Source: Owenia fusiformis (taxonomy: Eukaryota > Annelida > Polychaeta > Sabellida > Oweniidae). Taken from it: DNA of 64,000 bases. Below, one piece after another: positions 1 to 64,000 of this stretch. The stretch spans positions 26,114,184 through 26,178,183 of the forward strand of contig CAIIXF020000012.1 in assembly GCA_903813345.2 (NCBI GenBank), read 5' to 3'. The position numbers and the translations under genes were made by a program. The notes beneath the pieces were generated by a model. It was not told the origin of the DNA. It worked only from the letters and a program-made list of their open reading frames with translations, and searched no databases. The number at the start of each line of letters is the position of its first letter. The first letter of the stretch is position 1.

Positions 1-522
1 ATTAACAGTATGACATTTAGTTGTATCACAAATATACCATATATTGTATTGCAAGTGATTTTTGACATTCATATTTTTGATAGTGGAGACTTTTTGACCA
101 TATATTCCAATCTTTTACCATTTTAAAAACTACTGTACTTAAAATGATGAAAAGTGAACTTTGATCTGGATTAATCCGCATATTAATTTCTTTTTAAAGT
201 TTCAATGGTCCTTTGCATATTTTGGGATATAGGCTGCAGTAGGCAATGGGAAAAGAGTCAACATTTCATTGTTTTGTGTTCAAAGGATATTAAAATGGCA
301 AGAATAGGGAGTTTAAGCTTACATATAAAATAGAAACGCCAACCTATACGTATGACCAAATTTGCCCATACAAATGCATCGTTTGAATATTATTCGTTCA
401 TGTTTAGGTTGTGAAAAACATTGAAAGCTTAAACTCCCTAATATCACCTTTAATCTCTAAGGGTTATAAAAACAGAATTTTGAAAACCGAAAACAGACAG
501 CTTTAATATACAAATGTATATG
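1..522. other. Non-coding stretch
   Basis: AT-rich sequence downstream (in minus-strand terms) of the first gene. I see no exon, RNA gene or clear repeat here. It should contain the 3' untranslated region of the minus-strand gene that stops at 523. Confidence 0.4.
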
Positions 523-2076
523 CTATTTAATATGTCGAGGATGTCTGTACCAATGAGCATGAAACAAAGAACAATATACTTGAATTCTGTTGGAATCCCC
601 ATGTAGCAATAATCCAAGTTTAAATGGGTGCCATGCATACCAATCTGTGTTGTTAAAGAAAATCGGTATGACAACACTTGGATCATGATGTCGATATCCA
701 ATGAGAGTAGTTGGATGATTTTTTAGTTTCTCTAGTCCATGAAGAATAGTCGGAACTGCAATCTCCATGTATAGTTTGTGTTTAAGGAATACTTCGGCTA
801 GTTTGTGAAATTGATTCCAATAGGCTTTTGGGAGATAGTAAATGTCGGCAATTGCTTTAAAGAAGCGTTTTTTACCGCCTGAGCGTTTCTCTAAAAATTG
901 CAGAAAATTTGTAAAAATTTGATCATCTCTTTCAGTTTCTATTTTAGATTTTTCTAAGAGTTCATCTTGCGCCATCAGAATCCGTCCTTTTAACTTTGCA
1001 AACCATCCTTGGGAAAGTGTTTTATTGCACGGTAAAGTTACATCCGTTAAGTAACATTCTTTAGGCTGGTTTAACGGATCAACGAAGCTGGCCAAATATA
1101 AGTCAGTTGTTTCGCTATCATTATGTCCTTTCCAGTGGTCCGCCAACCAAATCTCATTCCAATTATATTCTCTAATAGATTCCACTTTCAAAATGACATC
1201 ATCTGACATGTATAAAATGCCCCTCGCATCGTAGCCCTTATTTATCGCTTGCACCATGCAATTATATATATAAGCGCCACCTATATCACGTTCACTCTCT
1301 AGTTCAAACATGACATATGACATCTGGAAATTAATTATCATATGCTCCGGGGGTTCCGAGGGGCCGCAATACAGTATGCTCTGAAAATAGTCCCGGTAGA
1401 GAAGCTCTATATATGGAACAGCTTCATAATACTGGTACTTATTGAATGATACAAGCAGTACAATTTGGTAAGGGTCTACAGGTTGTCCCATTGGTATATG
1501 GTTTACTGGCATATCGGGAATTATTGTTGTGTTGTCGCACGTCTCCAGGAAAACCTTGTTAAGAAGTTTTGAGGCATATGAAGCCGGAGGGTTGGTCGAA
1601 GTTATCTGAGTTCCAAACTGAAATCAAATGATAGTGAAATTCAATTTAAGATGTGTAAAACAGATTATTGTATATACATGTAGCATGAAATCTTATAATG
1701 AATCATTAAAGTCATAAATTAAATAGATTAAATATAAGGGCCTCTTAATCATGTGAAAAGGTGTAAGAGTGACATTTTTTAATGTCACTTGTTATAGTCT
1801 CCAACTTTTTGTGATGTTTGATGGTTGGCATATGGCGCTCAGTTTTCGGCAGTCAGGGTTTAGTGTCTGTAACAAATGACAGGTTGTGACATTTTGCATG
1901 TTAACGTCTTGTCTAAAACTTATTCTCACCTCAACTCTGTCATTTCGACTTCCTTTGACTGTTGAGTGTACGGGAACGTCAGATGTTTCAAACCTTAGGT
2001 ATTCTTGTCTGAGATGATATATCCCAATTACGGCTCCCAAGCACAGAGCTATGAAACGCAAAGAAAATCTTGCCAT
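523..2076 (-). CDS. Two-exon type II membrane protein, possible glycosyltransferase
   Basis: Exon 1 is 2076-1930 and exon 2 is 1617-523; the donor reads GAG|GTGAGA and the acceptor TTTCAG|TTTGG, both phase 0, giving about 413 residues. Residues 7-23 are a hydrophobic segment after a short basic N-terminus, the layout of a Golgi type II membrane enzyme. The lumenal part has a start like PYQIVLLVSFN, then a region ending GILYMSDDVILKV, whose DD after a hydrophobic strand resembles the acidic metal-binding motif of nucleotide-sugar transferases. The C-terminal part is rich in aromatic residues and histidine. My best guess is a DUF288/STELLO-like glycosyltransferase, but this rests on overall pattern only. 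The long second exon with no stops and consistent splice phase make the gene itself secure. Confidence 0.6.
1766..1912. repeat. Interspersed repeat with GTGACATTTTGCATG end
   Basis: This ~145 bp sequence lies in the intron just after the donor of the preceding minus-strand gene. It matches copies at about 10570-10710 and 31240-31430: a hairpin-forming GTCAC/GTGAC part, then a CTCCAACTTTTTTGTG-like part, then TGTAACAAATG and GTGACATTTTGCATG. The same terminal sequences bound the large composite region near 15.57 and 22.2 kb. Confidence 0.55.
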
Positions 2077-2751
2077 TGTTAAAGTCTCTTCCTTCTATAT
2101 AAGTGGTTTTAGCCAATGATTTACAGGGTGCTCTTACATTTTTTGCTCATAGAGTACTTTATTGTCTTGTGGTTTTTAATCTCTAGCTCACAATTTTGAA
2201 GAGAGAGCATCAAACATATTTTCAACTACTTCAGAAAAATAATGCTCAGAATTTTCATTTTGTCATAGTTATTAACAATTCAAAATTCTGAGTAATTATT
2301 TCTGCTTTTACATTTCATATTGAAGTCCCTGTATTAACGAATTCACCGAAAAATTAACTGTATGATGTGCTTCACTGGAAAGTAAAGAAAATGTTGCCAT
2401 AATATTTTCTCTTGGTTGTGTCTTTATGTCCTTGTTTTTACCTGTTTCCACTAATGCTGTCTGGCTTAACTAACACTACATCATTGATAAACCTTTTATT
2501 GATCTGTGTGTAGTTGTCTTGTTCCAATGTGCTTGTTCCAATGTGCTTGTTCATTGCCACTTTAATAGCATACCCTTCAGCTAAATCTTAGTTAAGATAA
2601 TGGCAACTCACTGTTGAGTTGCAAATTCCACCAAATAAATGGCCAGTTTGATACTATCCTCTCATGCATATTTTCAAAGTATTGTCCATTTTTAAATGTT
2701 TTTAGATATGTTGATACCTATCTGTTCATTTACCTGCATTATTGATATCCC

Positions 2752-2905
2752 GTATTAAAGCAAGTGGGCAACAGCACCCACTTGGAACTTTAAAAAATAG
2801 GCTTTGTTCAAGACAACATCCACTTGAAAATGGGAAAGAAATTAAAATAAACACATTTTGACCAATTTTGGTCTGAAATATAAAAATGAAAATTCTGCAT
2901 ATGTA
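2752..2905. repeat. Interspersed repeat (GCAAGTGGGCACAGCACCCAC family)
   Basis: Copy of a ~180 bp family also seen at 22918-23090, 29870-30055, 36415-36595 and 56160-56275. Shared landmarks are AGTGGGTGCAAATGGATTTT and GCACCCACTTGCTTTAATGC, with short GATCTCCC inverted ends in the better copies. This copy is reversed and decayed, and ends about 50 bp before the C2 exon acceptor. Confidence 0.55.
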
Positions 2906-2957
2906 CCAAAAATAAAATGAGTGTTTTGTGATATTTCATTCTTATCTACTTTTTCAG

Positions 2958-5900
2958 CCAACATGGATGAAGAACTTCTGAGTGGAGTCTTGAACATAAC
3001 GATACATTCCCTGCATGGCCTAAAAGAACCATGTGGTAAGTTTAACATACTGATACATTCCCTGCATGGCCTAAAAGAACCATGTGGTAAGTTTAACATA
3101 ACGATACATTCCCTGCATGGCCTAAAAGAACCATGTGGTAAGTTTAACATAACGATACATTCCCTGTATGGCCTGAAAGAACCATGTGGTAAGTTTAACA
3201 TATTGATACATTCCCTGTATGGCCTGAAAGAACCATGTGGTAAGTTTAACATAACGATACATTCCCTGCATGGCCTAAAAGAACCATGTGGTAAGTTTAA
3301 CATAACGATACATTCCCTGCATGGCCTAAAAGAACCATGTGGTAAGTTTAACATAACGATACATTCCCTGCATGGCCTAAAAGAACCATGTGGTAAGTTT
3401 AACATAACGATACATTCCCTGCATGGCCTAAAAGAACCATGTGGTAAGTTTAACATAACAATACATTCCCTGTATGGCCTGAAAGAACCATGTGGTAAGT
3501 TTAACATATCGATACATTCCCTGCACGGCCTGAAAGAACCATGTGGTAAGTTTAACAAAACGATACATTCCCTGTATGGCCTGAAAGAACCATGTGGTAA
3601 GTTTAACGTATTGATACATTCCCTGCATGGCCTGAAAGAACAATGTGGTAAGTTTAACATAACGATACATTCCCTGCATGGCCTAAAAGAACCATGTGGT
3701 AAGTTTAACATATTGATACATTCCCTGCATGGCCTAAAAGAACCATGTGGTAAGTAACAATTAAAACTTTTTATAATATTGAAGAGAGCCTTTGTGTAAT
3801 TAATTGAAAATGTTAAACATGTAATTTCCTTTTGAGTCGAAAAGCAGCTTTTGTTTCAATGATAAAAATGAACCTTCTAATACCAGAATAAATTTCTCAT
3901 TCATTTATGGTTAAGGATCTTTTTGGATTTTCTGTGGTATGCCTACAGCCTACATGCATCTGTGATTTGTGATTTCCCAAAAATCACATTTTCTGGTTAG
4001 GCATTTTTTAGGTCACCCTGTAGTTGCACTAGCATGACTAGAGATTTGGTACATTAATTGTTCATAGTGAAGTGAATTAAACAAATGATAAATTTTAATG
4101 ATTATATTAATGAATTTTTCGTTTCAGATACATATTGCTGTATTGAGGTAGATTCATTTGGACATTTTTTCATGCAAGCCAAGACCAACATGTTCTATAA
4201 GACAACAGAACCGGCGTGGAATGAGGTAAGGCAGGATTTCTATCTCTTCTTTCATTTAAATCGCAACAGTTCAATATAACCAAACTGAAATCGCTTATCA
4301 TCAAGATTGGCGTTCTAATTTTTCAAATATTTTTTATCAGTGTACCAAGCAATTTTCTGACAGCCACAGTTGAGGTTTAATTGTTGTGGTGGGTTGAGGA
4401 CCCAGTGGGGACTCCCTTCAAATAATTAACATTGAACTTAAAGTTAACATTCTCGAGACAAAATAATTCACATTACGTTGTTCTAAGATCTCATTTCCCA
4501 ATTTTTGATGGTGAAATGATGAATTGACAGTTTTTCAGTTTGTGTACAATAAAACCTGTATGAACACCTCTGCAATCTTACCATATCTCTTAATATGTTT
4601 TATGGGTCCCATATTTAAAGTTACCATAGACTTCAGGCCCGTAGCCAGGATTTGCCAAGGGGGGTTCACTGTTTGAAAATTTCCGGGAGAGGGGTACTTT
4701 TGAAAATTTTGGTCCAAAAATGGCCAAAATCACTTAAAATGTGATCAGAATGATGAAAAACTGCATGATTTTGAAAGTATTATTGGCCTGTGAGGGGGGG
4801 GGTTCGCTCGAACCCATCAAACCCCACTGGCAACGAGCCTGGACTTCAATGTTGAAAACTTCAAAATGTAAACACCTGAATGTTTTTGGCTTATCCAAGT
4901 GTGGTTTTGAGCAGACAGGTTTGACTTATAATATATTGACATAACAATGTAGATTTCCATCAGATTCATTATCTCATCCAATGTATTTTCCAGGAATATT
5001 GTGTTGATTTGGATGGAGCCCAGACATTGCGAGTCATGGCTTATAAACAGGAAGGGGAGGAGCAGATATTGCTGGGCAAGATTGCAATGGAGGTACGTTC
5101 ATGAAAACACAGAATGAGATCCTCTGGTAATGGCTGATTTGAAAAAGTCAGTCCACCCCAGTGGGGATCAAACCCATGACCCCTCGCTTTCCAGATAAGT
5201 GCTCCATTCGCTGAACTTCATGACCATCTGAGTTTCCCTTATCAATATTGCATATTTATCATCATTTGTCTGTGTCTTATTTGCCCAGTTTTCTGTACAT
5301 TGTTTTATTGTGGCTTCATCAGTTCATATGTGTGAATTTAGGAGAAATCTGTCATTTTTGATTGGATTGTTCCTCACATCATTGGATGTATTTTCCACCA
5401 ATCATACAGATAAAGTTTGCTGACAGTGACCTTGCATAATACTTTGTAACGTACCTATTCAAATATCCCAAACCATTTCATTCCATATTTTGAGAAATAG
5501 CCTCGTGAATTAATTGTTTTATCGCAGCTGGGAAAAGCCTGGTTGAGAGGAGACTTTGTTGAGAAAACTATGGCGATGAGTACAGATCTATCCATGACGA
5601 TAACCCTACGATACACCCCAAGTACACAGACCATAAAAAGGGTAGCATCCAGAGTAAAAACTGGGGTCTTTGGTGTAAAGATACAAACAGTTACAAAGTA
5701 AGTATGTTATACACCCTCCAAAAGTATGACAACTACTGATTTACCATTGTATAGCATGGTAAAGCTGTTTATTTGATTTTTTAAAATTGCAACATGTTAG
5801 GTTTTGTTATGAGGCAAGTATAAATAAGGGGCAGGGATATCCAAAACTTTAGAGGAGGGTAATACTGCATGCTAGTATACTTTATATAAGTGTCAGGTTC

Positions 5901-8900
5901 TTGAAATAATAATTCTATCATGGCACCATGATAGGAACACAGCCAGAATAGATGAGGCAATAGGTGAGGCAAATTTAAACTGGGAGGCAAATTTGTGTTA
6001 AGGAGAGGTAATACTGTAATATAACTATCACAAAACTTTATTTCACACTCTCAATTGAAAAAAACACTTTTGGCCCGATATATAAGGTTTTATAAATCTT
6101 GATGAGACACTTGTTCAGGAAAATCAATGTATGTGCAGCAATTTTTTTTAACATGTATTTCTTCATTGTTTCAGGAGAGAGAACAACAATATTCCAGCTA
6201 TTGTTCTGTCATGCGTACAGGAAGTGGAGAAAAGTGGACTTAAGGAACTAGGGATATATCGAGTTTCGGGATCCTCATCTGACGTTCAGCAGTTAAAGAA
6301 AGCTTTTGATAGAAGTAAGGTTTCTACTAGGGGTACCACGATACGAGAAATTGAATATCGATACGTATCTACGATACTGACCTCACGATACGATACAATG
6401 ATACAGCGTAAATTGAAGTGAAACTGAATTTTATTCTAATTTTTCAAACGTGTAAAGCCGGAAGTACTTTAGCCGGATTACGTTAATTTCACATCACGAC
6501 AAAGAAAGGTGTAAAATATGCTAACATCGATTAAAACATCTTAATGACGTGTGGTATTCGGGAACTAGAGGGGCAAAGGAAGGTGGCAAGCAAGATACGT
6601 AACTATGACTGTCTGTCATCTCTAAGCGCTGAGTTTTTCCCTTCCTTTGGGTAAGTAAGAAGGGACTTCAGGTCAAAAAACGATACGACCGATATTCATT
6701 TTATGTATCGATACAGCCCGTATCAGAGGTGAATTGCTCGAGCGCTCGAGCACTCGAGCGCTCGCGGTACCCCTAGTTTCTACTAAGCAGTAAATATACA
6801 AGTGATCCTTGCTTCCATCCACCTGAGAATCCATTTGAACACACTTGAAAATGAAAATGTCATGAAAAGTATGCCTACTTTGATAAAAATTGGTCTTATT
6901 TAAAAAAAATAAGAATTTGCATCCACTCCAGAAAAAACCCTAAGAAAAACACTGTATATTTAATACCTAGTATAGTTTCTAAGGTTTTGTCAGAGTTCAA
7001 AAATATGGCACATTGTATCCTTGTTAACTGTTGATTTAAATGCGTTGATTTTTAATAATTAATTTAATTGCATGAATTTCTTAATTTTGTAGACAGTAAA
7101 GGAGCAGCAAAACTTGTGACTGAATTTGATATCAATGCGATAACAGGGGTCCTCAAATTGTACTTCAGGGAGCTCCCAGAGGCTCTCTTTACCGATAAAC
7201 TATATCCAAGCTTAGTGAAAGGCATGGGTAAGTATACTTAGTTAAAGGCCCCATGTAATGTTTAAATCATTATTAAAGGCGTCATCTAATGTCACATTTG
7301 GCTAGTATTGTACATGAAGTTGTAATCAAAATGTGAAAAACAAAAAGTTACAACTAATTGTTTGAATGAAAAACTTTGGATGGGGCCTTGAAAAAGTAAA
7401 ATCTCTTGATTGTGTTCTCTCTACCCTACCATGTGACCTTGTTTAAAAAGGATACAGGCAACAGTAAAGTCGCAAATGGAGCAGGTATTCTCTATTTGTC
7501 TATAGGGCTTTTCTGGTAATAATTCACTACAAACTGCTTAACGAATCTATACAATGTACAGTAGAACATTAAAAATATATGTAAAATCTAGTATACTTAT
7601 TGAAATAAGGAAATAAAGAAATGTCTTCCGTTGTGGATACAGGCTACAGTATGGGGTAGGGTAGACTGATGTTGTAGCCATCTTGTACATTATACATTTG
7701 TATCTTGTTGATTGCAATTAATTTTTCTCAAATAAACGATTTCAACTATTCGTTTGAATTAACACTGAATGTTTGTTTTGTAGAATTAGCAGATCCTGCC
7801 GCGAAAAGGGAATGCATGGTGACCTTGCTAAGGTCACTACCAGAGCCTAACTTTGCCACAGCTGTATATATGATAGATCATTTAGTCATGTAAGTTCAAC
7901 TTTGCCACAGCTGTAAATATGATAGATCATTTATTTATAGTCATGTAAGTTCAACTTTGCCACAGCTGTATACATGATAGATCATTTAGTCATGTAAGTC
8001 CAATTTTTCCATGTCTGTATACATGATAGATCATTTAGTCATGTAAGTCCAACTTTGCCACAGCTGTATATATGATAGATCACTTAGTCATGTAAGTCTA
8101 ACTTTGCCACAGCTGTATATATGATAGATCATTTAGTCATGTAAGTTCAACTTTGCCACAGCTGTATATATGATAGATCATTTAGTCATGTAAGTTCAAC
8201 TTTGCCACATCTGTATATATGATAGATCATTTAATCAAGTAAGCTCAACTTTGCCACAGCTGTATATATGATAGATCATTTAGTCATGTAAGTTCAACTT
8301 TGCCACAGCTGTATATATGATAGATCGTTTAGTCATGTAAGTTCAACTTTGCCACAGCTGTATATATGATAGATCATTTAGTCATGTAAGTTCAACTTTG
8401 CCACAGCTGAATATATGATAGATCATTTAGTCATGTAAGTTCAACTTTGTCACAGCTGTATATATGATAGATCATTTAGTCATGTAAGTCCAACTTTGCC
8501 ACATCTGTATGTATGATCGATCATTTAATCATGTAAGTTCAACTTTGCTACAGCTGTACAGTATATGACCATTTGTAGTTTTTACTAGTTTGAGCATGTA
8601 TAAGATGTACATTAATATGTTTAAAACTGAATTGAATTGACCTCCTCCCATGTGACTCTACCACTGACATTCAAAAGTGATTTCATATGTAATATGATCA
8701 TTTCTTTTCAGGGTATCAAAATTAGCTTCAGTGAACAAAATGTCTCTGCAGAACTTAGCGACCATATTTGGGCCTACGTTACTTCGTCCTGCATCTGAGC
8801 CTCAGAAAGATGAAGGTGGAGATGAATCGTCAAATATTATTCTTCAATTGACGCGTGAGGCCAAAGACAGTATGATACAAACTGCAATTCTAATGTACTA

Positions 8901-8973
8901 TCTCTGGATTCGCAATGAAGGTGTTTCATTTGATGCTCCCAAAACACCAACTGTGGAATCAACAATGATTTGA
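2958..8973 (+). CDS. BCR/ABR-type protein, C2 and RhoGAP domains
   Basis: Rho-family GTPase-activating protein related to BCR and ABR. Exons: 2958-3035, 4128-4225, 4994-5092, 5528-5697, 6175-6314, 7093-7227, 7784-7889 and 8712-8973; all junctions are GT-AG and phases agree, giving 360 residues from the ATG at 2963. Residues about 5-125 form a C2 domain (CCIEVDSFGHF, EPAWNE). A link with TGVFGVKI leads to the RhoGAP domain, about 140-345. GIYRVSG carries the catalytic arginine finger (about residue 176), followed by LKLYFRELPEALFT and NKMSLQNLATIFGPTLLRP. BCR and ABR have coiled-coil, DH and PH regions upstream; none is visible here. Either they lie beyond the window, with the minus-strand gene in a long intron, or this locus starts at 2963. 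The first exon, seventh exon and last exon each carry tandem duplications of their 3' part. An AATAAA occurs near 9613. Confidence 0.9.
2993..3757 (+). repeat. 15 x 51 bp tandem repeat of an exon end with its splice donor
   Basis: Fifteen units of 51 bp, each translating to a 17-residue peptide like NITIHSLHGLKEPCGKF and each containing CCATGTG|GTAAGT. The first donor (after 3035) joins in phase to the exon at 4128 and gives an ordinary C2 start. Because 51 is a multiple of three and no unit has a stop, any later donor would also splice in frame, adding 17 residues per unit. The open frame ends at a TAA inside the last GTAAGTAAC at 3757. Confidence 0.95.
4634..4841. mobile_element. Non-autonomous DNA transposon, CAGGCCCGTAGCCAGG family
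   Basis: 208 bp in a BCR intron. It starts CAGGCCCGTAGCCAGG and ends as a decayed inverted copy, CAACGAGCCTG. It is flanked by the direct repeat GACTT (4629-4633 and 4842-4846). Related copies are at 26969-27179, 37188-37372 and a decayed one near 54608-54715. Confidence 0.8.
5137..5235 (-). repeat. Probable tRNA-derived SINE fragment
   Basis: On the minus strand the sequence reads like a tRNA-related promoter region: an A-box-like stretch containing TTCAGCGAATGGAGCAC, then GGGTTTGATCCCC as a B box. The flank GAAAAAGTCAGTCCACCC recurs at about 60330-60350 next to another B-box-like GGGTTCAATTCCCAC (minus strand), so this is an interspersed family rather than a tRNA gene. Confidence 0.5.
6328..6775. 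mobile_element. hAT-like MITE with 8 bp target duplication
   Basis: 448 bp with ends TAGGGGTACC and GGTACCCCTA, flanked by GTTTCTAC at 6320-6327 and 6776-6783. An 8 bp duplication with such ends fits the hAT superfamily. It starts only 13 bp after the last base of BCR exon 5, just beyond the GTAAGG donor. Its interior repeats CGATACG-like units and ends in a CTCGAGCGCTCGAG-rich stretch. No transposase is encoded. Confidence 0.85.
7849..8560 (+). repeat. ~14 x 49 bp tandem repeat of an exon end with its splice donor
   Basis: The last 41 bp of BCR exon 7 (from AACTTTGCCACAG) plus GTAAGTTC are repeated about 14 times, with a partial final unit. Each unit has CAT|GTAAGT. The 49 bp period is not a multiple of three, and the frame hits TAA at the first unit boundary, so only the first donor (after 7889) gives the normal join to 8712. 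Unit 2 has a 6 bp insertion; units 8 and 14 share ATCTGTAT and AATCA variants. Each unit also holds an acceptor-like TTTGCCACAG. Confidence 0.95.
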
Positions 8974-9155
8974 AAATGGAATATAAAAGCGTTTAATGAG
9001 AGCCAAGATAGTATGATACAAACTGCAATTCTAATGTACTATCTCTGGATTCGTAATGAAGGTGTTTCATTCGATGCTCCCAAAACACCTACTGTGGAAT
9101 CAACAATGATTTGAAAATGGAATATAAAAGCGTTTAATGAGAGCCAAGATAGTAT
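8857..9155 (+). repeat. 141 bp tandem duplication of the terminal BCR coding segment
   Basis: The segment encoding the C-terminal DSMIQTAILMYYLWIRNEG and the stop is followed directly by a nearly identical copy 141 bp later (TATGATAC at 8871 and 9012; a third partial start at 9153). The first copy supplies the stop at 8973, so the second is untranslated. Confidence 0.9.
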
Positions 9156-10569
9156 CAAGCAATATTTTCTATAAATCTTGACCCCTTTTTGTGAACCAAA
9201 GAATCTAACGGATACCTTTATGATGTCATACTTATGCTGTAGTGTTGATCAATAATTTTAAGGAAGTTTTGGAAAATTAGCAATGCAATAACTTCACCCT
9301 ATTTTTGCCCAGAAATTGTTTTTTTGTCGTATCCAATAAGTCAGGTTACTGTAAAGCACATTAAATGCATGTGAGCAATTTTGCTGATTCGTACATTTGT
9401 TTCTTTTCATTCAGTCATATTTACATTTTCGTAAGGGCTTCTATTTCTGCCAGAAGTACAATTTTAAATTTGTGGTACCCTGAATTAGCGGTTTTACTCT
9501 TACACGAATATATGCAAATTCAACATGTCTGCAAATTTAATGTATTTTACAGTATTTACTGGGCTTTATGTACTTGGAGGTACACTGCCTACTGTAAAGG
9601 CTGAAACTCAAAAATAAAATTATTTTCCCAATAATGGTCTAGTTTTACAGTTTTCAGCCTGAAACCACAACAAGATGACCATTAGTGAATTATTGTACAA
9701 TTTGACATTTTATAGAGATTTCTTATTGAGTATGTCATTTCCATGAAATTAACAATTTTTTCAGCTATTTTTGAAAAATATAAGCATGCAAAATGTCTTA
9801 GTTTTGGGAAATCACGAAATTTTCTAGGTTTGCATTATCTAGGGTCATTCAGTTTTTTACTCTTTTAGATGCATTTATTGAAAAAGTAAATGTGTATACA
9901 GTACGGCCAGATATTTTGTATTTTATGCTTCATGGTATATGGGTTATACAGAGAAAGGGGCTAGCTTGGCTTGTTCAAGTTTAAGTAAAACCTGTGTATG
10001 TAGAATCTATTTGGTACCTCTAAAAATACTCGACTCGGGAGGTGTTCAACTTAAAGAGGTTTATATTAGTCCGTTGGTCTTGAGAATCTGAAGTGTTTCA
10101 CTAACCAAAGTATACCACTTCAAGAGGTGTTTCACTTTACAGGTTTCACTGTACTTTGAAGAGACAAAGGTACTCCACTTAATATATTGTGTAGATATTC
10201 CATGAGACAGGTTTTACTGTATTGTGTATATAGCAGCTGTCCATGTATAAAGAGTTGTATAAATACATCAGGCTTATACACAAGCTGTTTGTTTGTTATA
10301 AAATCGGATTCATGATTCTTCCTAGTCAAGTAATACAAATTGAGTAGCACGATTAAAATTTATGGAACACGGGGCCTATTTTTGGTTCACCCTGTATGTA
10401 TCATGTGAGGTGGCTCAAAATCAGTGGCTAATAAGGCTAAAATCATCACTATTTGATTGATATATTTTAAATGTGTTTGTGGGTATTATTCATTGTGAAA
10501 GTAGATGTAAAATTGCTTTACAAATCTTTGTGAAACATTATTTATATTAGCCTGGTCGTGAGAAAAAGG

Positions 10570-10712
10570 TGTTGTTACATTCATTTTTTTGTCACCACCA
10601 AAAGTGGTGACATATTGTAGTCAACTTTTTTGTGGATGGTGTTCAACAGTCTGCAATCAGCATGTGTAACAAATGTCAGGTGGTGACATTTTGCATGTTA
10701 GTGCCTCGTAAT
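10570..10712. repeat. Interspersed repeat with GTCACCACC hairpin
   Basis: Contains the hairpin GTCACCAC-CAAAA-GTGGTGAC followed by TGTAACAAATGTCAGG and GTGACATTTTGCATGTTA. Same family as 1766-1912 and 31240-31430, and the same ends as the composite region at 15.57-22.2 kb. Confidence 0.6.
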
Positions 10713-11373
10713 AAGACTGCTTTTCTCACAACTTGGCTCATTGTGTTGAGTGGTTGATACATATATAAAGGTGCTATTTTATGAGGTGGTTGGACAGATA
10801 TTTTAAGAATATATAGGCTATCAAGTATAAAGGTTCCATTGTAAAATCTGTATACTAAATATCTGAACACTCAATGTGAAATTTTTTTTCTTTACCATTA
10901 TTAAATGTCATAGACTTTCATGTTAAAATAAAATATCAAAATGTCAATCTGAATTTCACACCACTTGTGGTGGTGACATCAAAGATTAACTGTCAGAATC
11001 GGTGTGTTCTTTCAATTACCAAACAAAATTTGAACAAAAATGTTCACTGGTATTTGCCTATCTAATACTCATAGTATGGAATAAACAGGTTTTCTATCAA
11101 CATTTTAAAATTCATCCTTTAAAGTATTAAACCAAAAATGTCCACTGGTATTTGCTTATCTCATACTCGTAGTATGGGATAAACAGCTCATCTCATACTG
11201 ATAGTATGGGATAAACAGCTTTTCTATCAACATTTTGAAATTCATCCTTTAAAGTATATACTGTAAAGACTTGATTTGTTTGGGTGCATATAACATATTT
11301 GTTTGGGTGCTCATTATCAAGTGCTTATTTATAGATGTGCATAATATTTAAGGATTCAAATAAGATACAACTA

Positions 11374-11539
11374 CAGGGGTTTCACTAGAATTTTCCACAA
11401 AATAAATAAAACAACAGGCAAAATTAATGGAAATCATAAATTCAACATGGAAAAGTTGAAAAGCCCCTAAAAACAAAAGGCGATTTTGTGGAAACAACCG
11501 GGGAAAATCGCCTGTTGCCTGCTGCTAATGAAACCCCTG
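11374..11539. mobile_element. MITE, CAGGGGTTTCA family
   Basis: 166 bp with inverted ends CAGGGGTTTCACTAG and CTAATGAAACCCCTG, flanked by AACTA on both sides (11369-11373, 11540-11544). An inverted-orientation copy is at 28515-28688, and a broken one is near 31195-31505. Confidence 0.85.
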
Positions 11540-13995
11540 AACTATAAGTACATGCACACCTTATGTACATGTACATAAGATAACACATGAATAAAGCACT
11601 AGGGGCCATGAAATTTAGTAATAGTCTGCATGATCATTGTTGGCGGATCCAAAAATCAAGAGCTTGACACATGAAAAGCAAATAGTGCTAAAAAAGCAAA
11701 TAGTGCCAAAAAAGCATCCTTTCTGGGTCCACCAATGATGATTTCGTCACTTAGATGGTTTGTATTTTTCGCCATTTGGTTTATATTATTTGGATTTATT
11801 TGTATAGATATAGATTTTTATATTATATTCTAGAATATATGTATATTACAAAGCGTATTAAGTAGCAAATGAAACGCTAATGAAATGTTATGAATTATTA
11901 TACAAAGAAGAAATTCAAATAAATTACTTTATTTATATATTTCAAAAATTGTGTATGTACAAAATTTGTAGTAGGAAGGTTCAGTTACTTACAAGCATTC
12001 TGGAGAACGCAATTGTGTAATAATATGGACCCCTAATTTGGTTTAAATTTGGTTTACCATAGTACACTATCTGACTATGCAAATAAAGGTCAGTGAGGAG
12101 AAAATAGTCCAAACAGGGGACCATAATTTTTCACATTTTATGTATGTATACATTCTTCAAAACAGTGCTTACTTAACCTCCCTAATATTTATGAAACAGA
12201 CAACAGAAAAAATACTAAGATTTGTTTGAAAAAAATGGTCAATGTGATGAAATAGCAATTTGAATCACCTTTTGAAATAGTTTTCTTTTTGACGCCATAT
12301 TGTTTCAATTTAGTAACCTTGACACCCTGTCGATTCTGATCCAGTGAGAAGCTTTGCTTATTCAATTGATTTTTCAATCTCCCAATATAATGTAAATCAA
12401 ATAAGATCATTAAAATTTTATCAACAATAAAACTAAAGTCCTCTAATAGCATGAATAGTCGGAGGGTAGTTAAGCTATCGATTAGAAATCGAGAGGTATT
12501 TCCAACAAATCTCCATATCTTTTTCTCGTTGACAAATACATAACATGTAGTATTATATGATTATCTAGTCTAAAGCATATATCTGCTTAAGTACTGACAT
12601 GAAGCTAAAATTGCATCTATATGATCTCGTACATAGCGCCCAAAATAATCTATTGCACTTTTCATTAAAATTGTTAAAGATTTAAGATACAAAAAATGTC
12701 AAATTTCGTTAGAACCAAAAAAGGGACACCTTCCCATTTTTATTTTCTGTGGAATAACATTATTTAACCTCTTGACTACCCAGAATGACGAGATTTCTCG
12801 ATCTCGTCAGCTCAGAAATGACCTTGAAACCCAGAGGGACGAGAAAATCCGTCACAAAATTGTTCACAAAAATTGCTCTTATTTGAACAATTTTCATCCA
12901 ATTTACACAAAAATTGTTTTAAAACGTGTAGAAATGATCTCTGTCATCTAATTTTACTAAGTTGAGCATCTAAAGTTGTAAAGGTATGTAGTAAAATGTC
13001 AAAAGGTGGCAAAAATGAAAAATTCTCTGGTTTCAACCAATTTTACAGCCTGGGATTCGAGAGGTTAAGGATTATCCTGATATAACGTCAAAACTGTTGG
13101 GCTTTTTAGAAAAAAAAGATGTGACGTAAGAAAAAAGGTGAAATTCTATCTTCTCTTGTCCCTTTACTTCATCATTTTCTGTGAGGGATTTTCCTTGGGG
13201 AAATAAAAAACTTAAAAGGTTTCATATCCTTTGTAAAGTTATTTTCAATAAAAAAAAGTTCAAATTTCTTGGAAGTGTTGAAAGACCATGGATTTCAGTA
13301 AAAGAATATCTAATGGGAGGAGCTAAGCTTCAGATTAATTGATTGGCACTTACACAATACCCATACAATACATGTATAACAATAATACTGCTATATTCCA
13401 CATAACCCTTTCAAAGAGTTACACATTGTCTACCCTCTTAAAATTACAAAACAATTCTAGCCAATATCCAATCAGGCTACAGTTAGAAAACATTATACAG
13501 CATACATGGATACATGTAATTATAAGTTCCATTAGAGATCATTGAGATTTAATGAGGATCAAAACTTAAAATCATCATTAATAGTTAGAGGGATAGCTAG
13601 CTTGGTGGGAATTCAGGGTTATTTGAACTTACCACATTCTCTCTAATGAGCGCACAATGCGCAGCGCTTCCAAAATTGAAATTAAAAGGGTAAAACATTG
13701 AGAGATTCCAATAAGTACATAGACAAAAAATTAAGAAAAAATATTGCAAATAATCTTTTTAGTTGTTATCACTAAGGTTTACATACTCTACAGCTCATGT
13801 ATTTCTTTCTCTGTATTAATTTAATATAATCAAGCAATATTTTGTTATGTAAATAATCAAAACTAATGCATTAAACTTTGTTTTTTCTTGAGACCATATT
13901 CAACATAAAAGTCACATTGGCACTCATTTGAATTTCCACTTTGCACAGATTGCAAAATACACTTATTGGAAATTATTTTTCTAGTTGTACCCTCC

Positions 13996-16900
13996 TTATT
14001 TTCCCAATATTTTCTTCATTTGAGAAGTCTGGTGTTCTATAGTTCCCGCAGCACGATCCATATTTGGTTGTATTCTGTCGATTTGGTCGTTTTGTCGTTC
14101 TATTTCATCACCAAGGCTCATTGCCATCATTTTTAGCTTAGACATTCCATCTGACATCATATCTGAAACAATTTTATTAAGTACATTAAATAGAGTAAGA
14201 ACTTCACTACAAGGTTTTCTACTGACAGAGGTTGATTTTTATCAAGTTAATGGGTGACATTCCAAATACTGTAGATTGGGTTAATTTGGCGCTACTTAAT
14301 TTGGCGATTTTGCCATTTTGGCATATTGGTGGCTATTTAATTTGGCGGATATGCAAAAAAATGTTTAAATTAAAAAAATGCAATGTTAAACTTGCGCGCT
14401 GTTTGCGAATAACCATGTAAATGGGCATGTTTGGCTATGTTCATTTTTTCTTTTGAGGACCACTGGCGATATTCACCACGTTTGTACATTTTTGTGAGAT
14501 CATCCTTTACATTTTGCACCTCAAGCGATGCTGCTACTATACCACACTTTTCCTTTCTAGTTTTTCCCTGAGTATTAATGAGTGACTGACAAGTTCTGAG
14601 CCAATTTATGAGAGACATTTTTTCATATTTTTTGACAAACTAAACCGTAAGTGACCTAAATACACTGGACGAAATACCCTAGATACCGTAATTCCCAGGG
14701 ATTAATTCTAAATTTTGGCGAAGTTTTATATTGGCGAAGTTTTCAATTTTGCCAAATTCGCCAAATTAAAGCGGGCGCCAAATTAACCCAATCTACAGTA
14801 TAGGAAGGTGTTCATCTCGTCAACTTCAAGGTTTAACTGTAGTAAAAATTTGAAGCAACTGTTTTTATGTATCTATGATTGTACATGGAATTCTTTAATA
14901 AATTAAAACAAAGGGCCACAAAAGAAAATCATTACAACACAAAAGCTGGTAAACATAAGCAACATTTAATACAAATAGATGTCTCTGCTTTCAAAATCTC
15001 AAAATACTATCTAGTATTGGTTCCAGTATCACGGGGACTATCCAGGCCCCGCTGACATCGCGAGCAATGAGCCCATGCTAGAGGCGGGGCCTTGAGAGAT
15101 AATGATAAAATTGAAATATGGATTTTTCTATGACAGGACAACTTTCTTTCATCGTTCAATGGCTATTTTAATTGGGGCAACGATGTTCTTCTTCTATAAC
15201 TATATTTCTCTCAAGACCCTGCTTCTCACATGCTCGCGCTGTCAGCAGGAACTTGCTTGCATTATACGGGGCCTGTATAGTCACTATATGTAAAAATACC
15301 AGACACCACATCCGTATGTAGCCAACCTACAGTAAGAATTTGACAACCAAATCCCAGAGAGTTCCGACATTTTTAATTAAGATTAAACTGCTCCTAGATC
15401 TAATTATCTGTCTCCCCCTTTAAACCATGTTAAAATTATGTAGACGGTTTTTATCATTCTGTTTATGGTTAAGTACATGTGCTAGAATGAGATTTAATGC
15501 CGTTTACACAATTGTTATCCTATAATTCTGCTCATTGTGTTTTACTGACAGACACCTGGTTCTAGGGCTGAGAAAAAAGTTGTGTTTCTTGCAAATGCAA
15601 AAACAAGGCATTAACATGACAAAATGTCACCACCTAGTTGCTCACAATATTATGAGTTCAAACTTAAGTCAGATTTGAATTTCTGAGAACTTGTAAAGTC
15701 AAATTTGAACTTCTGAAAAGATGTAGATGATTTTGAAAAAAAAATTGGCCAATTTGAAGCAAGCTGAAAACAGACCTTTTTGACCTTTTTTGACCTTGAG
15801 AAGGTCATTGAAGGTCGAATGTCAAATCTAAAGTCAGATTTGAATTTCTGAGAACATGTAGATGATTTTGAAAAAAAAATTAAGTCAATTTGAAGCAAGT
15901 TGAAAAAAGACCTTTTTAACCTTTTTTGACTTTGAGAAGGTCATTGAAGGTCAAATGTCAAATCTTAAGTCAAATCTAAAGTCAGATTTGAATTTCTGAG
16001 AACACGTAGATGATTTGGAAATTTTTGTTTAGTCAATTTGAAGCAAGTTGAAAACAGACCTTTTTGACCTTTTTTGACCTTGAGAAGGTCATTAAAGGTC
16101 AAATGTCAAATCTAAAGTCAGATTTGAATTTCTGAGAACATGTAGATGATTTTGAAAAATAAATTTAGTCAATTTGAAGCAAGTTGAAAAAATACCTTTT
16201 TGACCTTTTTTGACCTTGAGAAGGTCATTGAAGGTCAAATGTCAAATCTAAAGTCATATTTGAATTTCTGAGAACACGTAGATGATTTTGAGAAAAAAAT
16301 TTAGTCAATTTGAAGCAAGATGAAAAAATAACTTTTTGACCTTTTTTGACATTGAGAAGGTCATTGAAGGTCAAATGTCAAATCTAAAGTCAGATTTGAA
16401 TTTCTGAGAACATGTAGATGATTTTGAAAAATAAATTTAGTCAATTTGAAGCAAGTTGAAAACAGACCTTTTTGACCTTTTTTGACCTTGAGAAGGTCAT
16501 TGAAGGTCAAATGTCAAATCTTAAGTCAAATCTTAAGTCAGATTTGAATTTCTGAGAACACGTAGATGATTTTGAAAAAAAAATTTAGTCAATTTGAAGC
16601 AAGTTGAAAACAGACCTTTTTGACCTTTTTTGACCTTGAGAAGGTCATTGAAGGTCAAATGTCAAATCTTAAGTCAAATCTTAAGTCAGATTTGAATTTC
16701 TGAGAACACGTAGATGATTTTGAAAAAAAAATTTAGTCAATTTGAAGCAAGTTGAAAACAGACCTTTTGACCTTTTTTGACCTTGAGAAGGTCATTGAAG
16801 GTCAAATGTCAAATCTTAAGTCAGATTTGAATTTCTGAGAACACGTAGATGATTTTGAAAAAAAAATTTAGTCAATTTGAAGCAAGTTGAAAACAGACCT

Positions 16901-19900
16901 TTTTGACCTTTTTTGACCTTGAGAAGGTCATTGAAGGTCAAATGTCAAATCTTAAGTCAAATCTTAAGTCAGATTTGAATTTCTGAGAACACGTAGATGA
17001 TTTTGAAAAAAAAATTTAGTCAATTTGAAGCAAGTTGAAAACAGACCTTTTTGACCTTTTTTGACCTTGAGAAGGTCATTGAAGGTCAAATCTAAAGTCA
17101 GATTTGAATTTCTGAGAACATGTAGATGATTTTGAAAAAAAAATTTAGTCAATTTGAAGCAAGTTGAAAAAAGACCTTTTTGACCTTTTTTGACTTTGAG
17201 AAGGTCATTGAAGGTCAAATGTCAAATCTTAAGTCAAATCTAAAGTCAGATTTGAATTTCTGAGAACACTTAGATAATTTTGAAAATTTTTTTTAGTCAA
17301 TTTGAAGCAAGTTGAAAACAGACCTTTTTGACCTTGAGAATGTCATTGAAGGTCAAATGTCAAATCTTAAGTCAAATCTTAAGTCAGATTTGAATTTCTG
17401 AGAACGTAGATGATTTTGAAAAAAATATTTAGTCAATTTGAAGCAAGTTGAAAACAGACCTTTTTGACCTTTTTTGACCTTGAGAAGGTCATTGAAGGTC
17501 AAATGTCAAATCTAAAGTCAGATTTGAAGGTCAAATGTCAAATCTAAAGTCAGATTTGAATTTCTGAGAACATGTAGATGATTTTGAAAAATTTTTTAGT
17601 CAATGTGAAGCAAGTTGAAAAAAGACCTTTTTGACCTTGAGAAGGTCATTGAAGGTCAAATGTCAAATCTAAAGTCAGATTTGAACTTCTGAGAACATGT
17701 ACATGGTTTAGAAAAAAATTGAAGTCAGTCTAAACAGTATTTGTTAAGTTATTAGGCTAGGCAAATGGAAGTTTAACATCCCAAAAATTGCAACAGTTTT
17801 TAAATTAGGCTTATATTGTATATTGATACCAGTTGAAAAACATATCAAAAATATAGAAAAATATATGCAGTGGACAAATATGAAATGTCACATTCCAGGT
17901 ACCCCCCTCCAAATTTGAGTATGGGATTGTAAATATTTTTTTATTTCAAAATGGAATACTCTTGTCAACTAAACGAGTAATATTATGATAGTTTACTGAC
18001 ATAAGAGCAACTAAAAATTGTTAACCAACTATTTGAGTGCAATAATTGGCATTTCTAGCGCCAAATATCTGAAAATAGCCCATCAAATAGCCCGAATTTA
18101 ATATAACAATGTATTTATTTCTGTATCAATCCATTAGAATTGCATGAAAAATATCAAGGAGGGTATTGTACACCTGAACATTGTCTTTGATAAGTACCAG
18201 GGTCATTAAGTGAATATTGAGCGTGAAAATAATATTTGAAATTTCAATATTTTACCACACCCACTTTTTGGGTGACCTTACTTTTGTTTAATTACTTCCG
18301 AAATATGTCATATTTGAACTCAATAGCACAACTAAATTATTTGTAAAGGCTAATTTTGTCCTGAAAACAGTTTTTTGAGGTTTTCAGGAAAGGATTATGT
18401 AAAAAAAAGTAGAAAAACAGCAAATGCCAGGTGAAATATAGGGGAAGCCCTACTTTTAGTTGATAACTGTTAAATTATCAAATGTTTTTTCCATTTAAAT
18501 TCAATTTGATATATAATATACCTATTCTGGTAAAACAGAGAACGATTTGTTACAATCAGTGGTCAAAAAATGTCCTTGAAAAGGCAACAAAATGTTAAAT
18601 ATCCCTGTCCCTGACATCAGTTTATTAATATGAGCCAAAAAGGTAACCCAACCAAATGTTTGTTAATAACCCAGTCATTCAGCATGGGTTTGACATCATA
18701 TTTGGCACCATTACCTTGTTCAATGTTCTTTCATTCTACTAAGTGTCATGGATCTATCCTTAATAGTCACGATTTTATGGCCATTTACAAAATGTGCTCA
18801 AAAAATCGAAATGTGCCTAACTGACTGGACATCAATACCACCAGTTTTTTTTTATCTGTGGACCTTTTTTCGATACTAACAACACTTGAAACATTAAAAC
18901 AAGAGATAAGAATGAAGATGAGAGTCATAACACATGATTTTTATGCTCCTGATTTGAACAACAACGCACGATACGTTCAAGTTGGCCTCCAGGCATGACA
19001 CCCATATTTCATGGCATGGTATAAAATGGCCATAAAATCGTGACCACTAGAGACCACTGAGACTGGGTAGATTGATAATACATTGACCAAGACTCAATTC
19101 TGCCAAATATGACACTAAATCCATGCAGGATGATTGGGACTGGATTATTAAGATTTGTTTGGGTTACCTTTTTGGCTCGCCCTGTATTAAGGAAAAATTG
19201 TTACTTTTGACAAAGGTGTCCTTAACCAAACAGTGATATTGAGAAATGAAATGAAGAAGTACAACAGTCTGAAGAATGTTCGATTTCAAGATGAAATTCA
19301 ATAAAAAATGAGGAAAAGGTTTCTACATTAATAAATCCTCCTGAGTTAACTAGTGTAACGCAAAGTAAATCCCTGGTCTTTATACAGGGCCTGGTTCGAT
19401 TATGTTATGTTCATTATCAAAAATGCTGCCTTAATTTTGTAATCTTAACCTTCATATATGTGTCTTACTTATAGAGAGCAAAAAAGAATGCTGATTAAAT
19501 AAGCTTAATACTATTATGTTGGGCCCCTAAAACCTTGAAGTGGGCCCAAATTTTGAAATATTGAGACCCATTTTCTTCAATTAAAAAATAAGGCTTTAAA
19601 AGGCCCATTTATGACCAAAAAGGCCCACTTTTCGGGGCCTTAAGGCCTTTTTTGGGCCCAATTTTTTTTCTCGGCCCGCCCAAGGGGGTGGGAGGGGCCC
19701 AGATCTGATCAGTAATGGAGGTATTTGCACAAATGCCTTTGCATACCTTACATGTCAAAGAACAGTTATTTCATTTTTCTACAAGAACATCTCATAGAAA
19801 TACAATCTGCCTTACACACACAATGGATGATCTCTGAGAAAGGGGAGCTGCATTTAAGCAATTGGTACATAGTTTCGTTGCTTATTTCCCAGCCCAATTA

Positions 19901-22900
19901 TAATGGAGGCAGTTTATTTCCCTCCCCCTCCTGGATCTGATGGTACACTCTGTAACTGTGGTATTCCGCAGCATCAGAAAATGAAGGAAGAACACGGGGC
20001 TGCAATAATTCAGATCTTGCTGCTCTCTTTTAATATAATTTTAGAAGCCTAAGATAATTTAGGGTTTCACCATTTTTCCACCATAAATTGACAAAAGAGC
20101 ATGTTCCTCTGCAATGACAGAGTTGCTTGCATTTCACTGGTTTTCTACTTGTTTACGTTGTAACAAAATGTCGGAACATCGAAGGTTTGATTTTTCTTTT
20201 TTCTTTATTTCACACATTGTAGGCAGAATTCCCACAACATTGTTATCACAAACATGTATCAGTATTATATGTTTAAAAAATTGTACATATTTGCGAACAA
20301 ATAGTTCAGAAGACAACAGAATCTTCGATTTAATTCCTCACTTAAGTTACATAAACGGTATTTCGATAAACAATTAAGATCTGCACTTTTAACCCAAACC
20401 GTTTATTTAACTTAAGTAAGGAATTAAATCAACAATTCTGTGAGAAAAAAACATCGTAGGGATTCTGCCTACAACACGTGAAAAAAAAGGAAAAAAGAAA
20501 TATCGTACTTTCGACGTTTAGACATTCTGTTACCGAAACGACAAGCGTAATCGAGCGGATCACCAGTGCTTTTGGTAATTTAAAAACAACCGCTTGTTTT
20601 CTCAAGAACTCACTCTTTTTTATCTGCCTCAATGATAGCCTCTTGTCTATGCCATATATAACCTGAATGCGATGTCACACCCCAGAAAAGAAACAAAATA
20701 TTGTCACAGACCACTTTTCCCAAAGACAATCTTATTTCATTTATATTCCAACATTTTGTTTCTTGGGTTGCTGCTTTTGGTTCAGGTTTGAAGAAAATGT
20801 TGAAGTTTGTGTTTTGTGCATGATAAATGAGAAGCACAAGGAGATCTGTATGAGTACTGTATTTGAGGTTTGGACACTTTGGATTGCAGTTTTCACAATC
20901 ACAATATCCGATTCTGAATGCAGCACATGTACACTCAATGTTTTCCAACCTGACAGACAGAATTACCATCATTCCTATGCACTGAGATTATATTAATGAA
21001 AGACTCCCCAGATATCTGAGATTTTAATGTTCTCTGTCAGTTTAAATTCCGTTTAATAACCATAAATTCGTTTCTACAGCATTATACATCCAATTGATAG
21101 TTCCATAATAATGTACTCTTATGTAATGATTTATTTATCTGATGAATTTAAATATATGCAAATTTTGTAATTGCGTATTGTAATTAATAATTTAAACAAT
21201 ATTAAATTCCACAAAAACTACAACTTACATTATTTAGATAAGCCTAGTATAGAGCAGTTATCAAATACCCTAATATCAGAGTGGTGATATGTAATTATTC
21301 ATCAAATAAAAGTGAGGTCACCTTAACATTTCACCTGGTGCAACTAATAATTCCTATTTTCATACTAATAAGGTATAAACCTTCACAAAACTTGTATTTT
21401 AGATGATGACAAGCCTTTATAAATGATTTAGATGTCAACTCTAATACAAATGTGATGCATTGTGGGAGTTAATCATCAAAACTATAGTCTCCCCTATAGT
21501 GGGCGGGGCAAAACTATGAAAATGAAATAATTTTTTTCTTCCTAAGTATACACCTTAGAATTCTGACACTCACCAAATATGAAGTTCATATGAATATGTA
21601 ACACCATGATTTTTTTCATGCTTTTCTGACAAACTGATCCTAAAATATCTAAATAGATATGTGATAACATGCCTGTTTTGTGGCCTATTTTGTTATACTT
21701 TGGGGTCAAATGACCAATTACTGGTCTCAAAATTGATTAAAATAATATTTTAATTATTTGTGAATATGTGATCTATCATAATAAAGCTTGAATACTTGAC
21801 TAAAGTATTCCATTTGGGAAGAAAAAATTGTTTCCTACCAATACTCAATTTTGGGGTAGGGTTGTAGAGGGTACCTAGGAAGTGAAATTTCATATTTGTC
21901 CACTGCATACATTTTTCTATATTTTTGATATGTTTTTCAACTGATATTAATACATAATATAAGACTAATTTAAAAACTGTTGCAATTTTTGGGATGTTTG
22001 GGCCTTTTATGAGCCCATTTGCTTGGCCTATATAGGAAGTTGTAAGAAATTGTTACAGACGCCGGACGCCAACCGCCGGACGCCAACCGCCAACCACCAA
22101 CCGCCGGACGCCGTCACAAAAAAACGGAGACCATAACAATATGTCACCACTTTTGGTGGTGACATAAAAAAAACGGAGACCATAACAATATGTCACCACT
22201 TTTGGTGGTGACATAATAAGGCAAAAAGAGTTGACTCAGTTAGGTTCCTGCAGAATCCTCTGCTTCAATAACTGTACATATATCACATGTATTTGGTTTT
22301 ATTGATTCAAAAATTGCCTCAAACTATCCTGCACTGCTTAGAAATTTTAAAAATGCTTGTATATTTGGTACCTCAAAAGAGTGTTCCACTTGGGAAATGT
22401 TCCACATCAGCATTTTTTCTTAAAGGACAACTGAAATAGCTTTTCTCAACTTGCAGCTACAAAAATGCGGTTTTCTCCTTTGTAAGCCCAACGTAGAGTT
22501 CTTGCGATAGTCATTATAAAATAAATGTTAGATAACTGCTAACGGTCATAAATAACGAAATAAAACTAACTGATCAATCAAATTGGCCCCCACGTGATAA
22601 GTAACGTCATATACAAAATATAGCTTTGGTTTATTGGTTCCTTAGTAATCACAACGTCACGGCAACCATAGGATTGTAGTGTAAACCAAAACAAAACATT
22701 TTGGCATTATGACGTTATGGGCCATGTGGGGACCAGTGAGAGATCACGTGGGGGCCAATAACGTCACAACCAATTCGAATATTGCTTATTAAGCAGCTAT
22801 AACGATCGTTAGAGTGAAATAGTTTTCGCACTACTGATGAGAAAATATGTCCAAATACATTTATCAAAAAATTATATTGATTCCTTTAGGTTAAAAAATA

Positions 22901-25068
22901 CCATTTCATATCTGCTTTAAGTGGATGCAAAATTCTATTTTTACAAATCAGATCAAAATTTGCCCATTTTTCATGATGCTTCTCATTTTCAAGTGTATGC
23001 AAATGGATTTTCAGGCGGGTGCAAACCTGTTTTTAAAATCTCATGTGGGTGCTGCGCCCACTTGCTTTAATGCTGGAAAGATCACTGCACTTATATCTAG
23101 GTTCATTTTATATTGCGCTAACAGGACTTCAAAAAATGTTGTTCCACTCATGGAGTAATGGGAGTCTTATACATCTGTCATATTGATGCGATTTCAATCT
23201 ATCTTGCAGCATTAGATTTTCAATGAAATGATCAAAAATTTTGCAACTTAAGTAATTTTAGAATACTATAAATCATTTCCATATAGAATGAACCCAGATC
23301 TTTTCTGGCCTAATGTAAGAGGCATAAGAAGCTCTGAAAAAGCTTCAGATTTGGTAGTGTTCACAAACCTAAATTATTATCAACGGCAGGATTATCTGTA
23401 TAGCGACTTTCTGCAAATCCTCCAGTTTGAACTTGACTTTGTCGAGATCCTGCCCTGCCACCATATCCCCGAGAATCCACACCATCATCATCAGATCTCA
23501 GTCTTAGGGCAGGATGATCATCTGGATTATTTGATTTTTGAGTGACATTGTCTAAAGTTTCCTGTAATTTACTAGGACGAGCAGCAGGAGCCGTCTCTTC
23601 TTCTTTTTTACCTGACCACCAGTTTTTTATTCCGCCAAAAATACTGCGAATATTGTTGATATGTTTTTGTGATGTTTTTGTCATTTGATTGATTTCTGTT
23701 GTTTTGCGTTCTACATTGTCTAGCTGTTCACCTTGGTGAACTAGCTCCTGAAAATAAATATTTGAAGAGTCAGTGACTGCTCACAATCCAGAATACAAAA
23801 GATAATACATTAAGACTTTTTTAATTAAAGGCGTTGAAAATAAAAAAAATTATCACTTTTTAAAAATAAGCTCAACATTTCAAAAATGTGTCAAGGGTCC
23901 TAATCCATTGGCAAAAATCAGACCATCCACTTTCAAGAGAAGTTGAATCTGAGTTTGAATACTAAATATTTGCTGATTTGTGGATCAGATTTTAACAGAC
24001 GATACTATCGACAACATGGATCTTGACATGTTGACAGCTGATAACATTTCGATCCACGGGGAGTCAGTCATCCTGATATATAGACCAATAGAATAAATAC
24101 GATCAAGATTTACTTGAGTCTCTAGCCAATTCTTGGCTAGAAGTAATTCTATCTGGAACACTGTGAACTATTGTAAAATTTCTAGTCGGGGTTCAATAAA
24201 TTTAAGTAATATTCTTAAAACCGTCATGTTAATATTTCATGAATTGAAATGGAACTGGCTCGGCTCCTTGATGAGATATTGCATGATTTCATCTAGATTA
24301 AAACAAACGGCCCCAAGAAAAATGATGAAATTTTAAAACTAGACGAAATTTCGTTAACGTCTGACATTAGTAACTGGCTGTAAATTCTAAGTTAGTGATC
24401 CAGAAGATGTGAACTAGTACATTGATCACTTCATGTGTGTTTTGGAATTTTTAGTGGCGTAATATAGACCAAATTCGCAATTCAAATTGTGATGTGAAAA
24501 ATGGCGAACATTTGATTTCAAATTTTATGATTACGACATGACCCATAGACAGCGATTTATCTTTGGACGAAGGCCGCAATATAGTGGCCTTAGAAGGTAA
24601 TCTGAGACTAACATGTATTATGTTTAGTGGCATTCTGTGTCGAAAAAGTTTTTAGACTGTTGTTTTATTGTGTAGATTACGTAAACATCAATTAACAAAA
24701 AACAATATAAACATGGATTATAAACGTCAAGGCTCTCTCTAGCCTTGTTCACAGCTACAAATTTTGGCTAAAGATCCTAAAATTTACGGTTCTCCAGCAA
24801 CTTCTATTTAAAAATCATGAATCACCTCAGCAGTAGCGATGCCAACTTGTTCTGAATCATAGATACTGGCTAATGCTCTTTGAGTACTTTCGAGTTGACG
24901 ATTTTCAGACATCATTTTTTGCTCCATCAATTGTTCTCGCCGGCTCATGGCGCCACCTTGTGCCCCTGACGCATCAGTGTTATCCCTGGTATAACGACCT
25001 TTGTTGCCGAATGAATAAGCATCATCATCGTCCTCTTCAAACGGATTAGAGCCACTTTTTCCATACAT
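13996..25068 (-). CDS. SNAP29: SNAP29, Qbc-SNARE
   Basis: Synaptosome-associated protein 29 homologue, a soluble SNARE that contributes two helices to fusion complexes on Golgi, endosomal and autophagosomal membranes. Exons: 25068-24826, 23747-23369 and 14162-13996; phases fit and give 262 residues, close to the usual ~258. The N-terminus has an NPF motif (SNPFEEDDDD), the EH-domain binding signal known in SNAP29. The Qb SNARE helix spans the exon 1/2 junction (RALASIYDSEQVGIATAE, then ELVHQGEQLDNVE), followed by TSQKHINNIRSIFGG, typical of the family. The Qc helix fills exon 3 (MSLGDEIERQNDQIDRI), with a glutamine at the expected zero layer of each helix. There is no cysteine-rich palmitoylation linker, as expected for SNAP29. 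Intron 2 is 9.2 kb and packed with mobile DNA. Confidence 0.93.
14269..14798. mobile_element. Tc1/mariner-pogo-like element, degenerate
   Basis: 530 bp with inverted ends CTGTAGATTGGGTTAATTTG and its reverse complement, bounded by TA at 14267-14268 and 14799-14800. A minus-strand reading frame at 14618-14370 ends in EYRQWSSKEKMNIAKHAHLH and then GYSQTARKFN, which looks like the helix-turn-helix DNA-binding start of a pogo/Tigger-type transposase. The catalytic part is missing. It sits in SNAP29 intron 2, close to exon 3. Confidence 0.75.
15650..17705. repeat. Satellite, 135-149 bp unit, about 14 copies
   Basis: Tandem units containing GATTTGAATTTCTGAGAACA, GTCAATTTGAAGCAAGTTGA and TTTTTGACCTTGAGAAGGTC. 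Spacing alternates between about 135 and 149 bp because some units carry an extra AAATCTTAAGTC. Reading frames on the minus strand are by-products of the repeat. Confidence 0.95.
18628..19190. mobile_element. Mariner-like MITE (AGCCAAAAAGGTAACCC ends)
   Basis: Inverted ends GAGCCAAAAAGGTAACCC and GGGTTACCTTTTTGGCTC, the latter continuing to GCCCTGTATTA. Inner arms are also inverted (TGGCCATTT / AAATGGCCA). A shorter relative with clear TA flanks is at 50711-50961. Confidence 0.65.
19510..19705. mobile_element. Decayed GGGCCC-rich element (GGCGGATC family)
   Basis: Contains GGGCCCCTAAAACC, AGTGGGCCCAAATTTTGAAA and a GGCCCACTTTTCGGGGCC part shared with 57280-57630. Clean ends and target duplication are not visible. 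Confidence 0.55.
20135..20568. mobile_element. Fold-back element, CACTGG ends
   Basis: 434 bp that is almost one long hairpin. The left end is CACTGGTTTTCTAC and the right end GAGCGGATCACCAGTG. Arms share TAACAAAATGTCGGAAC, TTGTAGGCAGAATTCCC and CTTAAGTTACATAAACGG. Flanks are CATTT and CTTTT, consistent with a decayed 5 bp duplication. It is the short form of the 2.95 kb element at 38801-41750. Confidence 0.8.
20610..20972 (-). CDS. Unrecognised cysteine-rich reading frame in mobile region
   Basis: 120 codons open, with a cysteine cluster (CTCAAFRIGYCDCENC then NPKC) near the N-terminus and SHSGYIWHRQEAIIEADKKE at the C-terminus. It lies between a fold-back element and the right arm of the long inverted repeat. 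I do not recognise the family. It could be a decayed exon of a transposon protein or chance. Confidence 0.2.
   Translation of the reverse strand: MMVILSVRLENIECTCAAFRIGYCDCENCNPKCPNLKYSTHTDLLVLLIYHAQNTNFNIFFKPEPKAATQETKCWNINEIRLSLGKVVCDNILFLFWGVTSHSGYIWHRQEAIIEADKKE
22918..23090. repeat. Interspersed repeat (GTGGGTGCTGCGCCCACTTG family)
   Basis: Member of the family described at 2752-2905, here in forward orientation with ATTTTCAGGCGGGTGCAAAC and GCGCCCACTTGCTTTAATGC. Confidence 0.6.
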
Positions 25069-26968
25069 TTTTGTGATTTTTATAAAATCGAAAATTTCCT
25101 GGTGACGTCAGTTATTAAATTACCTCCAAATAAGAGAGCTCGGAAATGTTTAAACAAGCACCCTCTACGCAGGGTATGTTGTTTCAGGTGCACATTAACA
25201 CAATACATACATTATGATCGATGAGAGACAATATTTCAGTTTTGCGTAAATGAATATAATTGCATCTATTCTAGATTATCAATTATTTGTTTGAATTTAT
25301 GGTAAATTGTTTTCTACAATATGTGTGATACTGAACGTTTAGAAAATTAACTCAACCTTTTGAAAGTACAAAAACTATTTTTTTTATATGTATTGCCTGA
25401 TGTTTTGTCTATGAATATCATTGTGGTATATTTTTGCTTCAAGACTTTTGATCCCCCTCCATCTCTAATTCAGGAATACAGTTTTGTGATTTCACTGACT
25501 AGGCACAGCACGGGTGTTACTTCAAGAGCCATCATGGCGTCATGGAAATAACGTCACAACGCATGCGCGTAAATCGACATTTCATGGTCCAAAGATTTCA
25601 ATGGAGAGCAGTCTTCATCAAAATTTAAAATCTTAATAACTTTTTAGCAAATCATTTATTTTCTTAGGATTCAACGGATCCATGTTAGACCCAACGAAGT
25701 GTTCATTTTGATATATAAAACAGCAAAATCCATCCACAGATCTTTCGGCCTTTTAATGATTTAATTTTCGGGATATTTTGCTAAAATCCCCCATTGGCCG
25801 CCATTATAAACTTTGAAAAAACCCAAATCCTCATCATTTTATATCATTCGTTAAGTGATCTAAACAACTCCAATCGCTTAGGATTCAACGGATTCTAAGA
25901 GATCAAAGCTAATACAATATGTTGACAACCCCCGTTTCAATATTTGCCGCATAATCTTTCGGCCTTTTAGGTTATAAATTTGTCAATATTTTGATTCTCG
26001 ACCATTAATGACGTACTTGGATCCGAGATTCATTGTCCCGGGATTCATGACGCTAAGTTCCATTATTCTACGCCATGTGCTAGATTTTGAATCTTATGTC
26101 AAAATCCTCATAGCTTTCGCAGGAAGTACATGTAACACAGGTGCTGTCAGTGGCATCACAGAAAGTGGAAATAGTTTGACTCATTTGAAATTGGCAAATC
26201 AGATCAGTATGTTGTTCTAAGTGCAATTACTGACTCGCTGGTCCATGGGGGGGGGCGTGGGTCCGCCCCTTCCCTTGGGTGGGCCCAGAAAAGATTTTGG
26301 GGTCTTGGGTAACATGGCCTTGTTTAATGTATGGCCTCATTTAGTGGGCTGTTTTGGGCATTATTTGGCCTTTATGGACCGTTTTAGGCCAAATTATCAA
26401 AAATGGGCCTTAAATCTTCAATTTTTTTTATGATTTGAAAGATGTGACCCCTCCCCATTGTTAGCTGGATCCGGATTGCTATGTACCGTAATTTAAAAAA
26501 GCAATATCAGAGTGATCTGATTCAGAGGCAGACAATTAGCCCTTGTGCGGTGTGGTGAGAGCTCACAAGGGCGCCCCCCCCCCCTTTGGTGGGCCCAGAA
26601 TATTTTTTAGTTTTTGGGCCCAAAAAATGTTTGTAAGGCCTCAAAAAAATCGGTCTTTCTGGGCATTATTTGGCCTAGGCCTTTTTTGGCCAATTTATCA
26701 AAAATGGGCCCAACATTGTTCTACAGACTCAAAGTTTGCCCACCCCTCCCTTGTTAATTTCTGGATCCGCCACTGCTTTTACTTTTGATCAGTTTATACG
26801 ATTTATAGCTAGATTGAAAGATGTAGATCGTATGTGGAATGATTTATGCAGACATATGATTTTAAGAACATGTCTCTGATTTTTGTGCACCTTAAAATAT
26901 GAACGTATATCAACATGATCCTTCATTTCTGATGCTTTGCTTTGATATACCAGTATTGTAACCAGTAA

Positions 26969-27179
26969 CAGGCCCGTAACCAGGATTTGCCAAGGGGGTT
27001 TCAGTTTTCAAAAATTTCCAGGGGGGGTTCACATTTGACAATTTTGGCCCAAATATGGCTAAAATCACTTGAAAAGTGCTCAAAATGGTGAAAAACTGCA
27101 TGATTTTGAAAGAATTTTTGGCGAGGGGGTGGTTCGCCCGAACCCTGCGAACACCCCCCCCCCCCTGGCTACGGGCCTG
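26969..27179. mobile_element. Non-autonomous DNA transposon, CAGGCCCGTAGCCAGG family
   Basis: 211 bp, ends CAGGCCCGTAACCAGG and CCTGGCTACGGGCCTG, flanked by AGTAA (26964-26968 and 27180-27184). Best-preserved inverted ends of this family in the window. Confidence 0.88.
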
Positions 27180-28514
27180 AGTAATTATGCCAACTATTAT
27201 AGTCGCTGTGACTGTCACTTTGACAACGTTGTTTTGTACATTCCTTATTTCAAACCCTGCTAGAATGGTTCGTCTCGATAACATTACTACATCCGGGGTC
27301 TTTCACAGCATTACAAAAAGAACGATCGGACGATTTTAGTTAGTTGCTCCTGCAATTTAATTAAATACAACGAATCTCAATGATTTGAATGCGATTTTAC
27401 CAACTAGGCACTCAGGTAATACATTTTTCATTCACAGAGGTTATTTTATTTGAGAATCTTATGATGTTTTATTGAAAGTTTTAATAAATAAATGATGCAA
27501 CTTATTTTGCTGAACACTCGCTGACCTCATGCGCACACCCAAGTGACCTTGGCCTATTTTAAATAAAAATATAAACAAATGCACGTGGTTTTGTTTCTGT
27601 AAATTGTGATTTGTAATACTAGGGCGTCTAAGATGAAGAAGGTTTGAGATAGTGGTATGGTGTTATGAATAAATGAAGCGATTAACTTTGTTGCCAGGCT
27701 GTGCTTGGAAAGTCTTTTTTGGAACCCCTTCACCAACGGGGGGGGGGGTTACTTTATTTGCACATAGCCATCATTTAGATTGATGATGATGATCAATATA
27801 GTAAGGGGGGTACTTCCATATATTGGCTTTTGGACGTGCCGCTCAGTGGTTTAGACATGTTTGACAGCCCATGTTGACGATTTTTTGCTGTAACGCTGTT
27901 ATGTTCTATGTGGTTTTTAGTCCTTGGTTTTTAGTGCTTTCCTTTCAAAACCACACAGAACCTATGTAAATAGCTTGATTGGTTGTATTATATTAATGGT
28001 ATTATTGAAAGTCTCGCAATCTTTGCTGATCGAAAGCCACTTTTACCACTTGTTATATTTTCTCATATTAAGAATCACAAATTAAGGAATAAAGAATAGA
28101 AGACAGATTCTATGCTTTTATGGTACAATATATGAATCATGAATTTGTCTGATTATTGTTAAAAAAATTGAAATTACAAAGCGATTGAGGTCTTTGGTAA
28201 TGTGCAGAATAAAATAAGACTACTGTAGTTGTTTTCTTATAGTAATCAACATCCTAGGATTTAACAATTTTCTGAAAAGGGTCGGGTTAAGTTCAACAAA
28301 TGACTAATTATTTTTAAAGTTTTAAGTATCACACTTATAAATGTCAAATCATAATTTGCATTTCAACAAGGTCATCTGGTGCTAAGTTCCATGGATTTAT
28401 TTTAATCCAATAAGAAATATTTGCTAGAGCAATAAATTAAATAAAGTTTAATTGTCAGATTTCTATAAACTGAAATACAGTTACTGACCTGAAAACTACA
28501 CATCGGACCATATG

Positions 28515-28688
28515 CAGGGGTTTCATTAGCAGCAGGCAACAGGCGATTTTCACTGGTTGTTTTCACAAAATTGCCTGTTGTTTTTAGGGACTTTTCAACT
28601 TTTCCATGTTAGATTTATGATTTCCATTAATGTTGCCAGTTGTTTTCATTTATTTAGCCTCTTGTGAGAAATTCTAGTGAAACCCCTG
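28515..28688. mobile_element. MITE, CAGGGGTTTCA family
   Basis: 174 bp, ends CAGGGGTTTCATTAG and CTAGTGAAACCCCTG, flanked by ATATG and ATATT (one mismatch). Interior matches 11374-11539 in reverse orientation. Confidence 0.82.
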
Positions 28689-29662
28689 ATATTGCCAAAA
28701 AAGTGAGTGACTTGCAGTTTGATCCTTGCACTTGATTTCATATCAGTGGTGGCTGAGCCATAGCCCATTCTCTCTCTCAGGGCCCAACCTGGATTTTTTT
28801 TAAATTTTTGGCCTTTTTAGAAATAAGCCTCAATTTACAATGTGTTGCAACAGATTCACTTCCATCTTGACAATACTGTATCAAGTACATCATGTTCAAT
28901 CTGGAAAGTATATGCAGATTGTTGTAAAAATGCCCTAAAGGTAGTTTTTCTTTAGAAATCTAATTCTTTCACCTGATATGACCCTTCTTTGATACTGTAC
29001 ATAGCCATTATGTTTCTTTACTAAATACAATTGCAAATGTCCTATAAAAATGTAAAATTTCATTCTCCATGGCAACTGATCTCCAATGTTCATGTTGAGA
29101 TTAGAAAGGTGTTTTGATTATGCAGGTTTTATTTTATTCATTTTATTGACCATTAAATAACATGTAAGTTGTAATTGTTAATCATATTTATTATTGGTAA
29201 ATCGGGTTCTGAGCTTAGCTGCTTTTAACACAAAGATTTGCCACCAAGTAGCATGTTATATTCAGGTAGTGAATTGTTAATTAAGGTGGATTTGTCACTT
29301 GTTACTGATACTGGCAGTGCTAATATTGAACTCTGCGTGTTTTAAAATGTAAAACTGAACTTTTGTATCATATGAATTGCCAGCAAGGTGAATTAGCGGC
29401 CAATGTTACCATGACTTAATGACTTAACCTATCTTGTCATTAGTGTCAATGTTGCCATTTGTAGCAAATTTGTACCACTATAAAAGGGAGGAATAACCTC
29501 CCATCATACCATGGCTCTATCTTCATAACTACCTCGCGGCATTGGCTGGGTACTGGGTACAAGCATCAACACAGTTTCCAGTTTACTTAATATTTTTCAT
29601 TCATTTATTTTCAGATTTTTCAGTTTTTTCAAAGTTTATTTCGGTCACTACCATCAGTTAAG

Positions 29663-32600
29663 ATGACCACTACTAGGGCGCAAACCAAAGAGATGTGGCG
29701 AACGGCTGACGCTGTGTGCTTCGATGTGGATTCCACAGTTATACAGAATGAAGGCATTGATGAATTAGCAGCATTCGTTGGTGCAGGAGACAAAGTCAGT
29801 GAACTGTAAGTTGTCACGTTGAATAATCTCATTTAGTCAAAATACATGAAGTGTTCTCCACAGGATTTTTTGTCAAGAAGGTTCATATTTCTAATTTACA
29901 CAATTCAGACTGATAGGTCAAAATATGTCCCTTTTCATGTTTTTTCTCATTTTCAAGGGGGTGCAAACAAATGAATTTTCAGGTTGGTGTATGTAAGCCT
30001 ATTTTTAAAATATCAGATGGGTGCTGCACCCACTTGAATTGCTTTATGCTGGGAGACCACTACAAGTACAGGAGACCGTCAGTGAATTGTTGTGAAGTTG
30101 TCAGGTTGAATAATCTCAAAGTCAAAATGTATTGGTGCAAAAGATGATGATTAAATCATTTGTTAATTACAGGAACAATCAAGATTTGATGCAAGGTATA
30201 TCATATCAAATCATGGCCATCAGGGGCGGATTCAAAAACCAACGGGGGGGGGGCAAATTTCAAGTCTGAAAAAAGTTTGCTTGCACTGAAAAACATTCTG
30301 GGCCTCTAAAACTGGGCCCCAAAATTGTGCCCAAATTATGAAATTTTAGGCCCATTTTCCTGATAATTTGGCCTAAAATTTAAAAAAAAGACCAAGAAGG
30401 CCCAGTAATACCAAAAGGCCCACTGATTGCTGTAATGCAGATGTATTTGTTATAATTTTGCTGCACAAATTAAATTCAATCAATCATCAGATGAGACTTG
30501 CGAAGGTTATATTATATTGAATAGGTCAATATGACTGCTATTCCCAGGTACCCGGCTTACAGCTTAACAATATCTTATCATGCTCTTCACACGTGATAGC
30601 TATATCACTTTAATATTCAAACGTGACTTGTAGAAGCCGCACAATTCAAAAGTTACATTTTTTTCTCTTACAATGGGCATTTCGTATAGAAATGCTGTAT
30701 GTACATTCTTGGGAAGTTTTAGGACACAGAAAACAAGGTACACCTGAAGTTCCACCTTTTTCAAATACAATGTACCTCAATACATATAATTTATAATTAG
30801 TCTTAATTTTCAATTACTGAAATACATGGCAATAGCAAGCAAAAAAATGAAAGACTGGTATTTGATATGTTAAGGATAACTTAAAAAATCCTAGTTCACC
30901 TTCAACTTTTACACTTGACTTTCAAGCACCTTGAAGAAAATTTAACAGTAATTCAATTTGATACATATCCTTGAATTGGATGTCAGAATAGTCATTAACT
31001 TTGTCCATTTATACGTTCAACCTCCATGTGTCGCACATCCTAGTTTTTTAAATTTAGAATTTTATTTTTAGACGCATTCAACCTTGTACATTGTACTCAT
31101 TCACACATGTGCCACATCCTGATTTATTCTGAGTGTTCATTAATTTTTCAATTAGGATCTCATATTGCTTTTGCGTTCAATATTTGACGATAATACAACA
31201 GCTGATTTTCGCCGATTGTTTTCAGCAAAATTGCCTGTCATGGTAGTGACATATTGTTGCAAAAAGCTCTGTTGACTGTTAGGCCCAAAAAGGACTTGAT
31301 ACAACTTCCTGTGTAGTCTCCAGCTTTTTTGTGGCGTCATTCCATGGTTGATGTTCAATGTTTGGTGTTAAGTATTCAGTGTCTGTAAGAAATGGGAGGT
31401 GGTGACATTTTGCATGGTATGCCTTGTATAAACTGTGCAACAGTTACCATGTTGAAATGATTAATTTTCAATAATTTTGCCTGTTATCAAAAAATTATGG
31501 AAACCCATAATATATATAGTTAGTGAGTACATTTTCAGTGATATGGTTTATTTGGACTTTTATTGTGTTAGGTTTCTCTTCAAATCTTGCCTTTAGTATG
31601 TACAGGGTGGTCCAAAAAAATGGGACACTCATATTTCAAAAATAAATATTGATTTTCTTGATGAAAACATGTCATATTATATACCAATGGATAGGGAATT
31701 TACTCATCTTTAATTTGGTATATGATAAGTTCAAATTTATTATAATATATGTCAACCAGCGTCCACAATATAAATGACGTCATTTTCGTTTCAAAACGGG
31801 TTTTCCAAAACTTGCAAAAACCAAGTTTTATTGTCAACTTTATTTACATAAACAGACATTCAATATGTCCAACGTTTTGATCAATTATAGCCCTCAATTT
31901 TGGCCTAAACTGATCAATAGCATCTACATCAGTACTTTCTTCAAATGAGTGCATTATCTTCAAATGTTGACCTTTGGCAAATACTCTTCAAATACTTGCC
32001 TTTCAGCAGGTGTGTAATCTCACTTAAATATCACAATAAAAGGAACAATAACAAAGACTCCAGAAAAATCAATTTAGACTCCAGAAAAGCTATAGGACTC
32101 TTAGCAAGAGGGTCTAAAGACATTAGACCCCGGAGAATCTTTGGAGTCTAAAAGCCTAGTGAGAACCCTATCTGTTTCTGTGAACTGAAGAATCTGTATT
32201 TACATCTACTTGTAAAAACAATAATCAAGGCTGTTCATGGGCCTGAATTATAAACTGCATTTAAAAAGGATAAAACAACAAAGTAAAGTGTATTCTTCAA
32301 TATTTCAGCACCAAAAAGGCCATGGGTGGTGGCATGACATTCCGTGAAGCATTATCTATACGACTGAAGATTATTAGGCCATCTATTAACCAACTCACAG
32401 ATTTTATCAACCATAGACCTCCAGCACTTACACCAGGAATAAGGTAAGCCCAAAGTCGTCAAATAATTAATGAGAAGGTCAAAATCAGTTGTAACCATGG
32501 AAATTCTAATATATATGTTACAAGTCAGGTTTTAATAACATCACAATTTCCTTAAAATTATTTCACTTTGTTTCATGTCAGCTTTTACATTTCACTTACA

Positions 32601-34566
32601 AAATTGCCAATTTATCAAATTTCACTTTGTTTCATGTCAGCTTTTACATTTCACTTGCCAAATTGCCAACTTACCAAATTTCACTTTGTTTCATGATAGC
32701 TTTTACAATTCACTAACCAAATTGCCAACTTACCAAATTTCACTTTGTTTCATGTCAGCTTTTACATTTCACTAAACCAAATTGCCTTTGCGACATTTGT
32801 AAATTGTTAAAGTATGCAGTCTCTCAGGAGAGACAAGTTAAGTGTAATGTCGCTAACTTAAAGACACACGGTTTTTTTCGGGGCAGCGACCGGCAATACG
32901 AATGTCGCCTCAGTTTAATAATAAACTTCATTATTTTGCAGCACTCTAGTCTCATTACTACATCAGAGAGGAGTTGATGTATATCTCATATCTGGAGGAT
33001 TTAGGGAACTCATAGAGCCAGTAGCAAAAATACTCAACATTCCCAATGACAACTTATTCTGCAATCGTATCAAATTTTACTATGATGGTAAGTCCTCAGT
33101 TTGTATCCAGTTCCTGGTCACACCTAGCTTTATTTTAGATTTATTTATTAACATGATTAAGTTAGGGCTAGAGAGGATGTGATAGTATATTGTTGGACTT
33201 CATTTTCAGTTTCATTAGAAAAAATTGTCGTGAAAAAGATTTTTCTGAAAAATTGGCTAAATAGTTGTCTCAACTGCATCGTGCATGTGTGACATTTCAT
33301 ATGAATAATTTCAACACGCATTATAAAAATAATCTTCAATGATGATTTTTAAGTTAATAGAGATGTTAAATGTTGGGCTTCAGTTTTGAAAGAAAATCAA
33401 AAAAGCGTCTTATATATTCTTATTTACAGGCGATTATGCTGGATTTGACGAGCATCAACCAACTTCTGAGTCCGGGGGTAAAGGACGCGTCATCAATCTG
33501 TTGAAGTCTAAATATGACTACAAGAAACTTGTGATGATCGGGGATGGTGCTACAGACATGGAAGCCTCACCCCCAGCAGTAAGTTTCCCCAGTCAATGTC
33601 ACCCCAATGATTAGAGATTTGAACTGTTCAATATTGTCATCTGCTAGAAATTTTATTTTTGCTAAGTAAATTTATATTAAATTAGACTCTAAAATTATAT
33701 ACACTGCACCTGGTGTAAGTGTTTTAAAATGTGATTTAGGGAGATTAAGCTTTACTTGTTCAAGAACATCACATCGGAATAGCCTGACAACGGTAAAGTC
33801 AGATACCGTTGTCACAAATGGCGGACAAACTGTCGCTTCAATAAGGTTTTCATGAACTGTATGTTTAATAGAGCACCTAGACTAAATTCCTTGTGAACAA
33901 CAATCAATCAAAAAGTCTTTATACTCATTGTACAGTTAATAATGTTCTACCATCGGAATAAAGTCTTTAATCTGATCAAAATGAGATACGGGACAACGGA
34001 CACTGTAATCACCATATGCCGTTGTCTTTCAATTAGTTTAATTCAGATTCCGTTGTCATTGACAATATTGAAGAGGCTATATTGTGGCGATTCACAACCC
34101 AATTTGATTGAAAATGGGATTTTGTATGAAACATCATCACAAGAGCTTACCGTTGTCAGGCTTTTCCGGTGTGAACATAGGCCTCTAAGGATTAGTTCTC
34201 CCCTTTATCGGTGTTTGTAGTGTTAACTTTCCCAATTAATTATAAAATTAAATTGTTTGGGATTAGGTCCCTTGGAAAAACAATTTAGAGGTAGACATTA
34301 TTCTTTGGTGGATGAGGCTCATGATAAATGCATGTTCACAACATTCTCTTAATAAATGAATAGCTTGACCCCCCCACAATTATTGATTCTTGGTAAAAGT
34401 TAAAAAAGCAACTTTCACATTTCAGGATGCATTTATCGGCTTTGGTGGCAATGTTCAGCGACCAGCTGTTAAGAAAGGGGCCCCTTGGTTCATTGAAAAC
34501 TTCCAGGAGTTAATAAATGAGCTTGACGGCACTGCTGAGGACAATAGTGATGATATGGAGTCCTAA
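29663..34566 (+). CDS. PSPH: Phosphoserine phosphatase
   Basis: Cytosolic HAD-superfamily enzyme that hydrolyses O-phosphoserine to serine, the last step of serine synthesis. Exons: 29663-29805, 32309-32443, 32942-33087, 33430-33578 and 34426-34566; all GT-AG, phases consistent, 237 residues against about 225 in mammals. Motif I is CFDVDSTVI, with the nucleophile and acid/base aspartates in DVD. Motif II is LISGGF; the motif III lysine is in GGKGRVI; motif IV is IGDGATDMEA. GMTFREALSIRL forms the cap region that recognises substrate. The start is the first in-frame ATG, giving a short MTTTRAQTKE leader before the conserved region. The C-terminal acidic tail TAEDNSDDMES is slightly longer than usual. 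All catalytic residues are present, so it should be active. Confidence 0.96.
29870..30055. repeat. Interspersed repeat (GTGGGTGCTGCACCCACTTG family)
   Basis: Member of the family described at 2752-2905, in PSPH intron 1, ending near TGCTGGGAGACCACT. Confidence 0.6.
30221..30440. mobile_element. Decayed element with CAGGGGCGGATT end
   Basis: Left end CAGGGGCGGATTC, then a G run and GGGCCC-rich interior as in 57280-57630. The right end is eroded. In PSPH intron 1. Confidence 0.6.
31190..31510. mobile_element. Nested pair of interspersed repeats
   Basis: A GTGACATATTG...GTGACATTTTGCATG repeat (about 31240-31430) lies inside a broken CAGGGGTTTCA-type element, whose two halves show GCAAAATTGCCTGT and TTTTGCCTGTTATC. 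Just downstream at about 31603 is a mariner-type end, TACAGGGTGGTCC. All are in PSPH intron 1. Confidence 0.5.
32560..32795. repeat. Tandem repeat, ~60 bp unit, four copies
   Basis: Units contain CACTTTGTTTCATGTCAGCT and TTTACATTTCACT followed by AAATTGCCAAC. Located in PSPH intron 2, starting about 120 bp after the donor; it does not include the exon end. Confidence 0.85.
33765..34180. mobile_element. MITE with AGCCTGACAACGGTAA inverted ends
   Basis: About 410 bp in PSPH intron 4. Ends share CGGAATAGCCTGACAACGG on the left and CCGTTGTCAGGCTTTTCCGG on the right; outer boundaries are unclear. No coding content. Confidence 0.65.
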
Positions 34567-36494
34567 TCTTGGGAGTCTAAAAACGTTATATATTTTAAAT
34601 TGCATTGTTTTTAGTCATTCAATGAATAGATACTTAGAGGTGGGGGGTGATCGATTAGAGCTCCAGAACTTCTAAGACCCCATCAATTTGTTTTTGAAAA
34701 TCATTGATATATTATAAATTTTTAAGACAAGTAAAAGTAAAAAGTATGAGGTGTAAGAAATGGGTATAGAAAACGCTCCAGGAGTTCACAGTTATCCTGA
34801 CAAAGTATCTGTGTGATCAATGGTCCATGAATTCATTGAAGTGAACTATATTCATTCATTGAACTCTAAATGTCCTTGAGCCCAAATTTGTCCTCAAACG
34901 AGCGATGAAACCTAAATAGATGCACTGAATCCCGTAGCTTCATTCTTAAACCTCTTATACCTAAACATTTTTTGGCCTCATGCTTTTTATTATTGATAGT
35001 TTTGTTATTAATAGCTCCCCCACCTCTAACGTTGCAGTCAGTGTACACGAGGCAGCGTCCATATACCCCTTTATTCACCAGATAGGGCTGCATTGACTTG
35101 CAGTGACTATTGTGCCATACAAATTGACAGTATCACCTTATCAACAGTGCAGCCTCCTTTGCTGATTGGGAATTCTGGGAGGCATTATCCTCTCTGGTCA
35201 TTTGTCATTTGCACAAAAATGCAGAATTATTGTTTAAAAATTCAGGTATGCCATTGCCATCCTCCTTTGAATGCTCAAAAATGGCTATTTTGCCATAAAA
35301 ATTCTGGGAGACAATCCTCCATGGAAAGAAAGAACAGAGTACTTATGAGGATCTCAATGTTGAATTAAACTGAATGACAATATCAACTGAACTGTTTTGC
35401 AGTTGGTGTTTTTGAACTATGGGAGTCACACCTCCTTTGAATTTTTATTGAACTATGGGAGTCACACCTCCTTTGAATTTTTAGTGTAAAGAATTGATCT
35501 CAACGTTTAAAACTACTGGGGAACAATAGAAAGATTTACAAACATGACATTTAGTGAGCATTAATTGTGACAAGTTATTTTTGTATATCTTACATATGAT
35601 ATTTTAGAGGTAACGGGTAATATTCCCATCCATTTCTTCATGTATGTTTCTAGCAATCTGATTGGTCTATTTTTCTATCGGCTGACAAGTTTGGTTTTTG
35701 AAATGACCCAGTCGGTAGTTGATTACCAGATATTTCATATGTAAATTTCTTATATGTTTAGACTGGAGGTTTATGTTTCAACGTGCTTTTTGTTTATTTT
35801 GAATTTTTTGTTACCATGTACGATTTAATGAATGAATGTATCATTGTATAATATATACATGGAATATGTCAATTTGAATTTTTTATTGTATGAATTACAT
35901 CTATATATGGAATTGGTCAATTTGTGTACAATATGTTTTCAATTCAATTTATGCTTGGTGTTGGTGTACACCGTTTTTGTTACAATGTATTTTATGTATA
36001 TGAAACAGCGCACACATAAAGATAAACATCTTGCCTGAAATGGAGATCCAATCCAGGTCGAAGGTGTCAGTAACTTACATATAATAATAGGACATATATT
36101 GTTTTTACAGAAGGCCAGTTAATTCATGTTTCACAATCATGTCTATTATGTCATTCCATTATAATATACAATTTATAACAGTAAAACCTGTGTTAATGGA
36201 ACACCTCATCTTTGTTCACTAGACTCCCATCGGTCGATGAATGCAGTGAAGACCGACCATGCGAAGATGGGAACCTTTGGTAACTTAAAATAGTTTCACT
36301 ATGGAGGGTTTCATCTACGAGAGGTTCGTTTTACAGTTAATGGGTAACTGGACACTCGAAAGGTGTTAAACGTTGAGAGGTTAATTTTAGATTAAGTAAA
36401 TCAGTGATCTCCCTAGGATTTTTTCTCAGGTGGCTGCAAAATTCTCATCTTCATGATTCAGACCAAAATTGGTCAAAATATGCCAATTTTTCAT
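34567..36494. other. PSPH 3' flank and intergenic stretch
   Basis: No gene recognised. A 37 bp unit containing TGGGAGTCACACCTCCTTTG is duplicated at about 35415-35490. The stretch ends in an interspersed repeat (36415-36595) that forms the left edge of the segmental duplication. Confidence 0.5.
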
Positions 36495-37187
36495 GATTTT
36501 CAAGTGGGTGCAAATGGATTTTCAGGTGGGTGCAATCCCATTTTCAAAATCTCAGGTGGGTGCTGTGCCCACTTGCTTTAATGCTGGGGAGATCAGTAAA
36601 TCCATTACATGAATTGGAAAAGTGTCCCACTTATAGAGGTGCCCCATTTTACAGGTTTTACTGAACAATGTTCTTCATAATAGTGCACGAAATCACAATT
36701 CCAAAACAATATGCATGAACTCAGGGTTACTTATGAAATTGCAATACAACTGCAAGTGTGGATCTGGAAATAGCTTTGCAAATCCATTGGGCTTCTTTTT
36801 TAAAGATATCTCATGAAAGCAAAAAGGCTCAAAATGAAAAAAGTCAGGGTTGAAAACATTTTTGTCGTCCTCCTTAGGTGAATGAGAAGAGAGAAGAGAA
36901 TGGCAAAAACTGTAAACTGTTATTTGTTGTGTTTTTGAGAACTGTTGAATTTCAAGTCTGAGTAGTATCTTATGTACTCGGAAACGATGTTGAATTATAC
37001 AGGAGGGTTCTGTACCAAGATATGGGTTCTGTAACAAGATGCATGTCTTTACTACAGAAGCATAGTTTAAAGTATTGTTCAGGAATCTTGCTGTTTTAGT
37101 CACATGGGATGGTTTAGACCTGTTTCAAAACATACCCATGAGCAACATATTATACCAGAATGGGTTAGGTACTGTATGTACATTGTA

Positions 37188-37372
37188 CTTGCCCGTAGCC
37201 AGCTTTTACCAGGAGGGGGAGCTTTTTTCCAGGGAGGGGGAGCTTTTTCACAATTTTGGCTAAAAATTATGCAAATTCTCAGAATGGTGAAAAACTACAT
37301 GATTTTGAAAGAATTTCTGGCCAGGGGGGGGGAGCTTCTGCTCCCCCAGCTCCCCCTCTGGCTACGGGCCTG
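37188..37372. mobile_element. CAGGCCCGTAGCCAGG-family element with visible empty site
   Basis: 185 bp, ends CTTGCCCGTAGCCAGC and CTGGCTACGGGCCTG, flanked by TTGTA (37183-37187 and 37373-37377). Block B has an uninterrupted ACATTGTATTAGG near 58766-58781, so a 5 bp duplication is directly confirmed. Confidence 0.92.
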
Positions 37373-38800
37373 TTGTATTAGGCCATCGGCTTGGAGGGTC
37401 TATTGGTATCAAATAAGAGAATTATGTTCATTGTGAATATTCTCGACTTTTAGTGTGTAAACCTAGTGTTATGAACGATAGTAAAAATTGGAGCACAAGT
37501 TCTCTTAAAATAATGCATATTGCATATGGATATCATACCTGAGTGCATATTGCATATGGATATCATACCTAAGTGCATATTGCATATATGGATACTAGAT
37601 GCATATTGCATATAGATAAGTGCATATAGGTTTACATTGTGAATTATGTTGCTGAAAATGCATATTTTGAATAAAGATAATAAGAAAGATTGTTAGGATC
37701 TTTATCTTAATTTGATTTTGATTGATGAAAGGGTGAATTTGTTATCACATCAAACAAAGTTCCAGAAGGAATATTGAGAATTTCTATGTTGTTCATTTGA
37801 ATCCATTCATCTATATTACCAATAATTCAAATTTCATTGGCCTGGATCGTTCATATTTTATGTGCGTTTATCCTATGTGAATACAAGTTCTGCTCGTTAA
37901 CTGATTTTAAGTATGGTAGCTTGTTTCAAAATAGCTGCCATTCTATATAAAACTGTAATATTGTTTTAGGTTAAATTAAAAATCTAATTATTCTGAATAT
38001 CGGCTTTTGATCAGAACTTGTACTCACACGGGACATATACGTACATGTATATAATATAAGCGGTATTGGGCAAACGATATATGATTTATTGTACGGACGG
38101 ATGAAGCAGTTTTCTATATCCCCCACATAATATTTAGTGTGGAAATTAGACTTTGTCAAAATTAGAGCCATTCTAGTTAAAAAAAATATGACTACTCTTG
38201 ATGACACTTTAAGTGCAATTAAATTATAGAAAGTACATGTACAGAATATGCAACAATCACTTGATGCAAAGTATATGACGCACACATCAAATTCTAGATA
38301 GGTGGCATACTATAACCAATAATCCACAATTTTTGATACCTTTGATGATAAAAAATTGTGAATGCTATATATCCCTTTATTGCATCATAAGAACGCAGGG
38401 CTTTAGACACCATTCACTTGTTCTTTCCTTGTCGAAAATATAACAAATCAGAATCTCAATAGGTTCTGGGCCGATATAAAGATGGCAGCACCAGAAATAA
38501 ACACAGATCGATTACCATGCCATCTTTAATTAAAAATTATTTCTCTCAACCTTTGCATTTGAGAATCTCATACCCTCCCGGCCTACTACAGTATAGTCTT
38601 GCGTCAATACTATCGACCCCCACCCCATCTACTTCGAATTCACCAACACAACATGAGGAGGTGTGTATATGTGGGAGGAGCTCAGAAGGGCTTGTAGCTC
38701 TACTAAGTACAATCCTAACTAATTGCAACGAGGAAGAAGAAAGGATGATGCCTTCGTTCGGATCATGCTTCATCGCCTTTCAAGTTTTAAACGACATTAG

Positions 38801-41750
38801 CACTGGTGATCCACTCGATTACGCTGGCTACCAAAACGGTTCGTTTTGGTAACAAAATGTCGGAAGATCCGGAAGGTACGATTTTCTCGTTTCCTTATTT
38901 TACACGTTGTAGGCAGAATTACCACGACATGTTCTAACACAAACGTGTATCAGTATCATATGTTTAAGGAATTGTACATATTTGCGAACAAATAGTTCAG
39001 AAGATAACAGAATCGTCGATTTACTTCCTCACTTAAGTTACATAAACGGTTTGGGTTAAAAGTGCAGATCTTAACTGTTTTTCGAAAAACCGTTTATGTA
39101 ACTTAAGTGAGGAAGTAAATCGACGATTCTGTTGTCCTCTGAGCTATTTTTTCGCAAACCAGTCAAGTCAAGTAAGTAAGTCAACATTCGAAAAGAAAAA
39201 TCTCAAAAATCGTACATCTTTGATTTCCAAAATAATTTGTGAGGTGGTTATTAAGATGGTAATACACATTTTAACGTATTAATTTTGAGTACATCTCGAA
39301 TCCATTCGCAACAAAGCGTTCTCGATATAAGTATTCGAAATGTTTGAGTTCGGGATTATAAAAGTACGTTAAGATATACCGCTCCTTAACAAACTCCTTT
39401 GGGAACAAGACATAGAATCAAATGCATATTCTTCTTATTCACTCCCTGACACATGCCAATGAATGTTACACAAGTAAATATCTCCGTTTTAAATAATTTT
39501 GAAAACGCTGTTTTCTACAGGTGCCATTTTTCATAATTGAAAAACAAAATTGAACATTTTGCATTTCTAAATTGATAAGTGTCTTGGAATACAACTTAAT
39601 TGTAAACGATTTAAGTCATTAATAATATTTCCCTTAGTGATCCCATGCTAAATAGACAGTAATTGGGTCAATGTCTTGTGTTCCACCTTGTTTTCATGAC
39701 TTTTAAACATGAGCCGACGATTATGTAGGAAATTTCATTTCCAAATGAAAGCGTGTCAACTCCTGTTTTTGCACAATATTTAGCCTTTTATAATGATAGA
39801 TCGCCAAAATCTGCACGTAGCTCTTAATTAGGCGATATGGTTTTAAATTTATAGATGTAAGCAATAAACTCAAACAAAAATTCAAACCACCCGCTATAAT
39901 TTTGATTACACAAGACGAAATTTCCACTCCCGGGGAGCACTTTGGTAACACTTTGAAAGAGGATTCTTGAAAAATCGTTCGAATTTTCACAAAAGGTTTC
40001 ACGTAATTTTATTGCTTCGTTTAAGCCTCGACTTATATCATACTCAAATCTGATACCATAATTATAAATTAAAATGAAACATTAAACTCACCAGTTTATA
40101 TGATAAACCGTTTCGAGAATTGATGATTTGAGTTAACTGTGGATATTTATAAAAAATGTAAGTCGGCATGTATTCGACAGTTAATGTACACACATGATGT
40201 ATCCATAAACGTGTGACTAAAATATCAATTCGTGACTATCACATTTGGCTTCCAAAAATTGAGTTGGAAGTTACAGTGGTAGGAGATTAACGAAAACGTC
40301 AATCACATCCAAATATCCGAACGACGTCAAGTATTAACAATATACTTTTCGTGCATCTCGAACAAGGCAAGGTTCTGTTATCCAGCAATGTGCATTCCGA
40401 AAGAAAAAATTCACAAATAGCAACAAATTTCATTGAGTAGGATATTACATTCGAAATCACAACTTTCAAATTATTTGTTTTAACCAAGAATTGTATAAGA
40501 ACTTGAAACATGTTGTTAGTTTTTCAAACCGCATATCCTCATTTACCTTCTTTGACAAATATGAATCCATTTGAAAACATGGATTTTCTTGATTATTCTT
40601 CAATACTACCCTTGAAATATAAGTATGTAGGATATTACAGTGTAAATTGACACGCATTTGTTTGCTCCTTATCATGAACAAATAAATGCAGTACCATCTT
40701 GCAATATTTTAGGAGACCACTCAAATGTTCCACCTCTAATACCACGAAAAATCAAGTCAAATTGGGTTAAAGATAGTCCCAGATTGTTTTTACATTTCAT
40801 TTGATAAATGTTGAGCCAGTGTATTAATGAGTGTCCAAATATCAAAACGGGTATTTTACTCATGGTTGTATTTGTACATATATACTATTATATACGTAAT
40901 CAAAGTTATTAAATCACTTCACTCACCGAATGACGGTAGACGTAGTCCAAATCCTTACGGTTATCCCGAAGTGTCCAAATGTAGGGCGAACAATATATAT
41001 TGTTAACAGTTCCACAACATATATAAAATGTATTTATATATGTAATATTTCCAAATATAGCAATATAAACTGATAAAGTGTGAATACTAGTATAGTATTA
41101 ATAATATTATTTCATAAACTTGTATTAACACAGAAAATATATTTGAAGTGTTCTTCTGCTGTGTACGTCTCTGCTTTAAGAAATAAAGAATGTGAACCAC
41201 TCACATTCCCAAGCTCCGCCCACTAATTATAATAATGACTGTGATAATAGACAAGACGCTATGTTCATAAAAACACTTATTTGGAATAAGTGAATATTTA
41301 TGGTTAGTTCATAATGAAAAATGACAAATAACATACATCTTTTGAAGTAGGGATATACAGGGACACAGTGGAAAATCACAAATTTAGGTCATATCCCAAA
41401 GATTGCTTCACCAATATGTAATAGAACATCAAAATTATCATTTACACGTTTGCTAATAGGTTTATTGAAAATAATTACCCAGAGGTTTACATCAATTGTG
41501 GCACCATTCTTAGTAAATACTGATGAACATACGATTATCGAATGTTGACTAAGTTACTTGGCTTGACCGAAACATGTACATTTTCTAAAACATATGATAC
41601 TGCTGCACGTTGTGAGAAAAAACGTCGTAGGGATTCTGCCTACAACGCGTGAAATAAGGAAAAAAGAAAAATCGTGCCTTCGACGTTCCGACATTTTGTT
41701 ACCGAAACGGTTCGTTTTGGTAACCAGCGTAATCGAGTGGATCACCAGTG
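38801..41750. mobile_element. 2.95 kb fold-back transposon, CACTGGTGATCC ends, 5 bp target duplication
   Basis: Long inverted ends begin CACTGGTGATCCACTCGATT and run for over 100 bp, including ACAAAATGTCGGAA. It is flanked by ATTAG (38796-38800 and 41751-41755). Block B keeps the empty site as GACATAAGGTGG near 60806. Left and right parts together equal the 434 bp hairpin at 20135-20568, interrupted by a second element (39160-41569). No transposase seen. Confidence 0.9.
39160..41569. mobile_element. 2.41 kb element with CAGTCAAG/CGGTCAAG ends, 4 bp target duplication, nested
   Basis: Flanked by AAAC (39156-39159 and 41570-41573) inside the fold-back element. Inverted ends: CAGTCAAGTCAAGTAAGTAA on the left; the right end, reversed, is CGGTCAAGCCAAGTAACTTA; both continue to GTCAACATTCG. 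A shorter independent copy in opposite orientation is at 56410-58279. Reading frames inside are short; one at 40863-40672 (minus) has VLIFGHSLIHWL and a later FRGIRGG, reminiscent of SGNH-hydrolase-like proteins of some transposons, but it is only 63 codons. Confidence 0.88.
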
Positions 41751-43134
41751 ATTAGGTGGACAGTCAAGTTTTAACAAGAAAGACAACTGGAGTTGAAAGA
41801 TCTGTTAGTTTTGCTTCAAGACTGAGACCCCCTCCCCCCTATGTACTTCACATGTTGGGAAGGTGAATTATACAGTGGGAGTACACAAGACTATAGATTT
41901 GTAATTTGAAAAACAAGACGTCATTAGGAACTTCCTCCAAGTAGCTTTTGATATAATTATCAAAATAACAAACATCAACACAATTTAAAATAATATTTGA
42001 CTTGAGCTTTATTTTATTGTAAAATTTTAAAATTGTTAGATTGATGTAGAATAGTTGGTATGTTAAATTGACGATATAACAAAAATATACATATGCAGTC
42101 TATTTGCACCATGTCAAGTTTAAGTGATGGATAATTACTTGACATGTGTTCATGGTCCATCAGGGTGAGTAATTTGTTGTAGCTCTCCGTTAGACTGTTT
42201 ATATATTTTGACACGATAAATGTTCAATCTATTTTTGAGCAATACTTCTTGAACTCAATAAAACACGTGTGTGACTGTTGGCACGACACATATACGAACT
42301 AGATAACTTTGAGCACATTATTCTTGAGTAAAAAAATAGTGGTACATTTCGAAACTGATTGCACAATCTCTGTTTCAACAATAAATATGAAAAAAATTTG
42401 ACTTGAAAAAATACCATGATTTTACAATATGTACAATAAAGATTGTATATAAGCACACCATACTTGCATGGAAATAATTGCACATTTCGAATTTGATTGA
42501 TCTATGATTGACTGTTTGTGTTTCAGCAAATATGTGAATAAAATACAGTTTACCAATTGAAAGAATAGTGAAGCATAGAGAGATATTCGTTAGGTGCTTT
42601 ATCTGAGCTCTCATATATTCAATACATTCTTGTTTTGACAATTGATCGAACAGATTGTTTTGAGTTTTCGTTATTTTCAAGATACTATTTTCAGTACTAA
42701 AGGTGTTAAATAGAGAAAAGGGGCATTCACTAAAGGGGTGGCCTGTATGTACTAGATAATGTGATTCATGATAGTTTCGTTTAGTGTAAATACAAAGATT
42801 TGTCTTTATGGCTCAATATCGTGATTTGCGACGAGGATGGTTCTGAAACTAAATATAGTACATTAAACTGTGAATGTTGTACAAATTACGTTGTGGGGTG
42901 TTGACGAATTGCCAAATGAAATAATTGTCGGTAATGTTCTTCAAAATTTCTCCGGAGACTGTCTTTAATGGGGTGAAAATCACAATTTGGTAATAATCTA
43001 AAAACAAAATCAGATGCTCGACGGGTTGGTTGATATGGTGATATGATTTTAGACTTCTTTGTAGGATAAATTTGACATTGCCTTTACTGACCTGTATAAA
43101 ATATATAACTAACAACATCATTGCTCACAATTTG

Positions 43135-45815
43135 CGTTATTAAGATGTCCCTTAACCTGATCGCATCGTGGGCAACCATGACATATATTTCAAAGGCTCG
43201 CGATGTTAAGATTGACGTTTGGCCTTATCAATAGTTGTTAACATGTTAACTGATTGGATCGTGGGTGACCGTGACCTATATTTTCAAAGGCTCGCGATGT
43301 TAAGATTGACGTTTGGTCTTATCAATTGATGTTAACATGTTAACTGATTGGATCGTGGGTGACCGTGACCTATATTTCAAAGGCTCGCGATGTTAAGATT
43401 GACGTTTGGCCTTATCAATAGTTGTTAACATGTTAACTGATTGGATCGTGGGTGACCGTGACCTATATTTTCAAAGGCTCGCGATGTTAAGATTGACGTT
43501 TGGTCTTATCAATTGATGTTAACATGTTAACTGATTGGATCGTGGGTGACCGTGACCTATATTTCAAAGGCTCGCGATGTTAAGATTGACGTTCGGCCTT
43601 ATCAATAGTTGTTAACATGTTAACTGATTGCATCGTGACCTATATTGCAAAGGCTCGTGAAATTAAGGTTGGCGTTCGGCTTTATCAATAGTTGTTAACA
43701 TGTTTACTGATTGGAGAACCGTGACCTATATTTCAAAGGCTTGCGATGTTAAGGTTGACGTTTGGTCTTATCAATAGCTGTTAACATGTTAACTGATTGG
43801 ATCGTGGTTGACCGTGACCTATATTTCAAAAGCTCGCGATGTTAAGGTTGGCGTTTGGCCTTATCAATTGATGTTAAAATGTTAACTGATTGGATCGTGG
43901 TTGACCGTTACCTATATTTTCAAAGGCTCGCGATGTTAACGTTGACGTTCTGCCTTATCAATAGCTGTTAAAATGTTAACTGATTGGATCGTTGGTGACC
44001 TTGACCTATATTTCAAAGGCTGGAGATGTTAAGATTGACGTTCGGCCTTATCAATTGATGTTTAAATGTTAACTGATTGCATCGTGGCCAACCGTGACCT
44101 ATATTTCAAAGGTTCGGGATGTTAAGATTGACGTTCGGCCTTATCAATAGCTGTTAACATATTAACTGATTGGATCGTGGGTGACCTTGACCTATATTTC
44201 AAAGGCTGAAGATGTTAATGTTGACGTTCGGCCTCATCAATAGCTGTTAACATGTTAACTGATTGGATCGTGCGTGACCTTGACCTATATTTCAAATGCT
44301 CGTGATGTTAAGGCTGACGTTCGGCCTTATCAATTACTGTTAACATGTTAACTGATTGGATCGTGGGTGACCTTGACCTATATTTCAAATGCTCGTGATG
44401 TTAAGGCTGACGTTCGGCCTTATCAATTACTGTGAACATGTTAACTGATTGGATCGTGGGTGACCATGACCTATATTTCAAATGCTCGTGATGTTAAGGC
44501 TGACATTCAGCCTCATCAATTACTGTTAACATGTTAACTGATTGGATCGTGGGTAACCGTGACCTGTGTTTCAAAGGCTTGCGATGTTAAGGTTGACATT
44601 CGGCCTTATCAATTGATGTTAACATGTTAACTGATTGGATCGTGGGTAATCGTGACCTATATTTCAAAGGCTCGCGATGTTAAGGCTGACGTTCGGTCTT
44701 ATCAATAGTTGTTAACATGTTAACTGATTAGATCGTGGGTGACCGTGACCTATAATTCAAAGACTTGCGATGTTAACGTTGACGTTCGGCCTTATCAATA
44801 GTTGTTAACATGTTAACTGATTGGATCGTGGGTAACCGTGACCTATAATTCAAAGACTTGCGATGTTAAGGTTGACGTTCGGCCTTATCAATAGCTGTTA
44901 ACATGTTAACTGATTGGATCGTGGGTAACTGTGACCTATATTTCAAAGGCTCGCGATGTTAAGGTTGGCGTTCGGCCTTATCAATAGCTGTTAACATGTT
45001 AACTGATTGGATCGTGGGTAACCGTGACCTATATTTCAAAGGCTCGCGATGTTAAGGTTGGCGTTCGGCCTTATCAATTGATGTTAAAATGTTAACTGAT
45101 TGCATCATGGCCAAGCGTGACCTATATTCCAAAGGCTTGCGATGTTGACGTTCAACCTTATCAATAGCTGTTAACATGTTAACTGATTGGATCGTGGGTA
45201 ACCGTGACCTATATTTCAAAGGCTCGCGATGTTAAGGTTGGCGTTCGGCCTTATCAATTGATGTTAAAATGTTAACTGATTGCATCATGGCCAAGCGTGA
45301 CCTATATTCCAAAGGCTTGCGATGTTGACGTTCAACCTTATCAATAGTTGTTAACATGTTAACTGATTGGATCGTGGGTAACTGTGACCTATAATTCAAA
45401 GACTTGCGATGTTAAGGTTGACGTTCGGTCTTATAAATAGCTGTTAAAATGTTAACTGATTGGATCATGGGTGACTGTGACCTATATTTCAAAGGCTCGC
45501 GATGTTAAGGTTGACGTTGGCCTTATCAATAGCTGTTAACATGTTAACTGATTGGATCGTGGGTGACCTTGACCTATATTTCAAAGGCTCGCGATGTTAA
45601 GGTTGACGTTCGGTCTTATCAATAGTTGTTAACATGTTAACTGATTGGATCGTGGGTAATCGTGACCTATAATTCAAAGACTCGCGATGTTAAGGTTGAC
45701 GTTCGTCCCTTTCAATGGCTGTTAACATGTTAATTGATTGGATCGTGCGTCACCGTGACCTATATTTCAAAGGCTCATGATGTTAAGGTTGACGTTCGAC
45801 CTCATCAATAGAAGT
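43135..45815. repeat. Satellite, 94 bp unit, about 28 copies
   Basis: Units read GATTGGATCGTGGGTGACCG, TGACCTATATTTCAAAGGCT, CGCGATGTTAAG, GTTCGGCCTTATCAAT, then GTTAACATGTTAAC, a perfect 14 bp palindrome. Block B has only about two units at 62150-62340, so the array expanded (or contracted) after the segmental duplication. A larger two-unit period is visible at the left edge, where TTTGGCC and TTTGGTC variants alternate. Confidence 0.95.
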
Positions 45816-46374
45816 GTTGTTGGGAAATGGTATGGTTCGTTCTGGAACATTTCTCTTGACTATTTAAACTTTCTGACAAAATGACTTCGGTTTAGTTATG
45901 ACAGTGACGTACAAGACAAATGTACATGTTTTCCAAATACTGAAACCACTTAAGACGAAAATGAATATTTGCGAACCGTAATTTATACTAGAGAGCTCTA
46001 TTTAACGAGATCTAGAATTCTAAGTAATTACGAGCAGACGATATTTTCAGGATCTCTATTTAACGGGATCCCTATTAATGTAGAATGCAACTAGAGAGCT
46101 CTATTTAACGAGATCTAGTTTAAATTGCAAAGAATTAACTACAGTTAAGAAATCTCATTCAAGTCTCGCGTGATTCGAGAATTCATAAAACACGAGCATC
46201 CGTCTTGTTCATCATCTCGTCAGAACCAAAATCAAACTCGACTTGTCAGGAAGTGTTTGAATTTGCAAGAAAAAACTTTCAGAAATATAACGCATCCTTA
46301 CTTCAGTTTTCTGTTGTCTACCATCATAAATAGGTTCATCAGTCATCATCATCAACCAATTGTCTAACCTGTAG

Positions 46375-46402
46375 GCAAGGACGTCTATATAGACGTCCTT
46401 GC
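46375..46402. repeat. 28 bp perfect palindrome, insertion relative to block B
   Basis: GCAAGGACGTCTAT followed by its exact reverse complement. CTGTAG stands on each side, and block B has a single CTGTAG and nothing between (near 62584). Confidence 0.85.
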
Positions 46403-46682
46403 TGTAGGGGACTACTAGTCTAGTGTCAACTTTAAAAGTGTGATCTTTTGAACGATAGATCAACAATTAAAAAAGGGCCAAACGATTATGAAAGTTAAGT
46501 TACCGAGGAAAGTGGAAGGCAGGTCAAAAATCAAATAGGAAATGGATCAAGAAACACTATGTAAATACAGTTTATTACCAATACGCAATAGAAATGCAAA
46601 AATGGCAAGTATGAAAAACTGAACCATCCTCGTCGCGCTCTGGGTGAACCTAACATTTACATATTTGCTAATATGGTGCTTT

Positions 46683-47704
46683 TTATCTAACTCTCTTTGC
46701 TGCATCGCTTAATCTGGCTCTTGCTTTTTCATACGAGGCATCACTATCATTCTTATGTATTTCCAGGTTTCGAGCTTGTCCAGCTGCCCACTGCAAAATA
46801 AAACAGTAAATCATTATTTGTATTTGTTATTGCACATCTTACGATCGTGGCGGTGTTATAGACGCTAAAATGATATTAATTATGATTATATAATATTTAT
46901 AAATCGATGTCAGTGTTGATTTTAATGTGACATTCATTTATATTTAATTTTTTATTATATAATTTGATGTTAGCATTGGGATTTAATTGAATAAAGCCTA
47001 GAATTAAAGACGTTAAATGAGACCAAAGAATCTTACATAATCCAAACTGTGTTGGGCTCTTCCCCGTTTTTCTGCGATCGCACGCTTATGATTTGCTTCT
47101 GCGCGGCGCATCCTGTCTTCCAGTTTCTGTGCTTTAGTTCGCTGCTGGTCCTGTTGATGTTTCAACCTGCGAGCTTGGATGGATACCCGTGTAGGAGCAC
47201 TGTTCTCTGGTGGGGTTGGTGCGAGATGATCAGTTGATCGAGGTGCTTGAACAGGTCTTGGCCTGGCTGTTTGGCGTTGTGTTGGCCGAGCAGTAATTGG
47301 TCTTTGCCCTGTTGGTGGGACAGGAGCGGTATATTGGTTGGTCGCAATTGGAGGCAATCTGGTATTTTGAGTGCTCTCTGGTTTTGTTGAAAGGCAAATA
47401 CTTGGTTGGCGTCGTTGGTTTTCTATTGCAGGCATGGGAATTTTTGATTCAAACAGTCCACAATCTTGTTTTGTGCCACTGAAATTTTCACCATAGTACT
47501 TTCTTTTCTTTGGCGCGAGACTCGGTTCCCCAATAACAACTCCATCATCTCCTTCCTGAATGAAATCCATCATTATCTCTCTAGAACATTTCTCTGCTAT
47601 TTCGATCATAAACTCTTCAAACTCATCGTAATACGGTTGCAGCTTCTCAGCTAGCATTTCGTCAAATGTCTTCTTTGACGGTCCGTTGAACTTTGACTTT
47701 TTCG
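46683..47704 (-). CDS. Basic coiled-coil protein of unknown function (3' exons)
   Basis: Exons 47704-47037 and 46790-46683, minus strand; acceptor GCTTTCAG|CGAAAA, donor GATTAT|GTAAGA, acceptor TTTTGCAG|TGGGC, phases consistent, at least 257 residues. Upstream exon(s) are not identified. The N-terminal part is an acidic helix-rich stretch (KTFDEMLAEKLQPYYDEFEE); the middle is low-complexity, rich in P, T, R and Q; the C-terminal 80 residues are a charged helix (QRTKAQKLEDRMRRAEANHK) likely to form a coiled coil. I do not recognise the family. Block B carries a second copy of the exon edge at 63974-64000 but not of the terminal exon. Confidence 0.6.
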
Positions 47705-50254
47705 CTGAAAGCAAAATATGTTTTGGTTCAATTATTTTATTCAACACTGATCGATGTTTAAATGAGTTTATAGCATCTTAATGGCAGATAGGGTGTATGT
47801 TGGATATTCTCAAACAGAAAACAGACGTTAGCAAGTGCGTTAGGTAGCTTGTCACTAACAGTAATTAAACTACATGTAATTCAAATAAATTAATCTTTGC
47901 TATGTTCGAACCCCGGGGTTACACCAGGGATACGCATCACAAATTCAGTTAACGTCTGAAGATTCATTAAGAACCTGTAGGAAAAGGTGTGTTTCGAAAA
48001 AAGCCACACTTTAAAAATACAAAATAAAATAATAATACAATAAAAATGAAACCAATATCATGACGTCATGGCCTTGAATTTGAGTATGACAACACTATCA
48101 CGAGAAAATGTTTTACTTCTCGTCGATTAAAAATCAAAAAGATATGCCAGAGGTGTCCTTAACAAATCAAACATGCTTCGAAAAATATACGAAATTACAC
48201 TCACTCATAATCAACTATCGCTTGATTATCAAAATATAGAAGAATCACTAAAGAATTCGCTTCCAGATGTATCTTTCTCTCTCTTTGTTTACCTAACAAC
48301 TATTTGAAGAAATCTGGAGTGTGAGTGTGACGTCATAATAATATGAAGGATGAAAGTGAAACCAAGATCATGACGTCATGACATTGTATTTGTGTTTTGA
48401 AAGGTCGCGACAAAATTTGTGGGCATTTTCTAGTCTTTCTAAGATCAATTTAATATGTATATCAAACGCGTTCTTAACAAATCGAACGTGCTTCGAGAAC
48501 AATAAGGAGATACTCACCCATACTACGCTATCGTTTGATTACTAAATATACTAAAACACTGAAGAATAACCGAATAATTTGCTCCAGTTCAGATGTACAT
48601 GTATAATTGTCTATTTTCTGCTTGCTTTGATTTATGTCTTCGTTTACCTAACAACAATTTTAGGAAATCTAATTATGACGTCATGTCAACCTTCCATGTG
48701 AATGGATATCGCATCGTGGCATCATGATCTTACATTGTCTTGGAAGCGGGTCACAACTCATTCATAAAAGGTATCTCCAATTTTTTAAATTTGGTCTGGA
48801 GATGATACAGTATTATTGTGTATTTTGCGTTTTCATCTAGTTTCTCCCGTTGGTCAAAATTATTATTCATTGTCCTTATTGTATGGTTCATCGAATTTTC
48901 AGTTTACACCAGCACTTTTAATGTTAATACGTATATCATAAACTTTTGAATTATTGCAAACCTATGCATGCATCATTCATAAACATTGACCGATCAGCGA
49001 AATGATTTGATATTCATGTATGTATCAGGGATAGTAATAATTATCCCACCGAACGAATTTTGAGGGGACATAGGAAAGCCGCCCGTCCATCCGTTTGTCC
49101 GGGCGATAACTCAAATACGGGTTGACGGATTTGAATCAAGTTTTATGGGCTTATGCCTTATTGGGGCAGAACCTCTGCTAGGGAAGGAATTTTCAATATG
49201 TCCACTTATTCAGAATGGCCGCCATTTTTCGTGATGATGCCTAGGGACAAATTGATTTGTTCAAGAAAGAATTTTCAAGATGGCGGCTGAATTTCAAAAT
49301 GGTCGCCATTTTTCATTAAAATTAAATCTTTGATAACTCAAATAATAGTAGACGGAGTTGTTTCAAATTTTATATGCTAATGCCTATGGACAAAGGAGCT
49401 ATCCCGATGAAGAGATTTTTAAAATGGCTGCTAAATATCAAAATGGCAGTCATTTTTCCTAAAAACGTAATCTTTGACAACTCAAATACAAGTGAACGGA
49501 TTTGGTTCAAATTTTATATGATGATGCCCGGAAAAGTAGAGTTGTTGAAGAAAGAATTTTTAAGATGGCGACTGAATTTCAAAATGGCCATCATTTTTCA
49601 TTAAAAACGTAATCTTTGATAACTCAATCACTAGTAGACGTATTTGATTCAAATTTTATATGCTGATGCCTAGGGATAAAGGAGCTACGCTGAAGAAGAG
49701 ACTTTTAGAATGGCTGCTAAATACCAAAATGGCGGCCATTTTTCATAAAAAACATAATCTTTGATAACTCAAATACCAGTGAACGGATTTGATTCAAATT
49801 TTATATGCTGATGCCCAGGGACACCGTAGCTCTGTTCGAGAAAGGTTTTCAAAATGGCTGCCATTTTCGTAAAAAATGTAATCTTTGATAACTCAATGCT
49901 AATTGACGGTTATGGTTTGCATTTTATATGTTGATGCCTAGGGACAAACAAGCTCTGCTCAAGCAAGAAATTCAAGATGGCCACTAATAATCAAAATATG
50001 TTTTGTTCGGCGGGATTTGCTACTCCGTGGAGTTGCTGTTTTTCTAGTATCAAACAAGTCTATGGTCTATTTACTTTCGATTTATATTTTCCAACTTTAA
50101 CCAACCATTAGAAATATTTGTATATTGGGCTGCAGTACGATTTGAGCACACTTTGAATGTGGCAAGATACATGGAAACGCTTGCACATTGCAATCAGACA
50201 AATATAAATAAAGTATCGAAGTACGTATTATATCACTGCCATCTTATTCCACAG
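47705..50254. other. Intergenic stretch with duplicated CRE-like module and a 140 bp repeat
   Basis: 48050-48350 and 48360-48660 are a diverged tandem duplication; each half begins with ATCATGACGTCATG, containing the TGACGTCA palindrome of CREB/ATF sites, upstream of the minus-strand gene. 49060-50020 is a degenerate ~140 bp tandem repeat (about six units) with TTTGATAACTCAA and CAAAATGGCGGCCATTTTTC. No exon recognised. Confidence 0.6.
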
Positions 50255-52062
50255 AAACCAGCGAAGAACCTGAACTTGATGCCAATGGACATATGTTTGA
50301 TGTAAAACATACTGGATGTTGTAAGTACAAATAAACAACCTTGGCGTAGACTGTCTCAAGACATATCTTATGTAATATGTAAGATATTATATGAGCAATT
50401 AAAATGGATAATCACTAATTGTTCGGGGAAGAAACCTGGTACATACCCTCTTTAAATGACAATGATGTAATTGTAAACAATGTACCGCTCCTTCCTCTTA
50501 ACCAATACACATATAACATACTGCATAATCATACAACTAAGTAACAATGCCCTAAATTTTAACTAGATTCGTTTAGGAGTCGTCTATCATCTTCGAGTAG
50601 CTCCGATGAAGAGTGTCTTGCGTGTATAGATGACAGTTCTAGGGAAGTGTGTAACATCAGTGTATCCGATCTACAGGAAATACACAAGTATGTGTTATTA
50701 TTTAGATTTACAGGGTGAGTCCAAAAATGTAACCCGAACAAATGTTGATAACTCAGTCGTTCAGCATGGGTTTAGGGTCACTTTGGCACAATAACATCTT
50801 GTCCAATGTTCCTTCATTCTATTAAGTTCCATTGGCCTAATCCAAATGGATTAATGGCTTAAAATGCCAGTCTCATCTCTGGTCCCAAAATATAAAAGTC
50901 AGGAGGTTAAGTTTGGCGGGTGAGTTTGGCATGTTTTGGCTTTTTTTGGCTCACCCCGTCCTATATTCATATAAAATCAGAGAACTACACTACTTAGAAT
51001 GCATATTCTTCAGAATATCAGTATCTAATATTGGATCTGATTGGCTAAGCAAGTAATGGGTAGTGTGTTTCTTTATTTTTGATGTCGCAACTGCTAACAA
51101 CTATTTTTTTACATTTAAGTCTTGAAGGAGTATACAGATATGGTATGAAATGCAACGATTTGAGGTATACCATATTCGTAGAACGTGGTGCAGCCACATC
51201 TGTGAAAACGAATATCGAACGGAATTTTCCTAAGCATAACTTCATATTTGAACCATCTGACGCAAAACGTGGGCATATAGAATTAGCAGGCATTCACAAA
51301 GTAGGATCGGCATCAATTGGAACCTTGGGTGGCTTAATAGATGTAACGAGTGCAACGTCACCGAATATGAGGACATATGCATTGACTTGCCGACATGTTA
51401 TCCCAATTTCAAAGATAGATGAAGACGTTTACATTTGTAACAGTGTACCTGGAAGTGATGAAGTTGTCATGAAACCTATCGGGAAACTGAGAACATATGT
51501 CGATGCCGAGGGAAGATTAGGACACGGAGAAAGACCTAGAAAACGACGTCAAACATTTGATATTGCAATGATAGAAATAGATCCACACTCTAGCATACGA
51601 AGTCAGTACCGCAAATGTACCATGGTACCACATAACACACTGCATTGCATGACAGGAGATATCAAAGTGCAGAAAACAGGTTGCAAGACAGGTTGTACAT
51701 TTGGGATAATCAAATTAAAATCATGTAGTGTAGACTTCGACTATATTGATTCATATGGTAAGGAAAAGACTGTATCACTCCATAACGATATTGAAATTGC
51801 GAAGGATTTGGATAAGAATGTACAAGGATATTTCGCAGACAGTGGAGACAGTGGTGCAATCATAGTTGCAGAAAATGGTGGTCCACATAATCACGTTGCA
51901 ATAGGAATGTTTACATTCTATAACAATGAAGATTCGGACAATAACAATGAGAGCAGGGCATACGCATTTCCTATATACGATGCACTTGAACACCAGTTCA
52001 GTCGCGAGCCAGGGATTCTTGGAGAAAATGTCAAGGATCTATATGCCTATGTAGGTTTATGA
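50255..52062 (+). CDS. Chymotrypsin-fold serine protease-like protein (3' exons)
   Basis: Exons 50255-50320, 50567-50687 and 51120-52062; donors GTAAGT and GTATGT, acceptors TTCCACAG, AACTAG and CATTTAAG, phases consistent, at least 376 residues, 5' end not found. The large exon shows a trypsin-like triad: TCRHV (His near 51394), FDIAMIEID (Asp near 51558) and FADSGDSGAIIV (Ser near 51850), spaced as in a chymotrypsin fold. There is no signal peptide in the visible part, and the N-terminal segment is serine- and acid-rich (RLSSSSSSDEECLACIDDSS), so it may act inside the cell. The surrounding sequence differs from classic secreted trypsins; it resembles the Trypsin_2-like proteins attached to other domains in invertebrates, but which family is uncertain. 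Confidence 0.75.
50711..50961. mobile_element. Mariner-like MITE with TA target site
   Basis: 251 bp, start CAGGGTGAGTCCAAAAATG, end TTTTGGCTCACCCCGTC, flanked by TA on both sides (50709-50710, 50962-50963). Related to 18628-19190. It lies in the protease gene intron, directly after the GTATGT donor. Confidence 0.75.
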
Positions 52063-54233
52063 AGATGCACTTGCCTGTGAATTAAGGGTATAAGCCCTGG
52101 ACTCAATGTGGAATAACCATTCCTTGGAGTACTGCTTTCCAAAATTTGCACGAGATGCGCAGCATCTAATGTCAATTTTAGAAAACAATGCCTGAAAATA
52201 TTTTAACAGTCAATACAACAAAAATCAAACTTTACAGATTTTAGTTCAATGTAAGCTTAAATGGATTATGGAGCATTTACCTTTCATAAGAGTCAGCCAG
52301 TGTGGTATTTTATTTAATATTCAACCGGTGTCGGTTTAATATAAACCATTCGTACTGGCTAGGAGAAACATTCCGCCAAATAACCAGTACTGGTTTATAC
52401 ATTACACAAATGATGGATATCTACAACAGTATTATCTGGTAATGTGTAGATCATGTTCATTCATGGTAACCCATATGTTCAGTTATTTTATGTAAGTCAT
52501 AATAATTCGATGAAGTTTAGAAACTGTAACACAATACAAATGGTGGCAGGATATCTTAGACAGTCTGGACACGAATATTCCTTGTTAGTAATAAGGATGA
52601 GCTATATGCTCAAAGACATTGTAATCATGTAAATATGTATTGATTTCTTAAAGCTTAGAAATGGTAAAACTATGAAAATAGTGGTGTCATATCTGAAACA
52701 GCAGTATTAAGCATGCGTAAATCTTGCTTATTTAGCGAAAGCTGTATGCCCTAACACTTTGTTATCATGAATGTATGTGTTGATTCGATGTAGTTTAGAG
52801 AAACTGTAAAATAACGTAAATAGTGGTCGGGTGTATTACGAAGTCAGTACCGCAAATGTACCATGGTACCACATAACATACTGAAGGACATGACAGGAGA
52901 TAGTATTTAAACATTCGTAAATATTGCTCATTTAGCAAAAGCTGTATGCCCTAACACTTTGTTATCAGGAATGTTTGTGCTGATTTGATGAAGTTTTGCC
53001 ACCCTATTTACAGATAATGATCTGAAATTAGTAAGTATACTTGCGGAGATCTTAAAAAATAAAATTATACTGATGAAAAATTATGTTAAGTTTGTAAGGT
53101 TATACCCCTTGTTTAGTCCAAGGGTTATCCAAATCAACTATATGGAGAAGATATCAACAAAATTCAACACCCTATGTGGCCTGAGCATATTGAAAAGGAA
53201 CTAAAGGCTGAAAGGGGCAAAGTCAACATTCCTCTGGATTTTGTTGAAACAGTCATAGGGTCTGACATCACTTTTATTGAAGCATGTCAAACACCCTTTA
53301 GGACACCGGACTATTGTAATAATCGAAAATAATCAACTGCACATATTTTCAATGGCTTTTTGATAGCTTATTTGGTAAATTGTGTCTTAGTTCAATATCA
53401 TTTATGTGAGCCATTCATCAAGTCTTTTTTATTTGCCCCGAGTCACCGGAGTTGTTGTTGCTGTGACAACATTTGTCGCAACATTTTTTGTTGTACTAAA
53501 TATTTTTTGGTCATTAATTAGTCATTAATTTTTGTTCATTATTAGAAAGTTAAATAATACGAATTTAAAAATATCATTTTTATCCATGGGTGGATATTGA
53601 TCATGTGTGAGCGCACAGAATGGGTGAAGATATTGATATCCATGAGTGGATATATATAATTGATGAACCATAGGATTGTCCTTTTATCCCATGGGAAATC
53701 ATCATCATCAGCGAAAACACCATTAATGGAGTTGAAAAAATTGAAAATTGAGGAAAATATTGAATTTTTGGGGGAAAAATTGTTTAAAAAATTTAAGAAA
53801 TGTAAAAAAGCTTGATCTTGATCCACATATCAACGTGTTATTCGATCTATATCCTTGTAAATATGGGATAAATGTATGTAAATGTACCATTCCATAAATT
53901 ATCTCATTCCAGTACCATTATCCAAGCCTGTTGAACGGAATTACAAGTAAACAGAAATGAGAAATTATATTTTCAACAAATCATATGTACAAGAATTGAA
54001 AAATAAAACGTAAATTCATTAAAAATTGATTCCAGTTATGTATTAATCTTCCAAATATATTGTTTTACACTTAAACATACGTTTTTACGTTCGTACATTC
54101 TTCACATGTAGCAACGCCACTGCGTCATATTATACTTCGATATATATGTTGTCCCTGTCCTTCATTAGGTTGACACTAAACATCCGGGGCCTTTACGTCA
54201 TCACTGCACGTGGGCCTATATACCCAATCAAAA
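52063..54233. other. Protease 3' flank with degenerate repeats
   Basis: Three diverged copies of a ~200 bp segment (about 52430-53000) with ATGAAGTTTAGAAACTGTAA- and CTTTGTTATCA-like parts. One carries a copy of protease coding sequence (52838-52903). The rest shows no exon or RNA gene. Confidence 0.5.
52838..52903 (+). pseudogene. 65 bp fragment of the protease coding exon
   Basis: ACGAAGTCAGTACCGCAAAT and ATGACAGGAGATA match 51597-51661 of the protease exon at roughly 90% identity, with the same spacing. It is embedded between non-coding repeat units, so it is a short duplicated piece, not an exon. Confidence 0.85.
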
Positions 54234-54893
54234 TCAAGCTTTCATCTTCCAAACTCTTACGTAATCCACCTGCATCGCAGCATCTTCGCCCTCCCATGTT
54301 GGGTACCAATTATTTCTTCTGAACCAGAAGTCTTTGGCTGCAGAAGAGGACGTATCGGACCAAGGTTTGCGGTATGGGGAGTGTGTAAAATCATCACTAA
54401 AGAATCCGTTGGTACCCCCTACTGCCACTCTCATGACCAGGTAGAACTGGAAATAACAGTGACTTAATTTACAAGACAAAAACAAGGCCACATTTTATTT
54501 TACAAAATGGATTTCCATCATTTCTTAGCTATAGATATTCGATTTGAGTTACCTATTTTATGTTTTTTGTTGTTGTTGCGTTCGTTATTTTTGCTGGATA
54601 TGACGTCCCGGGCTCGTAGCCAGGATGGTGAAAACCTGCATAACTTTGAAATAATTTTTAGCCGAGGGGGGATTCGCTCGAACCCCTCGGACCCCCACCC
54701 CCTGAACGAGCTTGATTCTGACCGGGAGACGAAATACACTCACTGGCCTGGTTTATCAAAAGGAGCCATTTTGTTTGGACTGTTTTGCCAGGGATTTGTC
54801 TCTGAACCGAACCGTTGGTCCCATCCGCCAAAATTGAAGAAACCATTTGGTCCGGGGTCAGCAGTCATTATGCTCTCGCCATCTATCCAGAAC
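54234..54893 (-). CDS. GH16 beta-1,3-glucan-binding/glucanase-like protein, C-terminal exons
   Basis: Belongs to the family of invertebrate Gram-negative-binding and LPS/beta-1,3-glucan-binding proteins, secreted innate immune recognition factors with a GH16 glucanase fold. Exon 54893-54744 encodes FWIDGESIMTADPGPNGFFN, GGWDQRFGSETNPW and NKMAPFDK. The last exon encodes FYLVMRVAVGGTNGFF, KPWSDTSSSAAKDFW, NNWYPTWEGEDAAM and QVDYVRVWKMKA, all typical of the C-terminal third. The strong acceptor TTATTTCCAG at 54447 puts the exon out of frame with the GTGAGT donor; a weaker AG (exon start 54462) restores the frame but adds about six residues. The upstream part with the catalytic E-I-D-x-x-E region is not found in the window, so the gene is partial here, possibly a pseudogene or with distant exons. 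Confidence 0.82.
54608..54715. mobile_element. Decayed CAGGCCCGTAGCCAGG-family element
   Basis: Starts GGGCTCGTAGCCAGGATGG, has the internal GTGAAAACCTGCAT and GGATTCGCTCGAACCCCT parts of the family, and ends GAACGAGCTTG. Shorter than the others. It lies in the intron of the GH16 gene, just after the donor. Confidence 0.65.
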
Positions 54894-55275
54894 CTTTGAA
54901 GATATGTGCATAAAACGTAAATTTTAATGTACAGAAAACGAGTTTTGCCTGACTTCAATGGTATACCAAATCACCATCTTTGGATAGAATACTCTAATAG
55001 CCATAATGCTCTGGCCATCTATCCAGAACCTTTGAAGATATGTGCATAAAATGTATATTTTAATGTACAGAAAACGAGTTTTGCCTGACTTCAATGGTAT
55101 ACCAAATCACCATCTTTGGATAGAATACCCTAATAGCCATTATGCTCTCGCCATCTATCCAGAACCCTTGAAGAAATGTGCATAAATTGCATATTTTAAT
55201 GTACAGAAAACGAGTTTTGCCTGACTTCAATGGTATACCAAATCACCATCTTTGGATAGAATACTTTAACTTGCA
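54867..55275 (-). repeat. ~137 bp tandem repeat carrying a splice acceptor and exon start
   Basis: Three units. Each includes, on the minus strand, ATNTCTTCAAAG followed by GGTTCTGGATAGATGGC (the first bases of the GH16 exon), plus about 100 bp of the preceding intron. Only the unit nearest 54893 leads into the full exon. Confidence 0.85.
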
Positions 55276-55405
55276 GACATATAGGTATAGAATGACTGGG
55301 ATTATTGAAAACGATAAACTATTATTTAATAAAATATTAAAAAATCAGCCTTTGTATCTAAATAGGTTTCATAATATGTACTTTGTCATTGTTACTCCCT
55401 GTGTA

Positions 55406-56100
55406 GGGGAACATGGGGCAAAACGGCCCTCTGGGGCAAAGTGGCCCATCGAAATATCTTTTGAACTATAAAAAGATGGTTCTTCAAAAGTCACAAAATC
55501 GAATTTTGAAATATCTGCCACCTTCTCGACCGTCCATTTTTAACCAAGCAGCGTCTCGCTTTACGTAAGAGGTAATTCTACTTTTCACCCTCTTTTTGGA
55601 AATTACCCCTCTCACGAGAATCTCTAAAAATCCGGCAACAATAGAATATCGTTTTGATTTAACATTTTACATAGAGTGTGCACATTTATTCTTTATTTGT
55701 AAAAATTTCGAGCTTCAAATATTAGGCAAATTAAAATGACGTCTATTTGAAAATTCACATGTCTTTGGGGCAAAACGGCCCACACATGTTATAACATACA
55801 AAAATCTTATTGTGCAAGAACAATTGGTTTTCAAATGTAACAATTTAAAAACCCATGTAACAGAGGGTGGGCCGTTTTGCCCCACCCATGGGCCGTTTTG
55901 CCCCACTCTCGACAATATTTTTGACCATTGAAAAATCACAGAAGATAGTCCTAGGAAAGTATAAAACACTCGAAAAATGTAAACCACAAACCATTAATAA
56001 AGTGGAACATCAAAGTGCGCGATGATTGACAGATACGAAAATACCCCGTACAGAACAACTTAAAATTAATTTTTTTGGGCCGCTTTGCCCCATGTTCCCT
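55406..56100. mobile_element. 695 bp element with GGGGAACATGGGGCAAA ends
   Basis: Inverted ends GGGGAACATGGGGCAAAACG and CGCTTTGCCCCATGTTCCCT with TA on each side (55404-55405, 56101-56102), fitting a Tc1/mariner-type target. The interior repeats GGGGCAAAACGGCCC motifs. No coding content. Confidence 0.78.
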
Positions 56101-56409
56101 TATTCCTTAAAAACCTCAGATGATTTTGGATGAAGTGAGACATTTGAAAAACGAACATTTCATTTTTCTCATTTTCAAGTGGGTGCAAATGGATTTTCAG
56201 GTGGGTGCAATCCTTTTTTCAAAATCTCAGGTAAGTGATGCACCCACTTGCTTTAATGCTAGGGAGATCACTGTAAATCCATTTCATGAATCGGAAAAGT
56301 ATCCCACTTATAGATGTGCCCCATCTTACAGGTTTTACTGAACGATGTTCTTCATAATATTGTACTAAATTACAATTCCAAAACAATATACATAATCTTA
56401 GGGTTAGTT

Positions 56410-58279
56410 CGGTCAATTCAAGTAACTTAGTTAACATTCGATATTCGTATGTTCATCAATATTTACTAAGAATGGTGCCACAATTGAAGTAAACCTCTGC
56501 TTAATTATTTTCAATATACCTATCAGCAAACGTGTAGATGATAATTTTGATGTTCTGTTACATATTGATGAAACAATCTTGGAGATATGGCCTAAATGTC
56601 TCTGTATACCCCTACTTCAAAAGATGTATGTTATTTGACATTTTTCATTATGAACCAACCATAAATGTATTTTTTCTTGTTTACATACAGCATGAACTTT
56701 CTGTTTTCGCATATTAAAAGATGGTACTGCATTTATTTTTTCATGAAATGGAGCAAACAAATGCGTGTCAATTTACACTGTAATATCCTTCATACTTATA
56801 TTTCAAGGGTAGTTTTGAAGAATAATCAAGAAAATCCATGTTTTCAAATGGATTCATCCTTGTCAAAGAACGTAAATGAGGATATGCGGTTTTAAAAACG
56901 AACAACATGTTTCAAAGTTCTTACATTCTTGGTTAAAACAAATATTTTGAAAGTTTTGATTTCGAATGTAATCTCCTACTCAATGGTTGATATATGTGAT
57001 TTTTTTTCTTTCGGAATACGCATTGCTGGATCACAGAACCTTGCCTTGCTCGAGATGCACGAAAAGTGTATTGTTCATACTTGACGTCGTTCGGATATTT
57101 GGATGTGATTGACGTTTTCGTTAATCTCCTACCACTGTGACTTCCAACTAAATTTTTGAAAGCCAAATATGATAGTCACGAATTGATATCAAAAATAGCG
57201 AGTGGTTTGAATTTTTGTTTGAATTTATAGCTTACATCTATAAATTTAAAAACATATCGCCTCATTGAGAGGTACATGCCAGGGGCGGATCTGGGAATCA
57301 ACAAGGGGGGGCCCAAATTTCAAGTCAGAGAAAAAAACGTCCGCGCTTGCGCGAAAAAAAATTTGGGCCCCTAAAACCCAAAAGTGGGCCCAAATTTTGA
57401 AATTTTGAGGCCCATTTTCTTCAAAATTTGGCCTAAAATTAAAAAATAAGGCCTTTCAAGGCCCAGTAATGACCAAAAAGGCCCACTTTTTGGGGCCTGA
57501 AGGCCTTATTTGGCCCAAATTTTTTTTTGGGCCCAATTTTTTTTTCTGGGCCCACCCAAGGGGGGGGGGGGGGGGGGGGGGGCGGGCCCCTGGCCCCCCC
57601 CCCCCCCCCCCCCCCCCTAATCCGCCAGTGCATGCAGATTTTGGCGATCTATCATGATTATAAAAGGCTAAATATTGTGCAAAAACAGGAGTTGACACGC
57701 TTAGATTTGGAATTTCCTACATAATTGTCGACTCATGTATAAAAGTCAAGAAAACAAGCTTGTACATAAAACGTTGACCCAGTTACTGTCTATTTAGCAT
57801 GGGATCACTAAGGAGAATATTATTAATGACTTAAATCGTTAACGGTATTCCAAGAAACTTATCAATTCAGAAATGCAAAATGTTCAATTTTGTTTTTCAA
57901 TTATAAAAAATGGCACCTGTAGAGAACAACGTTTAAAAAATTATTTAAAACGGAGATATTTACTTATATGTAACATTCGTTGGCATGTGTCAGGGAGTAA
58001 ATAAGAGGAATATGCTTTGAATTCTATGTCTTGATCCCAAAGGAATTTGTTAAAGAGCGGTATATCTTAACGTACTTTTATCATCCCAAACTCAAACATT
58101 TCGAATACTTATTTCGAGAACGCTTTGTTGAGAATGGATTCGAGATGTACTCAAAATTAATACGTTAAAATGTGTATTATCATCTGAATAACCACCTCAC
58201 AAATTATTTTGGAAATCAAAGATGTACGATTTTTGAGATTTTTATTTTCGAATGTTGACTAAGTTACTCGACTTGACTG
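56410..58279. mobile_element. 1.87 kb copy of the CAGTCAAG/CGGTCAAG element, 4 bp target duplication
   Basis: Opposite orientation to the 39160-41569 copy and internally deleted. Flanked by AGTT (56406-56409 and 58280-58283); the block A empty site near 36729 reads GTTACTTATG, with ACTT in place of AGTT. A second element is nested at 57280-57630. Confidence 0.9.
57280..57630. mobile_element. 351 bp element with CAGGGGCGGATC ends
   Basis: Ends CAGGGGCGGATCTGGG and TAATCCGCCAGTG, flanked by CATGC on each side; the equivalent site in the block A copy reads GCACG (reverse of CGTGC) near 39816, so a 5 bp duplication. The interior has GGGCCC-rich parts and long G and C runs that generate spurious proline/glycine reading frames. 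Confidence 0.85.
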
Positions 58280-59954
58280 AGTTATGAAATTGCAATACAA
58301 CTGCAAGTGTGGATCTGGAAATATCTTTGCAAATCCATTGGGCCTCTTTTAAAAGATATTTCATCAAAGCAATAAGGCTCAAAAGGGTCGTTTTAGGCTC
58401 GAAATGAAAAATATCAGGGTTGAAAACAATTGTTATGGTCCTCCTAAGGTGAATGAGAAGAGAGAAGAGAATGGCAAAAACTGTAAACTGTTATTTGTTG
58501 TGTTTTTGAGAACTGTTGAATTTAAAGTCTGAGTAGTATCTTATGTACTCGGAAACGATGTTGAATTATACAGGAGGGTTCTGTACCAAGATATGGGTTC
58601 TGTAACAAGATGTATGTCTTTACTACAGAAGCATAGTATTAAAGTATTGTTCAGGAATCTTGCTATTTTAGTCACATGGGTTGGTTTAGACCAATCAAAG
58701 AACCTGTTTTTTAAAACATACCCATGAGCAACATATTATACTAGAATGGGTTAGGTACTGTATGTACATTGTATTAGGCCATTAGCCTGGAGGGTCGATT
58801 GGTATCAAATAAGAGAATTTTTGAGAATATTCTCGACTTTTAGTGTGTAAACCTAATGTTATGAACGGTAAAAATCGCAGTACAAGTTCTCTTTAAAATA
58901 ATGCATATTGCATATAGATATCATAAGTGCATATTGCATATATGGATAGATGCATATTGCATACAGATAAGTGCATATAGGTCATGTAGGTTCCCATTGT
59001 GAATTATGTTGCTGAAAGTGCATATTTTGAATAAAAATTATAAGAAAGATTGTTAGTATCTTTATCTTAATTTGATTTTGATCGATGAAAGGGTGAATTT
59101 GTTATTACATCATTTGAACAAAGTTCCAGAAGGAACATTGAGAATTTCTATGTTGTTCACTTGAATCCATTCGTCTATATTACCAATAATCCAAATTTCA
59201 TTGGCCTGGATTGTTCATATTTTATGTTCGTTTATCCTATGTGAATACAAGTTCAGTTCGTAAACTGATTTTAAATATGGCAGCTGGTTTCAAAATAGCC
59301 GCCATTCTAGTGTAAATTTTTAATGTTTTTAGGTGCGTATAAAACTGTTATATTGTTTTAGATTAAATTGAAAATCTAATTATTCTGAATATCGGCTTTT
59401 GATCAGAACTTGTACTCACACGGGACATATACGTACATGTATATAAAGTAAGCGATATTGGGCAAATGCTATTTGAGTTATTGTACGGACGGACGAAGCC
59501 GTTTTCTATATCCCCCACATAATATTTAGTGTGGAAATTAGACTTTGTCAAAATTAGAGCCATACTAGTTAAAAAAAAGTCATGACTACTGTTGGTGACA
59601 CTTTTAAGTGCAATTAAATTACAGAATGTGCAATCACTTGCATGATGCAAAGTATATGACGCACATATCAAATCCTAGATTAGTGGCATACTTTAACCAG
59701 TAATCCACAATTATTGATACCTTTGATGATAAAAAATGATGAATGCTACATATTCCTTTATTGCTTCATACGAACGCAGGGCTTTAGACACCATTCACTT
59801 GTTCTTTCCTTGTCGAAAATATAACAAATCAGAATCTCCATGGGTTCTGGGCCGATATAAAGATGGCAGCTCCAGAAATAAACACAGATCGATTACCATG
59901 CCATCTTTATTTAAAAATTATTTCTATCGACCTTAGCCTTTGAGAATCTCATAT

Positions 59955-60571
59955 TTTTTATTTTATTTTTATTTATTTTTTATTGTAGTGTTATTCTTTA
60001 TTTATTAAATAATAAAGAGTATGTATGTACAAAATCTAGTTTCATTATAATGCATGTAAATATTATTAATACATGTAAATATAAAAAATATCACAGACTG
60101 TTAAACACACTGAAGTCTACTTCATACTATGTATAATATTTACCTTTCAAAATAAAAGTGCCAATGTTATATTATCACATAAATGATCGCCATGGTCATG
60201 TATCAAAATTGATGAACATTAACTGAGTAAATATTTATTGAATTGAATATTGATGTATTGATTCTAATGAGATGATTGAAAAATGTTGTCCTTAAGAAAT
60301 GAAATGAAACCATATACAGGCTGATGTGAAAAAGTCAGTCCACCCTGTGGGAATTGAACCCACCCATGTAATAGTTAATTACTGTCAAAAATGGTCCTAT
60401 GACATAAGATTTAAGAAATCATTTTCATTCTTGGTGAGTTATTTGTTGATGTACATTGGTGTAATTGAATTCCCAGAATGAAAGTGGATAGAGAATATGT
60501 TTGAACCAAAACTGAGACTAGATTCCAGTGGATTCAGGTTGAAAATCCCAAAATTACAATTTCATATTGGC
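59955..60571 (-). mobile_element. Retroposed insert with A-rich tail
   Basis: Absent from block A (site near 38566). Flanked by ATCTCATATT at 59945-59954 and 60572-60581. On the minus strand it ends in an A-rich tail (the T-rich start of the plus strand), as retroposed DNA does. It contains GTGGGTTCAATTCCCAC (minus strand), a tRNA B-box-like sequence, and CCACCCTGTGGG near 60345. Confidence 0.75.
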
Positions 60572-62149
60572 ATCTCATATTCTTACCGACCTACTACAGT
60601 CTAGTCTTGCGTCAATACTATGGACCCCCTCCCCCATCTACTTCGAATTCACCAACACTACATGGGGAGGTGTGTAGATGGGGGAGGGGGGGGGGGTTAG
60701 AAGGGCTTGTAGCTCTACTAAGTACAATCCCAATAAATTACAATGAGGAACAGAATTGATGGTGCCTGTGTTCGGATGATGCGCGTGCTTCATCGCCTTT
60801 CAAAGACATAAGGTGGACAGTCAAGTTTTAACAAGAAAGTCAATTGGAGTGGAAAGTTCTGTTAGTTTTGTTTCAAGACTGAGCACCGCCCCCCCCCTAT
60901 GTTCTTTAGTAATCTTTACATGTTTTGAAGGTAGATTATGCAGTGGGGTACACAATCGTGAGGCAAGATCTGTAATTTGAAAAACAAGACGTCATTATAA
61001 ACTTCCTCCAAGAAGCTCTTGATGTAATTATCAAAATAACAAACAGCAACACAATTTAAAATAATATTTGACTAGAGCTTTATTTGATTGTAAAATTGTT
61101 ATATACGCTCTATGTAATAGTAAAAACAAGATTGACGTAGAATAGTTGGTATGTTAAATTGACGATATAACACAAATACAGTCTGTTTGTATCATGTCAA
61201 GTTTAAGTGATTAGGGTGAGCAATTTGTTGTAGCTCTCCGTTAGACTGTATACATATTTTGACACGATAAATGTTTACATCAATCTATTTTTGAGCAATA
61301 CTTCTTGAACTTAACAATATCACATGATTTAACAATAAAACACGCGTGTGACTATTGGCACGACACATATACGAACTAGATAACTTTTAGCACATTGTTC
61401 TTGAGTAAAAATAATGGTACATTTCGAAACTGATTGCACAATCTCTGTTTCAACAATAAATATGAAAAATATTTGACTTGGAAAAATACCATGATTTTAC
61501 AATAAAATATGTACAATAAAGATTGTATATAAGCACACCATACTTGCATGGAAATGATTGCACATTTCGAATTTGATTGATCTATGATTGACCGTTTTTT
61601 AGCAAATAAGTAAATGAAATACAGTTTACCAATTGAAAGAATTGTGAAGCATTATTTTGAGTTTTCGTTATTCTCAAGAGACTATTTTTCAGCACTAAAT
61701 GTATTAAATAGAGAAAAAAGGCATTCACTAAAGGGGTGAACTGTATGAACTAGATAGTGTGATTCATGATAGTTTCGTTTAGGCCTAGTGTAAATGCAAG
61801 GATTTGTCTCAATATCGTGATTTGCGACGACGATGGTTCTAAAACTAAATACATTAACTTTGAATGCTGTACAAATTACGTTGTGGGGTGATGACGAATT
61901 GCCAAATGAAATAAATGTCGGCAATGTTCTTCAAAATTTCTCCTGGGACTGTCTTTAATGGAGTAAAAATCACAATTGGGTAATAATCTAGAAACAAAAA
62001 TCAGATGCTCTATGGGTTGGTTGATATGGTGACATGACTTTTTTGTAAGATAAAGACATCGACTTTACTGACCTCAATAAAATAAATAACTAACAACATC
62101 ATCAGACATGTCAGAGAACAATGACATTTTGCTCACAATTTGCGTTTAT

Positions 62150-62340
62150 TAAGATGACTCTTGACCTGATTACATCGTGGGCAACCATGACCTATTTCAA
62201 AGCCTAGTGATGTTAAGGTTGACGTTCGGCCTTATCAATAGCTGTTAACATGCTAACTGATTGCATCGTGGGCAACCGTGACATTTGTCTCAAAGGCTCG
62301 TGATGTTAAGATTGACGTTCGGCCTTATCAATAGAAGTGT
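62150..62340. repeat. 94 bp satellite, about two units
   Basis: Block B counterpart of 43135-45815: TGATGTTAAGGTTGACGTTC, GGCCTTATCAATAG and GTTAACATGCTAACTG occur about twice. Confidence 0.9.
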
Positions 62341-62841
62341 TGTTGAACAATGGTATGGTTCTGAAACGTTTATATAAGTTAAACACTATCTGACAGGATG
62401 ACTTCGCTTTAGTTGTAACAATGAACACGACAGTCAAATGTGCATGTTTTCCAAACACGTCAACAACTAAAGACTAAAATGAATATTTGCGAACGGTAAA
62501 TACAGAAATACAACGCATCCTTGCTTCAATTTTCTGTTGTCTACCATCATAAATAGGTTCATCAGTTAACCAATTGTCTAGCCTGTAGAGGACGATTACT
62601 AGTCTAGTGTCAACTTTAAAGTGTGATCTTATAAACAATAGATCGAAAGAAACGGTTATGAAAGTAAGTTACCGAAGAAAGTTGAAGGCAGGTCAAAAAT
62701 CAAATAGGAAAGGGATCGAGAAACACTATGTCACATACAGTTTACTACCAATACGCAATAGAAATGCAAAAATGGCAAGTATGAAAAAGTGAACCATCCT
62801 CTCGCGCTCTGAGTGAACCTAACATTTACATATTTGCTAAT

Positions 62842-63835
62842 TGTTATCTTGAAAAAGCACAAAACCAGTGATAACAGCATTGATTTCATTCAATGCACCA
62901 CAAAGCCACGTGTCTCCTCTTTACAATGATATATCATTCACTGATATTGTTCATTGTTGGGCGAATAATCTTTCCATTTGCAAAGTGCGCCAAAATTAGC
63001 TTCGGGTCAAGTTATAAACATTGCAAAAGTCCGTGTTCGGAGCCCGATGCAATATTTGACGAAACATAAAACCAATGCTGACTGCATCCTTTTACTTCAA
63101 TTTACAAAAAAGCCAAATTACTCCTCTTTGCAATGGAATATCATTCATTCACAGGGAGTCATCTCTGGCCGAATAATCATTAATTTTGCAAAGTGGGGCA
63201 AAATTCAGCTAGGACCCAAATTTAAAGCATTGCAAAAGTCAGTACAAGGGGCATGGGGGTTATTCGAAGAAGGTGTGGCAGGTATGGCATAGACAGTAAA
63301 GTGTTCATACTCATACTCTTGCAAGAATACATACTATACCCCTCCAAATTGCCACCACTTCATTGCACATAAAGATGCGCTCATCTGTCCACGTCATGCA
63401 TGGTTCAGCCCTGAATCATGTGTGGGTTAAAGCAAAGAAAAGCAGCCCATGGGCAAATCTTTCTCGAGGTTTTGCAATATATTGTGGAGGAATTGTGAGC
63501 ACAGATGCTCCCGAGATAGCTCCAAAAGAAAAAGTAACGACAATTCAAGTCAGGGGAACTTCCATTGGCACTAAGCCCTTGCACTGATTTTTTCAATATC
63601 TAAAACTTGGTGCAGAGCCGATTTTGACCCACTGTGCAAATCGAAGGATTTCTCACCCAATCATTACCACATGTGAATGAATGACATTGCTCCTCCTTTT
63701 GTCTCTCCTCTTGCAAAGATTACATTAAATAAAATTGATGTAGTCATCACTATTTTTGTGATTTTACGAGATAACTACTTGTTGCTTTTTTATTGATACG
63801 CCCTGTACACGCTAATAGACATTAAAGAATAATTA
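62842..63835. other. Sequence replacing the terminal exon region in block B
   Basis: Unrelated to block A. It contains a diverged ~120 bp duplication (about 62910-63035 and 63110-63240, sharing CTCCTCTTT, GCCGAATAATC-like and ATTGCAAAAGTC). GCTAAT occurs at the left junction and near 63812. No recognised gene; short reading frames have no domain character. Confidence 0.5.
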
Positions 63836-63973
63836 AAAATCGATGTCAGTGTAGATTTAATGTGACATTCATTTATATTTAATCTTTTTTTTTATATAAT
63901 TCGATGTTAGGATTGGGAATTAATTGTATAAAGCCTAGAATTAAAGACGTTAAATGAGACCAAAGAATCTTAC

Positions 63974-64000
63974 ATAATCCAAACTGTGTTGGGCTCTTCC
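63974..64000 (-). pseudogene. Partial copy of the coiled-coil gene exon edge
   Basis: These 27 bp are identical to 47037-47063, including the donor ATTAT|GTAAGA just outside. The matching terminal exon (46790-46683) is absent from block B, so this copy must end differently or be a pseudogene. The rest lies beyond the window. Confidence 0.6.

Follow-up and report, generated by a model that had tools for sequence, protein, structure and literature searches.

Tandem arrays over 5' splice sites in a BCR/ABR-like gene and at other exon ends of the annelid Owenia fusiformis

Tandem duplications of exon-intron boundaries have been described in amphioxus under the name of mirages, with units of 10-72 bp in Adh3 and 150-160 bp in the globins, and with 6 and 3 units reported in two haplotypes (PMC3087553). 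In the sections of that report drawn on here, the Adh3 data and globin RT-PCR suggest that regular splicing is undisturbed by mirages, and the corresponding sections of a paper on PGBD5 add mirages in Adh, TnC, and PGBD5, with regular splicing likewise undisturbed (PMC3902484). A related proposal, the Rogers model as cited in the amphioxus report, derives new introns from tandem duplication of AG/GT proto-splice sites (PMC3087553). In human segmental duplications, minisatellite variation at such boundaries alters intron structure and splicing, and for 66% of the intron changes at boundary repeats, transcripts keeping the repeat in the exon also exist, as set out in the consulted part of that study (PMC2812944). 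With regard to the choice between two competing donors, enhancers placed between them have been found to favor the intron-proximal donor, and the same effect is not clear for SRSF1 in the genome-wide data of the same paper, as far as the accessible text goes (PMC5585400). The portion of an earthworm study available to us places minisatellites inside an intron and mentions none at a donor (PMC12783039).

In the annelid Owenia fusiformis, two arrays of comparable build lie in one gene, within a window of 64,000 nucleotides that is the whole stretch of DNA analyzed here (C12:26114184-26178183; GC 0.35) and that belongs to an assembly of 498 Mb in 525 contigs, which was also searched. The splice model of this gene comprises eight exons on the plus strand, with GT-AG at 7/7 introns and 361 residues from the start of the exon at 2958 to the stop. 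It begins with the first C2-domain exon (2958-3035; 78 nt when donor 1 is used), which follows an acceptor, ...TTTTTCAG up to 2957, and is in frame with the downstream exons, and continues with a second C2 exon (4128-4225), another C2 exon (4994-5092), an exon leading into the RhoGAP domain (5528-5697), three RhoGAP exons supported by both the splice model and Pfam (6175-6314, 7093-7227, and 7784-7889, the last ending at donor 1 of the second array), and a last exon ending in the stop codon TGA (8712-8973). The spliced product matches the C2 model PF00168 from residue 10 (E 4.2e-6) and the RhoGAP model PF00620 at residues 155-302 (E 1.3e-45), in keeping with the C2-RhoGAP gene recognized in the preliminary description of this DNA, and solved RhoGAP domains match it at 5e-32 and weaker. 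The order of C2 and then RhoGAP is that of the BCR/ABR Rho regulators, which are built as RhoGEF-PH-C2-RhoGAP, and we take the C2-RhoGAP sequence to resemble BCR and ABR specifically. A RhoGEF (DH) match (PF00621, E 3.2e-6) with one TAG within the matched stretch lies about 11 kb upstream of the C2 exon (C12:26105585-26105827:+), on the same strand as the C2-RhoGAP part, in agreement with a BCR/ABR layout in which RhoGEF, C2, and RhoGAP would belong to one transcript. The assembly yielded no further copy of this gene; the next-best match by E-value (6.9e-14, on C1) has 27% identity across the first 189 of 336 query residues. At its 3' end, the gene carries a 141-bp tandem duplication, 95% identical (8856-9137, plus strand), which takes in the stop codon together with what follows; owing to the stop in its first copy, the second copy would go untranslated. 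A minus-strand open frame of 366 codons (523-1623), with a weak match to the STELLO glycosyltransferase family (PF03385, E 0.0014, below the cut-off), lies after the RhoGEF match and ahead of the C2 exon, and so may sit within one of the introns of the BCR/ABR-like gene.

The first array forms the 3' terminus of the C2 exon at 2958. TRF places it at 2993-3755 on the plus strand, with a period of 51, 15.0 copies, 94% matches, 0% indels, and a score of 1358, and because of these values and the exact spacing, chance or simple low complexity was ruled out. Split into units, positions 2993-3757 give 15 gap-free 51-bp repeats with GTAAGT in the same phase in each, at 3036 + 51k (k = 0-14) and thus exactly 51 nt apart, and the frame of the exon is open across all of them up to a TAA at 3755-3757, in the last unit. 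The 15 repeats of 51 bp, the one donor phase, and the terminal stop first described are confirmed, and the coordinates given then, including the acceptor at 4128, were right wherever checked. Each unit lies across the 5' splice site, with 43 nt of exon and 8 nt of intron. Donor 1 (GTAAGT, 3036-3041) is the most likely donor, its use being deduced from the second array and from precedent; donors 2-15 occupy 3087-3755 (GTAAGT at 3087 + 51k), donor 15 at 3750 running into the TAA at 3755. Nine distinct unit types are present, and the consensus is matched exactly by 7 of the 15 units, including unit 1, which is the real exon end; the mean pairwise identity of 0.945 fits the recent turnover that near-identity between units had suggested. 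A second haplotype or a paralogue with another copy number was not found in the assembly, the searches returning a single copy of the locus.

A minisatellite in the human IFI6 (6-16) gene, the subject of work by Turri and colleagues (Turri et al.) in 1995, reportedly provides multiple splice donors to the transcript, and its unit is said to be much shorter than that of array 1. Both have many donors at one exon end; in IFI6, their provision to the transcript is stated, whereas the donors of array 1 are predicted from the sequence. The closest precedent is found in the amphioxus mirages of Adh3, the globins BflGb6/BflGb9, TnC, and PGBD5, which, as presented in the parts of the two papers used here, share with the Owenia arrays minisatellite-sized tandem units across a splice boundary, the inclusion of splice signals, homogenization, and the involvement of both 5' and 3' boundaries (PMC3087553, PMC3902484). 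In size and signals, array 1 has 51-bp units with 15/15 GTAAGT and array 2 has 49-bp units with 14/14 GTAAG. In those parts, the amphioxus cases are few and described gene by gene, whereas here 39 loci were read beyond arrays 1 and 2, 16 of them Pfam-supported; on the other hand, RNA evidence exists for the amphioxus mirages, whereas the arrays in Owenia are known from DNA. As for the human boundary repeats, these are described in the consulted text as lying in recent paralogs, with an average of 30 bp and 4 copies (PMC2812944), unlike the BCR/ABR-like gene, for which the search gave one copy. With the Rogers model, in the outline cited in PMC3087553, array 1 shares tandem duplication across splice signals; unlike in that model, no new intron is proposed at array 1, where in the splice model the single acceptor at 4128 serves the whole array.

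The second array, a 49-bp unit in 14.4 copies (7849-8558, plus strand; TRF), spans another of this gene's 5' splice sites. Its units consist of 41 + 8 nt, the second being 6 nt longer than the others, and its 14 donors comprise 13 GTAAGT and one GTAAGC, whereas array 1 keeps GTAAGT in 15/15. Reading through donor 1 of array 2 halts immediately (GTC ATG TAA): with donors 2-14, the protein always ends after residue 275, inside the RhoGAP match, and with donor 1 the frame is intact. Because donors 2-14 truncate the RhoGAP domain, an intact protein needs donor 1, which, if the gene is active, must be usable at useful rates beside 13 near-copies. Since array 1 has the same build, its own donor 1 is likely the choice made there as well. 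Use of donor n of array 1 would add (n - 1) x 17 residues, so that, measured from position 2958 onward, products would range from 361 (donor 1) to 599 residues (donor 15). The placing of these extra residues in the first loop of the C2 domain, as initially proposed, is one reading; because every unit repeats the first C2 strand, the linker before C2 could equally be what lengthens.

An open frame across array 1 was rejected as coding evidence, since 51 is a multiple of 3, 43 of the 51 bases are open by necessity, and one minus-strand frame over the array is likewise open, which makes the open frame weak evidence. Across arrays, read-through over 60 codons was open in 7 of the 28 phased cases (array 1, L007, L018, L022, L025, L042, and L045), a set made up of arrays 1 and 2 and 26 of the 27 loci tried (L010 failed); in L039, it was open for 43 codons. 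About 6 of 28 are expected to be open (some 2 in 9, from a period divisible by 3 in 1/3 of cases and GTAAGT not reading TAA in 2/3), so in-frame openness is about at the chance rate, and a period divisible by 3 was found in 17 of 37 arrays (p 0.12). Within array 1, leaving out two sites at the right end, nine variable sites are split 3:3:3 over the codon positions, and three of the nine are synonymous; among all the single changes that could occur, the synonymous share is 23%. Selection for a translated ladder is thus visible neither in the frame nor in the units, although the number of sites is small enough for a weak effect to escape.

Arrays of similar build were read at 39 further loci (L007-L045). 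These came from pattern searches for tandem donors, in which all listed AGGTAAGT places were taken except two that are further sites of the unit of L031, and four loci were taken from the triple-GTAAGT listing, leaving out five low-complexity-looking GTAAGTA repeats; the sample is therefore biased to the contigs listed first and somewhat to clean arrays. An open frame that starts at what resembles an acceptor and reaches the donor of unit 1, or a directly neighboring one, was judged by eye to be present at 34 of the 39 loci; the others are L015, L017, L023, L028, and L035, and the frame is weak at L030, L031, and L045. Thirty exon peptides were sent to Pfam (all loci other than L015, L017, L023, L028, L031, L035, L041, L043, and L045), of which 16 matched at E <= 0.004, 11 of these above Pfam's own cut-off. 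The matches include Muted, NIF phosphatase, ligand-gated channel, UDP-glucose dehydrogenase, mL52, kringle, TPR, and OTCase as well as Roc/Ras (2), UCH, PF15874, I-set, Got1/Sft2, FANCI, and FAD_binding_4, and these families show no common theme; the other 14 had no match or weak ones only (e.g. tetraspanin, 0.058).

Some individual loci deserve description. At L007 (C1:441700-444700), 18 units of 54 bp (1007-1988) lie over the donor of a tetraspanin-like exon, the weak Pfam match (E 0.058) being that just given; the array is in frame and open for the 60 codons read, and each unit would add a hydrophobic stretch. The UDP-glucose dehydrogenase-type exon of L012 (C2:33703200-33705200) is flanked by a 130-bp array on its acceptor side and a 45-bp array on its donor side (3-678 and 730-1294 of the locus), and at L029 (C4:3646900-3648100, minus strand), a UCH-type exon likewise has a duplicated acceptor side, immediately before a donor array.

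A genome-wide excess of donor-word arrays is not claimed, since triple GTAAGT (4039 + 3571 matches) was not above its reversed pattern (4197 + 3724), that is, 7610 versus 7921. Triple AGGTAAGT gave 426 + 146 matches versus 188 + 140 for the reversed pattern (by spacing, 109 versus 43, 122 versus 56, and 121 versus 13), but pattern matches are not arrays, and genuine donors also raise the count of AGGTAAGT above that of a random word. Counted as places among the first 100 matches listed, AGGTAAGT gave 10 and 8 in two of the listings. For a word of matched composition, the complete list of 52 matches came down to 6 places, but when this word was reversed there were 123 matches, as many as for AGGTAAGT; in about the first 100 Mb, reversed AGGTAAGT had 12 places (several of short period) versus 7 for AGGTAAGT.

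The position of the unit relative to the donor is regular. With L denoting the length of exon that the repeat covers, counted back from the donor proper to that exon by a gap-tolerant method, and I the remainder of the period, L exceeded half the period in 27 of 28 arrays (26 phased loci and arrays 1 and 2; p 2e-7), a set that omits awkward loci, several of them with short L. A fairer set adding L014, L019, L024, L027, and L031 gave 28 of 33 (p 6.6e-5), with a Kolmogorov-Smirnov p of 3e-8 against uniform placement and medians of 39 nt for L and 12 nt for I; both sets exclude L026 (17-bp unit, L 10) and L010, L015, L017, L023, L028, L030, and L035. In the Pfam-supported subset, arrays 1 and 2 counted, L was above half in 14 of 17 (p 0.013; KS 1.4e-4). 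An earlier edge finder led to the same conclusion (31 of 36 above half) and does not create the pattern, because simulated, uniformly placed arrays passed through this earlier finder came out above one half in 45% of cases. Selection on the donor word bounds L to the range of the null and should not bias it toward the long side. AAGT is common to the donor and the left edge at four loci (L009, L015, L039, and L045), so that microhomology to the beginning of the intron may be involved at some arrays. The layout thus differs from random placement. A duplication process that is linked to 5' splice sites and repeatedly seeds mirage arrays, with some 30-50 nt of exon and 5-20 nt of intron, in many unrelated genes, some of which, array 1 included, would offer an in-frame donor ladder as raw material for new protein lengths, is a possibility that we put forward tentatively, expecting it somewhat less than its opposite.

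Taken together, these data make it likely that array 1 is a boundary-spanning minisatellite of the mirage type that is tolerated, with donor 1 normally used and the protein unchanged, and not a selected ladder. Tandem duplication would create such arrays, and unequal exchange or conversion may then act on them and also homogenize the real exon end, unit 1. The spliceosome would normally pick the first, exon-defined donor, units 2-15 leaving with the intron, and under use of donor 1 the protein would stay as it is; if splicing at array 1 occasionally moved to a later donor, the products would remain in frame and be 17 residues longer per unit, a by-product with no selected function. The mirage reading is favored by the like build of arrays 1 and 2, by the need for donor 1 at array 2, by the recurrence of such arrays at the exon ends of many families, by the near-chance openness and the lack of third-position bias in array 1, and by the amphioxus mirages, which are reported, in the text used here, as compatible with regular splicing (PMC3087553, PMC3902484); array 1 is best seen as a member of a recurrent class, tolerated because donor 1 is enough. 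Several points count against it: enhancers between competing donors favor the intron-proximal one (PMC5585400), and each unit puts exon sequence between donors, so that later donors could be favored; repeats are kept in human transcripts in 66% of the cases cited above; array 1 donors are all intact, compared with the one GTAAGC in array 2; and triple GTAAGT is no higher than its reversed control.

Other explanations were weighed against the same evidence. In its functional form, the isoform ladder raised in the preliminary description would have several of the 15 donors in use, yielding products with 0-14 extra 17-residue units that are kept by selection. Its geometry stands, the donors being in one phase with 17 residues per step and a stop only in the last unit, and both the intact 15/15 GTAAGT and the continued match of the C2 model (E 1.2e-6, residues 10-111) once a further unit is added speak for it; the function, however, is at odds with array 2, which is out of frame and incapable of in-frame products in the same gene, with an openness across arrays (7/28) close to chance, and with units that lack visible coding constraint (3:3:3, three synonymous), and the extra copies would repeat a C2 strand with the rest of the fold missing. 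Selection for a ladder is thus unlikely in our view. Dominance of the last, intron-proximal donors, by which most of array 1 would be translated as a 238-residue insert, could draw on the open frame and on the finding, in the text available, that such donors can win with enhancers between competing donors (PMC5585400), but the exon would swell from 78 to 792 nt, the same rule at array 2 would truncate the RhoGAP domain, and the RT-PCR in amphioxus is reported, in the part consulted, as regular splicing (PMC3087553), which leaves this outcome very improbable.

Near-identical units are hard to assemble, so the copy number of the array could be wrong through collapse or expansion; nine unit types interspersed without indels, an exact 51-nt spacing, and the many like arrays elsewhere in the genome argue that an artifact has hardly any chance of being the explanation, although the exact count may still be off. 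The spare consensus donors, 14 in array 1 and 13 in array 2, might also act within the intron, for example as decoys that bind U1 and so adjust how fast splicing proceeds or keep polyadenylation from occurring early; set against this is the lack of a shared theme among the Pfam families at the other arrays, and we consider such a role the most improbable of all.

Compared with the ladder, the class of tolerated, boundary-spanning arrays, their number, and their layout are the more interesting result. The number of such arrays in one annelid genome and their regular layout look new, as the open-licence literature searched showed no description of arrays over donors throughout the genome of an annelid. 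If true, many exons with tandem identical donors would constitute a natural experiment on the choice among equal 5' splice sites, in many genes where the spacing and number of copies are known and where both in-frame and out-of-frame arrays occur. Mirages would then not be an amphioxus oddity, and a real exon end could be homogenized with its own intronic copies. That the units are laid out so regularly hints at a connection of tandem duplication with the sequence of the splice site or with the transcription of that sequence.

Elsewhere in the window, an open frame of 332 codons (51064-52062) is serine-protease-like by eye only and had no Pfam match at E <= 0.01. The hairpin-like sequence GTCACCACCAAAAGTGGTGACAT occurs at 10591-10613 and 22118-22216, with a similar one in L014, and looks like part of a dispersed element. 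A 93-bp tandem repeat in 29 copies occupies 43152-45811, and a smaller site of a very similar unit is present at 62166-62334.
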